Assembly (NCBI GenBank): GCA_000143165.1
Contig: CP002084.1
Span: 806,001 to 870,000, forward strand
Length of the DNA stretch: 64,000 nt
DNA from: Dehalogenimonas lykanthroporepellens BL-DC-9
GTDB taxonomy: Bacteria; Chloroflexota; Dehalococcoidia; Dehalococcoidales; Dehalococcoidaceae
Direction of reading: 5' to 3'
A program made the position numbers and the translations under genes. The notes below the pieces were generated by a model. It searched no databases. It had not been told where the DNA came from and saw nothing but the letters and a program-made list of their open reading frames with translations. Positions within the stretch are counted from its first letter, which is position 1. Each line of letters begins with the position of its first letter. Of the stretch, positions 1-64,000 are shown piece after piece.

Positions 1-291
1 ATGGGCTCCGATCTTGGGCCTCAGGCGAACTTCCTTCAAAAGCGACAGCTTCTGATTTTTTTTGGTATCCCGCTCTTTTTTAGTCTGTTCATAGCGGAAT
101 TTTCCATAATCCATCAGGCGACACACAGGCGGCACCGAAGTGGGCGCTACCTCCACCAAGTCCAGATTGTTCCGACGCGCCATTTCCTTTGCCTGAGCCA
201 CCGTCAGAATACCCAGCTGTTCGCCTTTTTCACCTACAACCCGAACCTCACGGCCCAGGATTTTGTCGTTTACCCTAAGTTCTTTAACTAT
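1..291 (-). CDS. infC: Translation initiation factor IF-3 (N-terminal part, cut by window edge)
   Basis: The 97 visible codons match the IF-3 N-terminal domain and linker: a VNDKILGREVRVVGEKGEQLGI-like opening (split here: VNDKI, then GEQLGI), LDLVEVAP, PPVCRLMDYGKF, and a lysine-rich linker leading into KEVRLRP. IF-3 binds the 30S subunit and checks start-codon and initiator tRNA pairing. No ATG, GTG or TTG sits at the expected start. A GGAGGT ribosome binding site (complement of 301-306) lies 9 nt before an ATA codon at 291-289, so I place the start there. Non-standard starts are a known autoregulatory feature of infC. A TTG at 318 is the fallback start. The gene follows thrS on the same strand, the classical thrS-infC order; the rest lies outside the window. 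Confidence 0.9.
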   Translation of the reverse strand, partial: MVKELRVNDKILGREVRVVGEKGEQLGILTVAQAKEMARRNNLDLVEVAPTSVPPVCRLMDYGKFRYEQTKKERDTKKNQKLSLLKEVRLRPKIGAH

Positions 292-330
292 GTGCCGACT
301 ACCTCCCCGAAAATTCAATGCCAATTTGAA

Positions 331-360
331 AATATAGCATATTTACGAAGGCAAATTCAA
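331..360 (-). promoter_or_regulatory. Putative infC promoter
   Basis: On the minus strand, TTGAAT (360-355), an 18-nt spacer and TATATT (336-331) with a TG one base upstream form an extended -10 promoter. It lies within and just after the 3' end of thrS and would give a leader of about 30 nt carrying the GGAGGT site of infC. Confidence 0.45.
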
Positions 361-380
361 ATCTGCAAAGGCAGATTTGA
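357..380 (-). terminator. Perfect 10-bp hairpin over the thrS stop codon
   Basis: The inverted repeat TCAAATCTGC-(AAAG)-GCAGATTTGA covers the last codons and stop of thrS. It could be an attenuator or terminator between thrS and infC, but the following run on the minus strand (GAATTTGCC) is not a good U-tract. Confidence 0.4.
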
Positions 381-2111
381 GCTTCTTTCTTCTATCACCT
401 GCCGGATAAGGGTAACGAAATCGTTGGGCGGAACGCCGAATTTCTGCTGTCCGGTGCGAAGACGCACCGCCAGCGTTCCCTTTTCCAGTTCCTTGTCCCC
501 TATGACCACAATATAAGGAATCTTGTCCAGTTGTGCCTGCCGGATTTTCATATTCACCGTTTCGGAACGGTCGTCCAGCGCCACCCGAACCCCGGCTTTT
601 TTCAGTTTGGCGGTAATCTCCTGAGCGTACTCAAGATGCCGGTCAGCTATCGGCAGAACTGCCACCTGTTCCGGATGCAACCAGACCGGGAAAGCGCCGC
701 CGTAATGTTCGATAAGAAGGCCGAAAAAGCGTTCCCAGGAACCCAGCAGTGCCCGGTGCACCATGTATGGGCGGTGCTCTTGTCCGTCCTGCCCGGTATA
801 TACCATATCAAAGCGTTCGGGGAGATTGAAATCGAACTGAATGGTGGTCATCTGCCATTCCCGGCCGAGAACGTCGCGAACCTTGATGTCTATTTTGGGA
901 CCGTAGAAGGCGCCGCCGCCTTCATCCAGCGAATACTCAAGTCCCCGGGCGTCCATGACCCGGCGCAACGCGTCCGAGGCCTGTTGCCACTGCAGGTCGG
1001 TGCCTATCGCCTTTTCCGGCCGGGTGGCCAGAAATAGTTTGAGGTCGGTGAAACCGAAAGTGCGCCACATCTCAAAAGAAAACCGCAGGACTTCGTCAAT
1101 TTCGGTCTCAATCTGTTCCGGGGTGCAGATGATATGAGCATCGTCCTGAGTAAAACCACGCACCCGCAACAGGCCATGAAGCACACCGGAACGCTCATAA
1201 CGATAAACTGTGCCCAGTTCTGCCCAGCGGAGAGGCAGATCACGATAGGACCGCATTTGCGATTTGTAGAACAATATATGGAAGGGACAGTTCATCGGTT
1301 TGACATAGTAGTCCTGCCCGTCGATATCCATGGGAGAATACATGATATCCCGATAATTCTGCAGATGGCCGGAGGTCTCCCAGAGATTGGAGCGGCCGAT
1401 ATGGGGCGTATAAAGCAGTTCGTAGCCGTGGTCATAATGAGCCTTGCGCCAGAACTCCTCGACGGTGGTGCGTATTCGGCCCGCTTTCGGCCCATAGATG
1501 ACCAGACCGCCGCCGACATCTTCCGGGGTGACGAACAAGTTGAGCTGTTTATTGATACGTCGATGGTCGCGGGCTTCGGCCTCGGCCAGGCTGGTCAGAT
1601 ACTCATCGAGTTCAGTCCGGTTGCCAAAGGCGGTACCGTAAATGCGCTGAAGCATGGGGTTTTTTTCATCGCCCCGCCAGTAGGCGCCGGCAATTGACAG
1701 CAGTTTAAAAGACTTGACCCTTGCAGTGTGGGAAACGTGAGGCCCGCGGCACAGGTCAAAGAAATCACCATTGCGATAGATGGTGATTTCTTCGTCATTC
1801 GGCAGTTCCCTTATCAATTCCAGTTTGTACGGCTGGGAGGCGAACAATTCTTCTGCCTGTTGCCGGGTGACGGTTTCTCGGCTAAACGGCTGATTCTCCT
1901 TGACGATGGCCGTCATGCCGGCCTCTATCTCTGCCAGGTCTTCCGGCACCAGGGGCCGTGGCAATTCGAAATCATAATAAAAACCGTTGTCTATGGCCGG
2001 CCCGATGCCAAACCGGGCAGAGGGAAAGATACGAAGTACCGCCTGAGCCATGATGTGAGCGGCGGAATGTCTGATTGCTTCCAGTTTCGACTGGTCGGTC
2101 TTTTCGGTCAC
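357..2111 (-). CDS. thrS: Threonyl-tRNA synthetase (no TGS domain)
   Basis: Class II aminoacyl-tRNA synthetase that charges tRNA-Thr. The 584-residue protein begins directly with the editing domain (HxxxH motif HSAAH at residues 15-19). It then shows the catalytic core with the zinc-ligand region MNCPFH near residue 270, motif 2 (RVRGFTQDDAHI near 315), and a C-terminal anticodon-binding domain (HPEQVAVLPI onward). E. coli ThrRS has about 640 residues; the difference is the missing N-terminal TGS domain. The start is GTG at 2111, preceded by AGAGGTGC. infC lies downstream on the same strand. No T-box signature was found in the leader. Confidence 0.96.
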   Translation of the reverse strand: MTEKTDQSKLEAIRHSAAHIMAQAVLRIFPSARFGIGPAIDNGFYYDFELPRPLVPEDLAEIEAGMTAIVKENQPFSRETVTRQQAEELFASQPYKLELIRELPNDEEITIYRNGDFFDLCRGPHVSHTARVKSFKLLSIAGAYWRGDEKNPMLQRIYGTAFGNRTELDEYLTSLAEAEARDHRRINKQLNLFVTPEDVGGGLVIYGPKAGRIRTTVEEFWRKAHYDHGYELLYTPHIGRSNLWETSGHLQNYRDIMYSPMDIDGQDYYVKPMNCPFHILFYKSQMRSYRDLPLRWAELGTVYRYERSGVLHGLLRVRGFTQDDAHIICTPEQIETEIDEVLRFSFEMWRTFGFTDLKLFLATRPEKAIGTDLQWQQASDALRRVMDARGLEYSLDEGGGAFYGPKIDIKVRDVLGREWQMTTIQFDFNLPERFDMVYTGQDGQEHRPYMVHRALLGSWERFFGLLIEHYGGAFPVWLHPEQVAVLPIADRHLEYAQEITAKLKKAGVRVALDDRSETVNMKIRQAQLDKIPYIVVIGDKELEKGTLAVRLRTGQQKFGVPPNDFVTLIRQVIEERSSNLPLQI

Positions 2112-2130
2112 GATGCACCTCTTGGAATAA

Positions 2131-2163
2131 CTGAGCCTCTCATCAACCGAGTGAGAGGCTCAG
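2131..2163. terminator. 12-bp perfect hairpin in the thrS leader
   Basis: CTGAGCCTCTCA and TGAGAGGCTCAG are perfect complements separated by a 9-nt loop, ending about 20 nt before the thrS GTG. No strong T-run follows on either strand, so it could be a terminator for the upstream gene or a leader structure controlling thrS. Confidence 0.5.
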
Positions 2164-2180
2164 TGTTTGTCGCATTATAA

Positions 2181-2203
2181 CTTGCGCCCTATTCGGGCGC
2201 AAG
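2181..2203 (-). terminator. Hairpin after the coiled-coil gene
   Basis: CTTGCGCCC-(TATTC)-GGGCGCAAG is a 9-bp GC-rich stem beginning 6 nt after the stop codon of the alanine-rich gene. The minus-strand continuation TTATAATG is only a weak U-tract. Confidence 0.55.
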
Positions 2204-2208
2204 AACGA

Positions 2209-3447
2209 TCAGATGGAACTCAGCGCCATAGCCAGCATAACGGCGGCCATGACAATGGCCAGATTAATGACCACCAGCAGGGTTATCCAGGTGCCGCTGG
2301 TCAGCTTCCTGACAACGGCCTTGAAAAGGGCTTCCTCGGCCTTTTCCAAAGCCTGTTTGGAAGCCTGAGAAGCGGCTTCAGCGATTTCTTGCGCCCGCTG
2401 AGCGGCCTGGTCGGCGTGGGCCTGGGCGGCCTTGGAGACCTCGGCGGCGGCCACCCTGGCCGACTGCCCGGCGCTTTCGGCCCGCTTGATCATATCCTGA
2501 AGTACACCCAGCGCGGCGTGAATGGCATCATCGCCGGCCTTATCGGCGTTTTTAGCCGCGGTAATGGCGTCATCAGCGGTTTTATGTCCGCCGGTGGCGG
2601 CGGCGACAGAAGCCTTGCCGGCTTCTTCGGTTTTGCCGGAGATTGCATCGGACACCTTGCCGGCGGCCTCGACAGCGTCAGCACCGACCCGTTCCGCCAG
2701 TTCGGTCTTCCGGGCAACTTCTTCGGCCAAGTGATAGGCCTGGCTGGCGGCCAGTTTAGCCTTGCGGCCGGTTTCATCGGCCTGTCGCGCCGTTTCGTTG
2801 GAGGGGTTTTGCTGAGCGGCTTTGGCGGCTATCTGAGCTTCAGTCGACGCGGCATCAGCGGTCTTGACGGTTTTGGTGGCTTGAGCGATGGTTTCTTCCA
2901 GCGACTGCCTGGCGGCCAGCGCCAGTTCCTGAAGTTTGATTGCGTTTTCTTCGGCTGACCGGTTGAGAGCCATTGAAGCTTCGCGGGCGGCCATGGCTAC
3001 TTCTTCGGCTTTAGAAGAAGCCTCTTCGGCGGCATATTTGGCGGCACGAGCGACCTCCTCAGCGCGATGGGCGGCTTCTTCGGCCCGGGCGGAGGCTTCG
3101 TCGGCGATGCGGGAGGCCTCCTCAGCCTTGTGTGAAGCTTCGCTGGAAGCGTGGTCAGCGCCTTCAGCCTTGTGGGCGGCTTCCTCAGCGGCTTCCTTGG
3201 CTTCGGCGGCGGCGTGAGCCGCGGCCCGGGTAGCTGATTCAGCGGCATCTTCGCCCGCCTTTCGCGCTTCTTCGGCGCGTTTCTCGGCTACCAGCGAAGC
3301 CTTGGTGGCGGCATCAGCCGAGTTACCGGCACTTTTGGCGGCCTCTTCGGCCTTCTTGGCGGCTTCGGCGGCGGCGCGGATACTGGCATCCATCTCGTCC
3401 AGTATCTGGGGCAGTGGCTTAACCAGGATATTAGGCTCAGTTACCAT
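2209..3447 (-). CDS. Alanine/glutamate-rich coiled-coil protein with C-terminal membrane anchor
   Basis: Function unknown. Residues about 20-370 are almost entirely a heptad/undecad-like repeat of AEEAA, KAEEA and ARxAxE units, rich in Ala, Glu and Lys. This predicts a very long uninterrupted amphipathic helix or coiled coil, reminiscent of LEA or apolipoprotein-like low-complexity helices. The last 25 residues (about 386-410, TWITLLVVINLAIVMAAVML) form one transmembrane helix ending close to the C-terminus, so the bulk is probably a rod tethered as a tail-anchored protein. There are no cysteines and no signal peptide. The ATG start has an AGGAGGT site 4-5 nt upstream. The opposite strand has long open frames only because of the repetitive GCC/GCG composition; those are artefacts. 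Confidence 0.85.
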   Translation of the reverse strand: MVTEPNILVKPLPQILDEMDASIRAAAEAAKKAEEAAKSAGNSADAATKASLVAEKRAEEARKAGEDAAESATRAAAHAAAEAKEAAEEAAHKAEGADHASSEASHKAEEASRIADEASARAEEAAHRAEEVARAAKYAAEEASSKAEEVAMAAREASMALNRSAEENAIKLQELALAARQSLEETIAQATKTVKTADAASTEAQIAAKAAQQNPSNETARQADETGRKAKLAASQAYHLAEEVARKTELAERVGADAVEAAGKVSDAISGKTEEAGKASVAAATGGHKTADDAITAAKNADKAGDDAIHAALGVLQDMIKRAESAGQSARVAAAEVSKAAQAHADQAAQRAQEIAEAASQASKQALEKAEEALFKAVVRKLTSGTWITLLVVINLAIVMAAVMLAMALSSI

Positions 3448-3644
3448 CGGTACCTCCTCTTGCCATATCTATAAACCGGCTGACGCCGACTCATATCCCC
3501 TTATGCTGTTGACAGGAAAAAAGTCCTATTCATATACTCCGGCCGTTTTTCGATGCCGACCGGAAGGCAATCCAGTACGATGGTACCTGTCTAGTTTAGT
3601 GTACCGGGTAACGGTAGTCAATAACCTTTCATGGAAATATTTTG

Positions 3645-3679
3645 AAAAACAGGACGCCGGTGAGTGCACCGGCGTCCTG
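3645..3679 (-). terminator. Rho-independent terminator of the ferredoxin operon
   Basis: On the minus strand, CAGGACGCCGGT-(GCACTC)-ACCGGCGTCCTG is a 12-bp perfect GC-rich stem followed directly by TTTTTC. It lies 20 nt after the stop of the ferredoxin gene. Confidence 0.85.
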
Positions 3680-3698
3680 CTGTCGCATCGAATACTGC

Positions 3699-4430
3699 TT
3701 AAACCGAAGACAGAACCCCACCCTGAATCCCGAGAGTAATTTCTTCCACCGGAATTTGGAGTCCGGCCTTAACAATAGCCTTACGGACGAGCCAGGTAAG
3801 CCCGCCGCAACAGGGGACTTCCATCCGCAGAACGGTAATACTGGCCGGCCGGGCCTGCTGAATAATCTGAGTCAGTTTGTGAAGGTAGGCTTCGGTATCA
3901 TCCAGCTTGGGACAGGCGATCAAAAGTGACTTGCCCTTCAGAAAGTCCTGATGAAAATCAGGGTAGGCAAAGGGGGCGCAATCGGCCGACAGCAGGAGAT
4001 TGGCATTTTTAAGGAATGGCGCGTGCGGCGGCACCAGCGTCAGCTGAACCGGCCAGCTGGTCAACGCTGAAGCCTGCCGGGAACGCTCAGTGTCAGCAGG
4101 TTGGGCCGACGGGGTTCCTTCAAAGTCCCTCAACCGGGCCGATGGGCAGGAATGGGGTACCGAGTGGTGGGCCTTGGGCGACGGCTGTTCGGCGGCCACA
4201 TGTGCCATGGCGGCGGCCTCGTCGAATTCCGGGGCTTCTCTATCTTCAATAGTAATGGCGTCCATGGGACATTCACCGAGACAGGCGCCCAGTCCGTCAC
4301 AAAAAGTGTCGCTGACCAGCCTGGCCTTGCCGTCAATAATTTGGATGGCGCCTTCGGCGCAGGACGGGACGCACAACCCGCATCCGTCGCATTTTTCTTC
4401 ATCGAACTTCACGATTTTCCTGACCGGCAT
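3699..4430 (-). CDS. 4Fe-4S ferredoxin-domain protein (243 aa)
   Basis: An N-terminal bacterial ferredoxin domain (residues about 1-75) holds CDGCGLCVPSC (CX2CX2CX3C) and a second cysteine set, CDGLGACLGECP. A C-terminal half of about 100 residues follows, carrying cysteines in ADCAPFAYPDF, LLIACPKLDD and VPCCGGLTWLV that could bind further metal. The family is common in anaerobes and its substrate is unknown to me; a cytoplasmic electron-transfer or redox-sensing role is inferred. The frame stays open upstream to 4586, but the ATG at 4430 has an AAGGAG site and the ferredoxin domain starts there (MPVRKIVKFDEEKC). It begins 1 nt after the stop of the zinc-ribbon gene, so the two are translationally coupled. 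Confidence 0.85.
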   Translation of the reverse strand: MPVRKIVKFDEEKCDGCGLCVPSCAEGAIQIIDGKARLVSDTFCDGLGACLGECPMDAITIEDREAPEFDEAAAMAHVAAEQPSPKAHHSVPHSCPSARLRDFEGTPSAQPADTERSRQASALTSWPVQLTLVPPHAPFLKNANLLLSADCAPFAYPDFHQDFLKGKSLLIACPKLDDTEAYLHKLTQIIQQARPASITVLRMEVPCCGGLTWLVRKAIVKAGLQIPVEEITLGIQGGVLSSV

Positions 4431-4431
4431 T

Positions 4432-4680
4432 TCAATGTTCTCCTTTTTCTGTAAAATGTTGCCCAAGCTCTTTCCAACGGTCTTCACCCAGACATTGCCT
4501 GGCGGAGACGCACCACTCAATACAGGATGGTGTTTTCTCCCGGAAGACCTTTTCCCCGCACATGTGGCAGACCACCCGGGTTTCATCAGAAAAGATTTCC
4601 ACTTCGGTGCGGCAGGCCGGGCACCGGTGCAGTTCCACTTTCAACCGCCGGGTATCCTGTCCGGGACACTGTTGTTTCAT
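4432..4680 (-). CDS. Small zinc-ribbon / cysteine-rich protein (82 aa)
   Basis: This 82-residue protein has two CXXC knuckles (CPAC near 20-23, CHMC near 38-41) typical of a zinc ribbon. A second cysteine group follows, CIEWC then C (CVSARQCLG), which could form another metal site. I do not recognise a named family. The ATG is preceded by GGAGGAAACTC. It is the first gene of a two-gene operon with the downstream ferredoxin protein and lies directly behind the Crp/Fnr gene. An FNR-like palindrome 55-68 nt upstream suggests that regulator controls it. The pairing implies a shared redox or metal-related task. Confidence 0.8.
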   Translation of the reverse strand: MKQQCPGQDTRRLKVELHRCPACRTEVEIFSDETRVVCHMCGEKVFREKTPSCIEWCVSARQCLGEDRWKELGQHFTEKGEH

Positions 4681-4706
4681 GAGTTTCCTCCAGGATTCAA
4701 TGACTC

Positions 4707-4748
4707 ATTTTAATCCCTGGGAGAGCCGGACAACATGATTTAAATCAA
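4707..4748 (-). promoter_or_regulatory. FNR/CRP-type operator and class II promoter
   Basis: The palindrome at 4735-4748 reads ATGAT-TTAA-ATCAA, one mismatch from the FNR consensus TTGAT-N4-ATCAA; its inner 12 bp are a perfect palindrome. On the minus strand a -10 box TAAAAT lies at 4712-4707, predicting a start site at 4700. The palindrome centre (4741.5) is then at exactly -41.5, the class II activator position. The site sits in the 68-bp gap between the Crp/Fnr gene and the zinc-ribbon gene. Confidence 0.65.
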
Positions 4749-5432
4749 TCAGCCGGTACCGGGCGGCCCTTCGGCCAGCAGGCGAAGCCGGTCCAGGTCT
4801 TCAATGGTGACCTGTCCCCGCTTGGAAGAAATGATGCCGCCTTCTTTCAACCGGCTGAGAAACCTGACAGTTGTTTCCAGGGTTGTGCCCGACATGTCTG
4901 CCAGGTCCTGACGGGTAAACGGCAGTTCGGGTCCCAGCTTGTCGGTCAGGCGTTCCAGCGTGCGGGCCAGTCTCTGGTCCACCCGTTCGCCGGCCAGATC
5001 ATGAAGCCGGCTCTGGGCTTCCCGAAGACGGGCGCTGAGAATACCGACCAGGGCCAGAGCCAGGGCCGGATGTGATTTGATAAACGATTGAAACTCCACC
5101 CTGTCCAGCACCATCACGGTACAATCCTTCACCACGACGCAGGAGGCTGGATAGGGTTTGTTCTCCAGTACGGCCACTTCGCCGAAAACCTCTCCCGGCT
5201 GGAAAAAGGCGACCACGGTTTCCCGCCCGGCATTGCCATGTTTGACGACCTTGACCCGACCTTCGGTAAGCAGGAAAAACCGGTCCGGGCGGTCACCCTC
5301 CCAGAAGATATATTCACCGGCGGCGTAACGCCGAAAAGTCGCCTTGGCGACGATATCGTCCAGTTCGGCGTCTCCAGCCGGCTCGAACAGAAACGAGTGG
5401 CGTAAAGCCCGGCGCAGTTCCACATTATCCAA
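4749..5432 (-). CDS. Crp/Fnr-family transcriptional regulator
   Basis: The 227-residue protein has a cyclic-nucleotide-binding fold (about 15-130, with PGEVFGEVAVLENKPYPASC), a dimerisation helix, and a winged helix-turn-helix (about 165-220). The recognition helix contains LETTVRFLSRL; its Glu and Arg occupy the positions that read TGA half-sites in CRP and FNR. The N-terminal cysteine cluster of E. coli FNR is absent (only two cysteines, near residues 95 and 101), so it is not an FNR-type [4Fe-4S] oxygen sensor; the ligand is unknown. The gene overlaps the upstream QueG-like gene by 8 bp, and an FNR-like box lies directly after its stop codon. Confidence 0.93.
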   Translation of the reverse strand: MDNVELRRALRHSFLFEPAGDAELDDIVAKATFRRYAAGEYIFWEGDRPDRFFLLTEGRVKVVKHGNAGRETVVAFFQPGEVFGEVAVLENKPYPASCVVVKDCTVMVLDRVEFQSFIKSHPALALALVGILSARLREAQSRLHDLAGERVDQRLARTLERLTDKLGPELPFTRQDLADMSGTTLETTVRFLSRLKEGGIISSKRGQVTIEDLDRLRLLAEGPPGTG

Positions 5433-6363
5433 TTGTCTCTCGTGCCTCCCCTGTCAGCAGTAGTCTCAGGTTACGGGGCAGTATGCCATAATAGGCAGAG
5501 AGATGAAAGCGTTCCAGCTTGGACCGGGTTTCAATTCTCAGCTTGTCATAGGGAACGCCGGCCAGAATATCTTCCGTTTCTGTCCGGTCAAAGCTTTCAG
5601 TCACAGCCGACCCGTTAACGATGTCATGATTTTGAGGACAGTTCAGCTGACATACTCGGCAACCGACAACAGCGTTATGCCAGCGTTTGTCCACCCAGTC
5701 AGGAAAATCAAAGGGTTCCTTGCTCAGCAAGGACAGGCAACGGGAAACATCGTACTCCCCCACCTTCAGGCAACCGGTGGGGCAATAGGCGAGGCAAACG
5801 CCGCAATCCGGACAGCGTTCGCTCACCTCATGGGGATACCATTGTTCCGGCTCACCGGGCAGATCCGAGTAGAAGGCGGCCAGCCGGAAAAAACTGCCCA
5901 TACCGGCAATGAAACCCATATTGTTGTAACCGTTCTCCAGCAGACCGCCGTGGGATGCTATCAGCTTGGTCGGCAGGTCGGCGGTGGTCTGACGGTATCC
6001 GGCGGGAAGCAGTACCGAATCAATGATGGAACCGAAAATGACCAGGTCCTGAAGGTAGTCAGTTGATAGCGGCGGCGCATCAACCGGTATTTTTCGGTTT
6101 CCTGTGGTAAATTCCAGCCGCACCGGCGCTACCGGCGCGGCGACGATGATAATGGTTCCGTTTCCGGCCGCCCACGACGGGGGCTGAAAATCAAATGTAT
6201 GCCCCTGAAGATGTGGTGAGGAGCGCCATGCCTGAGTTTCCGTATGGGCTCGATATTCCTTTTCAACCTCGGCCAGATGAACTGAGTCCACGATACAGGC
6301 GCGGTAACCAACCTTCCGCAGGTTTTCCATCAACTGGACTGATACCGCGTCCTTTATACTCAT
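5425..6363 (-). CDS. QueG-like 4Fe-4S protein (epoxyqueuosine reductase / RdhA superfamily)
   Basis: The 312-residue protein has a C-terminal double-cluster ferredoxin segment, CPDCGVCLAYCPTGC followed by CRVCQLNCPQN. The preceding N-terminal domain (GSFFRLAAFYSDLP, GFIAGMG) resembles the cobalamin-binding fold shared by epoxyqueuosine reductase QueG and reductive dehalogenases. Sequence is divergent from housekeeping QueG, so I call only the superfamily; a corrinoid-dependent reductase is possible. It has no Tat signal and should be cytoplasmic. It overlaps the downstream Crp/Fnr gene by 8 bp, suggesting a regulator-enzyme operon. No ribosome binding site precedes the ATG; an extended -10 box ends 6 nt upstream of it. 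Confidence 0.75.
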   Translation of the reverse strand: MSIKDAVSVQLMENLRKVGYRACIVDSVHLAEVEKEYRAHTETQAWRSSPHLQGHTFDFQPPSWAAGNGTIIIVAAPVAPVRLEFTTGNRKIPVDAPPLSTDYLQDLVIFGSIIDSVLLPAGYRQTTADLPTKLIASHGGLLENGYNNMGFIAGMGSFFRLAAFYSDLPGEPEQWYPHEVSERCPDCGVCLAYCPTGCLKVGEYDVSRCLSLLSKEPFDFPDWVDKRWHNAVVGCRVCQLNCPQNHDIVNGSAVTESFDRTETEDILAGVPYDKLRIETRSKLERFHLSAYYGILPRNLRLLLTGEARETIG

Positions 6364-6369
6364 AGGTAT

Positions 6370-6378
6370 ATTTTAGCA
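6370..6378 (-). promoter_or_regulatory. Extended -10 box directly before the QueG-like start (leaderless candidate)
   Basis: TG-C-TAAAAT on the minus strand ends 6 nt before the ATG at 6363, with no Shine-Dalgarno sequence between. A start site about 7 nt after the box would fall on or next to the ATG. Confidence 0.4.
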
Positions 6379-6524
6379 ACATCCCCGGCAAATGCCGAAA
6401 TCACCGAACGGGCGATTCGTCCTATGATAAAAACGAAGGAAACGAATCTCTTTTTCCGCTTTGTATAAAACGTTCTGAGCGGTTATGTTCTAGGGCATCG
6501 ATATGTCTGTATTTAGTATCGTAT

Positions 6525-6554
6525 ATTATAGAATCTATGTACGCTTATTGTCAA
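6525..6554 (-). promoter_or_regulatory. Full-consensus sigma-70 promoter, minus strand
   Basis: TTGACA (6554-6549), an 18-nt spacer and TATAAT (6530-6525) match both consensus hexamers exactly. The predicted transcript would begin near 6518 and run about 155 nt before the QueG-like ATG at 6363. The leader contains several short inverted repeats, including GATTCGT/ACGAATC. It is either a long 5' UTR or a separate small RNA. Confidence 0.65.
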
Positions 6555-6615
6555 CGAAGAAATGGCGCAAATTCCGGGCGCCCCGGAAAGCCTGACTGCA
6601 GAGACGATTTTCTTA

Positions 6616-6644
6616 TTGACAAACCCCCGCGAGGCATTTAGACT
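6616..6644 (+). promoter_or_regulatory. Promoter of FtsZ-like gene 1
   Basis: TTGACA (6616-6621), a 17-nt spacer and TAGACT (6639-6644) lie 32 nt upstream of the ATG. The ribosome binding site GAGGGG follows at about 6662. Confidence 0.7.
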
Positions 6645-6676
6645 CAAAATGACTAAAAACCGAGGGGAACGAACCG

Positions 6677-7852
6677 ATGAAACTAGTAGTGGTCGGACTC
6701 GGCCAGGCCGGCGGCCGCATCGCCGATGAATTCGCCCGGATAGCCATCAAAGTCAGACAGGACCGGGGACTGCGCATCGTCACCGACATTCTGGCCGTCA
6801 ATACCGATTCCGCTGACCTGTCTTCCCTGGTGAAGGTCAAAAAGGATATTCAGCACCGGATACTTATCGGTACCGGGCAGACTCATGGCCACGGTGTCGC
6901 CAAGATATCCGAAATGGGCGCCGAAATCGCCAAGAGTGAAAAAGACAATGTTATCGGCATCGTCAAGAAAAACGAAAGGTTTTACGAAGCGGATGCCATT
7001 CTCCTGATAGCCTCCGGGGGAGGCGGCACCGGTTCGGGAACCCTGCCGGTCATGGCTCAGGCTTTCAGGGACAGTTTCCGGGATAAACCGGTTTATGCCA
7101 TGGTCGCTCTACCCTATGACCACGAACGGCAAACAGAAGAAAGAGCCGTTTTCAATACCGCGATGTGCCTCAAGTCAACCCGAGATGTCACCGATGCCAT
7201 TATTCTGGTGGATAACCAGCGTTTCATCCGGAAATCCCAGTCATTGGCCAGCAATTTCCAGAAGATAAACGAACTTATCGTAGCGCCATTCTATAACCTT
7301 CTGGCCGCCGGTGAGGAAAAGAACCCCAAATTCATCGGCACCTCGGTGCTGGACACCGGCGACATCAAGGAAACGCTCAACGGCTGGACCGGTATCGGTT
7401 ATGGCACGGTTGACGTCGATATCATTCCCAAGTTCCGCGGTGAAACCAATTATCTTAGAAAGAATCTCGAATCCCAGCGCGGCCTTTACGCCCTCGACGA
7501 AGCCCTGGCGGAGATGTCGGTCAGTCTCAACCCGGTCGATGCCGGGCGGGCCGCTCTTCTGGTTTCCGGGCCGGCCAAGGAGCTGAGCGTCGATATGGTG
7601 GGCGACCTTTCGGCGCGCCTGCGGGAAGTGGCGCCCTCGGCCCAGCAAAGGCTGGGCGATTACCCAAGGGAACGCGGCATCATTGACGTGAGCGTCATTC
7701 TTTCGGAATTGTCCGACATTGCCATACTGCGCCGTTTCTTTGAAGATTCCAAGGAACTGGCGGCCGAATTCCAGGAACGGCAGAAACTGCGCTCGGTCAA
7801 GACCGATCTCACCGAAGAAGCGGCCCGGGACGTGCCCTCCCTGCTGGATTAG
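6677..7852 (+). CDS. FtsZ/tubulin-superfamily GTPase, paralogue 1 (391 aa)
   Basis: The N-terminus is a glycine-rich nucleotide-binding start (VVGLGQAGGRIADEF). The tubulin/FtsZ signature GGGGTGSG is at residues 114-121. The segment LDTGD (225-229) aligns with the FtsZ T7 loop NxDxxD and keeps both catalytic aspartates (D226, D229), but has Val in place of the Asn. The protein ends in DVPSLLD, similar to the FtsZ C-terminal peptide core DIPxFL. It is colinear without gaps over about the first 230 residues with a second copy at 36780-37958. It is not canonical FtsZ; cytoskeletal polymer formation is inferred. It is a single-gene unit with its own promoter and a hairpin after it. The cellular role is unknown. 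Confidence 0.85.
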   Translation: MKLVVVGLGQAGGRIADEFARIAIKVRQDRGLRIVTDILAVNTDSADLSSLVKVKKDIQHRILIGTGQTHGHGVAKISEMGAEIAKSEKDNVIGIVKKNERFYEADAILLIASGGGGTGSGTLPVMAQAFRDSFRDKPVYAMVALPYDHERQTEERAVFNTAMCLKSTRDVTDAIILVDNQRFIRKSQSLASNFQKINELIVAPFYNLLAAGEEKNPKFIGTSVLDTGDIKETLNGWTGIGYGTVDVDIIPKFRGETNYLRKNLESQRGLYALDEALAEMSVSLNPVDAGRAALLVSGPAKELSVDMVGDLSARLREVAPSAQQRLGDYPRERGIIDVSVILSELSDIAILRRFFEDSKELAAEFQERQKLRSVKTDLTEEAARDVPSLLD

Positions 7853-7889
7853 CGGTGTGTTTGGAAACAGACCGGTTTCGTTGTATGCT

Positions 7890-7925
7890 AATTCACGGGC
7901 TCCCGGAAGCGGGAGCCTGTGAATT
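7890..7925 (+). terminator. Hairpin after FtsZ-like gene 1
   Basis: AATTCACGGGCTCCCG-(GAAG)-CGGGAGCCTGTGAATT forms a 16-bp stem with a single mismatch, 37 nt after the stop codon. No good U-tract follows. Confidence 0.65.
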
Positions 7926-7947
7926 CCCTGTCGGTTATTATTTGAAG

Positions 7948-7976
7948 TTGTCATATTAGGTCGTCAAGTGTATACT
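7948..7976 (+). promoter_or_regulatory. Promoter of the nuo operon
   Basis: TTGTCA (7948-7953), a 17-nt spacer and TATACT (7971-7976) give 5/6 matches in each hexamer, 44 nt upstream of nuoA. The ribosome binding site GGAGG follows near 8006. Confidence 0.75.
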
Positions 7977-8020
7977 AACCTATAACTTTTGGCCTAGTAC
8001 CTCCCGGAGGCTGTGTTTCA

Positions 8021-8395
8021 ATGCTTACCCAATTCGGCTATGTCGGGCTTTTTATTATCGTCGCAATCGGCTTTATCCTGGTGACGCTGGGAATACCGGC
8101 CCTGCTGGCCAGGCTGACCAAAATCGTGCCCAAAAACCCCAGCCAGGTCAAACAGGAAACTTATGAGTGCGGTATGGAAACTACCGGGCGGTCATGGGTG
8201 CAGTTCAATTTCCGCTACTATATCTACGCACTGATGCTTATCGTCATGGATGTACTGGCGGTATTCCTGTATCCCTGGGCGGCCAGCCTGGGCGAATTGG
8301 GGTTCGGCGCCTTTTTCGTAGCGGTTTTCTTTCTGTTCATGGTCAGTGTGGGTTATTTTTACGCCTGGAAGAAGGGAGCACTCCAATGGCAATAG
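8021..8395 (+). CDS. nuoA: Complex I subunit A (NADH-quinone oxidoreductase chain 3)
   Basis: This 124-residue protein has three transmembrane helices (about 10-30, 65-88, 95-117). It carries the conserved loop [13 protein letters not shown] between helices 1 and 2, which lies near the quinone site of complex I. It is the first gene of an 11-gene operon, nuoABCDHIJKLMN. Its last codons overlap nuoB by 10 bp, so translation is coupled. Confidence 0.95.
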
Positions 8396-8997
8396 AGCAA
8401 CCGTATAATTACGCTTATTCCGATCTGGAACTGGACGCCCGCGAGGGCGAGTTGGTGGAAAACTTCTTCCGGGACAACCAGACGCCGAACGTCGATCCCG
8501 CCGCATGGCTGAACGAAGATGCACTACCGCCGAATGTTTTGCTAACAAGTGTGGACAAGGTGGTCAACTGGTCCCGGCGCTACTCCATGTGGCCAGTTAC
8601 CTTCGGCTTGGCCTGTTGTGCCATTGAGATGATGTCTATGGCCGCTTCTCGTTTTGACCTGGCCCGTTTCGGCATGGAGATTTTCCGGGCCTCGCCGCGC
8701 CAGGCGGATCTGATGATAATAGCCGGCACACTGACCTGGAAAATGGCTCCCTGGCTAAGACGTATTTATGACCAGATGCCCGATCCCAAATGGGTGGTGG
8801 CTATGGGTTCCTGTGGCATCTCCGGCGGGCTTTTCAATGATTCTTATGCTGTTGTTCCGGGATTCAACAGAGTGGTGCCGGTAGACGTTTATGTTCCCGG
8901 TTGCCCACCCCGACCCGAAGCCCTGATGCAGGCTATCATGGACATCCATGCTAAAGTGGATAAAATGAGCCCGACGAGAAAGGCTGTAACCCCATGA
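8386..8997 (+). CDS. nuoB: Complex I subunit B (carries cluster N2)
   Basis: The 203-residue NuoB holds the [4Fe-4S] cluster N2, the last electron donor before quinone. Ligand motifs are visible as [17 protein letters not shown] and [11 protein letters not shown]. The frame is open further upstream inside nuoA, but the ATG at 8386, preceded by GGGAGCACTCCA, is the natural start ([13 protein letters not shown]). The N-terminus is about 40 residues longer than in E. coli. Confidence 0.95.
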
Positions 8998-9446
8998 ACT
9001 TCAGGATAAACCCTGCCACCGCCGGTGAGGCGATAAACAGGGAATTCGGAACCGGAACCGCGGCCGCCGATGATGTCAGACTGCTGGTCGACGGCAAGCG
9101 TCTGCTCGAGGTTTGCCGCTGGCTGAAGGATGAGTCCCCATACCGGCTGGATTACCTGAACTCGCTGACCGCTGTCGATAACAAGACTCATTTTTCGGTA
9201 GTCTATCACCTGTCGTCCCTGGCAATGGGCGGACAGCTTTCGTTCAAGGTCGACCTGGATGACCGCCAGTCCCCGAGCCTGCCGTCGGTCACTCCGGTCT
9301 GGCGCGGCGCCGATTTGCAGGAACGCGAGGTCTTCGATATGTTCGGCATTTCATTCACCGGACACCCCTGCCTGAAACGTCTGTTCCTATGGGAAGGCTT
9401 TCCGGGTTACCCACTGCGCAAGGACTGGGTGAGCCGTGACTCTTAA
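8994..9446 (+). CDS. nuoC: Complex I subunit C (30 kDa type)
   Basis: The 150-residue protein has the conserved NuoC C-terminal signature REVFDMFGI, then [22 protein letters not shown]. It is part of the peripheral arm, contacts NuoD and has no cofactor. It starts in a 4-bp ATGA overlap with nuoB. NuoC and NuoD are separate here, unlike the fused NuoCD of E. coli. Confidence 0.94.
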
Positions 9447-10539
9447 GACTGACCATTATGTAATCAACATCGGGCCGCAACATCCGAGCACCCACGGTGT
9501 TTTTCGATTGCGTCTGACCCTGGACGGCGAGGTCATCATCGATGTCGAACCGATTTTCGGTTATCTCCATCGAGGTATGGAGAAGCTGGCTGAAAGCCGA
9601 AATTATACCAAGAATATACCCCTGACCGACCGGTTGGACTACCTGTCTTCAATGATCAACAACCAGGCTTACTGCATGGCCGTGGAAGACCTCATGAAGA
9701 TTGAGGTGCCGGAACGGGCGCAGTACATACGTGTCATCATGGCCGAACTTCAACGCATCAGCGCCCACCTGGCTGGCGTCGGCTTCTTCCTGAACGATAT
9801 CGGCGCCTTCATGACTCCTATGCTGTATATGTTCCGCGAGCGGGAGAAAATAGTCGAACTCTTCGATATGGTTTGCGGTCAGCGGCTTAATTACAACTAC
9901 ATGCGTTTCGGTGGCGTCGCTATGGACCTGCCTGAAGAGTTCCTGCCGGCGTTGAAAAAACTATTGAACGAAATGCCCGGTTTCATCAACGAGTACGACC
10001 AGCTTATCACTACCAATGAAATAGTGCTGGCCAGATGCAAGGGAGTTGGCGTCCTGCCGAGGGAACTGGCTATCAATGCCGCTACCGCCGGACCGGTTCT
10101 CCGCGGTAGTGGCATCGAATGGGACCTGCGTAAGAAACGGCCATATTCCGTTTATGACCGTTTCCAATTCGACATTCCCACCGGTGAAAACGGCGATACC
10201 TACGACCGTTACATGGTACGTTTGGAAGAAATGCGGCAGAGCGTCCGTATCCTTAAGCAGGCTGTCGAGCAATTGCCCGATGGTGAGTACATAGGCAAGG
10301 CGCCCAAGCTGATTCGTCCGCCGGCCGGCGAAACCTATACTGCCGTAGAAGGAGCCAAAGGCGAACTGGGCTTTTATGTCGTCGCCGACGGCTCGGAAAA
10401 CGCCTATCGCTGGCATGTCCGGGCCCCGTCACTGATTAACCTGACGGCCTTGAGAGAAATGGTAATCGGCTGGAAGGTAGCCGACCTGATGGCCATCTTC
10501 GGTAGTATCGATATCGTGATGGGCGAGGTAGACCGCTGA
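9436..10539 (+). CDS. nuoD: Complex I subunit D (49 kDa type, quinone site)
   Basis: This 367-residue homologue of hydrogenase large subunits forms the quinone pocket with NuoB. It shows INIGPQHPSTHGV at the N-terminus, YLHRGMEKLAE, and the conserved end FGSIDIVMGEVDR. The GTG start at 9436 overlaps the nuoC stop by 11 bp. Confidence 0.96.
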   Translation: MTLKTDHYVINIGPQHPSTHGVFRLRLTLDGEVIIDVEPIFGYLHRGMEKLAESRNYTKNIPLTDRLDYLSSMINNQAYCMAVEDLMKIEVPERAQYIRVIMAELQRISAHLAGVGFFLNDIGAFMTPMLYMFREREKIVELFDMVCGQRLNYNYMRFGGVAMDLPEEFLPALKKLLNEMPGFINEYDQLITTNEIVLARCKGVGVLPRELAINAATAGPVLRGSGIEWDLRKKRPYSVYDRFQFDIPTGENGDTYDRYMVRLEEMRQSVRILKQAVEQLPDGEYIGKAPKLIRPPAGETYTAVEGAKGELGFYVVADGSENAYRWHVRAPSLINLTALREMVIGWKVADLMAIFGSIDIVMGEVDR

Positions 10540-11594
10540 TGGACTGGTTGCATTTCGCCGTGTTCACGTTGATCTTGTTCGCCTTCGTCATCTCGGGCGT
10601 TTTGTTTTTCATCTGGTACGAACGCCGGGGGCTCGGTCGGTTTCAAATGCGACCGGGACCAAACCGCGCCGGACCTTTCGGGTTACTTCAACCGGTGGCC
10701 GATGCTATCAAAGTTTTGCTTAAGGAAGATATCGTCCCAACCCTAGCCGATAAACCGGTCCATTTCCTGGCGCCGCTGGTGGCTTTCGTCCCGGCGATGG
10801 CGGTGTTCGCGGTCATCCCCTTCGGCGACGGAGCATTGCTGGCCGATCTGAATATCGGCATCCTTTATATCATGGCAATCAGTTCGGTAATCGTCATCGG
10901 CATCTTCATGGCGGGCTGGGGCTCCTCCAATAAATACTCGCTTTTGGGCGCCATGCGTACCATCGCACAGGAAGTCAGTTATGAAATTCCTCTGGTGTTA
11001 TCCATTCTCGGAGCGGTGATGCTGGCCGGTTCGCTGTCGCTTAATGACATCGTCAAGGCCCAGGACGTCCCGTTCGTTCTGTTGCAACCCCTTGGTTTCC
11101 TGATATATATGACGGCGGCCCTGGCCGAAATCAACCGGACGCCTTTTGACCTGTTGGAAGCTGACTCGGAAATCGTTGCCGGCTTCCAGACGGAATATTC
11201 GGGTATGAAATTCGGTCTGTTCTACTTGACCGAATACGCTGAGGCACTTTCGGTTTCGGCCATCGCCAGCACCCTTTTCCTCGGCGGTTGGTCCGGCCCG
11301 GCTTTTTTGCCAGGTTTCGCCTGGCTGATAATCAAAATTATCGCCGTATTCACTTTCATCATATGGGTCCGGGCTACTTTCCCGCGCCTTAGAATAGACC
11401 AGGTCATGAGTTTCTGCTGGAAATTTCTGTTGCCGCTGGCCTTGATTAATCTGGTGGTGACGGCCGTACTTGTACTCAGTGGTTTGAACGATTCACCGTG
11501 GATTGCCATACCTTTTAACCTGCTGCTGGCGGCGGTACTCATCGTCGGATTGAGCCGCCAGTTCCGTACCGGAGGTGGCCATGCCTCCACTTAA
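10539..11594 (+). CDS. nuoH: Complex I subunit H (membrane, quinone-site subunit)
   Basis: The 351-residue protein has about eight transmembrane helices. Conserved segments include YERRGLGRFQMRPGPNRAG, EINRTPFDLLEADSE and the arginine in WVRATFPRLRIDQ. It links the peripheral arm to the proton-pumping arm. The ATG overlaps the nuoD stop by 1 nt (TGATG). Confidence 0.96.
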   Translation: MDWLHFAVFTLILFAFVISGVLFFIWYERRGLGRFQMRPGPNRAGPFGLLQPVADAIKVLLKEDIVPTLADKPVHFLAPLVAFVPAMAVFAVIPFGDGALLADLNIGILYIMAISSVIVIGIFMAGWGSSNKYSLLGAMRTIAQEVSYEIPLVLSILGAVMLAGSLSLNDIVKAQDVPFVLLQPLGFLIYMTAALAEINRTPFDLLEADSEIVAGFQTEYSGMKFGLFYLTEYAEALSVSAIASTLFLGGWSGPAFLPGFAWLIIKIIAVFTFIIWVRATFPRLRIDQVMSFCWKFLLPLALINLVVTAVLVLSGLNDSPWIAIPFNLLLAAVLIVGLSRQFRTGGGHAST

Positions 11595-12162
11595 GCATTT
11601 CGGTGAAGGATTGTTACGTGGCCTGAAAATAACCGCCCGGCACCTGGGACGCAAGTGGATCACCGTCCAGTATCCCGAGCAGAAGCTGACCATGTCCCGG
11701 CGCGTTCGGGGCACCGATATCATCTGGGACCGCGAAAGCTGTATCTCCTGCCGTGCCTGCGAACGGGCCTGTCCGGTAGGTGCCATCAAAATGGAAGTCT
11801 CCCGGGGCGAAGATAAGAAACTCAAAACCGATGATATCACCGTCGACCTGGGTCTGTGTATCTTCTGCGGATTGTGTATCGAATCCTGCCCGACCGGTGT
11901 TTCGATTTACATCGGGTATAATTATGCCAATACCACTTACCGCTGTACCCACTGCGCGACCGACAAGTCCGGCACCAGCCCGTCGAACGGTCACTGTGGC
12001 GAACTCATCCGCAGTAATGACGAACTATTGCCCAATGACGCCGTCAGACCACGTTCCGGGTACTATCGCCCTGAGAGGGCCGGGGAACTACCGCCCCAGA
12101 CCCTGCTGGTATATCAAACGACTTATGGCGAAGACCGCCGCCGGAAGAAGGAGAGCAGGTAA
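11581..12162 (+). CDS. nuoI: Complex I subunit I (two 4Fe-4S clusters) with extra cysteine tail
   Basis: Two ferredoxin motifs, CISCRACERACPVG and CIFCGLCIESCPTG, hold clusters N6a and N6b. The 193-residue protein continues past the usual core with C122, C125 and C139 (CTHC then GHC) and a charged tail, which may bind another metal. I start at ATG 11581 behind GGAGGT. A GTG at 11575 is in frame but overlaps that ribosome binding site. Because NuoEFG is absent, NuoI is the likely entry for electrons from a ferredoxin-type donor (inference). Confidence 0.94.
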   Translation: MPPLKHFGEGLLRGLKITARHLGRKWITVQYPEQKLTMSRRVRGTDIIWDRESCISCRACERACPVGAIKMEVSRGEDKKLKTDDITVDLGLCIFCGLCIESCPTGVSIYIGYNYANTTYRCTHCATDKSGTSPSNGHCGELIRSNDELLPNDAVRPRSGYYRPERAGELPPQTLLVYQTTYGEDRRRKKESR

Positions 12163-12650
12163 TGGAGCTGGCTTTCTTCATTTTCGCCTCCGGAATCATC
12201 GGCACCGCCCTGGCAGTGGTGCTGTTCCGAAACATCTTTCGCGCTTCCCTAATGCTTATACTGTGCTTTTTCCTGGTAGCCGGGCTGTTCGTCACGCTTT
12301 ACGCGGATTTCCTGGCCGCCATCCAGGTGCTGATATATGTCGGCTCCATTTCGATACTGATTATTCTGGCTATCATGCTGACCAGGGAAATACAGACCGG
12401 CAATCTGTCAAACCGACTGAGGGCTCCGGCTCTGTTTACCGGTGCCGGCGTCACTCTGGTCTTAATACTGACAAGTGTGGGCACCGACTGGAACGTATCC
12501 ACACTGAAACCGGCGGAAAACACCACCGCCCTTTTAGCCGAACTGCTTTTTTCAACGGACAGTTTCATGATGGCGGTAGCCATGGCGGCCATACTCCTGT
12601 TGACTGCCATTATCGGAGCTATCATCCTGGTACGGAGTGACGACAAATGA
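12162..12650 (+). CDS. nuoJ: Complex I subunit J
   Basis: A 162-residue membrane protein with five predicted helices and the conserved motif VLIYVGSISILIILAIML in its third helix. It forms part of the proton-translocating arm. It begins at the nuoI stop (TAATG, 1-nt overlap) and overlaps nuoK by 4 bp. Confidence 0.94.
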   Translation: MELAFFIFASGIIGTALAVVLFRNIFRASLMLILCFFLVAGLFVTLYADFLAAIQVLIYVGSISILIILAIMLTREIQTGNLSNRLRAPALFTGAGVTLVLILTSVGTDWNVSTLKPAENTTALLAELLFSTDSFMMAVAMAAILLLTAIIGAIILVRSDDK

Positions 12651-12961
12651 TGGAAATCGGGCTGAATCATTACCTGGTGCTGTCGGCCATCCTGTTCGGC
12701 ATCGGACTGTGGGGAGCTTTGTCCCGCCGCAGTGCCGTAGTAATACTGATGTGCATTGAGCTCATGCTTAATGCCGCAGCCATCGCCATGGTTGCCTTTT
12801 CACGTTTCGTAACCCCCGAATTGCTGACCGGCCAGGTATTCACCATTTTTATCATTGTGGTCGCTGCGGCGGAAGCAACGGTGGCACTGGCCATCATCAT
12901 GTCTGTCTACCGCAACCACGATACCATAGACGCCACTAAGATTGATTTAATGAAATGGTAG
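12647..12961 (+). CDS. nuoK: Complex I subunit K
   Basis: The 104-residue protein has three transmembrane helices. Conserved membrane glutamates lie in CIELMLNAAAI and in VVAAAEATVALAI, both used for proton translocation. ATG ATG at the start; the first overlaps the nuoJ stop. Confidence 0.95.
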   Translation: MMEIGLNHYLVLSAILFGIGLWGALSRRSAVVILMCIELMLNAAAIAMVAFSRFVTPELLTGQVFTIFIIVVAAAEATVALAIIMSVYRNHDTIDATKIDLMKW

Positions 12962-12977
12962 AGAGAGTGAACGTATA

Positions 12978-14939
12978 GTGATTACGGCGCCGTTCGTCTG
13001 GGCGATCCTGCTACTACCATTGGCGGCCTTTGCCTTCATTGCTCTGGTTCTTAAACCGCTGGGAGTTCGACCGGCCTGGAGCGGTTATATCAGCATTGCC
13101 GCCATCGGCGGGGCCTTGGCGCTCTCCCTGTGGGCACTGACTGGGGTAAACAGCGCCGATCATCACGAAATACTTATTGCCCCGCTGGACTGGGTCAATG
13201 TGGCGGGGCTGAAGATTCAGTTCGGCATCATCCTGGACGGACTTACGGCGGTGATGCTGGTAGTGGTAACCTTTGTGGCCTTGATGGTTAATATTTACTC
13301 CCAGGGTTACATGCACAGCGACCCGGGTTACCCGCGTTATTTTGCCTTCATGTCGCTTTTCAGTACGGCCATGATCGGCCTGGTGCTGAGCGACAACCTG
13401 TTTATTACCTTCGCCTTCTGGGAGTTGGTCGGACTGTGTTCCTACCTGCTGATAGGCTTCTGGTTTGCCCGGCCGGCGGCAGCAGCGGCGGCCAAGAAGG
13501 CCTTTATCGTGACCCGTATCGGAGATTTCGGCTTTCTGGCGGCGATTTTACTGCTGTTTGCTAACACCGGCACGCTGGATATCCGGGAGCTTAACGAGTT
13601 GGCCATTGCCGGTATATTAGCCGGTAGCGTACTGACCTGGGGCGCCCTGGGCATCTTTGTAGGCGCAGTGGGCAAAAGCGCCCAGTTCCCGCTACACGTC
13701 TGGTTGCCGGACGCCATGGAAGGCCCGACACCGGTATCAGCGCTCATCCATGCGGCAACGATGGTTGCGGCCGGTGTCTTCCTGGTGGCCCGCACCTATC
13801 CAATTTTTGAACACTCGGCAACGGCGCTGACCACGGTAGCGGTTATCGGCGGAGTGACCGCCATTTTTGCCGCCACCATGGGGCTGGTGATGCACGACAT
13901 GAAGCGGGTGCTGGCGTATTCCACCATTTCCCAACTTGGTTACATGATGCTGGGGCTGGGCACCGGCGGCGTGGCCATTGCCATTTTCCACCTTATGAAT
14001 CACGCCTTCTTCAAGAGTCTGCTATTCCTGGGTTCCGGCTCGGTCAACCATGCCACCGGCACTTTTGATATGCGCCGGATGGGCGGGCTGAAAAAATACA
14101 TGCCCAAGACATACTGGACGATGATGATAGCGTCGCTGTCCATGGCCGGTATCTGGCCGCTGTCCGGTTTCTTTTCCAAGGACGAGATTGTGGCGGGATC
14201 GTCGGCACAACCGATATTGTTCACTCTGGCGCTGATAACTGTTTTTATTACCGCCTTCTATATGTTCCGGCTGATGTTTATGAGTTTCCACGGCAAATAC
14301 CAGGGCGAGGGGCACCCGCATGAGTCGCCTTTGGTGATGACCGCGCCACTACTGATACTGGCCGTGCCGGCGGCGTTCTCCGGATTGCTGAACCTGACCG
14401 GGGGCTTCGGCGCGCTGTTCGGCCACGGGGAGAGCGTCAGTATCCTCAAGGGCTTGTTCGGGGCATTCAGCCACGTGGAAACCTGGCTGTCGCTGGCGCT
14501 GGCCGGCGCGGGAATATTCCTGGCTTATGCCATCTATATCAAGGGCTGGGTGAACGCCGGTAGCATCAGCCGGCGCTTCGGTGCCCTCTACGAACTGGTT
14601 AAGCGCAAGTACTTCCTGGATGAACTTTATGAAAAAGTCATCGGTGAAATTGTGCTACTACGCGGCGTATTTGCCGGATTCCATTACTTCGACAACCGCT
14701 TGCTGGACAATGGACTGAACACTCTGCTGGTGCAGAACGTCATTACCCGCAAGCTGTTCGGCCGGTTCAGGTATTTCGATGAAAAAGCGGTGGACGGCAC
14801 GGTTAACGGCGTGGCCGACGGCACTGTGGCCGCCGGCACCATTCTGCGCCGGGTTCAGACCGGGCAGTTGCAGACCTACGGGTTGTTTATTTCCATGGGT
14901 ATTTTGATTATTGTCGTGGCGGTGTTTCTCGCCGGTTAG
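12978..14939 (+). CDS. nuoL: Complex I subunit L (antiporter-like)
   Basis: The 653-residue Mrp-antiporter-like subunit has the conserved blocks FWELVGLCSYLLIGFWF, PLHVWLPDAMEGPTPVSALI, HAATMVAAGVFL and KRVLAYSTISQLGYM. The long lateral helix is expected in the C-terminal 150 residues. The start is GTG 12978; a weak GAGAG element lies upstream. Confidence 0.95.
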   Translation: MITAPFVWAILLLPLAAFAFIALVLKPLGVRPAWSGYISIAAIGGALALSLWALTGVNSADHHEILIAPLDWVNVAGLKIQFGIILDGLTAVMLVVVTFVALMVNIYSQGYMHSDPGYPRYFAFMSLFSTAMIGLVLSDNLFITFAFWELVGLCSYLLIGFWFARPAAAAAAKKAFIVTRIGDFGFLAAILLLFANTGTLDIRELNELAIAGILAGSVLTWGALGIFVGAVGKSAQFPLHVWLPDAMEGPTPVSALIHAATMVAAGVFLVARTYPIFEHSATALTTVAVIGGVTAIFAATMGLVMHDMKRVLAYSTISQLGYMMLGLGTGGVAIAIFHLMNHAFFKSLLFLGSGSVNHATGTFDMRRMGGLKKYMPKTYWTMMIASLSMAGIWPLSGFFSKDEIVAGSSAQPILFTLALITVFITAFYMFRLMFMSFHGKYQGEGHPHESPLVMTAPLLILAVPAAFSGLLNLTGGFGALFGHGESVSILKGLFGAFSHVETWLSLALAGAGIFLAYAIYIKGWVNAGSISRRFGALYELVKRKYFLDELYEKVIGEIVLLRGVFAGFHYFDNRLLDNGLNTLLVQNVITRKLFGRFRYFDEKAVDGTVNGVADGTVAAGTILRRVQTGQLQTYGLFISMGILIIVVAVFLAG

Positions 14940-14955
14940 AGGAGGTGTCTGTTAA

Positions 14956-16452
14956 TTGGATATGCCCTATTTAACACTTACGATTGCTATCCCAATCCTG
15001 GGAGCGTTACTGATCGCCCTCTGGCCGCGGCTGAGCAGTAAAAACATCCGGAATATCTCACTATTAGCCACCGCTCTGCCACTGGCGCTGTCGATTATCG
15101 TTTTTGCCGGTTTCGACCGTTCCGCCTCCATGAACGGCGTTATTCAGTTCAGCGAAAAGGTGTCCTGGATACCGCTGATCAACGCCAATTTCGCCCTGGG
15201 GGTCGACGGCCTGTCACTGCCGTTCCTGCTGTTGACGACCCTCCTCGGGTTCCTGGTGATACTTATTTCCTGGAAAATCGACCTCCGGGTCCGGGAGTAT
15301 TTCGCCTGGTTGCTGTTGCTTCAAGCCTCCATCACCGGTGTCTTTCTGGCCCAGGATTTTCTGCTGTTCTTCTTTTTCTGGGAACTGGAACTGATACCTA
15401 TGTATTTCCTCATTGCCATCTGGGGCGCGGGACGTCGCGAATATTCGGCACTGAAATACGTGCTGTACACCTTGCTCGGCGGAGCCTTCATCCTGGCCGG
15501 TATCCTGGTGTTGTTCTTCGGCACCGGTTCGCTGGATATGGCTTATCTGGCTTCGGTGGATCTAACCGGATTGCTGGCGCCGGGCATGCTGACGTTGGCC
15601 TTTTTATTCTTCTTCCTGGGGTTTGCCATCAAGTTGCCGGTATTCCCCTTCCATACCTGGCTTCCGGATGCTCATACCGACGCGCCCACCGCCGTTTCAG
15701 TGATACTGGCCGGAACCCTGCTGAAAATGGGCGGATACGGCATGATCCGGGTTAATGCCGCTATGTTCCCGGACGAGGCACTGCAGTTCGCTCCTTTTAT
15801 TTTGGTGCTGGCGGTGATCAATATTGTCTACGGGGGCGCGGTAACACTGAAACAGACTGACATCAAGCGGTTAATCGCTTACTCGTCAATCAGCCATATG
15901 GGTTTTGTACTGCTGGGCATCTTTGCTCTGGGGCACCTGTCGATGATCGGGGCCTCTCTGCAAATGGTGTCCCACGGCATCATCACCGGTTTGCTGTTCG
16001 CCATTACCGGGGTGGTCATGCACAACACCCATGAGCGCTCCATTCCGAAAATGGGCGGCTTGACCCACCAGATGCCGCGGTCAACGGTGATATTCGTGCT
16101 GGGCGGCCTGGGCGCCATGGCGGTACCGGCTACATCCGGTTTCATCGCCGAGATCTGGACCTTCATCGGCGCGTTCTCGTCAGGTGTCGTGCCTCATATC
16201 GAGGTTTATACCGTGATCTCTTTGCTAGGCATCCTGCTGGCGGCGGCATATATTCTGTGGACGATTCAGCGCGTATTTTTCGGCCAGCCGCTTGAGAAGT
16301 TCGGGCAGGTCCGTGACGCTGACCGGGTCGAGGTCGGCTTTTCGGTGGTTTTCGTCATCGCCATGTTCGTCATCGGCCTGTACCCGAGAATCCTGACCGA
16401 TGTATTCGAAGGCGGCATCGCCCCCATCGCCGCACTGTTCGGAGCGAGCTAA
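14956..16452 (+). CDS. nuoM: Complex I subunit M (antiporter-like)
   Basis: The 498-residue protein carries FFFFWELELIPMYFLI, PVFPFHTWLPDAHTDAPTAVSVIL and KRLIAYSSISHMGFVLLG, typical of NuoM. The TTG start at 14956 is 9 nt after GGAGGT; the in-frame ATG two codons later would be too far away. Its stop abuts nuoN directly. Confidence 0.95.
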   Translation: MDMPYLTLTIAIPILGALLIALWPRLSSKNIRNISLLATALPLALSIIVFAGFDRSASMNGVIQFSEKVSWIPLINANFALGVDGLSLPFLLLTTLLGFLVILISWKIDLRVREYFAWLLLLQASITGVFLAQDFLLFFFFWELELIPMYFLIAIWGAGRREYSALKYVLYTLLGGAFILAGILVLFFGTGSLDMAYLASVDLTGLLAPGMLTLAFLFFFLGFAIKLPVFPFHTWLPDAHTDAPTAVSVILAGTLLKMGGYGMIRVNAAMFPDEALQFAPFILVLAVINIVYGGAVTLKQTDIKRLIAYSSISHMGFVLLGIFALGHLSMIGASLQMVSHGIITGLLFAITGVVMHNTHERSIPKMGGLTHQMPRSTVIFVLGGLGAMAVPATSGFIAEIWTFIGAFSSGVVPHIEVYTVISLLGILLAAAYILWTIQRVFFGQPLEKFGQVRDADRVEVGFSVVFVIAMFVIGLYPRILTDVFEGGIAPIAALFGAS

Positions 16453-17913
16453 GTGGAATTCAGTTATCTGTTACCGGAAATAATCGTGCTGGGCACGGCT
16501 GTGGCCGTGATCCTGACCGACCTGTTCATTAACAATAAAAAGGTCATCACCGCGCTGTCGCTGGGCGGTCTGGCGGGGGCGCTGGTAGCGGCGATCATCG
16601 GCTGGCCGGATGCAGGCCGCAGTTTTTTCGGCGGCATGATGACGCACGATGCCTTCGCCTCTTTCTTCAAGGTATTTTTCCCGGTGATGGCTGGTCTGGT
16701 CATCATGGCTTCGGTGGACTGGACGCATAAATTCGCCCGTTTCCGCAGTGAATATCACGCTCTGGTGTTACTGGCGGCGACCGGTATGATGCTGATTGCA
16801 GGAGCGACCAACCTGATCACCCTGTACCTGGCGCTGGAAATCACCGCCGTGGCTTTTTATGTACTGGTAGGTATCCAGAAGGATAAAAAGTCTACCGAGG
16901 CAGCGTTGAAATACGTACTGCTGTCCGGTACGGCCTCAGCGGTCCTGGTGTACGGTATGGCTCTGGTGTACGGCTTTACCGGTACAACGGGATTGGAGGA
17001 GATTGCCGCAGTACTACAGGCGATGGCCCCCGGCGCCATACTTGATTCACCCGGACTGCTGATGGGGCTGGTGCTCATTATTGCCGGGCTGGGCTTCAAG
17101 ATTGCCGCCGTGCCTTTCCAGTTCTGGGTACCGGATGTTTATGAGGGCGCGCCGACGCCGGTCACCATGTATTTGTCCATTGCATCCAAAGCCGCCGGTT
17201 TTGCCATTATCCTGCGGATACTGGGCACAGCCTTTTTGGAGCCCGGAGCGCTGGCACAGCAATGGGCGCCGGTAGTGGCGGCGCTGGCCGCCATCGGCAT
17301 GACCATGGGCAATCTGATGGCCATACCGCAGAAGAATATCAAGCGGCTACTGGCTTTCTCCACCATAGCCCACGCCGGATATATACTGGTAGGTCTGGCG
17401 GCGCTGGGCAATGCGCCCGACCTTTCCAGCGTGGCCATCGGCAGTATTATCTTTTATTTGATCGCTTTTGCGGTCAGCGACCTGGCCGCCTTCATTACGG
17501 TCATCGCCATTTCCAACAAGCTGAAAAGCGACAATTTTGCCGATTACGCCGGGCTGATACGTACGTCGCCGTTTATCGGCGGAATGCTGACGCTGGCACT
17601 GCTGTCACTTATCGGCTTTCCGCCGACGGCCGGTTTCCTGGCTAAATTTTATATTTTCGCCGCCGGCGTTCAGGCCGACCTGTTGTGGCTGGTGGTGGTG
17701 GCCGCGGTCAATACAGTAATTTCCGCTTACTACTACTTCGGAGTCATCAAGGTGCTGTGGATGCGTGAACCGGCGAATGAAACGCGTATCGTTGCTTCGG
17801 GGCCGCTGACAGCGGCCTTGGCTGTTTCTTCCTTAGGCATACTTCTTTTCGGCATTCTACCGGCGCTGGCGATGAAACTGGCCGAATCAGCGGCCGGGGT
17901 CTTCGGAGGGTAA
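16453..17913 (+). CDS. nuoN: Complex I subunit N (antiporter-like), last gene of the operon
   Basis: The 486-residue protein shows YLALEITAVAFYVLVG, PFQFWVPDVYEGAPTPVTMYL, and KRLLAFSTIAHAGYILVG. GTG start with no gap after the nuoM stop. No nuoE, nuoF or nuoG follows, so the NADH-oxidising module is not encoded here, as is known for Dehalococcoides. Confidence 0.95.
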   Translation: MEFSYLLPEIIVLGTAVAVILTDLFINNKKVITALSLGGLAGALVAAIIGWPDAGRSFFGGMMTHDAFASFFKVFFPVMAGLVIMASVDWTHKFARFRSEYHALVLLAATGMMLIAGATNLITLYLALEITAVAFYVLVGIQKDKKSTEAALKYVLLSGTASAVLVYGMALVYGFTGTTGLEEIAAVLQAMAPGAILDSPGLLMGLVLIIAGLGFKIAAVPFQFWVPDVYEGAPTPVTMYLSIASKAAGFAIILRILGTAFLEPGALAQQWAPVVAALAAIGMTMGNLMAIPQKNIKRLLAFSTIAHAGYILVGLAALGNAPDLSSVAIGSIIFYLIAFAVSDLAAFITVIAISNKLKSDNFADYAGLIRTSPFIGGMLTLALLSLIGFPPTAGFLAKFYIFAAGVQADLLWLVVVAAVNTVISAYYYFGVIKVLWMREPANETRIVASGPLTAALAVSSLGILLFGILPALAMKLAESAAGVFGG

Positions 17914-17969
17914 TGCTGACACGTCGTTTCACCTTTTGTCAGCCGGGGCGGAATAAACAGCGTATCATT

Positions 17970-17987
17970 CCGGAGCTTCCGGTTTTT
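17970..17987 (+). terminator. Short terminator after the nuo operon
   Basis: CCGGA-(GCT)-TCCGG followed by TTTTT, 57 nt after the nuoN stop. The stem is short. Confidence 0.45.
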
Positions 17988-18016
17988 GAACCGCCAGAAG
18001 TAGTTGCGTCATAATT

Positions 18017-18802
18017 ATGACCATGAAACTTATTGATTCACACGCCCACCTGGATCTGTCGCAATTCTCAGCCGACCTTGATGCAGTCTTGAAAAGGGCG
18101 ACCGACGCCGGTATATCTCGAATCATCACCATCGGCATCGACCTGCGATCCAGCCGAGAAGCGGTGCGGCTGGCGGAGACTTACGATAATATCTACGCTT
18201 CAGTGGGGATTCATCCCTGCGACAGCGGTACAGCTGATGAAACAACGCTGACCGAAATCGAAAAGCTGGCCGCCATGCCCAGGGTTGTGGCTATCGGTGA
18301 GACCGGAATGGACTTCTACCACAAGCCCTTCTCTGAAGCCAACCAGCGGGAATCCCTGCTCTTCCACCTGGATCTGGCTGTCCGGACAAATCTGCCGGTA
18401 GTCATCCACAATCGCCAGGCTGACCAGTCTATCGTTCCTCTGCTGTTGAAATGGGCCGAGTCCAACCCAAGTCATCCCAAAGGCGTCATCCACTGTTTCA
18501 ACGACAAAGTGGAAGTGGCCCAGCGCTACATCAACGCCGGTTTTCATATCTCAGTTGGCGGTTATGTCACCTACCCTTCAGCCAAGAGTATCCACGAGTC
18601 ACTACGCGGTATCCCGCTGAACCGCCTGTTGCTGGAAACCGACTGTCCGTTCCTGCCGCCTCAAGGGCACCGCGGCCAGCGCAACGAGCCGGCTTACCTG
18701 GTTCAGACGGCAGAAGCACTCGCGGAAATCCGGGACATCCCCGTCAAGGAACTGACCGAAGCCACCACTGCGAATACGGAAAGATTGTTTGCCCTGCCCT
18801 GA
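18017..18802 (+). CDS. tatD: TatD-family metal-dependent deoxyribonuclease
   Basis: This 261-residue TIM-barrel amidohydrolase has the metal-binding motifs DSHAHLDL at the N-terminus, GETGMDFYH in the middle, HNRQAD, GVIHCFND and LLETDCPFLPP near the C-terminus. The family acts as a 3'-5' exonuclease; despite the name it does not take part in Tat transport. Two in-frame ATGs at 18017 and 18023 are possible starts; neither has a clear ribosome binding site. Confidence 0.93.
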   Translation: MTMKLIDSHAHLDLSQFSADLDAVLKRATDAGISRIITIGIDLRSSREAVRLAETYDNIYASVGIHPCDSGTADETTLTEIEKLAAMPRVVAIGETGMDFYHKPFSEANQRESLLFHLDLAVRTNLPVVIHNRQADQSIVPLLLKWAESNPSHPKGVIHCFNDKVEVAQRYINAGFHISVGGYVTYPSAKSIHESLRGIPLNRLLLETDCPFLPPQGHRGQRNEPAYLVQTAEALAEIRDIPVKELTEATTANTERLFALP

Positions 18803-18893
18803 CATCATAAACCGAAGTCAGCAGACACCAACCTCCCGGACACCCAACATTTGTCAAATGGCTGAAAATATCAGAGCTGTGATGAAAGACGGC

Positions 18894-19079
18894 TCAGGCT
18901 TCTTTGGACCTCATTCCCAGCGCAATTAAACCGACACCAACGAAATCCAGGGCGCCGGCTAAAGCGATACGGGCAACGCCGTCTACAAAATTCAGAAAAG
19001 ACAACGCTGAAACGTCAACAGATATCAAGATGCCAAAACCTAGCAGGATGGACATTCCGCCAAGAAAAGCGTATCCCAT
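18894..19079 (-). CDS. Small two-helix membrane protein (61 aa)
   Basis: The 61-residue sequence is hydrophobic with two likely transmembrane helices (about 5-22 and 33-54), a short loop and a charged tail, MRSKEA. The ATG follows GGGGAG at 11-nt spacing, and TATAAT (near 19113) lies upstream. No family recognised. It lies alone between tatD and nth. Confidence 0.5.
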   Translation of the reverse strand: MGYAFLGGMSILLGFGILISVDVSALSFLNFVDGVARIALAGALDFVGVGLIALGMRSKEA

Positions 19080-19129
19080 ATTATATTGGTCTCCCCTTTT
19101 TTAAGTATTATACCTTAAGTCCTAATGCG

Positions 19130-19771
19130 CTATTCAAGTGAAAAGGCTGTCGGGCAGATTTCTTTCATGAAACACTCGACGCATTTCGGCTTGCGGGCGA
19201 AGCAGATGACACGACCATGTTCCTGTATCAGGTGAGGAAAGCGCCCCCATTCTTCATGCGGCACTATCTTCATCAGATTTTTCTCAATCTTATCCGGGTC
19301 CTTCTCCTGTGAATAGCCCAATCGTTTCGCCAGCCGGGCGACGTGGGTATCAACAGCAATGCCTTCAATTTTGCCGAAGGCATTCCACAGCACGATATTG
19401 GCGGTCTTCCTGGCCGCCCCGGGAATCTGAATCAATTCCGCCATGGTCTGCGGCACCTGGCCATCGAATTTTTCCACCAGCAGACGCCCCATGCCGATCA
19501 GACTTCTGGCTTTGTTGTGATAAAAGCCGGTGCGCCGGACAATGGTTTCCAGTTCTGCGACATCGGCATCGGCATAATCCGGCGCTGTGCGATATTTTTC
19601 GAACAGCGCCGAAGTCACAGAGTTGACCGCGGCATCGGTGGTCTGGGCCGACAGGATGACTGCCGCCAGCAGTTCCAGAGGGTTCGAGTAGGCCAAGGCG
19701 ATGCGGCCATCCGGATAGGCCTGTTTCAAACGGGCTATGACTTCATGGATATCGGCGATGTCGGTGACCAT
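19130..19771 (-). CDS. nth: Endonuclease III (base-excision DNA glycosylase/AP lyase)
   Basis: The 213-residue protein has the helix-hairpin-helix and catalytic lysine region IPGAARKTANIV, the catalytic aspartate in VDTHVARLAKRLG, and a C-terminal [4Fe-4S] cluster motif CX6CX2CX5C (CFARKPKCVECFMKEIC). It removes oxidised pyrimidines. It is divergent from cobQ. Confidence 0.96.
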   Translation of the reverse strand: MVTDIADIHEVIARLKQAYPDGRIALAYSNPLELLAAVILSAQTTDAAVNSVTSALFEKYRTAPDYADADVAELETIVRRTGFYHNKARSLIGMGRLLVEKFDGQVPQTMAELIQIPGAARKTANIVLWNAFGKIEGIAVDTHVARLAKRLGYSQEKDPDKIEKNLMKIVPHEEWGRFPHLIQEHGRVICFARKPKCVECFMKEICPTAFSLE

Positions 19772-19852
19772 GGTTCAGTTTATCGCGCTTAAGTTACTCA
19801 ATCAAATCGACTTGTTTGGGGTACTGGTTTTCTATACCGCCGGAGCGTATGT

Positions 19853-19861
19853 TGCTATAAT
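19853..19861 (+). promoter_or_regulatory. Extended -10 box before cobQ (leaderless candidate)
   Basis: TG-C-TATAAT ends 7 nt before the cobQ ATG at 19869. There is no ribosome binding site in the intervening sequence and no clear -35, which extended -10 promoters do not need. Confidence 0.5.
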
Positions 19862-19868
19862 AACCGCC

Positions 19869-21386
19869 ATGAACAGTCCGAAAGTTATCATGATTCAGGG
19901 TACCTCTTCCAACGTCGGTAAAAGCGTTCTGGTGGCGGCGCTGTGTCGCATCTTCAAGCAGGACGGATACCGAGTGGCCCCCTTCAAATCGCAGAACATG
20001 GCTTTGAACGCCTTCGTGACGCCCGAAGGCGGCGAAATCGGCCGGGCTCAGGCGATGCAGGCCGAAGCCGCCGGTATCGCGCCCTCCATCCATATGAACC
20101 CGGTGCTGTTGAAACCGGAGGCTAACTCCCGTTCCCAGATAATTCTGCACGGTAAGGTTCACAACAACACCTCGGCGGCTGAGTATTATCAGCATACCCA
20201 GTTCCTACTGGGTAAAGTCAAGGAATCCCTGGATTACCTCAAGGAACGCTACGACATCATTGTCATCGAGGGGGCCGGTTCGCCGGCGGAGATCAATCTG
20301 AAATCCCGCGAGATCGCCAACATGCGCATGGCCAAACTGGCCAATTCGCCGGTACTGCTGGCCGGAGACATCGACCGCGGCGGCGTTTACGCCTCTTTTG
20401 TCGGCACCCTGGAGATTCTCGATGAAGAAGAGCGCAAACTGGTCAAGGGCTTCCTTATCAACAAATTCCGGGGAGACGTCCGGCTGATTCAGGACGCCAA
20501 CGATTACCTGGAAAACAAGACCGGCAGACCGGTACTGGGAGTGGTGCCGTATTTTCGGGATATACTGCTGGCCCAGGAGGATTCGGTCTATCTGGACGAA
20601 CGACAGAACCGAAAAGCCGAGTCCGACCTGGACATCGCCGTCATCCGCATACCGCGCATCTCCAATTATGACGACTTCGACGCACTGGAGGAAGACGGCG
20701 CCAATATCCGTTACATCAACCGCCCGTATGAACTGGGCAACCCTGACCTCATCATCATCCCGGGCTCCAAGACGACGGTCCCCGACCTGCTGGCCATACG
20801 GGAATCGGGTGTCGCCGGGGCGGTTATGAAAAAGGCTGACGAAGGAACTCCGGTTTTCGGCGTCTGCGGCGGATACCAGATGCTGGGCAAGGTGATTCAT
20901 GACCCGGAACATGTCGAATCCGAACAGGAAATCATCGAAGGGCTGGGTCTCATCGACGCGGAAACAACCTTCGCCGGGACCAAGGCCACCACTCAGGTAA
21001 AAGGCGTCATCACCGATGACCGGGGGCTGTTGGCCGGACTCAAGGGAGAAATACTGACCGGCTACGAGATACATATGGGCCGAACAGTCAGCGAATGCCG
21101 TCCCTTCCGCATTACCGAAACCCAGGACGGGCCCGATGACTATAACGATGGCAGTATCAACGCCTCAGGTACGGTAATGGGCAGTTATATTCACGGCATT
21201 TTCCAGAGCCACGGCTTTCGGCGGGGTCTGATGAATAACCTGCGCCGTCGCAAAGGACTGCCGGAGCGCATCTACGACGCCCCGCTGGACAAGGAAAAGC
21301 AGTACGACGCCCTAGCCGACCTGGTGCGTCAATCCATCGACCTTAAAGCCGTATACCGCATTCTGGAAGAGGGCATCGTAGAGTAA
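19869..21386 (+). CDS. cobQ: Cobyric acid synthase
   Basis: The 505-residue protein amidates cobyrinic acid a,c-diamide at four positions in corrinoid biosynthesis. It has an N-terminal P-loop-like domain (MIQGTSSNVGKS) and a C-terminal type 1 glutamine amidotransferase domain with the nucleophile in VFGVCGGYQML and the histidine in GSYIHGIF. The frame is open upstream to 19737, but homology begins at the ATG 19869 (MNSPKVIMIQG). It supports a corrinoid need, consistent with rdhA 3.4 kb downstream. It appears as a single cob gene, not in a cob cluster. Confidence 0.95.
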   Translation: MNSPKVIMIQGTSSNVGKSVLVAALCRIFKQDGYRVAPFKSQNMALNAFVTPEGGEIGRAQAMQAEAAGIAPSIHMNPVLLKPEANSRSQIILHGKVHNNTSAAEYYQHTQFLLGKVKESLDYLKERYDIIVIEGAGSPAEINLKSREIANMRMAKLANSPVLLAGDIDRGGVYASFVGTLEILDEEERKLVKGFLINKFRGDVRLIQDANDYLENKTGRPVLGVVPYFRDILLAQEDSVYLDERQNRKAESDLDIAVIRIPRISNYDDFDALEEDGANIRYINRPYELGNPDLIIIPGSKTTVPDLLAIRESGVAGAVMKKADEGTPVFGVCGGYQMLGKVIHDPEHVESEQEIIEGLGLIDAETTFAGTKATTQVKGVITDDRGLLAGLKGEILTGYEIHMGRTVSECRPFRITETQDGPDDYNDGSINASGTVMGSYIHGIFQSHGFRRGLMNNLRRRKGLPERIYDAPLDKEKQYDALADLVRQSIDLKAVYRILEEGIVE

Positions 21387-21742
21387 GCGAAGCCAATATC
21401 GACCAAGACGTCCTCGAGCGCTGGAATGATGCCAAAAGACAGCATGATATGACGCAGACTGATTTTGCCGGGAGAGCTGGAGAGACAATGGGTTCGGTCG
21501 TTCCAACCCCATTTTCGTTCAACGATAATCGTAGCGACAGCGGCATTGATGGCACCTCTGCCGAGGCGTTTTCAGTTCATCCAGCTTAACTATGCAGACT
21601 TCCTGCTACCTCCTCCCTGAGAGTCCAATATGATTCTGAACTTCTGCAACCTGTTCATACTTAAGGAACCAGAACTTTTCTGTAACAATGTACCGGCTTG
21701 TATCCAGGCAGGACAACGAAAGATGATAAGGCAACCACGGCT
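21387..21742. other. 356-bp region without a convincing gene; possible HTH remnant
   Basis: A plus-strand frame at 21389-21589 reads EANIDQDVLERWNDAKRQ and then HDMTQTDFAGRAG, resembling the start of a Cro/C1 or transposase-type helix-turn-helix. Its only ATG is at 21449 (46 residues) and it has no ribosome binding site. I regard it as a possible gene fragment. Nothing recognisable lies in 21590-21742. Confidence 0.3.
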
Positions 21743-22510
21743 TTAGGCCAAAGAACGCAACCAGATGTCTCCGGCGAAGACCTGGTGGTCGATGCCGTCG
21801 TCGGAACGAATAATCAGGCTACCGTCCGGATTGACATCCCGAGCGATACCCTCAATGTGGTTACCGCCCGTTTCGACGGTCACCCGCCGGTCGATAGTAT
21901 CAAGCCGGGAGCGCCAGCGTTGAAAGATTTCGCTGTTATCGATGCCGCGGTAATAATGCTCAAGACTCCGAACTATAGACCGTGATACTTCGGTTTCCCG
22001 GAAATTCTTTCCGGTGATATCGAACAGGCTGGTAGCGATACCGGCGATTTCCGGGTAGTCACCGATAGTGACATTGACATTCAAACCGATACCGATGACG
22101 GCGTACCGCCGTTCGGATACGGTGCCGCTTTCGACCAGAATACCGCCCAGCTTGAGACCGCGGATGATGATATCGTTCGGCCACTTCAGAGCCGGACTGA
22201 CGCCCGTGAACGACTCCAGGGCTTCGACGACGGCCACACCGGCTATCATGACCAGATGAGACAACCGATTCAACTCCGGAAATAACACCACCGACATGGA
22301 AACCGAGCCTTCCGGAGACAGCCACACCCGGCTCAGGCGTCCCCGCCCGGCGTGCTGGCGGGCGGCGACAACATTAGTACCTTCAGTGCATCCGCCCTTG
22401 GCCATTTGTCGGGCGATATCCATGGTCGAGTCAACGCTGGGGTAAAAATGAGTGTGTGTAGACCATGTGGAACCTTCCCAACTTTCGTTATTCGTTGCAA
22501 TGTTGTTCAT
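21743..22510 (-). CDS. birA: Biotin--[acetyl-CoA-carboxylase] ligase (class I, no HTH)
   Basis: The 255-residue ligase attaches biotin to carrier proteins. Motifs: the ATP/biotin loop QHAGRGRLSRVWLSPEG, KWPNDIII, GLKLGGILVE, and GIGLNVN. It lacks the N-terminal DNA-binding domain of E. coli BirA, so it should not act as a repressor. Two adjacent ATGs (22513, 22510) follow a -10 box directly; I chose 22510 because its 6-nt gap matches the other leaderless candidates. Confidence 0.92.
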   Translation of the reverse strand: MNNIATNNESWEGSTWSTHTHFYPSVDSTMDIARQMAKGGCTEGTNVVAARQHAGRGRLSRVWLSPEGSVSMSVVLFPELNRLSHLVMIAGVAVVEALESFTGVSPALKWPNDIIIRGLKLGGILVESGTVSERRYAVIGIGLNVNVTIGDYPEIAGIATSLFDITGKNFRETEVSRSIVRSLEHYYRGIDNSEIFQRWRSRLDTIDRRVTVETGGNHIEGIARDVNPDGSLIIRSDDGIDHQVFAGDIWLRSLA

Positions 22511-22516
22511 CATCGC

Positions 22517-22525
22517 AGTATAACA
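22517..22525 (-). promoter_or_regulatory. Extended -10 box before birA (leaderless candidate)
   Basis: TG-T-TATACT ends 3 nt before the first and 6 nt before the second ATG of birA. No ribosome binding site is present. Confidence 0.5.
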
Positions 22526-22591
22526 TCGCCGCTGGCCGCCTGCCATTGACACAAGACCGGTTCCGTAAAATAATGGTTAGGAGGCACTCAA

Positions 22592-23167
22592 ATGAAAAGT
22601 GATGATCTCCGGGAATACCAGACCAAACGTAATTTCGAAAAAACATCCGAACCCTCGCCGACGGTAACCGAGCCTTCGGCAAAGCCCATATTCGTCATTC
22701 AGAAACACGACGCCTCACGTCTGCATTACGACCTGAGACTGGAAATAGACGGAGTGCTTAAAAGCTGGGCGGTACCCAAAGGCCCGTCAACAGACCACCG
22801 GGTCAAGCGATTGGCGATTCCAACCGAAGACCACCCGATGGCATATGCCGTTTTCGAAGGCGTCATTCCCGAAGATGAATACGGCGGCGGTACGGTGATG
22901 GTCTGGGACACCGGAACTTATCGCAACATCCAGGCCGATAAGGCGCCTGCGCTGTCGATGAGTCAGGCCTTGGACAAAGGCCGAGTCGAGATTTTTCTGG
23001 AAGGTTGGAAACTGAAAGGACGTTTCGCGTTAATACAAACCGGCCGCGGCTGGCTTTTTTTCAAGATGAAGGACGAGTACGCAGATGAGGATGACATTCT
23101 GGAGACAGCCCCTGATTCAGCCTTATCCGGTAAAAGCCTGACGGAAATAAAAGAACAGAGCGGGTGA
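22592..23167 (+). CDS. Stand-alone DNA ligase D-type 3'-phosphoesterase
   Basis: The 191-residue protein consists of only the phosphoesterase (PE) module of LigD. It has the characteristic HDASRLHYDLRLE and LKSWAVPKGPS segments, then EDEYGGGTVMVWD and KGRFALIQT. The PE module trims 3' ribonucleotide and phosphate ends during non-homologous end joining. No ligase, primase or Ku is encoded nearby. The ATG is preceded by TTAGGAGGCACTCAA. Confidence 0.9.
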   Translation: MKSDDLREYQTKRNFEKTSEPSPTVTEPSAKPIFVIQKHDASRLHYDLRLEIDGVLKSWAVPKGPSTDHRVKRLAIPTEDHPMAYAVFEGVIPEDEYGGGTVMVWDTGTYRNIQADKAPALSMSQALDKGRVEIFLEGWKLKGRFALIQTGRGWLFFKMKDEYADEDDILETAPDSALSGKSLTEIKEQSG

Positions 23168-23231
23168 TTTGGCTTCAGGCGATTACGGTCTATAATGGAT
23201 ATAAAGATACGTTCTGGAGAGATGCCTGATT

Positions 23232-24599
23232 ATGGAAAATGTAGAGTTACTGGTCATCGGCGGCGGCACCGCGGGTGAGACCGCGGCCATGACGGCGGCG
23301 GGCCGGGTTGAATCGATTGCGGTAATCGAACAGGAGAAGGTCGGCGGCGACTGTATTTACAACGCCTGTATTCCGACCAAGGCTCTGGTACATTCTGCCC
23401 GCGTTCATAAGAAACGACTTTCGGCAGGATTTTTCGGTCTGCCGGATTGCGATACCCGGGTCGATTATCGTCGAGTGAAGGAAGCCAAGGATGCCATAAT
23501 CGACGGCATCGCCAAAGACCGGGACAGCAAACTGGAAGCTAAAGGTATTCGCCTTTTCCGCGGTCAGGCGCGCTTCCGCAATTCTCATGAAGTAACGGTG
23601 GGCGACACCCTGATAAGCGCGGACAGAATCATCATAGCTACCGGCTCGGCGCCGGCAATCCCGCCGATCCCGGGGCTGGATGAGGCCGGCTATATCACCA
23701 ACGTAGAAGCTCTCCGGATGACCGAGGTTCCGGCCAGACTGGCGATTATCGGCGGCGGCGCGGTCAGCGTCGAATTCGCCCAGATTTTCAATGCCTTCGG
23801 CGCCCACGTTACCATATTCGAAGCGGCCGAACGCATCCTGCCGGTAGAGGACGAGGAGATATCATCGGAAGCCAAGAAGCTATACCAACAGGCAGGCATG
23901 GAAGTTTTGACGTCAGTCAAGATTGAAGGAGTAAAAAAGACAGGCCGTTCTCGATCAATTACCGGTAAAAAGGCCGATGGGGAAACGTTCTCTCTTGGGT
24001 TCGATGAAATCCTGGTGGCCACCGGCCGACGGCCGGTACTTGACGGGCTGAATCTCAAGGACGCGGGGGTTGACTTCACCCGTAAGGGAATAATCGTCGA
24101 TGACACCCTTAAAACCAGCGTTTCTCATATCCGGGCGGCCGGGGATATTACTGGCATCGCCCTGTTCACCTTCGTAGCCTGGCAACAGGGAGCGCTGGCG
24201 GTCAACAATATGCTGAACGAAACGGCCGTGGGCCTGGATTATTCGGTATTGCCTCATGCCACTTTCAGCGACCCGGAAATCGCCGGTGTCGGTTTGACCG
24301 AAGCTGAGGCCAGAGCCAAGGGCTACCGGGTCAAGACCGGCAAATTCGCCTTTGCCGACATTACCCGAGCGATTGTCGCTGATGAGACTGCCGGCTTCAT
24401 CAAGGTGGTGACCGATACCGACAGCGGGCTGATACTCGGCGGACATATCATCGGTACCGAGGCGTCCAGCCTGATTCACGAACTGGCCGCGGCCATGGCC
24501 GGCGGGGTTACCGCCCGAAAAATCGCTGATACTTTTCACGCTTTCCCCACCCTGTCCGAAGGAGTGCGTTACGCCTGCCAGGCGACACTTCAATCGTAA
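23232..24599 (+). CDS. FAD-dependent pyridine nucleotide-disulfide oxidoreductase (Lpd/MerA-like) 1
   Basis: The 455-residue class I flavoprotein has an FAD-binding start (VIGGGTAGETAA), the redox-active pair in GGDCIYNACIPTK (CX4C), an NAD(P) motif AIIGGGAVSVEFAQ, the FAD motif IRAAGDIT and the C-terminal dimer domain with HAFPTLSEG. It has neither the heavy-metal-associated N-terminal domain nor the C-terminal cysteine pair of mercuric reductase. No 2-oxoacid dehydrogenase genes lie beside it. The substrate is therefore open. It is upstream of rdhA, but 220 nt separate them. Confidence 0.88.
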   Translation: MENVELLVIGGGTAGETAAMTAAGRVESIAVIEQEKVGGDCIYNACIPTKALVHSARVHKKRLSAGFFGLPDCDTRVDYRRVKEAKDAIIDGIAKDRDSKLEAKGIRLFRGQARFRNSHEVTVGDTLISADRIIIATGSAPAIPPIPGLDEAGYITNVEALRMTEVPARLAIIGGGAVSVEFAQIFNAFGAHVTIFEAAERILPVEDEEISSEAKKLYQQAGMEVLTSVKIEGVKKTGRSRSITGKKADGETFSLGFDEILVATGRRPVLDGLNLKDAGVDFTRKGIIVDDTLKTSVSHIRAAGDITGIALFTFVAWQQGALAVNNMLNETAVGLDYSVLPHATFSDPEIAGVGLTEAEARAKGYRVKTGKFAFADITRAIVADETAGFIKVVTDTDSGLILGGHIIGTEASSLIHELAAAMAGGVTARKIADTFHAFPTLSEGVRYACQATLQS

Positions 24600-24819
24600 C
24601 GCCAGGAATTAATGACGATTATTCCCCAGCTTAATACATTTGCTTGCCGTCATTAACCCCATAGACACTCTGTCGTTACCATACTCTAATCATTTCTACG
24701 CATGTTGGCGGATACCCTTAAACCGTATTCAGTAGTAAGATGGATTACACGAGATATTCTTTAAGACAGCCCGTAAATCCAGAACTGCGGGAATTATGGA
24801 TATCTGCAAAGGAGTGTTT
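24600..24819. other. Region upstream of rdhA with a 9-bp inverted repeat
   Basis: TTAATGACG (24609-24617) and CGTCATTAA (24648-24656) form an inverted repeat with 30 nt between the arms. I see no clear sigma-70 promoter and no rdhB-like small membrane gene here. Confidence 0.35.
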
Positions 24820-26247
24820 ATGGGTAATTTTCATCCAACAATCAGCCGCCGGGATTTCATGAAAAGCATCGGCCTGGCCGGCGCCGGACTGGGCATTGCC
24901 GGTGCCGCGGTTCAGCCGTTCCGGGACCTCGATGAAATGGCCGCGACCGGAGAACTGTACACCAAGAAACCCTGGTGGATTAAAACCCGGGATCACCTGG
25001 ACATGACTACCGAGGTAGATTGGGACCAGGTCAAGCGTTACAGCGAAGACGATACCCTCCGCGGCAGTCGGGCTAACGATTACAAACTGAATCTTTATGA
25101 CCAGGCCGAATGGGACAGGCGCGGCACTCAGAAAGCCGAGGATGAAAAGAATTGGCTACTGGAAGGCCGACCCGGATGGTCATTAAAGGACCTGGCTTTC
25201 TCCGGTAATGTGGGCTCTAACCAATCGACAACCCAGAGTTTCCTCGGTCCGCAGAAAGCTACCACCCCCGAAGCCAGAGGCGTCGCCAAGTGGCAGGGAA
25301 CCAGGGAAGAAGCCGCCGCCATGCTCCGGACATTCCTTCGGTTCGTCGGCGCCATGAGTGTCGGGTTTGTTGAACTTGAAGAGGCCAACACCAAGAAGTT
25401 CATTTACGAATACGAACGCCGACGGGCGGTACGCAATGTCTGGGTTGATGACCAGGAACCTTCCATCAACCAGGTTTCACCGTCGTTTTCCGAATACCGT
25501 ATTCCCAACAGTTTCAAACACGCTATCGTTATCGTCAATCAGGAGTCAATGAAATCCTTCAAGGTCAATCCGACTCAATTGATGGCGCAAATTCGGTATC
25601 AGCGGAACGTCAACATCCAGGCGGCAACGATGGAATTCATCCGAAGTCTTGGATACCAGGCGGTCGGCCAGTTCGCCACCAACGCCATCGGCATCGGGCC
25701 GGCTCTGGCGACAGTATCCGGCTTGGGAGAAATAGGCCGGGTCAACCGTGTAATGACACCGGAACACGGCCCGGTAGTTGGTGTATTCACCATGCTGACC
25801 AACCTGCCTTTGCCGGCTGACCGGCCGATTGACGCCGGTTACCTGAATTTCTGCCGCACCTGTATGAAATGCGCCGATGCCTGTGGTGAGGATGCCTTAT
25901 CGTTCGAGAAAGACCCTTACTGGGAGACCATCGGCCCCTGGAACAACCCCGGCCACAAGACCTGGTATGAAGACTCGGTCAAATGCACCGCTTACCGGGC
26001 TCTGCCCAACGCCTGCACCTCAGGTAAGTGTCTGGCGGTCTGCACTTTCTCCAAGGACCATGTGGCGGGAATTCATGATGTTGTTCAGGCGACCGTGGCC
26101 AATGTCGGGATTTTTAACAGTTTCTTCAAGAATATGGACGATATCTTCTATGGAGAAGGCCTGCACGAACCAGAGAAATTCTGGGAAGTCGAACATCCCA
26201 TTTATGGTATCGACACCACCATCAACTCCCCCGATACCCACTCTTAA
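24820..26247 (+). CDS. rdhA: Reductive dehalogenase catalytic subunit, orphan (no rdhB)
   Basis: RdhA proteins are exported, corrinoid and Fe-S enzymes that remove halogens from organic compounds as terminal electron acceptors. The 475-residue precursor starts with a Tat signal (SRRDFMK, residues 9-15, then a hydrophobic GLAGAGLGIAGAA). The proximal cluster motif is C345-x2-C348-x2-C351-x3-C355, with Gly where the family usually has Pro. The distal set is C389-x9-C399-x4-C404-x3-C408, with wider spacing between the second and third cysteine than the usual CX2C. GPWNNPGHKTWYEDSVKC is a typical family block. Start at ATG 24820 behind AAGGAG. No rdhB membrane anchor gene lies on either side. Confidence 0.93.
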   Translation: MGNFHPTISRRDFMKSIGLAGAGLGIAGAAVQPFRDLDEMAATGELYTKKPWWIKTRDHLDMTTEVDWDQVKRYSEDDTLRGSRANDYKLNLYDQAEWDRRGTQKAEDEKNWLLEGRPGWSLKDLAFSGNVGSNQSTTQSFLGPQKATTPEARGVAKWQGTREEAAAMLRTFLRFVGAMSVGFVELEEANTKKFIYEYERRRAVRNVWVDDQEPSINQVSPSFSEYRIPNSFKHAIVIVNQESMKSFKVNPTQLMAQIRYQRNVNIQAATMEFIRSLGYQAVGQFATNAIGIGPALATVSGLGEIGRVNRVMTPEHGPVVGVFTMLTNLPLPADRPIDAGYLNFCRTCMKCADACGEDALSFEKDPYWETIGPWNNPGHKTWYEDSVKCTAYRALPNACTSGKCLAVCTFSKDHVAGIHDVVQATVANVGIFNSFFKNMDDIFYGEGLHEPEKFWEVEHPIYGIDTTINSPDTHS

Positions 26248-26265
26248 GCAAGCTGAATCAGTAAT

Positions 26266-26297
26266 AAAGAGGGAGGCTTAAGCCTCCCTCTTTTTTT
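26266..26297. terminator. Bidirectional terminator between rdhA and the UroD-like gene
   Basis: AAAGAGGGAGGCTTAAGCCTCCCTCTTT-like palindrome (written in halves: AGAGGGAGGCTT and AAGCCTCCCTCT) followed by TTTTTTT on the plus strand and flanked by A-rich sequence for the minus strand. It lies 18 nt after the rdhA stop. Confidence 0.9.
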
Positions 26298-26305
26298 AAG
26301 GAAAA

Positions 26306-27283
26306 CTATATGACCGCGTTTCTGACTGCCCTAAGATTAGCTTCCGGTACGCTCAAGGGAAAAGTGCACCCAGGCGCAAGAATCAATCTATTCCCACCCA
26401 TTATGTCAATTGATTCCACTGCCTGACGATTGACATCGGCGGGAGAACCATTCACCAGAAACCTTTGTTGTTCAATACCCCCCATCAAAACTCCGGGAAA
26501 TACCTGGGCCGCTCGACCTAAGTCTGTATCCGAAGTCCGGTCATGCCAGTTCACCGCCTGAACCGGATACTCAGCCAGCTGAGACATCATCGGGTGTTGT
26601 CCGTGGAGGTGCAGGATATTGAACCAGCCACCTTTGGCGGAGTTTTTCAAAATCTCCAAATCCCACTTCTGCCCGTAATCAAGGTATTCAACAGCGGACA
26701 TCAATTCATAACTGGCGAAACGTGTTGAAAAGAAAACACCGTCTATGCCCCGGTCAAAACAGGCGGAAATAAAAAGCTCAGTGGTTTCGGTGAGAGCCGC
26801 CAGCGCGGCATTGACTTTATCCGGATACTCTCTAAGATGAGCCAGTAACAACTCATCCCCTGCCAGATATGAGGCCATGGCCAGCGGATTGAAGATAGTA
26901 ATCACGAACGGCGTATCTTTGTCCTTGTCGGCGATGACTTGCTCAACGGCACGAAGATGCCAGCCGTAAGTGCCCCGGGTGACATTCAACGCGCCTATTC
27001 CGGACCAGTCACCCGGTTTCTGAATAATACGCGAGATGAACTCCCGGTCGCCGTTGATGTGGTCTCGGTAGGCATGGGAAAGGCCATAGTCTTCGACACA
27101 GAAAACGGAGGAAACCGGTAACTTCATAAAATCAAGATCGTAGCGCTTTTGAAAATCCAGAGTGACCCGGGCGAGGGAATCCGCATCCTGGTCGTCGCCG
27201 GGCCAGTGTCGCCAGAAAGCTACCGGAACCCGGTCTATTGGCTGGTTCTGAATGATGGCTTGAAGCCTTTCACGGTGATTCAT
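26306..27283 (-). CDS. Uroporphyrinogen decarboxylase-family protein (MtaA/CmuA-like)
   Basis: The 325-residue TIM-barrel protein starts with MNHRERLQAIIQNQPIDRVPVAFW (opening NHRERLQAII), typical of the UroD superfamily members that handle methylated corrinoids or coenzyme M. Other blocks are GIDGVFFSTRFA, NILHLHG and the C-terminal GGNRLILAPGCTFPLSVP. It lacks the features of true HemE that I would expect at the N-terminus. A corrinoid methyltransferase or corrinoid-handling role is possible, given the neighbouring rdhA. It is convergent with rdhA. Confidence 0.82.
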   Translation of the reverse strand: MNHRERLQAIIQNQPIDRVPVAFWRHWPGDDQDADSLARVTLDFQKRYDLDFMKLPVSSVFCVEDYGLSHAYRDHINGDREFISRIIQKPGDWSGIGALNVTRGTYGWHLRAVEQVIADKDKDTPFVITIFNPLAMASYLAGDELLLAHLREYPDKVNAALAALTETTELFISACFDRGIDGVFFSTRFASYELMSAVEYLDYGQKWDLEILKNSAKGGWFNILHLHGQHPMMSQLAEYPVQAVNWHDRTSDTDLGRAAQVFPGVLMGGIEQQRFLVNGSPADVNRQAVESIDIMGGNRLILAPGCTFPLSVPEANLRAVRNAVI

Positions 27284-27450
27284 AATTCTCCCAATAAAGT
27301 AATAGTTATTCGTTAAGCGGTTGATGGTCGAATTGTAGCATCATTGATAAACAAGTGAGAAGCCGAGTAAATCTCCTTGAGTGGGCTCAAAAAAGGTCGG
27401 AATGCAAGGGGCTATCCGGTATTAACTTCAGGCAATAAGGAGAGACGCGA

Positions 27451-27526
27451 TGGAGCGGGTGACGAGACTCGAACTCGCGACAACCTGCTTGGGAAGCAGG
27501 CACTCTACCAACTGAGTTACACCCGC
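27451..27526 (-). tRNA. tRNA-Gly (anticodon CCC), CCA encoded
   Basis: The minus strand folds into a full cloverleaf: acceptor GCGGGTG/CACCCGC, a D-arm with AACTCAGTTGGTAGAGT, the anticodon stem CCTGC/GCAGG with loop TTCCCAA, and a T-arm with GCGAG-TTCGAGT-CTCGT. The 3' CCA is encoded at 27453-27451. Anticodon CCC reads glycine codon GGG. Confidence 0.96.
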
Positions 27527-27582
27527 GCTGGGAATAAACCTGTTTATTTTAACGGCTGGTTGTCAGCGACGCAAAATATCTT

Positions 27583-27840
27583 TTATTCTTCTTCTTCAGG
27601 AGGCCTGGCGACAGTCGGGGTTTCTTGTGCCTGATTAATTTGGGGCTGGGGCGTGTCCAGTCCGGGCTCTTTAATAACCGCCGTAGCTTTTTTGACTTCG
27701 GATGTCACATCATCCTGCGCCTTTTTAAATGACCGGAGGCCTTCGCCCATTGATTTGCCCAGCTCCGGCAGTTTGCCGATGCCGAAAACCAGCATCACGA
27801 TTACCAGTACGATGATTATCTCGGTTGGACCTATTCTCAT
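27583..27840 (-). CDS. tatA: Sec-independent protein translocase component TatA/E
   Basis: The 85-residue protein has one N-terminal transmembrane helix (IGPTEIIIVLVIVMLVFG), the FGIGKLPELGKSMGEGLRSFK hinge and amphipathic helix (GKLPELGKSMG), and an acidic tail EEEE. It forms the pore of the Tat pathway, which would export RdhA. An extended -10 box TG-G-TATAAT lies about 37 nt upstream. tatC is not in the window. Confidence 0.94.
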   Translation of the reverse strand: MRIGPTEIIIVLVIVMLVFGIGKLPELGKSMGEGLRSFKKAQDDVTSEVKKATAVIKEPGLDTPQPQINQAQETPTVARPPEEEE

Positions 27841-28008
27841 GGCAACTTCACTTCTTCTATATTTTTTTAGATTATACCATAACTTTTTCAGCCTTGTACT
27901 TGAATAATCAGGCAGTTCATATCTTCTGTATATTTCGTCTTCGATTATGCGGCAGTTGTTCCTTTGAACATGAACGTCTTCGGGGTAGTATAATGGAAAA
28001 GGTTAGTC

Positions 28009-28521
28009 ATGGAAAAGATAATTTTAGGCGGCGGCTGTTTCTGGTGCCTTGAAGAAATCTTCAGGCGGGTGCCGGGGGTGGCGGCGGTTACGCCGGGATA
28101 CGCCGGCGGGACGCTGGCGCAACCGACCTATGAAAAAGTATGTTCGGGGACTACCGGCCACGCAGAGGTGGTTGAGGTCGAATACGACCCGAGTGTAATA
28201 GATACGACAAAAATAATAGATTATTTCTTTGCCGCTCATGATCCAACCACTCCAAACCGGCAGGGCATGGACACGGGCTCCCAGTATCGTTCGATAATTC
28301 TGTATACCAGCGAAGGTCAGAAGGAAACGTTAGAAAACATATTGAACAGCGCTTCTTTCCAAAAGCAATGGCCACAACCGGTAGTCACCGAGGTGAAAAG
28401 GCTGGAGAAATTCTATCCGGCCGAAGATTATCATCGGAATTATTATATGCGACACGCAGAACAACCCTACTGCAGAGTTGTGATTGCGCCCAAACTCACC
28501 AAGCTGTTCAATGATAAATAG
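28009..28521 (+). CDS. msrA: Peptide methionine sulfoxide reductase A
   Basis: The 170-residue enzyme reduces methionine-S-sulfoxide. The active-site GGGCFWCLEE is at residues 7-16, followed by GYAGG, GHAEVVEVEYDP and FYPAEDYHRNYY. A TATAAT box lies 15-20 nt upstream. The gene starts a run of three stress-type plus-strand genes. Confidence 0.96.
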   Translation: MEKIILGGGCFWCLEEIFRRVPGVAAVTPGYAGGTLAQPTYEKVCSGTTGHAEVVEVEYDPSVIDTTKIIDYFFAAHDPTTPNRQGMDTGSQYRSIILYTSEGQKETLENILNSASFQKQWPQPVVTEVKRLEKFYPAEDYHRNYYMRHAEQPYCRVVIAPKLTKLFNDK

Positions 28522-28542
28522 GAGAAATTATCGGAGGTTACT

Positions 28543-28881
28543 ATGAGTTGTAAAGCTGAATACCAGGGGAAAACAATTGCCGCCAGTGATGCCTGCCTGA
28601 TGACTGAAGGCGTCATGTACTTCCCACCGGACTCGGTAAATCGTGATTTACTACGGCCTTCCGATACCCGCTACCACTGCGTCTGGAAGGGGGACGCCGG
28701 TTATCATGACATGGTCATCGATGGTACAATCCTGAAGGATGCGGCCTGGTATTATGACCGCCCTTCCGAAGCGGCCATGGAACTGAAAGATTATTTCGCG
28801 TTCGATCAGTCACAGGGCATTATCATCACCGGCGAACCGGCTAAATCCATAATAAGGCCGTGGAGTACCGGTTACCGCTAA
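28543..28881 (+). CDS. DUF427-family protein
   Basis: The 112-residue protein matches the DUF427 pattern: MYFPPDSVNRDLL, then THCPWKG-like YHCVWKGDAGYHD, then AAWYYDRPSEAA and FxDYFAFD. Function is unknown; a small beta-fold protein. A GGAGG site precedes the ATG. It lies 21 nt behind msrA and is probably co-transcribed. Confidence 0.85.
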   Translation: MSCKAEYQGKTIAASDACLMTEGVMYFPPDSVNRDLLRPSDTRYHCVWKGDAGYHDMVIDGTILKDAAWYYDRPSEAAMELKDYFAFDQSQGIIITGEPAKSIIRPWSTGYR

Positions 28882-28896
28882 TCAGAAGAGCTGGCC

Positions 28897-29556
28897 ATGG
28901 CTGTTTTTATACTGAGCCGACAAAACCTGAAGTTCACCTGCCGTTCGGAAGCGGGCCGTCTATTGGCAGATGAAATCGCCAAAAGAAGCGCCGAGCCGGT
29001 ATCGGTCGTCCTGGGTATTCCCCGCGGAGGGGTGGTCATCGCTTCTGAAATTGCCCGGACACTCGGTTCAGCTGTCGACATTGTCTTATCACGAAAGCTG
29101 AGGGTCCCCTGGCAACCGGAGCTGGCTTTTGGAGCGATATCTGAAGACGGTGGGGTAATTCTGAATCACTCGGTTATCGAAAACACCGGACTGTCACAAC
29201 CAGTAATTGACCAGGAAATTGCCGTGCAAACCGGAGGCATCGAAAATCAAAAGACAATGTTCCGTCAACATAACAGAAAAAGCACCCTGTCAGACAAAAC
29301 GGTTGTCATCACCGACGACGGAGTCGCCACCGGAGCGACTTTCAAGGCGGCTCTGGCAACAGTCAGGGCTGAATCACCTAAAACGGTCATTGCCGCTCTC
29401 CCGGTCGCCCCGGAAAACACCTTGCGAAGCATTGATTCCCTGGCTGACCTGGTAATCTGTTTGAATTGCCCGCCGGATTTCTCCGCGGTCAGCCAGTATT
29501 ACCAGGATTTTTCCGAAGTGACGAATGAAGAGGTGATTGCCCGGCTGGTTGACTGA
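28897..29556 (+). CDS. Phosphoribosyltransferase-family protein
   Basis: The 219-residue protein has the PRPP-binding signature VVITDDGVATGATF near residues 133-146 and an N-terminal GIPRGGVVIASEIA segment. The family includes purine salvage enzymes and uncharacterised predicted transferases; this one resembles the latter, with the SRKLRVPWQPELAFGAIS motif. Substrate unknown. It is 15 nt downstream of the DUF427 gene. Confidence 0.87.
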   Translation: MAVFILSRQNLKFTCRSEAGRLLADEIAKRSAEPVSVVLGIPRGGVVIASEIARTLGSAVDIVLSRKLRVPWQPELAFGAISEDGGVILNHSVIENTGLSQPVIDQEIAVQTGGIENQKTMFRQHNRKSTLSDKTVVITDDGVATGATFKAALATVRAESPKTVIAALPVAPENTLRSIDSLADLVICLNCPPDFSAVSQYYQDFSEVTNEEVIARLVD

Positions 29557-29565
29557 AAGTATTTT

Positions 29566-29739
29566 TTAACGGCGGCCTCGGCGGTTGACCTGCTCCGCTT
29601 TGGCCTGTTCCAAAGGCAATACTGCATCAGGATATTCAATATGGCCGCACTGGAAGCACTGGGCGTAAGTACCATATTCATCACTATCCTGATACAAATC
29701 GCCTTTCCGGCATCTGGGGCAACTTTTTATCAGATACAT
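29566..29739 (-). CDS. Small zinc-ribbon protein (57 aa)
   Basis: This short protein has two CXXC knuckles, CPRCRKGDLY and CFQCGH, spaced 19 residues apart as in rubredoxin-like or zinc-ribbon domains, then a basic tail. I use the ATG at 29739, which is 6 nt behind GAGG; a GTG four codons upstream has a poorly placed site. Function unknown. Confidence 0.7.
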   Translation of the reverse strand: MYLIKSCPRCRKGDLYQDSDEYGTYAQCFQCGHIEYPDAVLPLEQAKAEQVNRRGRR

Positions 29740-29966
29740 ATTCAGCCTCACTTCCGGATATTCCTGCGTGACGGGTGTGGAACCTGCCCCTATTGAACAA
29801 TATCCCGACGATTTTGAGTATCCGTAAAATTACCTAGTTTCCTCCGGATTCACCCCTAATTGTTGACTGAAGCAAGGTATATTGGAGCCTTTGTACCAAA
29901 GGAGTATAATAACGCCCGGCACGCTGTCGACAACTAAAAATGGCGTTGCATCGAAACACTTGAATT

Positions 29967-30656
29967 ATGACAACGAAGATTTTTCTGGCCGACGATCACA
30001 CCGTAGTCAGAAGCGGTTTCAAAGCCCTGCTTGAAGCTGAAAATAATTTTACGGTCATCGGTGAATCGGATGACGGTTTGACGACGATTCGACTGGTAGC
30101 CGAACTCAAACCCGATATTTTGATATCGGACCTTATGCTTCACGACATATCCGGAATCGAAGTATGCCGACAGGTAGCGAAAATCAATCCTAAAATCGGC
30201 ATTATCATGCTGTCGATGTATGGAAACGAGGCTTATGTTCAAGGAGCGCTACGAGCCGGAGCTCGTGGTTATATCCTCAAGGAGGCTTCCGTCGATGAAC
30301 TGGTAGCCGCCGTCAGGGAGGTAGCGGCCGGCAGACATTATCTGTCGACCGAACTATCGCAACGAGCCATCGCCTACTATATCAAACAGCCGTCCGCCGA
30401 AGAAGAAACCAGCCCCTATGAGCAACTGTCGAACCGGGAGCGGGAAGTACTTCACCTGGTTGTCCGGGATTATACTGGCGCCGACATTGCCAAAAAGCTG
30501 TTTATCAGCCCCCGAACCGTTGAAGCCCACCGGGCTAATCTCATGAGAAAACTCGGCATGAAAAACCGAACACAGTTGATTAAATTCTGTCTGCAGAATG
30601 GCATACTGCCGCCGGAAGCCGGCCTGAACGACATTCCATCACCTGAAACGAGTTAA
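29967..30656 (+). CDS. NarL/LuxR-family response regulator, orphan
   Basis: The 229-residue protein has an N-terminal receiver domain (ADDHTVVRSG, phospho-acceptor Asp in ILISDLMLHDISG, Lys in GYILKEASVDEL). The C-terminal LuxR-type helix-turn-helix (LSNREREVLHLVV, AKKLFISPRTVEAHRANLMRKLG) binds DNA. No histidine kinase is adjacent. A TATAAT box lies at 29905-29910. Confidence 0.94.
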   Translation: MTTKIFLADDHTVVRSGFKALLEAENNFTVIGESDDGLTTIRLVAELKPDILISDLMLHDISGIEVCRQVAKINPKIGIIMLSMYGNEAYVQGALRAGARGYILKEASVDELVAAVREVAAGRHYLSTELSQRAIAYYIKQPSAEEETSPYEQLSNREREVLHLVVRDYTGADIAKKLFISPRTVEAHRANLMRKLGMKNRTQLIKFCLQNGILPPEAGLNDIPSPETS

Positions 30657-30740
30657 ACACTTTCTGCCCTCAGCGATGATTTCCCTCTCATTATTTTGCT
30701 ATAATGCGGCCTGTTTCATGCCAGAATCCGATACACCTTC

Positions 30741-31655
30741 ATGCCCGATAAACTGAATTCTCCGCGCCTGGCCGCGTTTGCCCTCGTCGGTGTTGCCGCT
30801 GTCTGGGGGTCGACGTTTGTCGTCGTTCAGGAAGCCGTATCCAGAATGCCGGTCATGGATTTTCTGGCGATAAGATTCTCTCTGGCGACAGCGGCTCTGA
30901 TAATATTGAAACCAAAATGCCTGACCAATCTGACAGGCATCGGGTTTCTGCGAGCGATATTACTTGGCGCCGCTCTGGGCCTGGCCTACATTACCCAGAC
31001 ATTCGGTCTGCAACATACTTCCGCGGCGGTTTCGGGTTTTATCACAGGACTGTTCGTCGTGCTTACCCCGCTGTTGTCAGCGGTAATTTTGAAACAGCAC
31101 ATCAACCGCAATATATGGCTGGCCGTTATGATGGCTACTGCCGGTCTGGCACTGCTCAGTCTGAACGGCTGGGGTATAGGTGTCGGTGAGTGGCTGACCC
31201 TGGCCTGCGCTGTCTTCTTCGCTCTTCATATTGTCGGACTGGGCGAATGGTCACCCAAACACGATGTTTTAGCCCTGGCGGTTTTCCAAATCGGTTTCGT
31301 CGCCGTAATCTCATTCATCTTCGCCATACCCGACGGTCTGACCTTACCGCCTGATATGGTGACCTGGGGCGCGGTTTTGCTGACCGCGGTTTTGGCTACG
31401 GCCGTTGCGTTTTTCGTTCAAACCTGGGCTCAATCACTGATTTCCCCTTCACGAACGGCCATCATCATCACGCTGGAACCGGCTTTCGGCGGGTTATTCG
31501 CGGTACTCGTCGCCGGAGAGCAACTGACTCTGAGACTGCTACTTGGTGGTCTGCTGGTTCTGGCGGCAATGCTGTTGACCGAGTTGAAACAAAAATTGCC
31601 GCCGGCCGGAACGCAGACAATCGCGCTGGCAGAACCCGAGTCTACTGATCCGTAG
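30741..31655 (+). CDS. DMT-superfamily (EamA) permease
   Basis: The 304-residue protein has ten predicted transmembrane helices and two EamA repeats. WGSTFVVVQEAV in helix 1 and ISPSRTAIIITLEPAFGGLFAVL in the second repeat are typical. It exports or imports a small metabolite that cannot be named from sequence. No ribosome binding site precedes the ATG; an extended -10 box TG-C-TATAAT lies at 30697-30705. Confidence 0.9.
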   Translation: MPDKLNSPRLAAFALVGVAAVWGSTFVVVQEAVSRMPVMDFLAIRFSLATAALIILKPKCLTNLTGIGFLRAILLGAALGLAYITQTFGLQHTSAAVSGFITGLFVVLTPLLSAVILKQHINRNIWLAVMMATAGLALLSLNGWGIGVGEWLTLACAVFFALHIVGLGEWSPKHDVLALAVFQIGFVAVISFIFAIPDGLTLPPDMVTWGAVLLTAVLATAVAFFVQTWAQSLISPSRTAIIITLEPAFGGLFAVLVAGEQLTLRLLLGGLLVLAAMLLTELKQKLPPAGTQTIALAEPESTDP

Positions 31656-31755
31656 CAGGACGAATAATAAACACCAGGTTTTTCAAGCCCTCTTGTTTTG
31701 AAGCTGACCGATTACGCGATATAATTCAGGTAAAACAACAGGAGGCCAGAAAGCC

Positions 31756-32061
31756 ATGAGCGAACAGCGAGTTCCATTCACCGTGGAGAATACCAGGCAA
31801 TGCATCTGCGGCCAATGCCCGGTCCAGGCGGACAGCAAGTGCTCCAATGACAAAAAACCCGGTGTCCCTGAGGCCCTTAAGCAAACCCCGCTTCAAGCCG
31901 AGGCCATCCCTGGTATGTACTGCGCCACCGGTTTAGCGTCCTGCAATGACCTGGACATGTCCAAGATGTGCATGTGCGGCGCCTGTCCACTATGGGGAAA
32001 ATACTCTCTGGCGTCTACCCAACCGATGGGTTATTACTGTAGAGACGGGCAAGCGTTATAA
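31756..32061 (+). CDS. Cysteine-rich small protein (DUF2769-like repeats)
   Basis: The 101-residue protein has two similar cysteine modules: CICGQCP...C ending in GMYCATG, and CMCGACP ending in YYCRDGQA. This looks like a duplicated metal- or cluster-binding unit of the DUF2769 type. No signal peptide. A strong site, CAGGAGGCC, precedes the ATG and TATAAT lies farther upstream. Found mainly in anaerobes; function unknown. Confidence 0.8.
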   Translation: MSEQRVPFTVENTRQCICGQCPVQADSKCSNDKKPGVPEALKQTPLQAEAIPGMYCATGLASCNDLDMSKMCMCGACPLWGKYSLASTQPMGYYCRDGQAL

Positions 32062-32088
32062 GCCCTCAGGATAGTTACTCGGATAAGC

Positions 32089-32745
32089 TCAAGAACCACC
32101 CAGTGGCCTGACTACTGCCCTGGCCGGAGCACCGTCGCCCGAACGAATCTTAAGTGGCAAGCAGATCAGGTCATATCGGCCTGATGAAACCGCTGAAAGG
32201 TCGAGCCCTTCGATTATCCAAATGCCCGATTCAAGCAGAATCCTGTGCACCTGACTGCCGTCCCGGTGGAAACCACCGACCGAAAGATAGTCCACCCCGA
32301 CTACGGCAAGCGGCAGGCCGGCCAGATATTCCGCCGTCCGCGCGGTCAGATGAACAAAGTTTTCAGAAAATTCCGACCTTGTCCAGAGCGCTGAATTGGC
32401 GGTTTTAAACAGAACTCTTTCCTGCTGTTGTAATCCGTATCCGGATAGTTCTTCTACCGTCACCTCTTCGGGATTAACGATTTCAATGACTCTGGCGGGG
32501 CCGATAAGTTGGCTAACCGACATATCGCTGATGGATGCCCCATCTTTGAGAAAATGAGCTGGGGCGTCGACGTGAGTGCCGGAGTGTGAACCGAGGGTCA
32601 GACGCGACAGCGTATGAGAATCACCTTTGTCCAGATCCTGCACCCTTTCCACTTTCACTGGAGGGTCTCCCGGCCAGTGAGTCATATTATGGTAGAGCGT
32701 GACTGAAATATCGATCCAATCTTCCCGTAGTCCGGATAGTGTCAT
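32089..32745 (-). CDS. Cyclase / kynurenine formamidase-like metal hydrolase
   Basis: The 218-residue protein has the family metal-binding motif SHSGTHVDAPAHF (HxGTHxDxPxH), an N-terminal DISVTLYHNMTHWPGDPP, and VGVDYLSV. Members hydrolyse arylformamides or cyclic amides. The specific substrate cannot be told, and no tryptophan-degradation genes are nearby. The ATG follows CAGGAGAAGAT. Confidence 0.88.
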   Translation of the reverse strand: MTLSGLREDWIDISVTLYHNMTHWPGDPPVKVERVQDLDKGDSHTLSRLTLGSHSGTHVDAPAHFLKDGASISDMSVSQLIGPARVIEIVNPEEVTVEELSGYGLQQQERVLFKTANSALWTRSEFSENFVHLTARTAEYLAGLPLAVVGVDYLSVGGFHRDGSQVHRILLESGIWIIEGLDLSAVSSGRYDLICLPLKIRSGDGAPARAVVRPLGGS

Positions 32746-32838
32746 ATCTTCTCCTGTGTGACTTGATCAGGATAATTATATCACCGACCGCGATGTGGTC
32801 ATCTAGCAAGAATCATTTTGCCTGCCTTCCTTCCCCGG

Positions 32839-32847
32839 TGTTATAAT
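32839..32847 (+). promoter_or_regulatory. Extended -10 box before the LOG-like gene (near-leaderless candidate)
   Basis: TG-T-TATAAT ends 12 nt before the ATG at 32860, leaving a leader of about 5 nt with no ribosome binding site. Confidence 0.45.
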
Positions 32848-32859
32848 CCGCCGCGTCAT

Positions 32860-33342
32860 ATGTCCCACTTATTTATCGCTGTAATCGGCGCCTCCAAAGC
32901 CAGTGCCGCAGAACTCTTATTAGCCGAACAGGTTGGCCGGGAAATCGGTCGCCATGACGCGGTACTGGTCTGTGGTGGATTGGAAGGAATTATGGAAGCC
33001 GCCTGCAAGGGCGCGGCGGCCGAAGGCGGGTTGACCGTCGGGATACTGCCGGGAGAGCATCGGGAAACCGCCAACAGTTATGTCAAGATTCCGATTGTCA
33101 CCGGTATCGGTTACGCGCGAAACGCCATCGTCGCTAAAAGCGGTCACGCCGTCATCGCTATCGGCGGCGGTTACGGCACGCTGTCGGAAATTGCCTACGC
33201 CCGACAGGCCGGCATTCCGGTTATCGGTCTCGACACCTGGAATGTATCCCGAAGTAACAGTGAGGATGTCCACATAATACGGGCGGCGAATCCCGACGAA
33301 GCGGTCCAGCTGGCTATCAGCCGGGCACTGGAAAAGTCATAA
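32860..33342 (+). CDS. TIGR00725-type / LOG-like Rossmann protein
   Basis: The 160-residue protein has the glycine motifs of the lysine-decarboxylase-like (LOG) superfamily: VCGGLEGIMEAACKGA and IGGGYGTLSEIAYA. The canonical LOG catalytic motif PGGxGTxxE is IGGGYGTLSE here. It may bind nucleotides; activity unknown. The frame opens at 32818, but family homology starts at the ATG 32860 and the promoter box overlaps the upstream part. 30 nt upstream of eno. Confidence 0.85.
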   Translation: MSHLFIAVIGASKASAAELLLAEQVGREIGRHDAVLVCGGLEGIMEAACKGAAAEGGLTVGILPGEHRETANSYVKIPIVTGIGYARNAIVAKSGHAVIAIGGGYGTLSEIAYARQAGIPVIGLDTWNVSRSNSEDVHIIRAANPDEAVQLAISRALEKS

Positions 33343-33371
33343 TAAACGACGGAAATAGAGGGTAATCCAAT

Positions 33372-34655
33372 ATGCTGACTGTCAAACAGGTCAAAGGCCA
33401 TGAAATCGTCGATTCCAGAGGCACCCCAACCGTGGCCGCTACCGTTACCCTGTCGGACGGCGCCACCGGCTGGGCGGCTGTGCCATCCGGAGCCAGTACC
33501 GGTACTCACGAAGCCGTCGAACTTCGGGATTATGACCATGGCCGTTATCAGGGCAAAGGTGTCCTGAAAGCAGTTCACAATATCGACCGGGAACTGGCAC
33601 CGATGCTACTGGATATGCCTGCCGGCGACCTGGAAACAGCAGACCGAACCATGATTGCCCTCGACGGAACCACCAATAAAAGTCGCCTGGGGGCCAACGC
33701 GATCCTGGCGGTGTCCCTGGCGCTTGCCCGCGCGGTAGCGAATTCCGGAAAAATGCCATTGTATCGCTCTTTGAATCCGGTTGGCGGATATAGATTACCG
33801 GTACCTATGCTGAACATCCTCAACGGCGGTAAACACGCGGCCGATTCCACGGATTTTCAGGAATTCATGATAATGCCCACCGGCGCCACTACTTTTGCTG
33901 ATGCCCTCAGAATAAGCGCGGAAATATTCCACTCGCTTAAAGCCCTGTTGAAGAAAAAAGGCTACAGCACTAATGTCGGCGATGAGGGCGGATTCGCGCC
34001 TGCCTTGAAATCCAATGTTGCGGCGTTCGAAGCCATCATAGAGGCGGCAACGTCAGCCGGATATCAGGCCGGGCGCGACTATTACCTGGCGCTGGATGCG
34101 GCGGCATCCGAGCTTTATCAGGATGGCAAGTATCATCTGGCACGCGAGGGTCGTGTATTGACAAGCGCCGAGATGACCGATTTTTATGAGTCTATCACCC
34201 GGGATTATCCGATTATCAGCATAGAAGACGCCCTGTTCGAAGATGACTGGGACGGCTGGTGCCTTTTGAACTCTAAAATTGGAAAAAAGGTACAGCTGGT
34301 AGGAGATGATCTTTACGTCACCAACATCGACCGTCTGGCACAGGGTATAGAGAAACAAGCGTCCAATTCCATTCTTATCAAACTGAACCAGATTGGCAGT
34401 CTGACAGAAACTATTGCCGCAGTCGATATGGCTCATCGCCAGAACTGGACTGCCGTCATCAGCCATCGATCCGGTGAAACTGAGGACACTACCATTGCCG
34501 ACCTGGCAGTCGCCCTGGGTACCGGCCAGATAAAAACAGGCGCCCCGGCCAGAGGCGAACGTACCTGCAAATATAATCGACTACTGGCGATAGAGGATGA
34601 ACTGGGGGCGGAAGCCCGTTTCCCGGGCCTATCAGCATTTAAACACCTCTGCTGA
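33372..34655 (+). CDS. eno: Enolase
   Basis: The 427-residue enzyme interconverts 2-phosphoglycerate and phosphoenolpyruvate. Visible motifs: [32 protein letters not shown], the metal ligands [11 protein letters not shown] and [10 protein letters not shown], and [18 protein letters not shown]. The ATG follows GAGGGTAATCCAAT. It lies in a plus-strand group with the HgdB-like gene and gap. Confidence 0.97.
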
Positions 34656-34661
34656 ATTCAG

Positions 34662-35675
34662 ATGAATAACATCGGTATTACCACGACAGTACCCATTGAG
34701 GTCATTCTGGCGGCGGGTAAACAGCCGATGGACCTGAACAATATATTCGTCAATTCCCCTGAACCGGCAAAACTGATCACTATAGCTGAAAATGACGGCT
34801 TTCCGCTGAATACCTGCGCCTGGATAAAAGGAATATACGGAGCGGTACACGAACACAACATCACCGATGTTGTCTGTGTCACCGGGGGTGACTGCTCCAA
34901 TACGCAGATACTGATGGAAGTACTGCGTTTCAAGGGCATCAAAGCTATTCCTTTTTCTTTTCCGGATGCACCCTGTGGGGTGAAAATGAACGCAGAAAAC
35001 ACCCGATTCGCCGAGATGCTGGATACTACTCTCGATGCGGCAGAAGCACAGCGTGCCGGATTGCAGCCTGTCCGCGACAGACTTCAGGAACTTGACCGTC
35101 TGACCTGGCAGGAGAACCGTGTCAGCAGTTGGGAAAACTACTCGTGGCTGGTGTCATCATCCGACTTTAATGGAAATATCGAGGATTATTCTGCAGAGCT
35201 GAAGAATTTTTTACGCTCAATAGCACAGCGTCCGCAATTTCCTGAAACCGACATCCGACTTGGTTTGACCGGAGTGCCGCCGATATTTGCCAAGGGCCTT
35301 CTGTCATATCTGGAACGTTTCGGCGCCAGAGTGGTATTCAACGAAATACCTCGTCAGTTTTCCATGCCGTTCAAATCAGCAGACCTGGGAGAACAGTACG
35401 CTTCTTACACTTATCCTTATTCGATGAAAGACAGGTTGAACGATATCTCCGGGGCGATTGCGGAAAGGAAAATCGAGGGCGTAATTCACTATGTACAGTC
35501 TTTCTGCCATCGAGCCATAGGTGATATACTGTTACGGCATGAACTTACGGTTCCTGTATTGACCATTGAGGGGAACAGCGACACGGAAATTTCCCAGCAC
35601 CTGAAAACCAGACTGGAAGCCTTCGTCGACATGTTACAGTTCAAAAAACAGAAAAGAGAGGTAAGTCAATGGTAA
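34662..35675 (+). CDS. 2-hydroxyacyl-CoA dehydratase D-family (HgdB/BcrC-like) Fe-S protein
   Basis: The 337-residue protein resembles one subunit of the 2-hydroxyacyl-CoA dehydratase family: an N-terminal GITTTVPIEVILAAG start, cysteines in LNTCAWIKG, VTGGDCSNT and QSFCHRAIGD, and a C-terminal LTIEGNSDT. Such proteins carry an unusual [4Fe-4S] cluster and receive electrons from an ATP-driven activator. No partner subunit or activator lies nearby, so a different reaction is possible. It sits 6 nt after eno and overlaps gap by 7 bp. Confidence 0.83.
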   Translation: MNNIGITTTVPIEVILAAGKQPMDLNNIFVNSPEPAKLITIAENDGFPLNTCAWIKGIYGAVHEHNITDVVCVTGGDCSNTQILMEVLRFKGIKAIPFSFPDAPCGVKMNAENTRFAEMLDTTLDAAEAQRAGLQPVRDRLQELDRLTWQENRVSSWENYSWLVSSSDFNGNIEDYSAELKNFLRSIAQRPQFPETDIRLGLTGVPPIFAKGLLSYLERFGARVVFNEIPRQFSMPFKSADLGEQYASYTYPYSMKDRLNDISGAIAERKIEGVIHYVQSFCHRAIGDILLRHELTVPVLTIEGNSDTEISQHLKTRLEAFVDMLQFKKQKREVSQW

Positions 35676-36682
35676 CCAGAATCGGCATCAACGGATTCGG
35701 ACGCATTGGGCGTCTGGCGTTGCGTTCGATGAAAAAATATCACCCGAACGAACTCGAAGTTGTCGCTATAAACGACCTGGCAGATACCGCGACCAACGCC
35801 CACCTGTTGAAATACGATTCGTCCCACGGTATATACAACGGAAATGTCAGCGCTGACCAGGATTCCATCCACGTCGACGGCACCCGGATCAGAGCTTTTT
35901 CTGAAAAAGACCCGGCTAAAATACCATGGGGTGATTACGGCGTCGATATCGTCATCGAGTCAACCGGGCGGTTTACCGACCGTGATAAAGCGGCATGGCA
36001 TCTGAACGGCGGCGCCGGACGGGTAATAATCTCCACCACTTCGGCCACCGCAGATATTACCGTAGTCATGGGAGTCAATCACCACAACTACCGGCCTGAA
36101 GCTCACCGGGTTGTTTCCAATGCTTCATGCACCACTAACTGCGTCACCCCTATGGTCAAGGTCGTCTTCGATAAATACGGCATAGAAAAAGCGCTCATCA
36201 ATACTGTCCACGCGTATACCAATGACCAGAGCCTGCTGGATATCTTCCATAAAGATCTGCGTCGAGCCAGGGCCGCCGGGCTCAATATCATACCGACAAC
36301 TACCGGTGCCGCCAAAGCGGTCGCCCAGGTAATACCGGAACTGAAGGGACTGATACACGGCATATCGCTCAGAGTGCCGGTCGGTAACGTATCCATCGCC
36401 GATGTGACCGCTGTGGTCGAGAAAAACGTCACCGCGGAGATGGTCAACCAGGAGTTGAAAAAGGCGGCCGAAGGCGAACTCAAAGGAGTCATGGCCTACT
36501 GCGAGGAACCGCTGGTCAGTTCAGATTTCAAAGGCCACCCGGCAAGTTGTATCATTGACGCCTCTTCAACGATGGTGCTGGCCGACAATATGGTTAAGAT
36601 TCTCGGCTGGTATGACAATGAATGGGGATACGCTACCAGGCTGGGTGATCTGGCCGCTTATATGGGCACCAAATCCGAATAA
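35669..36682 (+). CDS. gap: Glyceraldehyde-3-phosphate dehydrogenase, type I
   Basis: The 337-residue enzyme has the NAD-binding start RIGINGFGRIGRLALR, the catalytic cysteine in SNASCTTNCVTP, and WYDNEWGYATR at the C-terminus. It catalyses the reversible oxidation of glyceraldehyde-3-phosphate. Coupled by overlap to the HgdB-like gene. The start ATG is preceded by AGAGAGG. Confidence 0.97.
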   Translation: MVTRIGINGFGRIGRLALRSMKKYHPNELEVVAINDLADTATNAHLLKYDSSHGIYNGNVSADQDSIHVDGTRIRAFSEKDPAKIPWGDYGVDIVIESTGRFTDRDKAAWHLNGGAGRVIISTTSATADITVVMGVNHHNYRPEAHRVVSNASCTTNCVTPMVKVVFDKYGIEKALINTVHAYTNDQSLLDIFHKDLRRARAAGLNIIPTTTGAAKAVAQVIPELKGLIHGISLRVPVGNVSIADVTAVVEKNVTAEMVNQELKKAAEGELKGVMAYCEEPLVSSDFKGHPASCIIDASSTMVLADNMVKILGWYDNEWGYATRLGDLAAYMGTKSE

Positions 36683-36718
36683 CCCGCTATTGTTTGATCC
36701 ATAGTAATAACGTAGTGG

Positions 36719-36747
36719 TTGACATCGTTAATAGCGGTATCTACAAT
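36719..36747 (+). promoter_or_regulatory. Promoter of FtsZ-like gene 2, with overlapping inverted repeat
   Basis: TTGACA (36719-36724), 17-nt spacer, TACAAT (36742-36747). An inverted repeat CCGCTATT (36684-36691) / AATAGCGG (36730-36737) places its right arm in the promoter spacer, a possible operator. Confidence 0.75.
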
Positions 36748-36779
36748 GAATCCCGAATAATGACAAGGAGGCACCACCC

Positions 36780-37958
36780 ATGAAACTTATAGTTGTCGGG
36801 CTGGGTCAAGCCGGTAGCCGGATTGCCGACGAATTTGCCAAAATCAATAAAAGAGCTAAAAGCCAGCGGAATATAGAAATCTGCCCCGGTATCTTTGCGG
36901 TGAACACTGATGCCGCCGACCTTACCGGGCTGACGACCATTGAACCCGATTATCAGCATCGGATTCTTATAGGTGGTCGCAAAACCGGAGGACACGGTGT
37001 TGGTAAAATCAACGAACTGGGTGCCGAAGTAGCCCGGGCTGATGCCGATAAAGTCATTGACGCGTTGAGAACAGCAAAGCATTTTTACGAAGCCGACGCG
37101 TTCCTCCTGGCCGCCAGTACCGCCGGCGGTACCGGTTCGGGTTCCATTCCGATCATTGCCCAGAGGATCAAGGAAAGATACCCGGAAAAACCGCTTTATT
37201 CCCTGCTGGCTCTGCCTTTCGAGCATGAAAGAGATACGGAAGAGAGAGCGTCGTACAACTCCGCGGTCTGCCTGAAATCCGTATACTCCATTTCCGATTG
37301 TGTTTTTCTCATTGATAACCAGCGTTATGTCATGAAAGATTCTTCCCTGGGGAATAATATTTCCCGGATCAATGAAATGATTGTCGAGCCGTTCTATGAC
37401 CTGCTTTGCGCCGGTGAGGAAAAAAATCCCCGGTTCATTGGTGCCAAAACATTGGATGCTGGCGATATCATCCAGACAATGTCCGGCTGGTCGGTTTACG
37501 GCTGGGGTCATGCTGACCTGAGCAAATCCTTCAATCTATTCGAACGAAGCAACGATTTCCGCAAGAAGGGAGCCGAAACTCACAAAGGCATTCAAGCCAT
37601 GGACGAAGCCATAAGCGAAATGTCATTGAGAGTGAATCCCAAGGATGCCGGACGCGCCATCTACCTGGTATCCGCACCTGCCAAGGAAATGAACATGGAC
37701 ATGATGCGGGAACTGAATGAATGGATGAGAGAAATGTGCCCCAACGCCATCATTCGAAACGGTGATTATCCCCGTGGATCGAATCGTATCTCCATCACCG
37801 TCATTCTTTCGGAGCTTTCCGATGTCGAAAAGGTGCGCAATTTCTATTCCGATTCCATCGACCTGATTCCGGTTATCAAGCAACGCCAAAGCGAATTACG
37901 CAATAAACTTGGCGATATCGACGACATGAGCCGCGACATCCCTTCCCTTCTGGAATAA
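36780..37958 (+). CDS. FtsZ/tubulin-superfamily GTPase, paralogue 2 (392 aa)
   Basis: This is the second copy of the FtsZ-like GTPase, colinear with the first without gaps through residue 230. It has VVGLGQAGSRIADEF at the start, the G-box TAGGTGSG (114-121), TLDAGDI in the T7-like loop with D226 and D229, and a C-terminal DIPSLLE. The long arm KSFNLFERSNDFRKKGAET differs from copy 1. The strong ribosome binding site AAGGAGG precedes the ATG. Flanked by its own promoter and a strong terminator, it is a single-gene unit. Role unknown; heteropolymerisation with copy 1 is plausible but untested. Confidence 0.85.
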   Translation: MKLIVVGLGQAGSRIADEFAKINKRAKSQRNIEICPGIFAVNTDAADLTGLTTIEPDYQHRILIGGRKTGGHGVGKINELGAEVARADADKVIDALRTAKHFYEADAFLLAASTAGGTGSGSIPIIAQRIKERYPEKPLYSLLALPFEHERDTEERASYNSAVCLKSVYSISDCVFLIDNQRYVMKDSSLGNNISRINEMIVEPFYDLLCAGEEKNPRFIGAKTLDAGDIIQTMSGWSVYGWGHADLSKSFNLFERSNDFRKKGAETHKGIQAMDEAISEMSLRVNPKDAGRAIYLVSAPAKEMNMDMMRELNEWMREMCPNAIIRNGDYPRGSNRISITVILSELSDVEKVRNFYSDSIDLIPVIKQRQSELRNKLGDIDDMSRDIPSLLE

Positions 37959-37974
37959 ACAAGGAATATAGTAA

Positions 37975-38010
37975 GAAAAGGACTCTCATCAAGATGAGAG
38001 TCCTTTTCTT
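37975..38010 (+). terminator. Terminator of FtsZ-like gene 2
   Basis: GAAAAGGACTCTCATC and GATGAGAGTCCTTTTC form a 16-bp stem with a very short loop; the 3' arm ends TCCTTTTCTTT, serving as the U-tract. Confidence 0.85.
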
Positions 38011-38092
38011 TACCTGAAGCCCGGGGTCAAGTAAAATGCACTCATGTCACACTTGCGTGCGTTTCCCTCTTTTTCGAAGAGAGTATCTCTGA

Positions 38093-38989
38093 ATGCTTGA
38101 TGAGATTTTTCAGCAGATTCCGTCAAACTGGTGGGTCAACATGCTCGCGGCTTTTGCCGGAGTATTGATAGCTTACGGAGTCTACTATATCAGGCTGAGA
38201 GCAATCGCCAGGCAACGCCAATTGCTGGAAGACGAAGTCGCCGAAAGAACCGCCGCCTTGAATCTCCTGAACCAGGAGCTGGACCGGGAGATACAGCGCA
38301 GAGCTGAATTCAATCGAGCGCTGGTGCATGAACTTAAAACTCCGCTGACGGCCATATTGGCCTCTACCGAGCTTTTCGTTGATGAGCTCAAGAACGACCG
38401 AAGATTGCCACTGGCTCAGAATATATATCAGGCGGCCAAAAACCTCGATAGGCGAACCGATGAATTGCTGGATGTCAGCCGGGGAGAAATCGGTTTACTT
38501 TCAGTCAGTCCCAAAACCGAACAAATCAAACCTTTACTGGAAAACACCATCGAAATACTCAGGCCAGCGGCTGTCCGAAAAAACCACGATTTACGTTCTG
38601 AAATCAGTGACGATTTGCCGCCGGTAGCCGTAGATGAAGACCGATTGGGTCAGGTGCTTTATAACTATCTGGCCAATGCCATAAAATACACCCCGGCAGG
38701 CGGAAGGATTATCTTGCGGGCCTTCAGCCGGCGCGACGAACTGATAGTGGAAGTAACCGACAACGGCCCTGGCATCACGCCTGAAGGCCAACGGCGGCTT
38801 TTCGAACCATATTATCAGGTACCCCGTAACGGAGGGGAAAAACTGGGCGGTTTGGGTTTGGGATTATCTTTGTCTAAAATGATAGTCAGTCTGCATGGTG
38901 GGCGGGTTTGGGTAAACAGCACGCCTGGACAGGGAGCCAAGTTCGGATTTGCCTTGCCCCTATCTGAGCGAATCGGAGGACAAAAATGA
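38093..38989 (+). CDS. Membrane-anchored sensor histidine kinase
   Basis: The 298-residue protein has a single N-terminal transmembrane helix (about 15-33), a coiled linker, a HisKA domain with H79 in ALVHELKTPLT, and the ATPase domain with N-box (LYNYLANAIKYTP), G1 (DNGPGI) and G2 (GGLGLGLSLSKM). It has no recognisable extracellular sensor domain. It overlaps the regulator gene by 4 bp. The transmitter resembles that of the PAS kinase at 60567-62507. Confidence 0.94.
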   Translation: MLDEIFQQIPSNWWVNMLAAFAGVLIAYGVYYIRLRAIARQRQLLEDEVAERTAALNLLNQELDREIQRRAEFNRALVHELKTPLTAILASTELFVDELKNDRRLPLAQNIYQAAKNLDRRTDELLDVSRGEIGLLSVSPKTEQIKPLLENTIEILRPAAVRKNHDLRSEISDDLPPVAVDEDRLGQVLYNYLANAIKYTPAGGRIILRAFSRRDELIVEVTDNGPGITPEGQRRLFEPYYQVPRNGGEKLGGLGLGLSLSKMIVSLHGGRVWVNSTPGQGAKFGFALPLSERIGGQK

Positions 38990-39687
38990 AAGCATTGATG
39001 ATCGAAGACGACCCTCAGATCGTTGATTCCGTCAGTTGGGCGTTTAAAATGCGCTGGCCGGACATGGATATGGTCTCGACGGATTCAGGGAACCAAGGTG
39101 TGCAATTGTCCCGAGAGCAACGGCCGGATATCATCATTCTTGATCTTGGTTTGCCGGACATCAGCGGTTTTGAAGTACTCACAGATATCCGTAAGTTTTC
39201 TAATTCTCCGATAATAGTCCTCACGGCCCGCAAGGACGAATTTGACATCGTCAAGGCACTTGAAGCCGGCGCCGACGATTATCTGGTCAAGCCCTTCCGG
39301 CAGATGGAACTCTTATCCCGTATCAAGGCTCTGTTGCGACGCACTACCGGACCGAAACCGGACACTACTTTGAGCGCAGGAAGCCTCAGACTGTCACCAG
39401 CCACCGGCATCCTGCATGTGGACGGGCGAGAAATCCCTCTTACCAGGACTGAAGAAATTATCATGAGTAAGCTAATGCAACATCACGATGATGTCGTCAC
39501 CTATGAAGCTCTGGCAGAAGCCCTCTGGAACGATTTTTATCCTGACTGCGTCGCCGCGTTGAGGGTGTATATCCGTCAACTACGTCAAAAAATCGAAGCC
39601 GACGTCAATAATCCCAAGATAATCCTGAACAAACATGGCGCCGGCTATATGCTGTTCACCCCCCAATCAAAAAAAACCGGCGCATGA
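38986..39687 (+). CDS. OmpR/PhoB-family response regulator
   Basis: The 233-residue protein has a receiver domain (MIEDDPQIVDS, phospho-Asp in IILDLGLPDISG, Lys in DYLVKPFRQMELL). Its winged-helix DNA-binding domain contains LTRTEEIIMSKLM and AALRVYIRQLRQKIE. It pairs with the upstream kinase (ATGA overlap) and is a close paralogue of the regulator at 59887-60570, sharing VKPFRQMELL and LRVYI. Confidence 0.95.
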   Translation: MKALMIEDDPQIVDSVSWAFKMRWPDMDMVSTDSGNQGVQLSREQRPDIIILDLGLPDISGFEVLTDIRKFSNSPIIVLTARKDEFDIVKALEAGADDYLVKPFRQMELLSRIKALLRRTTGPKPDTTLSAGSLRLSPATGILHVDGREIPLTRTEEIIMSKLMQHHDDVVTYEALAEALWNDFYPDCVAALRVYIRQLRQKIEADVNNPKIILNKHGAGYMLFTPQSKKTGA

Positions 39688-39760
39688 CCGAAAACAATTA
39701 TTTATTTTACCGGCGTCTTCTGCTATATATAACAAGGGATAACATAAAGGGAGTTGCGGT

Positions 39761-40006
39761 TTGGCCATTGCCAGTATGACTATCGGCATCATCAGCACCA
39801 TCGCCATTGTTGTGGCATTTTTACCTTTTCTGGGTTTTCTGCACTGGTTCGTTGTTCCCTTGTCGGTTATCGGTTTTATCCTGGGACTAACCGGGTGGAG
39901 CCACAATCGGAAGAATAACCTGGCAACGGGAGGGATGGTCATTTGCGGTCTGGCAATTGTACTCAGCACGATAAAACTGGTCGGATTTCCCGATATCCTG
40001 ATATAG
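39761..40006 (+). CDS. Small membrane protein (DUF4190-like, 81 aa)
   Basis: The protein has two to three hydrophobic helices: about 3-25, 28-45 and 55-75. The loop GWSHNRKNNLATGGM is like that of DUF4190 proteins. Start TTG at 39761, 7 nt after GGGAG. Function unknown. Confidence 0.6.
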   Translation: MAIASMTIGIISTIAIVVAFLPFLGFLHWFVVPLSVIGFILGLTGWSHNRKNNLATGGMVICGLAIVLSTIKLVGFPDILI

Positions 40007-40035
40007 AAAGATTGAGCCCGGCTTGAGAGGAAATA

Positions 40036-40605
40036 ATGGACGATAAAGGTAGCACCATTCCAGGAAAGACCCCGGAACCATCTCCGGTGGGGGGCAGATT
40101 TCGACCGGTCAACGTCCTGATATACACAACAAACGGTGTCTTTGCCGGCACAACATTGTGCCAACCACAGCAACGACTTCTGGATGCCTTGAACAAAGGA
40201 TTCGTTTCCCCCAACCTGCAGTCGCTGACCGAATTCCTGCCGCTGAGCAACGTAGTGGTTATCACCGGAACAGGTGATTCTCAGAATATGGAAACCGCAT
40301 ATATTCGGAAGAGCAACATCCTGTTCATCGGAGAACAGAATACACCGACCCCTTCTTCACCACCATCCAATGTCTATCCTGTACGCCGCAAGAAATGTCT
40401 TGAGGCGGTCATCCATTTACCGGAATTTTCTTTGGTGGGAAACATTCATTCTGAGATGTGGGAAGAACTTCAGGAAGCTTTGAACCGAAGCGATCAATTC
40501 ATCCCGTTAACCGATGTGGATTTCAAACCGGCTTTACCTGACGGCATCACCAACCTGCCATTCGTCGCCGTAAATAAAGACCATATTGTTTATGTCGGCA
40601 GGTGA
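40036..40605 (+). CDS. Protein of unknown function with an internal domain duplication (189 aa)
   Basis: No named family recognised with confidence. Residues about 24-98 and 120-189 look like two copies of one domain. Each has a beta start (VNVLIYTTNGVFAG / LEAVIHLPEFSLVG), a helix with LLDALNKG / LQEALNRS, LTEFLPL / LTDVDFKP, and a closing strand SNILFIGE / DHIVYVGR. The protein is soluble, without cysteine motifs. GAGAGGAAATA precedes the ATG. It is convergent with the site-2 protease gene. Confidence 0.7.
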   Translation: MDDKGSTIPGKTPEPSPVGGRFRPVNVLIYTTNGVFAGTTLCQPQQRLLDALNKGFVSPNLQSLTEFLPLSNVVVITGTGDSQNMETAYIRKSNILFIGEQNTPTPSSPPSNVYPVRRKKCLEAVIHLPEFSLVGNIHSEMWEELQEALNRSDQFIPLTDVDFKPALPDGITNLPFVAVNKDHIVYVGR

Positions 40606-40611
40606 ATAATT

Positions 40612-41730
40612 CTACCTTCTGATATCCGAATGTATCTGGATAAAATTAATGATGTCACTGCGCGTCAACAGTCCCGACACCCTTCCTTCTTCGATTACCG
40701 GCAACTGGTTGTAACCGCTTTCGGTCAATATCTGAAGCGCTTTCGACATATCGTCGTCAGGGTTCAGTGTGGATAACTTTTCAAGTGGAGTCATTATTTG
40801 TTCCACAGTCACAGACGACCCATCATGCAAAGAAATATGTTTCAAGTCGGCCAACGTTATCAATCCGACGAGTCGTCCTCCGATGACTACCGGCAAGGCT
40901 CTTTGACTATGTCTGGACATGGCGGCCAACGCCTGCTCTCCCGAAATCTCCGGCCCGACGTTGATCACCGCCTGATTGGCAACATCCCTGACTCTGACCC
41001 CGGAAATCACTTCCGACACGATAGTTTGTTGATAACTGGCTGTCGCCGCAGATGCCAGAAACCAACCGATCAGCGCCAACCATAATCCGCTGATGCCGAC
41101 TACGAAGGCTAGAGCAACACCACCGAAAATCATCATATAGGCCATAACCTGCCCGGAGCTCGCAGCAATACGGGTAGCCTGCTTTTCATTTTTCGTTAAC
41201 TGCCAGACAATAGCCTTGAAGACTCTGCCGCCGTCCAACGGAAACCCGGGTAACAGATTGAAGATACCCAATATAAGATTTACCTGGGCTAAATAAAGCA
41301 TGATAGCGGTTAACCCCCCGGACACCCCCCCCAGACCCGCATAGATAGTAAAAAATAAGCCGGCTAATCCGAAACTCACCATCGGACCGGTTACTGCCAT
41401 ACGAAATTCAGCTCCGGAGGATTGCGCTTCCCTGGTTATGTTGGCAGACCCACCGAAAAGAAACAGCGTGATATTACTGACAGGGATCCCGTTGCGCCGG
41501 GCGACGATGGAATGTCCGAGTTCGTGAGCCAGCACGGACAAAAACAGAGACAGACTGGCGACGATGCCAAGAATCCAATAACTGGTGACGCTCAACCCCG
41601 AGGTAATATCCGACTGGGGGAAATAAGCTACCGCTAGTGACCAGGAGAGAAATATCAGAATAAAAAACCAGGAATAATGGATTCTTATTTCTATTCCGAA
41701 AATTCGCCCCAGTACGAACGAAGCTTTCAC
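40612..41730 (-). CDS. Site-2 protease family (M50) intramembrane metalloprotease with CBS pair, copy B
   Basis: The 372-residue protein has about six transmembrane helices. The zinc-binding HELGH (69-73) and NLLPGFPLDGGRV form the active site. Two CBS domains lie in the C-terminal 125 residues (MSRHSQRALPVV, LTESGYNQLPVI). CBS domains usually bind adenylates and may gate proteolysis. The substrate is unknown. It starts 25 nt after the GreA fusion gene and is the last of four genes in one direction. Confidence 0.92.
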   Translation of the reverse strand: MKASFVLGRIFGIEIRIHYSWFFILIFLSWSLAVAYFPQSDITSGLSVTSYWILGIVASLSLFLSVLAHELGHSIVARRNGIPVSNITLFLFGGSANITREAQSSGAEFRMAVTGPMVSFGLAGLFFTIYAGLGGVSGGLTAIMLYLAQVNLILGIFNLLPGFPLDGGRVFKAIVWQLTKNEKQATRIAASSGQVMAYMMIFGGVALAFVVGISGLWLALIGWFLASAATASYQQTIVSEVISGVRVRDVANQAVINVGPEISGEQALAAMSRHSQRALPVVIGGRLVGLITLADLKHISLHDGSSVTVEQIMTPLEKLSTLNPDDDMSKALQILTESGYNQLPVIEEGRVSGLLTRSDIINFIQIHSDIRR

Positions 41731-41755
41731 TTCTACCTCCTTAACTTACGACTGA

Positions 41756-42571
41756 TTACTCGATAGAATTGATACAATATCGATTAGTACAGGCAGGAGC
41801 CACAACTTCAACTGTATCACCGATATAACGACCCATGATTGCTTTTCCTATGGGTGACGCAGGCGAAATACACCCGTTTTTCGGATCAACTTCGCGGGCT
41901 ATTACCAATTTGAATTTAGTCACCTGGCCACTGGCCAGATTAGTAACCGTCACCTGTCGACCTACTTCCACCTTCTTTTTACCTGACGTCATATGTTTTT
42001 CCTGGACGACGGCCTGTTTCAACATCATTTCCAATTCTGCTATTTTCCCGTCCAACTTGGCTTTTTCTTCCCTGGCGGCATGGTAAGGAGCATTCTCTTT
42101 CAGATCTTTGTCGGCGGCGGCTTTTTTTATTTCTTCGACAACTTCGACACGCTTGTCCTTAAGCCTCGCAACGTCGACTTCCATATCTTTCTTCTGTTCC
42201 AGTGTAATGGTTAACAATTCAACTTTTCGAGAACTTCTTGGTGGAGTATTACGATTGGAGGTCTTGATTTTAGGCTTGCGAATAACAAGAGCCGACGCCA
42301 GATTGGCCGGTATATGGCCTTGCCTGCTCAGATAATTCAGCAGTTCTTTGACCGCCTTGATTTTTTCCGCTCCGTCAGGATTACCGGAAAATCCTTTGGC
42401 AAAGTCTTCCAGTTTATGAGGGTTAAGTTGGCTAAGACTGGTTTTCGGTCCATACCAGCGAACAAAATTATTGATAACCATAGAAATACTTTCTTTTTTC
42501 CCAGCTGTTACCGAGTCCAGATAGCCAGCGGCGGCATCGTTAAGGGTTTCGATAGTTTCACTTGGCGACAT
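41756..42571 (-). CDS. GreA/GreB-type elongation factor fused to a recombinase-like core-binding domain
   Basis: Residues about 112-271 are a GreA: a helical hairpin with the acidic tip DLKENAPYHAAREEK (matching DLSENAEY), then the FKBP-like domain with VEVGRQVTV, SPIGKAIMGRYIGD and VEVVAP. GreA rescues backtracked RNA polymerase by transcript cleavage. Residues about 10-105 instead match the SAM-like core-binding domain of tyrosine recombinases (INNFVRWYG, LNPHKLEDFAK, LLNYLSRQGHIPANLASAL). No recombinase catalytic domain is present. Normal GreA is about 160 residues. The fusion may bring DNA binding to the factor (inference). It lies between two site-2 protease genes. Confidence 0.85.
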   Translation of the reverse strand: MSPSETIETLNDAAAGYLDSVTAGKKESISMVINNFVRWYGPKTSLSQLNPHKLEDFAKGFSGNPDGAEKIKAVKELLNYLSRQGHIPANLASALVIRKPKIKTSNRNTPPRSSRKVELLTITLEQKKDMEVDVARLKDKRVEVVEEIKKAAADKDLKENAPYHAAREEKAKLDGKIAELEMMLKQAVVQEKHMTSGKKKVEVGRQVTVTNLASGQVTKFKLVIAREVDPKNGCISPASPIGKAIMGRYIGDTVEVVAPACTNRYCINSIE

Positions 42572-42660
42572 TTTCTACTTTCTCCATTCTTATCAATCTG
42601 CGGCTAACCAAAATGTCAGCCTGATCTTTCGCAATATTAGTGAGAGCACTCCGAGAATGA

Positions 42661-43746
42661 TTACCGATCATTGACCAAGGCGATCATATCCTGCAGTATC
42701 ACCAGCCCTGTCAGATTGTCACCATCGTAATCTACAGTCACCACGTCCAATCCGCTCTCATTCATCAATCTGACAGTTTCCAGTAAATCCTGCTGGGATG
42801 AAACATTGGGTATTTTTTCCATCGGAATGATCTCGCCGGAGTTTCCATCTGAATTATCCTGGACTGTACCCGAGCCGATTAATATCCCGATTAATCGGCC
42901 CTGTTGTTCGACCAGCAGACAATCAACTCCCGGGGAGTTACCCGGATTCAAATTATTAACGGCCTCGTGTTCGACCCGGCGGCAGTTTTTCCGGACTAAA
43001 TCGCCCGCTAGGCGAGCTTTGAGCCACAACTGGAGTTCGAACTGCTGCCGGCTCGTTCTGGCAGTATACTCTAAAAAAAGACCTATAATGCCAAGCCACA
43101 CTCCGGCAATCCAGTCCTGATAAACTGCGATGAAAAACACCCCTGCCACAACTACACCCCATCCGACGATACGGCCAACGGTTATGGCTTTCCTGGTAAC
43201 CTCATTATAATCCCCTCGGACTTTCCACCAGATGGCGCGTATTACCCGGCCGCCATCCATAGGGAACCCGGGTAGCATATTGAAAGCGGCGATAATCAAG
43301 TTTATCTGAGCCAGCCAAAGAGCCATGGCCGCCAGGGTAATCATGTGAGACAGATAGAAATCATAAACGGCATAGAAGATAATTGCCAGAAGCAGACTGG
43401 CCATCGGGCCGGCAATAGCCATTTTGATTTCGGCACCGGCGGTCGGCGGGTCCCTGTCCAATTGTGCGGCCCCTCCGAAAATATTGAGGTTTATTTTTCG
43501 CACCGGAATTCCCTCGGCTTGCCCGACCAGGCTGTGAGCGAATTCATGAACGAGTACCGAACCGAAAAATAGCAATGCGGTAACCACGCTCATCACCCAG
43601 TAAGTCATGGTGGTTTCGCCGATTACCGCACTGGGAAAAACCTGCCAGACCAGAAAGATGGTCAGCAAAGCGAAGATCAGAAACCAGGAGTAATCAAGCC
43701 GTATCTGAATGCCGAACAATCTCCCTAAGGGAAAACCATTAGCCAA
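42661..43746 (-). CDS. Site-2 protease family (M50) intramembrane metalloprotease with CBS-like tail, copy A
   Basis: The 361-residue paralogue of the protease at 40612-41730 has HEFAH (67-71) and NMLPGFPMDGGRV, about six transmembrane helices, and a C-terminal CBS-like region (GVDCLLVEQQGRLIGIL and MNESGLDVVTVD). The first CBS copy appears degenerate. It is 23 nt behind thiC. Confidence 0.9.
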   Translation of the reverse strand: MANGFPLGRLFGIQIRLDYSWFLIFALLTIFLVWQVFPSAVIGETTMTYWVMSVVTALLFFGSVLVHEFAHSLVGQAEGIPVRKINLNIFGGAAQLDRDPPTAGAEIKMAIAGPMASLLLAIIFYAVYDFYLSHMITLAAMALWLAQINLIIAAFNMLPGFPMDGGRVIRAIWWKVRGDYNEVTRKAITVGRIVGWGVVVAGVFFIAVYQDWIAGVWLGIIGLFLEYTARTSRQQFELQLWLKARLAGDLVRKNCRRVEHEAVNNLNPGNSPGVDCLLVEQQGRLIGILIGSGTVQDNSDGNSGEIIPMEKIPNVSSQQDLLETVRLMNESGLDVVTVDYDGDNLTGLVILQDMIALVNDR

Positions 43747-43769
43747 CAGTTATCACCTCTTGATCTTTC

Positions 43770-45068
43770 TTAACAACGAGTCGTCTTTATACCCAGGTAT
43801 TTCTCAGCCATCTCCATAGCGCAGAATTCCCCACACATGGTACAGGTTCCTTCGGTGTGATGAGTTTCTCCGTGTCTGACTCGGGCTAACTCGGGATCGA
43901 TCGCAAGTGAGCTCTGGCTTGTCCAGTCCAGCCCCTTCCTGGCCTGAGCCATTTTGAGGTCCCAATCTCCGGCCCGACTGATGCCCTTGGCAATATCAGC
44001 CGCATGGCCGGCTATTCTTGAGGCAATCACTCCTTGTTTCACATCCTGAACGTCCGGAAGCGCCAGGTGCTCCGCCGGAGTAACGTAACACAGAAAATCA
44101 GCTCCATACATGGCCGCCATGGCACCACCGATGGCGGCGGTGATATGATCGTATCCAGGGGCTATATCGGTAACCAACGGCCCAAGAACATAAAAAGGGG
44201 CATTACGGCACAAGGATTTCTGTAACTCGATATTGGTTCTGATCTGGTTCATGGGAACATGGCCCGGCCCCTCGACCATTACCTGTACGCCGGCTTCCCT
44301 GGCGCGATCTACCAGTTCACCCAGTATCAACAATTCCTGTATCTGTGACCTGTCGGTGGCATCGGCCAGACACCCGGGACGCAACCCATCCCCGAGACTC
44401 AGGGTGACATCGAACCGATGACAGATTTCCAGCAATCGGTCAAACTGTTCATACAACGGGTTCTCGCAATCATGATAAGCCATCCATCCGGCCATCAACG
44501 CGCCACCCCTGGAAACGATATCGGCGACCCGTTTCTGTTTTTTCATGGTAGCGACCACATCCCGGGTAACACCACAATGAACGGTGATGAAATCAACGCC
44601 TTCCTCGGCTTGCCTTTCAATGACATCGAACAAGCCTTCAGCTGTCATTTCGATGATGGAACCGGCAATCTCTCTGGCTCTCACACCAGCCTCGTAAACC
44701 GGAACCGTTCCCAGAGGAACCACAGTGCGGGACAGGATAGTTTTTCGAATCGAGGGCAGGTCGCCGCCCGTTGACAGATCCATAATCGCGTCGACACCGA
44801 ACTTGACGGCAGTTTCCAGTTTGGCCAACTCCAACTCAATATCGTTCACTTCAGAGGAGGTGCCGATATTGGCATTCACCTTGGTACGCAATCCGGTACC
44901 AATGCCCCGAGCTTCCAGCCCCGGATGATTGACGTTAGCCGGTATTACCACAGTTCCGGCAAGAACTCCCTTGGCAATCATTTCGGGGGAGAGCAGTTCC
45001 TGCTCGGCGACGGCGCGAACCTGATCCGTGATAATTCCTTCACGGGCAAAGTTAATTTGTGTTGTCAT
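43770..45068 (-). CDS. thiC: Phosphomethylpyrimidine synthase
   Basis: The 432-residue radical SAM enzyme makes the pyrimidine of thiamine from aminoimidazole ribotide. Motifs: IPANVNHP near the N-terminus, [12 protein letters not shown], and the C-terminal cluster [13 protein letters not shown] (CX2CX4C). I found no TPP riboswitch in the 144-nt upstream region. It is followed closely by the site-2 protease gene. Confidence 0.97.
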
Positions 45069-45197
45069 TCATATTCCAGATAGTTATTCAATAACCGGCT
45101 ACCGGCCTCAACAGAGCGACGACAAGGTATATTCTGAATGGGATATAATACAACCCTGACCTTTAAGCATATCATAACCCGCTCTAGGTGAACAAAA

Positions 45198-45206
45198 TGA
45201 TATAAT
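45198..45206 (+). promoter_or_regulatory. Extended -10 box before rsmG (leaderless candidate)
   Basis: TG-A-TATAAT ends 6 nt before the rsmG ATG at 45213. The nearest purine-rich stretch (AGGTG) is more than 20 nt upstream, too far to act as a ribosome binding site. Confidence 0.55.
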
Positions 45207-45212
45207 CGATTC

Positions 45213-45932
45213 ATGAGCCAGACCTTGTCGCTTTTCGAAAACGGTTGCCTGAGCCTCGGTGTCCGCTTATCCGAAAGTCAGTCGACAAAATTTCAACGGT
45301 ACTTCGAACAACTGATCGAATGGAACGGGTATTTCAACCTGACATCCATCACCGAAAACGAGCAGGTTCAGACAAAGCATTTTCTCGATTCAATGAGCCT
45401 TATCATATCGGGGCTGGAATTCGAAGATAAGTCTCTCCTTGACGTCGGTTCGGGCGCCGGATTTCCCGGCATACCCCTCAAAATATTGTTCCCATCACTC
45501 AAATTAACTCTCCTGGAAGCCAGTTCCAAGAAATGCCATTTCCTGGAACATGTTACCAACATTCTCGAACTGAATGAAGTCAAGGTTTGCAACGAACGCG
45601 CTGAGGTGCAGGCTCATCAACCGGAATTTCGCGAAAATTTTGACTTGGTAGCCGCCAGAGCTCTGGCTTCTCTCGATGTTTTAGTAGAACTATGTCTTCC
45701 ATTCTGCGCTATCGGCGGTCATTTTGTCGCCATGAAAAGCGGTTCCGAACAGGAATTGCACGATGCCGGCAATAGTCTGGCTACCATGGGAGGGAAAATA
45801 TCCCAGGATATTGAGGTGAATCTGCCGGGCATCTCAGAGACTCGGCATTTGATTATCATAGACAAAATCAGTCGTACACCCGCCAAATATCCCCGCCGCC
45901 CGGGTATCCCACGGAAACGACCGGTGAGATGA
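45213..45932 (+). CDS. rsmG: 16S rRNA (guanine-527-N7) methyltransferase
   Basis: The 239-residue SAM-dependent enzyme has the RsmG motifs YFNLTSI, KHFLDSM, LDVGSGAGFPGIPLKI and LLEASSKKCHFLEH, and VAARALASLDVL. It methylates G527 of 16S rRNA. Separate from the usual gidA-parA cluster. Confidence 0.95.
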   Translation: MSQTLSLFENGCLSLGVRLSESQSTKFQRYFEQLIEWNGYFNLTSITENEQVQTKHFLDSMSLIISGLEFEDKSLLDVGSGAGFPGIPLKILFPSLKLTLLEASSKKCHFLEHVTNILELNEVKVCNERAEVQAHQPEFRENFDLVAARALASLDVLVELCLPFCAIGGHFVAMKSGSEQELHDAGNSLATMGGKISQDIEVNLPGISETRHLIIIDKISRTPAKYPRRPGIPRKRPVR

Positions 45933-46002
45933 TACGAGTCGGTTGCCTGTGGCAGACAACTGATTGTAGAATACCGATATAGCCTATCAACTGGAGGGCC
46001 TG

Positions 46003-47541
46003 GTGCCTAACCCGATTACAGACGATCTGTCAATTCTATTGGACATACTGCCCCCGGAAATCCGAGAGCCGCTTAACCAGCAGGAAGACCTTCAGCATTT
46101 GATAGAAGTAGTCATCGACCTGGGGCGCCCCCCCGAAGCCCGTTTTCTTCGCCGGGAAATCGTTTTACGGGCAGAAGAATCCAGCGAATCCGATATTGAA
46201 TATGTGGTCAATCGTATAGGTCAGTTCGGTGAAGATAACCGCGCCGGTATCGAACGGACGCTTCACCGCATTTCCGCCATCCGCAACCGAAAGGGCAGGG
46301 TAATCGGACTGACGGTTAGAGTCGGCAGAGCCGTTTACGGCACTATTAAAATCATCGATGATCTTATCCAGTCCGGCCAAAGCGTCCTGTTGATGGGTCG
46401 TCCGGGTGTCGGTAAAACCACCATGTTGCGAGAAACAGCCAGAGTGCTGGCAGACGACCTGAGAAAGCGGGTGGTGATAGTCGATACATCCAACGAAATC
46501 GCCGGCGACGGTGACATTCCCCATCCGGCTATCGGCAGGGCTAGGCGGATGCAGGTGAAATCCCCGGAGCGCCAGCACGCGGTAATGATTGAAGCTGTCG
46601 AAAACCACATGCCGGAAGTGGTTGTGATTGATGAAATCGGCACCGAACTCGAAGCTCAGGCGGCCAGAACCATCGCCGAGAGGGGTGTCCAACTGGTCGG
46701 CACCGCCCATGGTAATACTCTGGCCAATTTAATGCAAAACCCCACTCTGGCCGATTTGATAGGCGGTATTCAGGCAGTTACTCTGGGCGATGAGGAAGCG
46801 CGCCGGCGAGGCACCCAGAAGACTGTTCTGGAGAGAAAATCCCCCCCGACTTTCAATGTCGTTGTAGAAATTCAAGAGCGTGATCAGGTTGCTGTCCATC
46901 CGAACGTGTCAGTAACCGTTGACGCCATCCTTCGCGGTCTCCATCCGGAAACAGAAATCCGTTCGCTGGGAGATGACGGGCAGGTTCGTTCCCAGTTTAT
47001 TCAACTGGAAGCACACCCGCATCATAGCTGTACCGGTGAAGAAGCCAGCGAAAGCTCAATGACCGATTCTCCGGTATTGTATCTGTTCGGCATCAACCGC
47101 CATAGACTGGAACAGGCGGCTCAGGAACTGGGAATATCCCTGCACATAACCGAACGACTCGGCGACGCCGATATTCTGGTTACCTCACGGACATATTTCC
47201 GCCGGCGTCCCCAGAAAGTCAGGGACGCCGAAAACCGGGATATTCCGGTTTATGTAATGAAAAGCCATACCCCGGCTCAATTCCGGCAATTGCTGGGGAT
47301 TTTCACCTCTCAAAAATGGCCGTCTCAGCCAACCGAAAGCCCGATGACTACGGCCATGGAAGAAGCTCGGATTGCTGTCGACCAGGTGCATTCCGGCATC
47401 GAAAAAGTCGAACTCAGCCCTCAGAGCGCCTACATCCGTCGCCTTCAGCATATGCTGGTGGAGCGTAACAAACTGCATTCGGACAGCCAGGGCAGTGGGC
47501 CGGAAAGAAGAGTAAGTATTTATAAGAATGAAACAGGGTAA
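46003..47541 (+). CDS. AAA ATPase with C-terminal R3H domain (SpoIIIAA/Ycf45-like)
   Basis: The 512-residue protein has an N-terminal alpha-helical region, a P-loop ATPase core (LLMGRPGVGKTTMLRE, Walker B VVVIDEIGTELE, VQLVGTAHGNTL), a mid-region of unknown fold, and a C-terminal R3H domain (YIRRLQHML, then SGPERRVSIY) predicted to bind single-stranded nucleic acid. Its relative SpoIIIAA acts in sporulation, but this form is found in non-sporulating bacteria and plastids. Start GTG at 46003, 5 nt after GGAGG. It overlaps tmk by 14 bp. Confidence 0.9.
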   Translation: MPNPITDDLSILLDILPPEIREPLNQQEDLQHLIEVVIDLGRPPEARFLRREIVLRAEESSESDIEYVVNRIGQFGEDNRAGIERTLHRISAIRNRKGRVIGLTVRVGRAVYGTIKIIDDLIQSGQSVLLMGRPGVGKTTMLRETARVLADDLRKRVVIVDTSNEIAGDGDIPHPAIGRARRMQVKSPERQHAVMIEAVENHMPEVVVIDEIGTELEAQAARTIAERGVQLVGTAHGNTLANLMQNPTLADLIGGIQAVTLGDEEARRRGTQKTVLERKSPPTFNVVVEIQERDQVAVHPNVSVTVDAILRGLHPETEIRSLGDDGQVRSQFIQLEAHPHHSCTGEEASESSMTDSPVLYLFGINRHRLEQAAQELGISLHITERLGDADILVTSRTYFRRRPQKVRDAENRDIPVYVMKSHTPAQFRQLLGIFTSQKWPSQPTESPMTTAMEEARIAVDQVHSGIEKVELSPQSAYIRRLQHMLVERNKLHSDSQGSGPERRVSIYKNETG

Positions 47542-48151
47542 GTTTATCACCTTCGAAGGTTGCGAAGGTGCCGGTAAAAGCACCCAAGCCGGCCTATTGG
47601 CCGGAATGCTGGCATCGAACGGTATGAAAACCATACTTACCCGCGAGCCCGGTGGGACACCGCTGGGGGAAGAGATTTCCAGGTTGCTTAAATGGGGTAA
47701 AATTGGCGATATAGATGCTTTGTCTGAACTGCTTCTATTCAATGCTTCGAGAGCTGAACTGGTATTCACCGTTATTGAACCAGCCCTGAAGGCCGGTAAA
47801 ATCGTTATCTGTGACCGTTTCACCGATTCATCACTGGTTTACCAGGGAGGGGGCCGTGGCTTATCCACCGAGACCGTCATCCGGGTCAACGATATTGCTA
47901 CCCGAGGATTGAAACCGGATATGACCATATTGCTGGATATCCCGATTTCTACCGGCCAACACCGGAAAAGTAACTCGGTAGCCGATAGATTCGAACAGGA
48001 AGCCGACGAATTTCATAAAAGCGTTCGACAGTCATATCTGGCACTGGCGGAGGCAGACCCGGAACGATGGAAAGTCGTCAACGGCACACTCAGCCGGTCT
48101 GAAGTGACTGAAGCCGTTTGGAAACACGTCAAAGCTTTGTTGGAGATTTAA
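47528..48151 (+). CDS. tmk: Thymidylate kinase
   Basis: The 207-residue enzyme converts dTMP to dTDP. It has the P-loop FEGCEGAGKSTQ, the DR(F/Y) motif ICDRFTDSSLVYQGGGRGL, REPGGTPLGE and a lid region. Overlaps the ATPase gene by 14 bp and is probably translated with it. Confidence 0.96.
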   Translation: MKQGKFITFEGCEGAGKSTQAGLLAGMLASNGMKTILTREPGGTPLGEEISRLLKWGKIGDIDALSELLLFNASRAELVFTVIEPALKAGKIVICDRFTDSSLVYQGGGRGLSTETVIRVNDIATRGLKPDMTILLDIPISTGQHRKSNSVADRFEQEADEFHKSVRQSYLALAEADPERWKVVNGTLSRSEVTEAVWKHVKALLEI

Positions 48152-48193
48152 GCAATTCGTAAATCTCCCTATACTTCTTCGAAAGGCTGAAAA

Positions 48194-51100
48194 TTGAAAC
48201 AGAGTCCTCTTCTTACCTTACCGATACTTCTACTTGCCGGAGCCCTTATCTGGCTTTCGTCTTCCCCCATCGCCTATCACGCCGGCCCGGTCACGGGATT
48301 GTATATGATATCTGTTTCACCTGTACCAGGCGCGTTTTCTGCTCCAGCGGATTCCGCAATACAGGCATCGTTTTCAGAACCGGTAGCCTCCCAATCTCTG
48401 ACACCGGACAGCTTCAGAGTGCACGGTTCTCTGTCAGGGACCATTCCAGGAACATTTGGCGGAGGGGGAACATCCACTGTCACCTTTTTCCCTTCATCAG
48501 CCTTCTTACCGGGAGAAAGGGTTACCGTAACTATTACCGATACCCTTTCAGCTGTTTCCGGCAATGAACTATCTCCTACTTATACATGGCAATTTACCGT
48601 TTCCGCCAGCGCCGGGCCGGGTAGTTTTTCCATCAGCCAAGTGCTAGCCGCCACTGCCTATTCTTCTGTTTCCGTGGGCGACCTGAACAGGGACGGATAT
48701 GTCGATGCCGTTTTGTCAAAGAACGGTCAAAACGAAATCTGGCTCAACCAGGGGGACGGTACGCTGTCCCTTTACTGGACAGCGCCGGAAGCAGATGAAA
48801 CCAGGCGCACTGTGTTATTCGACCTTGACAACGACGGTGATCTGGATATCTACGTAGCCAATAAAGGCAATGACTTTATCTGGCTTAATCACGATAATGC
48901 CTCCTCATTTAACAACAATCAGACTTTCTCTTTCAATGATTCTACCGCCGCCGTTGCCAGTGATTTCGACAACGATGGTTTCATAGACATCTACGTTACC
49001 CGATATGGGAACAGCGACGTTCTCCTGATGAATGACGGTAATGGCGCCCTTCAAGCGACCGGCGCCATTCCAGGAGCCAGCACCAACAGTAATGGCGCGG
49101 TTATAGCTGATTTCAACAACGACGGCCTGTTGGATGTTTTCACAGCCATACAGGGTTACAATCAGGTTCTCCTGAATGAAGGCTCCGCTGTCTTCACACC
49201 CGGCTGGACTTCACCCAATTCAAGAATCAGTTACGCTCTCGATACCGGCGATTTTAACAGTGACGACAATATGGATGTACTGGTCGCCAACGGCAACACC
49301 CCCAATGAAATCTGGCTTGGCAACGGCGACGGCACCTTCGCCGACAGCGGTCAGTCTCTCGGGGGAAATATCTGGACAGCAGATATCGCGGCCGCCGATT
49401 TCAATGGTGATGGATTGCCTGATGTTTATCAGGCCAATGGTATCGTGCCCGGTCCCGACCAGGTATTATTTTCAGATTCTGGTGGAAACCTGGTGGATTC
49501 TGGCGCAGTATTCGACAGCAAAATCAGTACCGCTGTCGCGACCGCCGACTTCAACAACGACGGCTTCGTCGATTTCCTGGTTACTTCATCAGATGGCGCT
49601 GAACTGTGGCTGAATCTAACCGAAGGCATCAATATCACTTCACCTGTATCTTCAAGCACCTGGTTCATCGGGGATACCGAGCTGCTGACCTGGACCTCTT
49701 TCGGTTTCGACGGCGCTGTGGCTATTGAGATATCCCGGGACGGCGGAAACACCTGGGTAAGCATCGGGGCTGATGTCGATAATACCGGGACATTCGAATG
49801 GACGGTTGACGAACCGGAGAGCCCGACTGTCAGGTTCCGGATAACATCAGTAACGGATCAGTCCATGACGGCAGTCTCGGAGCAATTCACGATTTTATTC
49901 CCCGACCCGGTCGCTATGAATGATTCCTATCAGACAGAACAAGATACCGAACTGGCTGTTCCCTCCGATCAGGGGGTACTGGTCAACGATACCTTCGGCG
50001 GTTCCATGGACCTGTCCGCCTCATTGGTGACCGGGCCGGAAAACGGTTCGCTGGAGATTTATCCGAACGGTTCTTTCATCTATATTCCCGATGTAGGCTA
50101 CTTCGGTAATGATAGTTTCTCCTATTCAGCATCTGCCGGGGTTCAGGTATCTAATATCGCCAGTGTAGAGATTACGGTTATCGGCCATACGAACGTGCCA
50201 CCCATGGCTGTCGATGATACTTTTGTTACTCAGAAGAACCAGACACTGGCCATATCTGAAAATGAAGGCGTACTGGCAAACGACGCCGATGAGGAGAGCG
50301 AATCACTGTCGGCCAGCTTAATCACGGATGTAACTAATGGCGAGCTAAACTTCCAATCGGACGGAAGTTTTCAGTATATCCCGGCCGAAGGTTTTTCCGG
50401 CATCGACTCTTTCGTTTACAAAGCTAATGACGGCACCGACGATTCCAATCCGGCTACGGTTACCATTATGGTCGAGGATAATTCTCCGAAAATCACCGCC
50501 GAGCCAACCGATATTTTGATTGTGTATGGGGAAACGGGACAATTCACCTCTGAAGCCATCGGCGTTCCGGCACCTTCGATACAATGGCAACAAAGCCTTG
50601 ACCATGGTCAGACCTGGATCGATATCCCCGGCGCGGTTGACGGCACTCTGACTCTGTCACAGGCTGATGTCTCATGGACCGGACGGCAATATCGGAGTGT
50701 ATTCACCAACGAACACGGCAGTACCGCATCATCGGCCGCCAGACTGACGGTATCAGCCCGAACTGTCGTCGTCACCGCCGACCCGGTAAATAAGACCTAC
50801 GGTGAAGACGACCCGGTTTTAAGTTTTCAGATTTCGGTTGGGTCATTGGTGGCTGGTGATGCCTTCGATGGAGAACCGGGTAGAGAACCCGGAGAAGACA
50901 CAGGTGAGTACGTAATATATCAGGGCAGTCTATCGCTGTCGTCAAACTATGAACTGACATTCAAAGGGTCCACCCTGACCATCCTGCCCAAACCGGCTTC
51001 TGCTACACCTGATAATATCAGTAAATACGAGGGTGAACCGGACCCGGTTCTGACGGGGACCTTGAACGGTTTTCTGGAAAATGACGGCATTACAGCCGAG

Positions 51101-52438
51101 TATTCCAGGGAGCCCGGCGAAGGGCTGGGACAATACCAGATTCAAGTGATTCTGACACCGGCAGACAAACTGACCAACTATCAGGTTACTCTTAACACCG
51201 GTGTGTTTTCCATTGTGGATAACCCGTATCCTCAAATAGTCGAGCAACCCGACGACCAGACAATAATTTACGGGAACGATGCCGTCTTTACGATAGTCGC
51301 CGAAGGGAATCCGGCACCGGAGGTAGTATGGCAAACCAGTGATGACGGCATTGAATGGCAATCGGTTATCGATGGTACCGGACATGTTTTTACTGTCCGG
51401 ACACCCGAAGTGGCCATTGACGGACGTCGATATCGCGCTGTGGTCACCAATGAGTTCGGAGAAATATACAGCCGGATAGTTACTTTGAATGTGGTTCCTC
51501 GGGCGGTTGCGCCGATAGTGACCGTAGCCGAAAAAGTTTATGATGAAAATACTACGGCTCACATCAATTTCAGAGCTTTGTCCGGGCTTATCGATGGTGA
51601 TGACGTCTACCTGGTCGGCGGCAACGCGGTATTCGCGACCCGAGACACCGGCAACGATATTGCTGTTACAATTACCGGACTCAGTATTGCCGGAAATGAC
51701 GCCTTTAATTACGTCCTGACGACCACCGGATACCAGACACAGGCCAATATTCTGCCGCCGGTTTTTGACGGCGGCCTTTTTCAGAAAACAAGGTTGACGG
51801 CAGTAAACCTGGCAGGCAGTCTGCCATATCTGTCAGCCGAAAACACCACCACCGCATTCGGATATGTCACCACCAGAAACGGCGCGCTGACTATTGAAAT
51901 CCAATCCGGTACCTGGCTGGGTGGTCTGGCCGGAGGTGATATCCACCTTTCAGTAACCCCAGTTTCAACGCCCGCCCCTCCCCAAAATTCAACGCTCATA
52001 CTTGCCTACGACTTCGGTCCGCCGGGACTTGTTTTCGACCCGGGAATCAACCTGTCCTGGCATTATGATGCAAGCACTCTGCCCCCGGGTGTTACGCCGG
52101 CGGATCTGATTGCCGTTTACTTTGAGGGAAACACCTGGATCGAACTGCCCGGATCACTGGATGAGGTAAATCGCACCATCACCGTCCAGATCGACCACTT
52201 TTCCACTTACGGCCTGATGGCCGTACTGCCTGAGAAAACGGACGATATACCGGAACTACCCGATGCTGAACAAGAAAAGCCAGCCGAAATTCCAGAAAAG
52301 ACGCTTCTGCCGATATCGGAAGGCGACGATGACACACCCGGCAAATTCGAAGGCCGTTACCTGATATCAGCTTTTGTCGGCGCCATGCTTGCAGGTGGTG
52401 CGGTCCTGTTATTCACCAGACGCGCCGATTCATATTGA
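48194..52438 (+). CDS. Large modular surface protein (FG-GAP/VCBS, cadherin-like, Ig-like and MBG domains)
   Basis: The 1414-residue protein has a signal/anchor helix at residues 5-27, a SbsA-type Ig-like domain (about 35-137), and seven FG-GAP repeats with Ca-binding loops (DLNRDGYVD at about 162 to DFNNDGFVD at about 452). Two cadherin-like repeats follow (about 575-670 and 674-762, each with GVLxND and YxPxxGFxGxDSF). Then come Ig-like (766-854), two MBG-type (856-1009), Ig-like (1015-1102) and YDG-type (1103-1192) domains, and a C-terminal helix (about 1385-1407) with a basic tail. It is probably a cell-surface adhesin or S-layer-associated protein. TTG start; the site AAAGGCTGAAAA is weak. 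I cannot assign a ligand. Confidence 0.88.
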   Translation: MKQSPLLTLPILLLAGALIWLSSSPIAYHAGPVTGLYMISVSPVPGAFSAPADSAIQASFSEPVASQSLTPDSFRVHGSLSGTIPGTFGGGGTSTVTFFPSSAFLPGERVTVTITDTLSAVSGNELSPTYTWQFTVSASAGPGSFSISQVLAATAYSSVSVGDLNRDGYVDAVLSKNGQNEIWLNQGDGTLSLYWTAPEADETRRTVLFDLDNDGDLDIYVANKGNDFIWLNHDNASSFNNNQTFSFNDSTAAVASDFDNDGFIDIYVTRYGNSDVLLMNDGNGALQATGAIPGASTNSNGAVIADFNNDGLLDVFTAIQGYNQVLLNEGSAVFTPGWTSPNSRISYALDTGDFNSDDNMDVLVANGNTPNEIWLGNGDGTFADSGQSLGGNIWTADIAAADFNGDGLPDVYQANGIVPGPDQVLFSDSGGNLVDSGAVFDSKISTAVATADFNNDGFVDFLVTSSDGAELWLNLTEGINITSPVSSSTWFIGDTELLTWTSFGFDGAVAIEISRDGGNTWVSIGADVDNTGTFEWTVDEPESPTVRFRITSVTDQSMTAVSEQFTILFPDPVAMNDSYQTEQDTELAVPSDQGVLVNDTFGGSMDLSASLVTGPENGSLEIYPNGSFIYIPDVGYFGNDSFSYSASAGVQVSNIASVEITVIGHTNVPPMAVDDTFVTQKNQTLAISENEGVLANDADEESESLSASLITDVTNGELNFQSDGSFQYIPAEGFSGIDSFVYKANDGTDDSNPATVTIMVEDNSPKITAEPTDILIVYGETGQFTSEAIGVPAPSIQWQQSLDHGQTWIDIPGAVDGTLTLSQADVSWTGRQYRSVFTNEHGSTASSAARLTVSARTVVVTADPVNKTYGEDDPVLSFQISVGSLVAGDAFDGEPGREPGEDTGEYVIYQGSLSLSSNYELTFKGSTLTILPKPASATPDNISKYEGEPDPVLTGTLNGFLENDGITAEYSREPGEGLGQYQIQVILTPADKLTNYQVTLNTGVFSIVDNPYPQIVEQPDDQTIIYGNDAVFTIVAEGNPAPEVVWQTSDDGIEWQSVIDGTGHVFTVRTPEVAIDGRRYRAVVTNEFGEIYSRIVTLNVVPRAVAPIVTVAEKVYDENTTAHINFRALSGLIDGDDVYLVGGNAVFATRDTGNDIAVTITGLSIAGNDAFNYVLTTTGYQTQANILPPVFDGGLFQKTRLTAVNLAGSLPYLSAENTTTAFGYVTTRNGALTIEIQSGTWLGGLAGGDIHLSVTPVSTPAPPQNSTLILAYDFGPPGLVFDPGINLSWHYDASTLPPGVTPADLIAVYFEGNTWIELPGSLDEVNRTITVQIDHFSTYGLMAVLPEKTDDIPELPDAEQEKPAEIPEKTLLPISEGDDDTPGKFEGRYLISAFVGAMLAGGAVLLFTRRADSY

Positions 52439-52450
52439 ATACATCGTCCA

Positions 52451-54553
52451 TCAAGTAGTCTGACGCAGAATATCCTCTACCGCCCGACTCCACCCTTCCG
52501 GCCCGATACCTTTAACGAAAACAAGTTGGGGCACTTTTATTTTAGCCCAACGCTGTGCCGGCCCCTGTACCTGCATCGGTTTATTGACCGCCGACAACAT
52601 CGACACGTCATTTTCCGAATCCCCGATACCGAAGGTCAATACGTTGCCGAAATTGAGCTTGAACAGTTCGGTGAGTATTTTCACTGCCTTACCCTTATCA
52701 CTGCCGGCAGTAATGGTATAGAACTTGCCCCCGAAAGCATAATTCAAACCGGCGTTTTTCAGTTCGGTCAGCATCAGTTCAATCGCCTGACGACTGCCAT
52801 GAAGCTTGATGGTTTCTGAATATTCGCGCTGTTTCGCCCGTTCGGCGGCTTTCAATGTCAGTCCCGTTTCAATGGCGACTTCTTCCACCGACATATCACT
52901 GTAGCCGGTAACCGCCAGGCTTCCAAGAGAAGGATTTTTCAATAACCGTTCACTGACGTCATTTCTGACCTGCTCAATTTTATGTTTCACATCCTGATAA
53001 GGCAGACCTATCTCCGTCACGACATAGTCATCGATGACTCTGTCGTAAGAATGCGGTCGGTGAAAATAGCCTTTCGGGACATATATTGCTGAGCCGTTTT
53101 CGGTAATGAAAGGATGATTCAGGCCCAGTTCCTGCCTCAGATTTTCCTGTTCGGCTCTAGTCTTAGATGAACAAAAGACGACCGGAATGTCGTGTGTCTG
53201 AATGCGACGTAGGGCTATCAGCGCTTCAGAATATGAATAATTGGACGGATGTAGCAACGTGCCGTCCAGGTCAGAGAATATTATCTGTTTAATCCGTTCC
53301 CCGAACGGACGCGCCGTGGATACCGGTAGCGGTAAATCCTCCGGCACGAACAAACGCCGGAATTCCCCGCTCAAAGCCGCGGAGAAACTGTCGAGGTCTG
53401 CCTGCTGAGGCGGGGGCATCAGGGTAACCGGCGGTGGTTCCTGCCCTGATTCCAGACAACCCGCTTCCACCAGTTCATCCAGTATCTGAGCTTTGATTCG
53501 TTCCTGTGACAGCGGGCTGTGATAAATGACTGACAGGCTGGGTTGCATCATCTCATTCAGCACATGCTCATCCCCCTTCTCGGCGTGAAGGTGGGGATTG
53601 ACGGTTTCGGTCTGGAAAATTTCGACGCCTTTTTCTGATGCCTCTTTATTTTCAATCGGCAACATACCGGTGAATTTTTCAAGTATGGAAATCAGCTCTT
53701 CTGTTTCCACAGCATACCCGGTTCCAAAGTTGAGCCTTTCGGCCAGAGCTACGCTCATCGCGTGTTCACCGGCATTACCGGTTTTGAATACGTCGGTTTC
53801 GAACTGGCCCATGGTAGAAATCATGTTATTCAGGTGCTTGTTGGTAATCTCCGATACCCTGCCCCACTTCTTGAAATACAATTCGCCATACATTTTGGGT
53901 TTATAACGCCATTGGATTCGAGTCATGACATAGGGCGTTTTGGCGATGCTGAAAGTAGCCGCATAGTGCTTGGCATATTCCAGCGCGGCTCCCGGAATGT
54001 AGTTATCGGTATCAATGAAACCGACATAATCTTTTCCCAGCACCTTGGCCAGCATTATTCCAAGTATCATCCCCTCACTTTTACCACTCCGGATTAAACC
54101 ATCCTCGCCGAGAATTTCAGGATATCCGGCTTCGACAAAGGCCTTGGCCACGGCGGGATCTTTCTGATGAACGAGCATCGCCTGCCTTCGGGTTATCTGG
54201 CAGAAGCGGCTCAGAATGTCATGCTCGATGCGAAATGCGTCGATATCTCCCCGTTGGCTGTTGGACAGAACGATAATGAAACAATCATGGGGCATCGCCG
54301 ACAAGACGCCTTCGAAAACCTTGGCATCTTCATCCTTGATCGGTAGCACAATCACCATTTTACGTTCGATTTCATCAATGGCTTCACGCTCCACTTTCTG
54401 AACATCGGAGTTTTCCGCAACCTGGGGGTTTTTAGCTCCGGAATCCAGTTCCAAAACGCGGCGAACGCCGTATATGGTAACCGATCCCAGGTGCTCTGCC
54501 TGTCGTGTTCTCTCCAAACGCACGTTAGCCTCCTGCTTCGACAGACGCGTCAT
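52451..54553 (-). CDS. mgsD: Bifunctional mannosyl-3-phosphoglycerate synthase/phosphatase
   Basis: The 700-residue fusion makes the compatible solute mannosylglycerate. Residues about 1-400 are a GT55-type glycosyltransferase (VLPIKDEDAKVFEGVL, FIDTDNYIPGAALEYAKHYA), which makes mannosyl-3-phosphoglycerate. Residues about 430-700 are the HAD phosphatase (IFSDLDGTLLHPSNY, ENGSAIYVPKGYF, GIGDSENDVSML). This fused form is known from Dehalococcoides. An extended -10 box TG-G-TATAAT lies 38 nt upstream. Confidence 0.94.
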   Translation of the reverse strand: MTRLSKQEANVRLERTRQAEHLGSVTIYGVRRVLELDSGAKNPQVAENSDVQKVEREAIDEIERKMVIVLPIKDEDAKVFEGVLSAMPHDCFIIVLSNSQRGDIDAFRIEHDILSRFCQITRRQAMLVHQKDPAVAKAFVEAGYPEILGEDGLIRSGKSEGMILGIMLAKVLGKDYVGFIDTDNYIPGAALEYAKHYAATFSIAKTPYVMTRIQWRYKPKMYGELYFKKWGRVSEITNKHLNNMISTMGQFETDVFKTGNAGEHAMSVALAERLNFGTGYAVETEELISILEKFTGMLPIENKEASEKGVEIFQTETVNPHLHAEKGDEHVLNEMMQPSLSVIYHSPLSQERIKAQILDELVEAGCLESGQEPPPVTLMPPPQQADLDSFSAALSGEFRRLFVPEDLPLPVSTARPFGERIKQIIFSDLDGTLLHPSNYSYSEALIALRRIQTHDIPVVFCSSKTRAEQENLRQELGLNHPFITENGSAIYVPKGYFHRPHSYDRVIDDYVVTEIGLPYQDVKHKIEQVRNDVSERLLKNPSLGSLAVTGYSDMSVEEVAIETGLTLKAAERAKQREYSETIKLHGSRQAIELMLTELKNAGLNYAFGGKFYTITAGSDKGKAVKILTELFKLNFGNVLTFGIGDSENDVSMLSAVNKPMQVQGPAQRWAKIKVPQLVFVKGIGPEGWSRAVEDILRQTT

Positions 54554-54619
54554 CGGTATGCCTGTCGAAAAAGTCTCTACCGGGTTTTAATTATACCATC
54601 GAAGTCATCGGGTCTAAAC

Positions 54620-54657
54620 AGAATAAATCGGGGAGACCGCACAAAGCGGGCTCCCCG
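54620..54657 (-). terminator. Terminator of the amt-glnK operon
   Basis: CGGGGAG and CTCCCCG form a stem with an inner CCGC/GCGG pairing and loop ACAAA. On the minus strand it is followed by ATTTATTCTGTTT. It lies 22 nt after the glnK stop. Confidence 0.75.
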
Positions 54658-54679
54658 ACCCGGATACAGACCTTGAATC

Positions 54680-55018
54680 TTATATGACCGACTCGCCGGT
54701 TTCCCCGGTACGAATTCGATAAGCCGCGTCGACAGGGATGATGAATATCTTGCCGTCGCCGATTTTGCCGGTCTTGGCCGCTTTTAGTATGGCTTCAACC
54801 GCAATATCACAGTCATCTTCGTGGCAGATCATCTCAATTTTGAGTTTCGGTAGAAAGTCCACCCGGTATTCACCGACTCGCCATTGCAAGGGTATTCCTT
54901 TTTGCTGACCCCGACCGGAGACCTCGGTGACGGTCATGCCTATCAGTCCTTTTTCTTCAAGGGCTTTTTTTACGGCATCCAGCCGTTCTTCACGGATTAT
55001 AGCTTCTATCTTTTTCAT
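54680..55018 (-). CDS. glnK: Nitrogen regulatory protein P-II
   Basis: The 112-residue P-II protein senses 2-oxoglutarate and ATP/ADP and gates AmtB. It has the T-loop GRGQQKG...GEYRVDFLPK with Tyr51 kept (the uridylylation site in enteric P-II) and Trp at position 46, and TGKIGDGKIFIIPV. The frame is open to 55153, but homology starts at the ATG 55018 (MKKIEAIIRE). It starts 1 nt after the amt stop. Confidence 0.95.
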   Translation of the reverse strand: MKKIEAIIREERLDAVKKALEEKGLIGMTVTEVSGRGQQKGIPLQWRVGEYRVDFLPKLKIEMICHEDDCDIAVEAILKAAKTGKIGDGKIFIIPVDAAYRIRTGETGESVI

Positions 55019-55019
55019 T

Positions 55020-56228
55020 TTATTTAATCCCTCCGTAAGCTCGTTCTCCGTGTTGAGAGATATCCAGACCGACGATTTCTTCCGATTCCTTGACCCTGAG
55101 CCCCATGGTCTTGTCCAGAATCCAACCGATAGCCAGGGTTCCGATGAAGGCATACGCCATGGTCGCCGCTACAGCCACTGCCTGAATGCCAAGCTGTTCC
55201 AGATTGCCACTCAAAGCCCCGTCGACGCCGCCGACCGCGGCTGTGGCGAAGATACCGGTAGCCAGCGCTCCCCAGATACCACCGACACCGTGTACCGACA
55301 TGACATCCAGTGAATCATCAAAGCCTTTTCTGGCCTTGAAGCTCATCGCCCAGTAACAAACCAGGGCGGCGACGCCACCAATGGCGATGGCGGCCATGGG
55401 AGTAACGAAACCAGCCGCCGGGGTGATGGCAACCAGACCGGCTACGGCGCCGGTTACCGCACCCAGCAGAGTGGGCCTTCGGCTTCTCCAGGACAGCAGT
55501 ATCCAGACAAAAGCGGCCGCGGCCGCGGCGGTGTTGGTAGTGACGAAAGCGTTGGCGGCGGCTCCGTCAGCGGCCAACGCGCTTCCACCGTTGAACCCGA
55601 ACCAGCCAAACCAGAGTAACGCGGCGCCGAGCATAACCATTGGAATGTTGTTGGGCTCCATGGGTTCTTTACCCAGCCCACGTCTGGCGCCGAGCAGTAG
55701 AACCAGGGCGGCGGCAGAGACACCGGCATTGATATGCACCACCGTACCACCGGCGAAATCAAGAGCGCCAAGTTCACCGATCCAGCCCCCTCCCCAGACC
55801 CAGTGAGCTACCGGGCCATAAATAACGGCCAGCCAGACGGCGGCAAAAACCAGCAGGGTACTGAACTTGATGCGTTCTACCACCGCACCGGTAATCAGGG
55901 CTACGGTAATGATGGCGAACATACCCTGAAACATCATGAACAGAAGATGGGGAATGGTCGAACCCTCGGTGGGGTCCATACCGACGTTGTTCAGACCGAG
56001 AAAATCAAAGTTACCGACCAGACTTGAGATACTGGAGCCAAAGCTCAGTGAGTAGCCAAACAGCACCCACAGAATTGAAACCAGTGCCAGTACGGCAAAA
56101 CTCATCATCAAGGTTGAGATGAGATTTTTCTTGCGCACCATTCCGCCGTAGAACAGCGCCACTCCTGGTGTCATCAACATGACCAGAGCGGTTGAGACCA
56201 GAATCCAGGCAGTATCACCTGAGTTCAT
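55020..56228 (-). CDS. amt: Ammonium transporter
   Basis: The 402-residue channel has eleven predicted helices. Key motifs: MTPGVALFYGGMVRKKN, FGYSL, DFAGGTVVHINAG with the pore histidine, WFGWFGFNGGSAL, and the second pore His in SVHGVGGIWGALATG. The N-terminus MNSGDTAW fits without an extra signal peptide. It follows GGGAGGTGCAAC and is co-transcribed with glnK. A TG-G-TATAGT box lies upstream. Confidence 0.96.
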   Translation of the reverse strand: MNSGDTAWILVSTALVMLMTPGVALFYGGMVRKKNLISTLMMSFAVLALVSILWVLFGYSLSFGSSISSLVGNFDFLGLNNVGMDPTEGSTIPHLLFMMFQGMFAIITVALITGAVVERIKFSTLLVFAAVWLAVIYGPVAHWVWGGGWIGELGALDFAGGTVVHINAGVSAAALVLLLGARRGLGKEPMEPNNIPMVMLGAALLWFGWFGFNGGSALAADGAAANAFVTTNTAAAAAAFVWILLSWRSRRPTLLGAVTGAVAGLVAITPAAGFVTPMAAIAIGGVAALVCYWAMSFKARKGFDDSLDVMSVHGVGGIWGALATGIFATAAVGGVDGALSGNLEQLGIQAVAVAATMAYAFIGTLAIGWILDKTMGLRVKESEEIVGLDISQHGERAYGGIK

Positions 56229-56352
56229 GTTGCACCTCCCTTTCTTTCTTATTTGAATCCACTATACCAAGCGGTTATTACCCCGGAATTACATCCGCGT
56301 TTCCATCAGATTACGTCGAAGTTTCCGAAAGGTTACGCCCACCCCCAATCAT

Positions 56353-56381
56353 TTGCGCCGTCACCGGCAACTCCCTATAAT
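56353..56381 (+). promoter_or_regulatory. efp promoter
   Basis: TTGCGC (56353-56358), 17-nt spacer, TATAAT (56376-56381), 24 nt before the likely SD GGGAGG. Confidence 0.55.
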
Positions 56382-56429
56382 GACACTTTGACTGTTATCA
56401 TCTGATTGTCCGGGAGGCTCGCAGTACCT

Positions 56430-56987
56430 GTGGAAGTTTCTGAAGTAAGTAAGAACAACAAACTGTTAATTGACGGCGTACCGTATGCCGTTGAAAATGT
56501 CAGTTTCGTAAAACCGGGCAAGGGCCGGGCTATCTATCGACTGAAACTCCGCAACCTGCTGAGCGGAGTCTTATCCGAACCCACTTATCATTCCGGTGAT
56601 AAGTTCGATGAAGCCAGTATCAGCGTCAGGGACATGCAGTACCTCTACGAAGAGAACGGCCATTATCACTTCATGGATTCCGAAAACTTCGAACAGCACC
56701 TGATGGAAGAAGCGGTGGTTGGAGACAAGGCCAAATATCTCAAGGACAATCTCGATGTTCAGGTCATGATTTGGGAAGACAAGCCTATCGACCTGATACT
56801 TCCAAAAGTGGTGGATTTGGCCGTGGTTGAAACAGAAGAAGCCTTGAAAGGTGCGACCGCAACCGCCCAGTTGAAAACCGCCAGACTGGAAACCGGACTG
56901 GAAATCGGTGTGCCCCCATTCATCAAGGAAGGCGACATCATACGGGTCAACACCGTTACCTGCAGTTACAGCGAAAGAGTCGGTTAG
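56430..56987 (+). CDS. efp: Elongation factor P
   Basis: The 185-residue factor relieves ribosome stalling on polyproline. The loop VKPGKGRAIYRLKLRNL carries the modified lysine (PGKG), and the C-terminus holds the S1-like fold with GLEIGVPPFIKEGDIIRV. The start is uncertain. I use GTG 56430, 12 nt after GGGAGG, giving the normal family length; TTG 56406 would add 8 residues and has no site. Confidence 0.95.
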   Translation: MEVSEVSKNNKLLIDGVPYAVENVSFVKPGKGRAIYRLKLRNLLSGVLSEPTYHSGDKFDEASISVRDMQYLYEENGHYHFMDSENFEQHLMEEAVVGDKAKYLKDNLDVQVMIWEDKPIDLILPKVVDLAVVETEEALKGATATAQLKTARLETGLEIGVPPFIKEGDIIRVNTVTCSYSERVG

Positions 56988-57001
56988 ACCTGGCAGGCGA
57001 C

Positions 57002-57904
57002 GTGGATATCGAACGCCTGACGAAAAAAGGACGCTCTCTGAGGCGCCGGGCGGAAATCATAAAAGCCATCCGGGACTTTTTTCTCCACCGGGACTATCTG
57101 GAAGTAGAAACCCCTCTGCTGACCGCTGTTCCCATTCCGGAAACCCATATCGATGCCATCGCTACCGACCGCGGCTTTCTGGTTTCGTCCCCTGAAATAT
57201 ACATGAAGCCTCTGCTGGCCGCCGGTTACGACCGAATATTTCAGATTTGTCATAGTTTCCGAAAAAATGAGATCGGCACTCATCACCTGGAAGAGTTCTC
57301 CATGCTGGAATATTATCGGGCGGGCTTCGATTATCTGGAACTGGCAGGGGAAACGGAGGAACTGGTCCTTCATATTGCCGGCAAACTGGGAACCTCCGGC
57401 GTCCTGAATTACCAGAACCGGCAGATAGACCTGTCCGGCCCCTGGGAGCGGTTGACCGTCAGGGAAGCTTTCATCAAAGCCTGTGACTGGGATCCGCTGG
57501 CCTCACCTGATCCTGAACGGTTCGACCTGGAACTGGCTACGTCGGTAGCCGGGTTGAGTTATGATAAGCCTCTGGTATTGTATGATTTCCCGGCAGATAT
57601 GGCGTCACTCTCCAGACTGAAGAGCGGTAACCCCGCAGTCGCGGAACGAACTGAACTCTTCATCGGCGGATTAGAGGTTGCCAATATCTTCAGCGAACTG
57701 ACCGACGTCGAGGAACAGAGACGTCGTTTCATCGCCGAGTTATCGGCCGATAAAAGCAAGCCACAGGCAGAATTGCCTGAGGCTTTTCTGGAAGCACTAC
57801 GTTATCTGCCGGAATCAGCCGGCGGCGCGCTGGGTGTTGACCGCCTGGTGATGCTTTTCTGTGACGCCGCCGATATCAGGGAAGTCAATTTCTTCCCGAT
57901 TTAG
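57002..57904 (+). CDS. epmA: EF-P lysine lysyltransferase (EpmA/GenX-like)
   Basis: The 300-residue class II LysRS-like catalytic core has no anticodon-binding domain: VETPLLTAVPIPETHIDAI, SSPEIYMKPLLAAGYDRIFQI (ligand residues in SPEIYMK), FSMLEYYRAG, and GGALGVDRLVMLF. EpmA attaches (beta)-lysine to the EF-P loop lysine. It is encoded 14 nt after efp, which supports the assignment. The aminomutase EpmB is not in the window. Its stop codon overlaps that of the convergent nitrilase gene. Confidence 0.92.
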   Translation: MDIERLTKKGRSLRRRAEIIKAIRDFFLHRDYLEVETPLLTAVPIPETHIDAIATDRGFLVSSPEIYMKPLLAAGYDRIFQICHSFRKNEIGTHHLEEFSMLEYYRAGFDYLELAGETEELVLHIAGKLGTSGVLNYQNRQIDLSGPWERLTVREAFIKACDWDPLASPDPERFDLELATSVAGLSYDKPLVLYDFPADMASLSRLKSGNPAVAERTELFIGGLEVANIFSELTDVEEQRRRFIAELSADKSKPQAELPEAFLEALRYLPESAGGALGVDRLVMLFCDAADIREVNFFPI

Positions 57905-58605
57905 ACTTCCACTATCTCCAGTGTTTCACCAGCTTCAGGCCCTTCCCATATCGTACCGGCGGGAGTGGTAACGGCGCTCCGACTGGACAGAGGCTTACCG
58001 CCGAACATTCCCATTCTGGTGATTTTGATCACCGTCGAACCGTGTTTGTCGGCGATTGTCTGGGAAACCGGATGCCCGGTGAACGGCGGATGATTGGGAT
58101 CGGTCAGTGATACGGGTAGAAACACGTATTTGGAACCGTCAGCAACGGCATCGACCATCTCCCAGGAAATGCAGTCAGCGCATATCATCAACCCGATTCG
58201 GCCAAAGGGAGAATCAAAGGTCACTATATCCTTTCCGGGACATATCTTCAGCTCAACTTCTTCCCGGGTTATCTTGATTTTCCGGTAGGACGTGACTATC
58301 TTGCCCTGTTTCCAGACATAGCAGGTATTGTAATAACAGTCACCGCCGTCTTCCAGAATACTGCCGCCGATGATATACCCGGGGAAACGCAGACTGGCCT
58401 CGGCCAGCATATCATAGGCCGGCTTACCGGTTTCCCGATAACAGCTTTCAAGTGTGTACGATTTGCGATAATCGCCACCAGGAATGGAGAAAAACTCAGG
58501 CAAAGCGAAAAAATCGGCTTTGGTGTCGATAATGGCCTTATAAGCTTTCTCGATGTTTCGGGCGGCATCACCGCTGTCGGCTATCTGATAGATGGCTACT
58601 TTCAT
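57901..58605 (-). CDS. Carbon-nitrogen hydrolase (nitrilase superfamily)
   Basis: The 234-residue protein has the Glu-Lys-Cys triad: E in FALPEFFSIPG, K in SYRKIKITREE, and C in LMICADCISWEM. Substrate unknown. It begins 1 nt after the FMN-enzyme gene ends, so the two form an operon. Stop codons of this gene and epmA overlap tail to tail. Confidence 0.9.
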   Translation of the reverse strand: MKVAIYQIADSGDAARNIEKAYKAIIDTKADFFALPEFFSIPGGDYRKSYTLESCYRETGKPAYDMLAEASLRFPGYIIGGSILEDGGDCYYNTCYVWKQGKIVTSYRKIKITREEVELKICPGKDIVTFDSPFGRIGLMICADCISWEMVDAVADGSKYVFLPVSLTDPNHPPFTGHPVSQTIADKHGSTVIKITRMGMFGGKPLSSRSAVTTPAGTIWEGPEAGETLEIVEV

Positions 58606-58606
58606 A

Positions 58607-59815
58607 TCAGATGCCGCCCTGCCCCAGCGACGGATAACGGATCATGTTGTTCATATAGCGGGTAAGCCGCTCCATCAGCTCCTGAACAGCGGCGTTTTTG
58701 TACTCACTGACCAGGGAGGCCACCAGTCTTCTGACCGGCACTATTTCTTTCACCCGGTGAACATTGGCCCCACAGAAGGCAAACCCGCCGCTCAGATGCC
58801 CTCTCTGGGCGTTCATCAGAGCGATAAAGATGCAATAAGGACTGCTTTGATAGTCACAGGTCTTGACACAATGCTGTGGGCACTTGAACGGCTTTTTCTT
58901 ACCGGCGGCTACGCTTTCGAGGTAAGCGTTTTGCAATGCCCGTCCCGGCATGCCGACCGGACTCTTGATGATTACCGCGTCCCCCGGGCTGGAATCTACA
59001 TAGGCCTGCTTGAACAGCGGCGAAGCGTCGCATTCATCGGTAGCGACAAATCTGGTGGCCATTTGAACACCGGAAGCCCCGGATTTTAACATGTGGTAAA
59101 TGTCCTGCCCGGAGTAAACGCCACCGGCGGCGATAATGGGAATCTTCCTCCCCGCTTTGGCGGCAAAAGGCTTGACGGCTTCGATGACTTCCGGGACCAG
59201 ACGCTCCAACTGATTTTCCGGAGCATCCAGTTCTTCGGCCTTGAAACCCAGATGACCGCCGGCTTTGGGGCCTTCTACCACAAAACCGTCGGGAGTGTAA
59301 TTAAATTCATCCTGCCATTTCTTGCAAAGTATACGGGCGGCGCGGGCGGACGAAACGATGGGTACCAGTTTGGTATGCCGGTTGTCGCCCAGCAATTCCG
59401 GCAACCGCAGGGGCAATCCGGCCCCGGCAAAGATGACATCGATTTTTTCTTCGATGGCGGTTTTTACCAGATCGGCAAAATCGGTCAGAGCAACCATGAT
59501 GTTGACACCAAGAACCCCTTTCGTCTGCTCCCTGGCTTTTCTTATCTCCTTGCGCAACCCCCTGATGTTGGCCTCGAAGAAATTGGTGGTAAAATCCCGT
59601 TCAAATAACCCAACACCGGGAGCCGCAATAACACCCACTCCTCCGGCGTTGGCCACCGCCGAAGCCAGACCGGACATCGAAATGCCGACCGCCATGCCAC
59701 CTTGAACGAGAGGTAACCGGGCTTTATGCTGACCTATGCGTAAAGACGGCGGTTTATACCACCTGCTGAATTCTTCCAGTTCAGCGCTTATGTCGTCTCT
59801 CGAAACCGTTTCCAA
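58607..59815 (-). CDS. Nitronate monooxygenase/FabK-like FMN-dependent enzyme
   Basis: The 402-residue TIM-barrel flavoprotein has LVQGGMAVGISMSGLA at the N-terminus, VVEGPKAGGHLGF, IAAGGVYSGQDI and GVQMATRF, all family motifs for FMN binding. A C-terminal cysteine-rich stretch, CPQHCVKTCDYQSSPYC, is unusual and may bind a cluster. Both 2-nitropropane dioxygenases and enoyl-ACP reductase II share the fold; I cannot decide which. Coupled with the nitrilase gene. Confidence 0.85.
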   Translation of the reverse strand: METVSRDDISAELEEFSRWYKPPSLRIGQHKARLPLVQGGMAVGISMSGLASAVANAGGVGVIAAPGVGLFERDFTTNFFEANIRGLRKEIRKAREQTKGVLGVNIMVALTDFADLVKTAIEEKIDVIFAGAGLPLRLPELLGDNRHTKLVPIVSSARAARILCKKWQDEFNYTPDGFVVEGPKAGGHLGFKAEELDAPENQLERLVPEVIEAVKPFAAKAGRKIPIIAAGGVYSGQDIYHMLKSGASGVQMATRFVATDECDASPLFKQAYVDSSPGDAVIIKSPVGMPGRALQNAYLESVAAGKKKPFKCPQHCVKTCDYQSSPYCIFIALMNAQRGHLSGGFAFCGANVHRVKEIVPVRRLVASLVSEYKNAAVQELMERLTRYMNNMIRYPSLGQGGI

Positions 59816-59886
59816 ATCATTCTCCTAGAATGTCGTATGATGAAGAGTATAGTATTTTTGTTCGTAACGTCAAGTTCTTCGACCGT

Positions 59887-60570
59887 TCAGGGCATTTCCA
59901 GATAATAGCCCAACCCCGGCTTGCTCATGATGGCCGGACAGGGTGTTTTACTTTCTTCCAGTTTGCGCCGCAAGCGACCTATATATACTCTCAAGGCGTT
60001 AACTGCACCGGGATAGTTCTCGCCCCAGATAATCTCTGCCAACCTGTCGTGGCTGACTACGTTTCCTTTATTGCGCATGAGTTGAGACATTATCAGCCCC
60101 TCGGTTCGGGTCAGCTCCAGTTCACCGTTATCGGCACATTGCAGAACGTTCCGGGCAGTATCCAGGGTGAAACCGCTGAAGCTGATGACCGGTGGCTCGC
60201 TGGCCGCGGCCTGACGCCGAAGGAGGGTCCTGACCCTGGCCAGCAGTTCCATTTGCCGGAACGGTTTGACAACATAATCGTCAGCCCCCCATTCCAGCCC
60301 TTTTACGATGTCCTGCTCATCGCCCCGGGCGGTGAGGACCATAATCAGGACCTGTGATGACTGCCTGATACTCTTCAAAACCTCGAACCCGTCCATATCG
60401 GGCAGACCCAGATCAAGAATAACCACCTCCGGATTTTCCGCCTGCGCCAGGCTTACTCCCTCCTTACCGAACCTGGCGGTGAACAGTTCCGCGTCCGGCA
60501 TATTCATATTGAAAGCCAGTTCCAGGTAATCAACGATAGTCCGGTCATCCTCGATAATCAACACCTTCAT
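59887..60570 (-). CDS. OmpR/PhoB-family response regulator
   Basis: The 227-residue protein has a receiver domain (IIEDDRTIVDY, VILDLGLPDMDG, VVKPFRQMELL) and a winged helix (LTRTEGLIMSQLM, ALRVYIGRLRRKLE). It overlaps the kinase gene by 4 bp. It is a paralogue of the regulator at 38986-39687. Confidence 0.95.
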   Translation of the reverse strand: MKVLIIEDDRTIVDYLELAFNMNMPDAELFTARFGKEGVSLAQAENPEVVILDLGLPDMDGFEVLKSIRQSSQVLIMVLTARGDEQDIVKGLEWGADDYVVKPFRQMELLARVRTLLRRQAAASEPPVISFSGFTLDTARNVLQCADNGELELTRTEGLIMSQLMRNKGNVVSHDRLAEIIWGENYPGAVNALRVYIGRLRRKLEESKTPCPAIMSKPGLGYYLEMP

Positions 60571-62507
60571 TTAGTTGCCTCCTTTATCAACGGATCAGTT
60601 TTATTAACCGGCACCTCGACAGTAAAGGTACTGCCTTTACCCTCTTCACTGTTTACGGTGATATACCCATGATGAAGTTCGACCAGCCGCCTGGCCAGTG
60701 CCAGACCCAACCCAAGGCCGCCGTGACGGGCGCCGCTTTTCTTGAGCCTGCGGTAAGGCAGAAAGATATTTTCATGTTCATCTTCGGAAATACCAAGGCC
60801 GTTGTCGCACACCTCGATACGCAAATTTCCTGATACGATTCGAGCTTTCAGTTCGATAACCCCCCCGCTGGGTGTATACTTGAAAGCGTTGTTAAGCAAG
60901 TTCATCACGGTCTGGTCCAGGCGGTTGGCATCCGCCCAGACGCGACCGAGGTCATCCGGAACATCAACGATAAACCGCTGGCCGTTAGCCTGAGCTTCAA
61001 CCCTGGCATATTCCGCCGTTTTCCTGAGAACAAAGGCAGCATCGATATAAGTGCAGTTGAGTTCCAGCAGACCCATCTGGCCTTTTTCAAGGTCAAAAAG
61101 CTGACTTACCGTTCGGTTCAGGTTGACCGCACCCATGTGCACGTTTTCAGCCATCCTGTTCCATGGCGCCTCTGTCAATCCCTGCACCAGAGCTTCACTG
61201 GCCCCGAGTAACGGAGTCAGCGGGGTCTTGAGATCATGGACCAGGGCATGCGTAAACATCCGGCGTTGCTCAATTTGCTCGGTCAACTGGGCGTTAACCT
61301 GCGCCAGAGCGGCTGTTCTTTCCTCCACCAGTTCTTCCAGTCTGGTTTGATGAAGCACCAGTTCCTGTTCCATTATCTTGCGCTCGGTGACATCTGCGGC
61401 GATAATGCCGATGCCGTCATTGACCCGGAATATCTTGACATCCAGATACCGTGGGTCACCGGAAGATTCTTCTGTCGCCAGGGAGTAATTGATGGTTCCG
61501 CCCTCGGTCAGCACACGGCGGTACTCATCGGCATGGTCAGTAAACCCGACACTTCTCCCTAAGTCGAAGATATGAGCACCCAGGCTTTCCTCGCGGGTAC
61601 GCCCGGATAGAGCGAATGCCGCCGGATTGGCTTCAACCAGTTTCAAACCGGCATCATAAAGATAAAAGGCATCTGTCGCCGAGTTTATGAAAGCCGCCAG
61701 CTGTCTCTGGGAAACCCTCAGTGCCTCTTCGGCATTTTTCCGGCGGCTCACATCCCAGGCAAAGACGAAATTATATTCCTGATCTCCGTATTTAACGTAA
61801 CTGCCGCTGACTTCCACCGGAAAAATTCTTCCATCTCTAGCTCTGAAAACGGATTCCAAGACCGATGTCTGCACTCTTTTGAAGTTTTCCCACATCACTG
61901 GCCACATGGAAGGCGGAAAATTGACATCCACCTGATGTATGGTCATATTGAGGAGTTCGTTGCTGGAATATCCCAGAGCCTTGACCGCGCCTTCGTTGGC
62001 GTACACTATCCGCCCCTGGTCGTTGACCCAGAGTATCAGACCGCCGGATTTATCCAGGAAAAACCGGCTGATATAAAGGGCTTCACTGGTCTGTTTGCGA
62101 TGGCTGATATCCCTTAAAAAAACCACCAGGCGCTCCCGGCCGCAGACATCGGTCAGGGTACTGCCGACTTCTACCGGCAGTAGTGTGCCGTCAAGCCGGC
62201 GCAACTGGTATTCCCGCTCAACGACCACCGGACTGGAATCAACATCATCGGATAGCTGGAACTCCGGAATCAATTCAAGGAAATTTCCGGGTGGCGCCGT
62301 CCGTTCATCATAACCGCTCAATCTGGTCATGGAGGCATTGACCGCCATAATATCAAAGGAAACTCTATCAAGAATAGTTGCGGCCCAGGGCATCAATTGA
62401 AACAGACGATGTATCTCCTGGATGACCAGGCTATCAGGAATAGGCGATATACCAGCGGTAACCCTGGTCAGCGGTTTGTCATGGGGTGGCGGTTTATTTT
62501 CAGCCAT
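60567..62507 (-). CDS. Cytoplasmic multi-PAS histidine kinase
   Basis: The 646-residue protein has no transmembrane helix. It carries about four PAS/PAC units (residues about 25-145, 145-255, 260-370), each ending in a PAC-like DISHRK, DVSRRK or DVTERK motif. A coiled coil, a HisKA domain (H424 in ALVHDLKTPLT) and HATPase (LLNNAFKYTP, DNGLGI, GGLGLGLALARR) follow. The PAS ligand is unknown; heme or flavin binding is not evident. Its start is leaderless-type: TATAAT ends 8 nt before the ATG. Confidence 0.93.
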   Translation of the reverse strand: MAENKPPPHDKPLTRVTAGISPIPDSLVIQEIHRLFQLMPWAATILDRVSFDIMAVNASMTRLSGYDERTAPPGNFLELIPEFQLSDDVDSSPVVVEREYQLRRLDGTLLPVEVGSTLTDVCGRERLVVFLRDISHRKQTSEALYISRFFLDKSGGLILWVNDQGRIVYANEGAVKALGYSSNELLNMTIHQVDVNFPPSMWPVMWENFKRVQTSVLESVFRARDGRIFPVEVSGSYVKYGDQEYNFVFAWDVSRRKNAEEALRVSQRQLAAFINSATDAFYLYDAGLKLVEANPAAFALSGRTREESLGAHIFDLGRSVGFTDHADEYRRVLTEGGTINYSLATEESSGDPRYLDVKIFRVNDGIGIIAADVTERKIMEQELVLHQTRLEELVEERTAALAQVNAQLTEQIEQRRMFTHALVHDLKTPLTPLLGASEALVQGLTEAPWNRMAENVHMGAVNLNRTVSQLFDLEKGQMGLLELNCTYIDAAFVLRKTAEYARVEAQANGQRFIVDVPDDLGRVWADANRLDQTVMNLLNNAFKYTPSGGVIELKARIVSGNLRIEVCDNGLGISEDEHENIFLPYRRLKKSGARHGGLGLGLALARRLVELHHGYITVNSEEGKGSTFTVEVPVNKTDPLIKEATK

Positions 62508-62515
62508 ACGGCCAT

Positions 62516-62544
62516 ATTATAATTGTTAACCTGTAGTTTGTGAA
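62516..62544 (-). promoter_or_regulatory. Promoter directly before the PAS kinase (leaderless candidate)
   Basis: TTCACA (62544-62539), 17-nt spacer, TATAAT (62521-62516), then 8 nt to the ATG at 62507 with no ribosome binding site. Confidence 0.6.
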
Positions 62545-62584
62545 TATTTTTACCGCAAATAAGGATAATTGTCCATAATGCCCA

Positions 62585-63961
62585 TTATTCCGGAACGGCA
62601 TTACTCAGGGCTTTCAGTACCAGTTCGGACAACGCGGGATGAATATGAATGCCGGAGGCGATATGGTCGATACCGCCTTCGTTGGCCATGGCATTGACGA
62701 CCTCCTGTACCAGCACCGAAGACCATGGGCCAACAATATGAGCACCTAGTATTTTGCCGGTATCCTGCTCGAGGATAATCTTGGCAAACCCGTCATCGTC
62801 CATCATCGCTGTTCCAAGGGCGGTGTCCTTGTAATCCGCCCTGCCCACCATTATCTTGGTGTGGTTTTTCCGGGCTGTGGCTTCGGTCAGGCCAACAGAT
62901 CCGATCTGAGGATGAGTAAAAACAGCATGCGGTGATGACTGATAGTCCATGACTGCCTGATGCCCGTGAAGTCCATTGGCGGCGGCGACCGCGGCCTCGG
63001 CATGGGCGGTATGAGTGAACTGTTCCCTGCCGTTGATATCACCGAAGGCATAGATGCCTTTGACACCGGTCTCCAGATGTTCGTTGACCTTGATGAACCC
63101 CGGTTCATCGGTTTCGATACCCGACTGCTTTACCTTCAACAGGTCGGTATTGGGGATGCGGCCGGTAGCCACCAGCAATTTCTGAGCCCGGACACTGTCC
63201 GCGCCACTGCCCCCCGCCCTTTCATAATTGACTATAAATCCGAGCTGGTCGCCAGCTGAAGCGACATCGGTAACCCTGGCTCCGGTTATCACTTCCATCC
63301 GACGTCGCAAGGCTCGGGTGACGGTTTCGATAATCTCCGGCTCCTCCCCGGTCAGGATATCGGAACGCATTTCCAGCAGGGTAACCCGGGTGCCCATGGC
63401 TTCGAAGAAGTGAGCGAACTCCACACCGATGTATCCGCCCCCGATTATGACCAGACTGTCCGGTCGCTCTTCCAGTTCCAGGAGTGTTTCATTGGTAAGA
63501 TAGTCCACATTGTTGAGCCCCTGAATCGGCGGCACCGCCGGTCGGGTTCCAGCGGCGATGAATATCTTTTCGGCCTTGATTTCCGTCGAGCCTACCCGCA
63601 GGGTATAAGGCGCTATGAACTCCCCGGTGCCGTCGTAGAAATCCAGGGCATCTGAACTTTCCAGATACCGCCGTATGCCAGAGCTGTCCTCATGTACCAC
63701 CTGACGCATCCGCTTCATGATGGCCGGAAAATCAATGCTTTCCACCCGTCCTTCAACCCCAAGCCGCGCGGCTTCTCTTATCTCCATAATGCGGTCAGCC
63801 GGGAAAATAAGCATCTTCGATGGAATACAGCCGACGTTAAGGCAGGTGCCGCCAACCGGCCCCCGGTCCACCAGAGCCGCCTTGAGGCCAAGTTCAACCG
63901 CATTGTCCAGAACATCCAGCCCGGCACCGGACCCGATGACGATTACGTCATAGTGTTTCAT
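62585..63961 (-). CDS. FAD-dependent pyridine nucleotide-disulfide oxidoreductase (Lpd-like) 2
   Basis: The 458-residue flavoprotein has VIVIGSGAGLDVLDNA at the FAD site (one Gly of the usual GxGxxG is shifted), the redox pair in GGTCLNVGCIPSK, LVIIGGGYIGVEFA for NAD(P), YAFGDING, and HIHPALSEL at the dimer interface. It resembles lipoamide dehydrogenase and mycothione reductase-like proteins. No lipoyl enzyme genes are adjacent. The ATG follows AAGGAGGCGGCC; a TG-A-TACAAT box lies farther up. Confidence 0.88.
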   Translation of the reverse strand: MKHYDVIVIGSGAGLDVLDNAVELGLKAALVDRGPVGGTCLNVGCIPSKMLIFPADRIMEIREAARLGVEGRVESIDFPAIMKRMRQVVHEDSSGIRRYLESSDALDFYDGTGEFIAPYTLRVGSTEIKAEKIFIAAGTRPAVPPIQGLNNVDYLTNETLLELEERPDSLVIIGGGYIGVEFAHFFEAMGTRVTLLEMRSDILTGEEPEIIETVTRALRRRMEVITGARVTDVASAGDQLGFIVNYERAGGSGADSVRAQKLLVATGRIPNTDLLKVKQSGIETDEPGFIKVNEHLETGVKGIYAFGDINGREQFTHTAHAEAAVAAANGLHGHQAVMDYQSSPHAVFTHPQIGSVGLTEATARKNHTKIMVGRADYKDTALGTAMMDDDGFAKIILEQDTGKILGAHIVGPWSSVLVQEVVNAMANEGGIDHIASGIHIHPALSELVLKALSNAVPE

Positions 63962-64000
63962 GGCCGCCTCCTTGAATCTGACGTCCCGACCATTGTATCA

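Follow-up and report, generated by a model that had tools for sequence, protein, structure and literature searches.

CetZ-type tubulin-superfamily GTPases in the peptidoglycan-less part of the Dehalococcoidia

Introduction

Two genes in a 64,000-nucleotide stretch of the Dehalogenimonas lykanthroporepellens BL-DC-9 chromosome (the window; contig CP002084.1, positions 806,001 to 870,000) encode proteins that resemble FtsZ, which raises the question of where in the tubulin superfamily these proteins belong and what they might do for the cell. Dehalococcoides, which belongs to the same class, is used in bioremediation and has a flat, irregular cell shape. Part of the class lacks peptidoglycan, as do most archaea. 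According to PMC10284905, this loss occurred in the ancestor shared by orders 10-25 of the class, among them the Dehalococcoidales. Reviews and primary papers, PMC9856176 and PMC11621097 among them, call CetZ proteins archaea-specific.

Results

The initial annotation described two genes for FtsZ/tubulin-superfamily proteins of 391 and 392 residues, and both open reading frames are present as described. cetZ-A (6677-7852, plus strand) encodes the 391-residue protein P0001, and cetZ-B (36780-37958, plus strand) encodes the 392-residue protein P0002. On the antisense strand of each gene, the mirrored frame is interrupted by stops. The two proteins are 50% identical over their full length, and since the first gap in the BLASTP alignment falls near residue 248, the earlier statement that they align without gaps through residue 230 holds. 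The motifs reported at that time can all be read in the translations: a G-box at residues 114-121 (GGGGTGSG in P0001 and TAGGTGSG in P0002), the LDxGD motif at residues 225-229 (LDTGD and LDAGD), and Val224 or Thr224 at the position of the FtsZ Asn. Translation and alignments place the codons for L225-D229 of cetZ-A at 7349-7363 (plus strand). The host genome, which is complete at 1,686,510 bp, holds three CetZ-type genes (at 812677, 842780, and 568303), and the third of these, a group C homologue at 568303-569469, did not figure in the initial annotation. An Rfam scan of the 64-kb window found one tRNA and nothing else.

P0001 and P0002 match the Pfam Tubulin domain (PF00091) with 97 and 116 bits and the CetZ_C domain (PF21011) with 57.5 and 65.5 bits, respectively, in each case exceeding the curated cut-offs of 33 and 21.6 bits. 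Among FtsZ-bearing control genomes, CetZ_C was matched in Haloferax volcanii only. Against the FtsZ equivalog TIGR00065, the two proteins score 68.7 and 61.7 bits with a cut-off of 295.2, consistent with the earlier view that they are not canonical FtsZ; the host genome's own two FtsZs pass with 419 and 404 bits. A sequence search of the PDB ranks the CetZs of Haloferax and Methanosaeta highest. The AlphaFold2 models of P0001 and P0002 (pLDDT 88.8 and 85.4) have the tubulin/FtsZ fold that had been expected of them, and the structural comparison proposed with that expectation identifies CetZ as the closest solved fold for both, with FtsZ and tubulins weaker. The P0001 model matches CetZ with Z 45 and an rmsd of 1.6-1.8 A, as opposed to Z of 35 or less for FtsZ and tubulins; the closest structures to the P0002 model are likewise CetZs, and TubZ is among its structural matches. 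A divergent FtsZ is ruled out by the TIGR00065 scores together with this structural match, and it is well supported that P0001 and P0002 are CetZ-type tubulin-superfamily GTPases rather than odd FtsZs. Their host is a bacterium (Chloroflexota, Dehalococcoidia) and not an archaeon. We nonetheless keep the name CetZ-type, without calling them archaeal CetZ, because an archaeal host is a statement in the literature about distribution and not a sequence criterion.

The missing T7 Asn had been presented as a peculiarity of the two proteins. The T7 loop of haloarchaeal CetZs reads VVD[SA]SE, that is, two acidic residues and no Asn, so the lost Asn is a normal CetZ trait. The second of these acidic residues is E218 in Haloferax CetZ1 (4b46), which we take to be the residue mutated (E218A) to abolish GTPase function. 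Retention of the catalytic aspartates, also claimed earlier, extends to the family: D226 and D229 do not vary among 62 aligned sequences, and both T7 acidic residues persist in about 150 of the 158 members. In the main groups A-D, hardly any variation is seen in these residues or in the nucleotide loops. Eight of the 158 members, one of which (L085) is a truncated sequence, have no clear T7 signature. Where paralogues lack the first T7 Asp (groups X and short O), the C-terminal tail described below is usually gone too (6/8). In three Dehalogenimonas genomes (L152, L153, L154), the sole CetZ is a divergent one that has lost both features.

CetZ_C is matched in 51 of 61 relatives. Of the matches in 400 Chloroflexota genomes, those better than E=1e-50 all come from the class Dehalococcoidia, and weaker ones elsewhere are at the level of FtsZ. 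In a scan of 84,980 species genomes, the best 79 loci are titled Dehalococcoidia or Chloroflexi except for a few metagenome-assembled genomes (MAGs) labelled otherwise. Four MAG contigs titled Deltaproteobacteria/Syntrophaceae (L048, L049, L058, L091) carry typical Dehalococcoidia CetZ genes, and their titles are probably wrong. In a tree built by a quick method, the family divides into old paralogue groups, namely A (P0001), B (P0002), C (the third gene), D, and others; P0001 and P0002 are therefore not a recent pair. Within Dehalococcoidia, the family forms an ancient branch with multiple paralogues. The two-protein system suggested by the initial annotation does not survive this result: the host's three paralogues come from ancient groups that lie at separate locations, only two of these groups are present in Dehalococcoides, and CetZ_C finds no match in one complete Dehalogenimonas genome (G004). 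The Dehalococcoidia branch is split from FtsZ with support of 100/100 in a tree that includes few archaeal CetZs and neither archaeal FtsZ nor tubulin. Several Dehalococcoidia families also have a second type of CetZ (K; L137, L176-L180), which clusters with haloarchaeal CetZ at moderate support (84/73) and has no C-terminal peptide; it is possibly a later transfer from archaea. In Dehalococcoides mccartyi 195, the probable orthologue of P0002 is DET0589, which is annotated as FtsZ and lies near DET0590 (gap) and DET0593 (eno), the eno-HGD-D-gap-cetZ order being the same in Dehalococcoides and at cetZ-B.

The C-terminus is a further conserved feature that the initial annotation did not mention. 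The pattern K-D-[ILV]-P-[ST]-L-L is found at the C-terminus of 152 sequences and at the very end in most of them (consensus KDIPSLL-COOH). Position-wise consensus of the 152 homologues places its codons at 7826-7849 in cetZ-A (RDVPSLLD) and at 37932-37955 in cetZ-B (RDIPSLLE), both on the plus strand. The frequency of the top residue is 0.87 over residues 384-390 versus 0.49 over the linker (residues 361-383). AlphaFold2 confidence is low at the peptide, as expected for a flexible tail. The host's own FtsZs carry the C-terminal peptides ELDVPSFLRK and ELEIPAFLRQ, to which KDIPSLL-COOH is similar except that Leu stands for Phe and the following basic residue, Arg, is missing. Judged from its residues, the peptide resembles the FtsA/SepF-binding tail of FtsZ. 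Haloarchaeal CetZs (L115-L119) have a conserved short motif of their own at the C-terminus, [DE]L[DE]xLF, and KDIPSLL is absent there; the literature consulted on CetZ yielded no role for the haloarchaeal motif.

The genes adjoining the two cetZ genes of the window are metabolic. The nuo (complex I) genes adjoin cetZ-A at 8021-17913 (plus strand), with nuoI, J, K, L, and N identified via gene order, and a conserved set of eno, an HGD-D family gene, and gap lies upstream of cetZ-B at 33372-36682 (plus strand). Across the class, gap is directly upstream in 15 of 19 group B loci and dnaX is downstream in 13 of 18, while nuo adjoins 9 of 15 group A loci in variable orientation. Groups B and D are followed by dnaX-ebfC-recR (these three genes were named by eye from sequence). 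Many MAGs have the order eno-gap-cetZ-C2, then a coiled-coil gene on the opposite strand, then cetZ-D2-dnaX-ebfC-recR. A consensus scan predicts plus-strand sigma70-like promoters before cetZ-A (TTGACA-17-TAGACT, 6616-6644) and cetZ-B (TTGACA-17-TACAAT, 36719-36747), the -10 element ending 32 bp 5' of the start in each case, and another between cetZ-A and nuoA (7948-7976). Co-transcription with the neighbours is therefore not required, and the last of these predicted promoters suggests that nuo could be transcribed independently of cetZ-A.

A coiled-coil gene lies beside the third cetZ on the minus strand (L141:9535-11808; genome 569534-571807), convergent with it. It encodes a soluble protein of 758 residues (425 to 910 among relatives) with 28% Ala and a conserved RLExLxxMY C-terminus, and Pfam returned nothing above any cut-off for proteins of this family. 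The gene adjoins 30 of 32 group C/C2 genes, and it still lies beside cetZ where the gap-dnaX context is gone, namely in the BL-DC-9 genome, in Dehalococcoides, and in a further family of the class. Of 196 class genomes, 18 have the gene, all 18 of them CetZ-positive, and it is in none of the 151 CetZ-negative genomes. In many MAGs, a small Ala/Glu-rich helical protein (about 150-190 residues; L036 6995-7516, minus strand, and relatives) is encoded between cetZ-C2 and the coiled-coil gene and has a weak phasin-like match below the cut-off. The window itself encodes, 3.2 kb from cetZ-A, a 412-residue, Ala-rich protein that combines a coiled coil with a membrane helix at its C-terminus (2209-3447, minus strand); it has no Pfam match and falls outside the family of the coiled-coil gene beside the third cetZ.

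The initial annotation supposed that these cells lack typical division machinery. This is correct in that searches of the host genome for SepF, FtsW/RodA, and MreB gave no true match, the apparent MreB matches being two FtsAs and a 647-residue frame that is probably DnaK. It is incorrect in that the genome has two canonical ftsA-ftsZ pairs, which the annotation had not noted, and the cetZ genes lie outside these loci. Both pairs are complete, an observation for a single bacterial genome, and are located at 534 kb (L002) and 1216 kb (L001). Among the 196 class genomes, the CetZ family is found in 45 and FtsW/RodA in 93, with both in one. Thus, 44 of the 45 CetZ-family genomes are without FtsW/RodA (Fisher p ~6e-14, shared ancestry uncorrected). 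The exception (G044) is a MAG in which FtsW lies near a contig end, possibly a binning error. Neither FtsW/RodA nor the CetZ family is found in 59 of the 196 genomes, so that the family lies within the peptidoglycan-less part of the class and not throughout it. These 59 genomes and G004 indicate that wall-less life does not require the family and that the genus can do without it. Since the genomes are not phylogenetically independent, a single loss of peptidoglycan could by itself underlie the associations in distribution.

Discussion

On balance, we lean towards the view that these proteins form a CetZ cytoskeleton that controls cell shape and organises the envelope, with GTP-dependent filaments, a docking tail, and, for group C, a coiled-coil partner. 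The bacterial CetZ branch to which they belong has given rise to the paralogue groups A, B, C, D, and others within peptidoglycan-less Dehalococcoidia. GTP would be bound in the T1-T5 pocket of each subunit, subunits would assemble head to tail, and D226 and D229 in the T7 loop of one subunit would complete the GTPase site of the next to give dynamic filaments; polymer formation, which the initial annotation considered possible, we judge plausible. The disordered, invariant KDIPSLL peptide would dock these filaments on an adaptor, as the C-terminal peptide of FtsZ does, and group C would work with the long alanine-rich coiled-coil protein encoded alongside. In cells that have no sacculus, CetZ would then control shape and organise the envelope, and canonical FtsA/FtsZ would divide the cell. 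With two FtsAs in the genome and no match for SepF, FtsA is the leading candidate for the tail adaptor; only the resemblance of the peptides suggests FtsA binding. We are more doubtful of a fuller version, in which the paralogues make up a distinct bacterial cytoskeleton docked to FtsA via an FtsZ-mimicking tail, with group C bundled or cross-linked by its dedicated coiled coil, and serve as a shape scaffold that replaces both sacculus and MreB.

The FtsZ-like peptide, the two FtsAs, and the failure to find SepF and FtsW/RodA in the host genome would also suit accessory division proteins that co-assemble with or regulate the Z-ring via FtsA and replace missing divisome parts such as FtsW and SepF. 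We consider this role unlikely, given that the family is not universal in the genus (G004), that two canonical FtsA-FtsZ pairs are already there, and that no cetZ gene lies within an ftsA-ftsZ locus. Archaeal CetZ1, moreover, is described in PMC11621097 as acting mainly in shape and motility.

With gap, eno, and nuo as neighbours, other readings fit too. Instead of shaping the cell, filaments might act as organisers or sensors, those of group B for central carbon metabolism (GAPDH/enolase) and those of group A for respiration (complex I). The frequent adjacency of gap and nuo points that way, as do network inference in Dehalococcoides, which ties DET0589 to oxidoreductase transcripts, and the metabolic gene neighbours of archaeal cetZ (PMC9856176). 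However, the promoter-like sites just 5' of each cetZ and of nuoA make a shared transcript unnecessary, the dnaX-ebfC-recR genes that follow groups B and D are unrelated to metabolism, and the orientation of group A to nuo varies. Group C, in turn, leaves gap yet retains the coiled-coil gene. We therefore regard a metabolic scaffold as rather improbable.

Non-polymerising GTPase switches, which would have kept the fold and lost assembly, are suggested by the side paralogues (groups X and short O) without first T7 Asp and tail, but the nearly invariant T7 acidic residues and nucleotide loops of groups A-D make this very unlikely for the family. TubZ-like partition or other mobile-element tubulins share the superfamily, with TubZ among the structural matches of P0002, but are rejected as highly improbable, being strongly disfavoured by chromosomal loci conserved across several families, by the absence of phage matches, and by plasmid matches that are haloarchaeal CetZs only, at about 30% identity or less.

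Returning to the shape and envelope cytoskeleton, a bacterial CetZ that tracks the peptidoglycan-less part of a class would point to a use of CetZ filaments in cells lacking a sacculus, and CetZ-type proteins may help to shape wall-less bacterial cells. The branch would offer a tangible way into the question of how Dehalococcoides keeps its shape, and the shared tail motif predicts that a CetZ filament interacts with an adaptor in the manner of FtsZ.

CetZ-like sequences of Chloroflexota-Dehalococcoidia, presumably the same proteins, appear in one sentence of PMC9871819 as sparse paraphyletic groups with a C-terminal region matching the CetZ_C model; that section does not describe paralogue groups, the C-terminal peptide, the coiled-coil neighbour, synteny, or a link to peptidoglycan loss. 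In a literature search that left out most subscription journals and all preprints, we found no publication dealing with the tail, the neighbouring coiled-coil gene, or the connection to peptidoglycan. The invariant C-terminal peptide, the coiled-coil gene beside the third paralogue, and the conserved loci (gap-cetZ-dnaX and cetZ-nuo) are found here. BtubA/B, OdinTubulin, and TubZ share the superfamily fold, but their structural similarity is lower than that of CetZ (Z ~34 or less, with identities of 16% for OdinTubulin and 15-16% for BtubA). FtsZ, including the host's own two copies, shares the fold (Z ~33-35), the GTP-binding loops, and the T7 aspartates, and has a similar peptide, D[IV]PxxL, after a linker; P0001 and P0002 differ from it in their TIGR00065 scores (62-69 bits versus a cut-off of 295), in having no T7 Asn and a CetZ-type C-terminal domain, and in being encoded outside any ftsA locus. 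With archaeal CetZs (Haloferax volcanii CetZ1, 4b46, and CetZ2, 4b45; Methanosaeta, 3zid), they share the Tubulin and CetZ_C domains, the fold (Z 45, 31% identity), the MKLxxxGxGQxGG start, the GHGVG and RxGDYP motifs, a T7 loop that has two acidic residues but lacks the Asn, and several paralogues per genome. Unlike these, the Dehalococcoidia proteins occur in a bacterial host, read LD[AGT]GD rather than VVD[SA]SE in T7, end in KDIPSLL rather than [DE]L[DE]xLF, have a coiled-coil neighbour, and, as sampled, form a branch restricted to that part of a single bacterial class which lacks peptidoglycan.

Follow-up and report, generated by a model that had tools for sequence, protein, structure and literature searches.

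The window, a stretch of 64,000 nucleotides from Dehalogenimonas lykanthroporepellens BL-DC-9, contains two genes for tubulin-like proteins, paralogues A and B (Table 1). Both proteins score above the Pfam cut-offs for the Tubulin (33 bits) and CetZ_C (21.6 bits) domains, with 2.4e-33 (116.4 bits) and 5.4e-18 (65.5 bits) for paralogue B and 2.2e-27 (97 bits) and 1.5e-15 (57.5 bits) for paralogue A. On the FtsZ equivalog model TIGR00065 they reach 61.7 and 68.7 bits, far under the cut-off of 295.2 bits, while the two true FtsZ of the same genome score 421 and 404. The AlphaFold2 model of paralogue B (pLDDT 87.9, pTM 0.87, 108 aligned rows) retrieved CetZ1, CetZ2 and the M. thermophila CetZ as ranks 1-3 of a PDB fold search, with target TM of 0.91, 0.90 and 0.78, respectively; the model of paralogue A has a pLDDT of 85.2. 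The nearest solved sequence to the window proteins is Haloferax volcanii CetZ1 (4b46). According to these domains, FtsZ scores and fold matches, both window proteins are bacterial CetZs, a type known mainly from archaea. A sequence-only reading of this DNA had noticed an FtsZ-like C-terminal peptide on both paralogues; the CetZ identity was absent from it.

Table 1. Features of the two cetZ loci, in window positions.
Feature	Position	Strand	Remark
CetZ-type tubulin, paralogue A, 391 aa	6677..7852	+	ends ...EEAARDVPSLLD
C-terminal peptide DVPSLLD, residues 385-391, paralogue A	7829..7849	+	predicted coil after helix
GAPDH-like gene, usual upstream neighbour of cetZ	35669..36682	+	named by recognised sequence
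CetZ-type tubulin, paralogue B, 392 aa	36780..37958	+	ends ...DMSRDIPSLLE
Intact GTP-binding loop GGTGSG, residues 116-121, paralogue B	37125..37142	+	
Predicted helix bearing the peptide, residues 363-385, paralogue B	37866..37934	+	sequence variable, length fixed
C-terminal peptide DIPSLLE, residues 386-392, paralogue B	37935..37955	+	predicted coil, last-block pLDDT 57

A search of the genome (a single contig of 1,686,510 bases) found a third CetZ paralogue at contig positions 568303-569469 (locus L015, 4250-5473), which ends ...EESFKDIPSLL. The organism has three CetZ copies and two true FtsZ. No CetZ was found in the phage collection, nor outside Dehalococcoidia in a sample drawn from the phylum, where the 22 of 350 genomes with a match all lie within the class or nearer. 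Dehalococcoidia CetZ-like sequences have already been named, in one phrase of the excerpted text of Santana-Molina et al. 2023 (PMC9871819). The window proteins belong to the same group; those excerpts treat the C-terminal domain and do not mention the terminal peptide. In the literature on CetZ, Dehalococcoidia, Chloroflexota and FtsA, mostly non-subscription texts, no description of the CetZ tail was found.

In 79 loci, gap lies directly upstream of 49 of 109 plus-strand cetZ genes and dnaX directly downstream of 49 of 109. Other neighbours are Ala-rich coiled-coil proteins that we label CC6 and CC7: CC7 is found directly downstream of 29 of the 109 genes and CC6 directly upstream of 22, and one or both are present in 34 of the 79 loci. 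One locus (L106) holds a CetZ that is missing from the gene map through the greedy choice of ORFs. In many loci two Ala-rich coiled-coil genes, convergent with each other, lie between two cetZ copies; the coiled-coil genes beside cetZ gave no useful Pfam match. The third cetZ of our genome faces, in convergent orientation, a gene for an Ala-rich coiled coil of 758 aa, and neither window copy is directly flanked by CC6 or CC7. cetZ adjoins ftsZ in one of the 79 loci (L053), as an FtsA-FtsZ-CetZ tandem on one strand. We also observed that two Ala-rich coiled coils, at window positions 2209-3447 (minus strand) and at 4145-4945 (minus strand) of locus L014, share a near-identical C-terminal transmembrane stretch, one being near a CetZ and the other beside an FtsA-FtsZ pair. 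Just past the stop of paralogue B, a GC-rich inverted repeat followed by a T-rich run (37975-38012) looks by eye like a terminator.

The endings DVPSLLD and DIPSLLE that had been reported for the paralogues are read in both window ORFs, and the third copy ends in DIPSLL. Moreover, the tail is conserved across orthologues and paralogues. We aligned Dehalococcoidia homologues in 108 rows, keeping the best 80 of 148 relatives, so that the alignment is biased toward near relatives. In this alignment Pro388 is present in 108/108 rows, Leu390 in 107/108, Asp386 in 98/108 and Leu391 in 98/107, and residue 389 is Ser or Thr in all 108. Mean entropy in the same rows is 0.44 bits over the tail (residues 386-391), against 2.07 in the stretch just before it (358-384) and 0.97 in residues 1-345. 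Among these best 80 of 148 relatives, CetZ pairs with a core identity of 55-65 % are 26 % identical in the linker and 88 % in the tail; for the most distant pairs (core below 45 %) the values are 14 % and 40 %. A CetZ set drawn by genome served as a check on the alignment, and there the tail is present by pattern in 43 of 52 main-clade copies.

The 117 tails are encoded by 98 different nucleotide strings. Since the codons vary freely, selection acts on the peptide, as had been proposed from the window alone, and a constraint at the DNA level on this region is ruled out. A chance ending is also ruled out, by the conservation and by 507 control ORFs of at least 150 aa from the fetched loci and the window, among which the sole match is a CetZ cut at the edge of L108. 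Five sites in the 1.69-Mb genome match the DNA pattern for Asp-hydrophobic-Pro-Ser/Thr-Leu/Phe-hydrophobic: three encode the CetZ tails, a fourth the C-terminal peptide of an FtsZ, and the fifth falls in no in-frame ORF of at least 60 aa. The reversed control pattern also has five sites, so what the sites are is informative and how many there are is not. The tail observation holds, and is stronger than first stated.

The tail had been described as following a short variable linker. The variable part of this description stands for the sequence and fails for the length, as the spacing between Pro331 and Pro388 is identical in 105 of 108 CetZ (best 80 of 148 relatives) and a helix is predicted. 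In the model of paralogue A the helix spans residues 349-384 and is followed by coil; in both models the last seven residues are low-confidence coil that is not packed on the protein's own domain. Given the constant spacing and the helix in both models, the peptide appears to be carried by a helix rather than by a flexible tether.

Presence of the tail follows the state of the GTP-binding loop. Of the 45 main-clade copies in the genome-drawn set whose GGTGSG is intact, 43 have the tail by pattern and two have degraded versions (GVPVF in L191, DLPKLE in L037); none of the seven main-clade copies with a broken loop has it. The Fisher test gives p 2.7e-7, a statistic that ignores relatedness; the tree needs at least two losses with broken loops, so the true support for the link is two events. 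Two groups on the tree have a broken loop and no tail: one lies within the genus of our organism (G083, G307, G377), and the other consists of second copies from families f15, f57 and f65. The joint loss would be explained by a tail useful solely on a working filament, although two events are few. In three genomes of the genus (L039, L203, L204) the sole CetZ has GGTAAG for GGTGSG and no tail; it is likely a tubulin deficient in GTP binding whose ORF has stayed intact. A deep group (L040-L045 and L202) lacks the tail and has an intact loop in most members. L040-L045 form a second, tail-less group of CetZ-like Dehalococcoidia proteins, which clusters in the tree with haloarchaeal CetZ and the long-branched L202. 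Decaying copies were also seen: a CetZ gene with an in-frame stop (L206, G450), and a 101-aa CetZ fragment (L190, around 4962) beside full copies (G146).

The FtsZ C-terminal peptide (DIPxFL / PAFLR) is a ligand of FtsA, ZipA, SepF and others. In the excerpts of a survey of FtsZ tails, proline is almost universal in bacteria, the bacterial motif being PAFLR and the archaeal one GID (PMC8178401). Each of the 38 Dehalococcoidia FtsZ carries such a core at its C-terminus, DVPSFL being the commonest form, with Arg after it; those of our organism end in DVPSFLR and EIPAFLR. We built a profile from these 38 peptides and scored 151 CetZ (rows of at least 380 aa, six haloarchaeal included). The best-fitting hexamer falls within the last 12 residues in 133 of the 151, and the mean best score is 19.6 for CetZ tails and 4.2, with a maximum of 5.5, for shuffled tails (200 shuffles). 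The tails of our three copies score 21.7 and the rest of each protein at most 11.7. Moreover, 141 of 155 CetZ fit.[ILV]P[STNV][LV][LIFDEGS], which is the FtsZ core except for Phe to Leu. FtsZ rows were dropped before these counts, as were the 101-aa fragment (from the tree and the tally) and the haloarchaeal rows (from the 155).

The two peptides thus resemble each other in an Asp/Glu-hydrophobic-Pro-Ser/Thr-hydrophobic-Leu core that ends a tubulin-family GTPase, clear of the core fold. However, in nearly all CetZ tails Leu replaces the Phe of FtsZ, and the core is not followed by Arg or Lys, whereas all 38 FtsZ have Arg. The CetZ peptide is also the very end of the protein, lacking any variable tail beyond it, and it is borne by a predicted helix of fixed length where FtsZ has a disordered linker of variable length. 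The profile match and the conservation favour the initial FtsZ-like interpretation; Leu for Phe, the missing basic residue and the fixed helix speak against it. No co-variation between genomes is visible at the residue after the proline (A/S/T/P in FtsZ, S/T in CetZ).

FtsA was matched in 41 of 42 Dehalococcoidia genomes searched. In the class sample, split by hand from the result tables, it is present in 23/23 genomes with a tailed CetZ and also in 7/8 genomes whose CetZ are all tail-less, so the presence of FtsA does not predict the tail. In our organism there are two FtsA, and an FtsZ lies just downstream of each (two complete pairs, L014 and L016); two FtsZ are found in 11 of 39 genomes searched. 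Both FtsA have SHS2 and FtsA domains and hydrophobic-basic C-terminal ends. According to the excerpts of a review, FtsA binds the FtsZ peptide, and its amphipathic end binds the membrane (PMC5832921). SepF, which had been put forward as a partner, has no match in any of the 42 genomes, our organism included, and matches in 7 of 14 control genomes; it is not supported as the partner of the tail. No MinC was found in our genome, and MinD matches there are below the curated cut-off only. Of the canonical receptors for FtsZ tails, FtsA alone was found. The FtsZ-like reading is plausible and narrows to FtsA; coiled-coil partners and a role in filament assembly are still serious alternatives.

We consider it very probable that the CetZ tail is a partner-binding short linear motif on a filament subunit, and evenly balanced whether its putative partner is FtsA. 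CetZ would polymerise with GTP, and the filament would present the peptide many times over, each copy on a rigid C-terminal helix. This peptide would then dock in the groove of FtsA that takes the FtsZ peptide, and the amphipathic C-terminal end of FtsA would hold the CetZ filament at the membrane. FtsZ and CetZ, two tubulin systems, would share one actin-like anchor. It is tempting to extend this proposal to the whole class, with FtsA anchoring FtsZ and CetZ via a shared peptide code, CetZ being wired into, or competing with, a divisome without SepF, and the tail being an old trait whose code follows the anchor of each domain. We regard this wider scheme as possible, while leaning somewhat against it.

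Archaeal CetZ bear on this point. The excerpts of PMC9856176 call CetZ archaea-specific and mention that the C-terminal tail of CetZ1 and of CetZ2 carries negative charge. H. volcanii CetZ1 (HvCetZ1, PDB 4b46) has the closest fold to the window proteins, shares the CetZ_C domain, and has at the same alignment place a short C-terminal peptide with an invariant Leu (DELESLF, GELDPLF). In all six plasmid-encoded CetZ of haloarchaea that were read, the C-terminus is [DE]L[DE]xLF, in register with the bacterial tail; H. volcanii CetZ1 ends DELESLF, and the aligned place reads ELDPLF or ELESLF. The archaeal tails differ in being acidic and without proline, the identity is about 31-34 %, and on the profile they score 2.8-5.3 versus about 21.7 for the bacterial tail. 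Moreover, H. volcanii, part of the 14-genome control panel, has a SepF match and no FtsA match. A CetZ tail thus need not mean FtsA, and may have existed before FtsA took any part: either an older tail changed its partner, or bacterial and archaeal tails arose separately.

The tail could instead bind a partner specific to CetZ, most likely CC6 or CC7, its likeness to FtsZ reflecting hydrophobic-proline chemistry or shared descent of CetZ tails. The CC genes that flank many cetZ, the coiled-coil gene convergent with our third cetZ and the haloarchaeal CetZ1 tail without an FtsA match agree with this view, and coiled-coil genes near other CetZ-like proteins appear in the excerpts of PMC9871819. 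However, the same tails are found in gap-dnaX copies of cetZ without CC genes nearby, neither window copy has CC6 or CC7 directly beside it, and the match to FtsZ peptides is much closer for the bacterial tail than for the haloarchaeal CetZ tails. We hold a CetZ-specific partner to be rather unlikely, and an action of the tail within the filament to be less likely still. In the latter case the tail would dock on a neighbouring CetZ subunit or on its own core and control assembly. The C-terminal tails of PhuZ and TubZ are said to control filament assembly, and so is that of B. subtilis FtsZ in the excerpts of PMC12747378. The fixed spacing from the core would suit a defined reach, and loss together with the GTP loop suits assembly as well, but the monomer models leave the tail as low-confidence coil, several lineages add residues past the core, and assembly does not predict a match to FtsZ peptides.

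These added residues also bear on a further reading, in which the free carboxyl group marks a degradation signal or a PDZ-type signal at the C-terminus. Among the best 80 of 148 relatives, 96 of 108 CetZ end three residues past the proline, stopping at Leu-Leu as such a signal would have it, 11 add one residue (D, S, Q, E) and one is shorter. Further residues are nevertheless common (LLE, LLED, LLS, LLD and LLQ, and ISSDGH or IASDAK after LPSL) and would block a signal read in this way, which makes it highly improbable. In the excerpts of PMC11165654, CetZ1 with a fluorescent protein at its C-terminus is anything from inactive to almost fully active, depending on tag and linker; the active fusions indicate that CetZ1 does not strictly require a free carboxyl end.

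To our knowledge, CetZ has so far been regarded as a family of archaeal proteins for cell shape, and we know of no membrane anchor for it. An FtsZ-anchor-like peptide on a bacterial CetZ offers a direct and cheap test of the route by which CetZ filaments would reach the membrane. The same test asks if one anchor serves several tubulin systems of a cell, and the parallel tail of haloarchaeal CetZ1 extends it to the best-studied CetZ.
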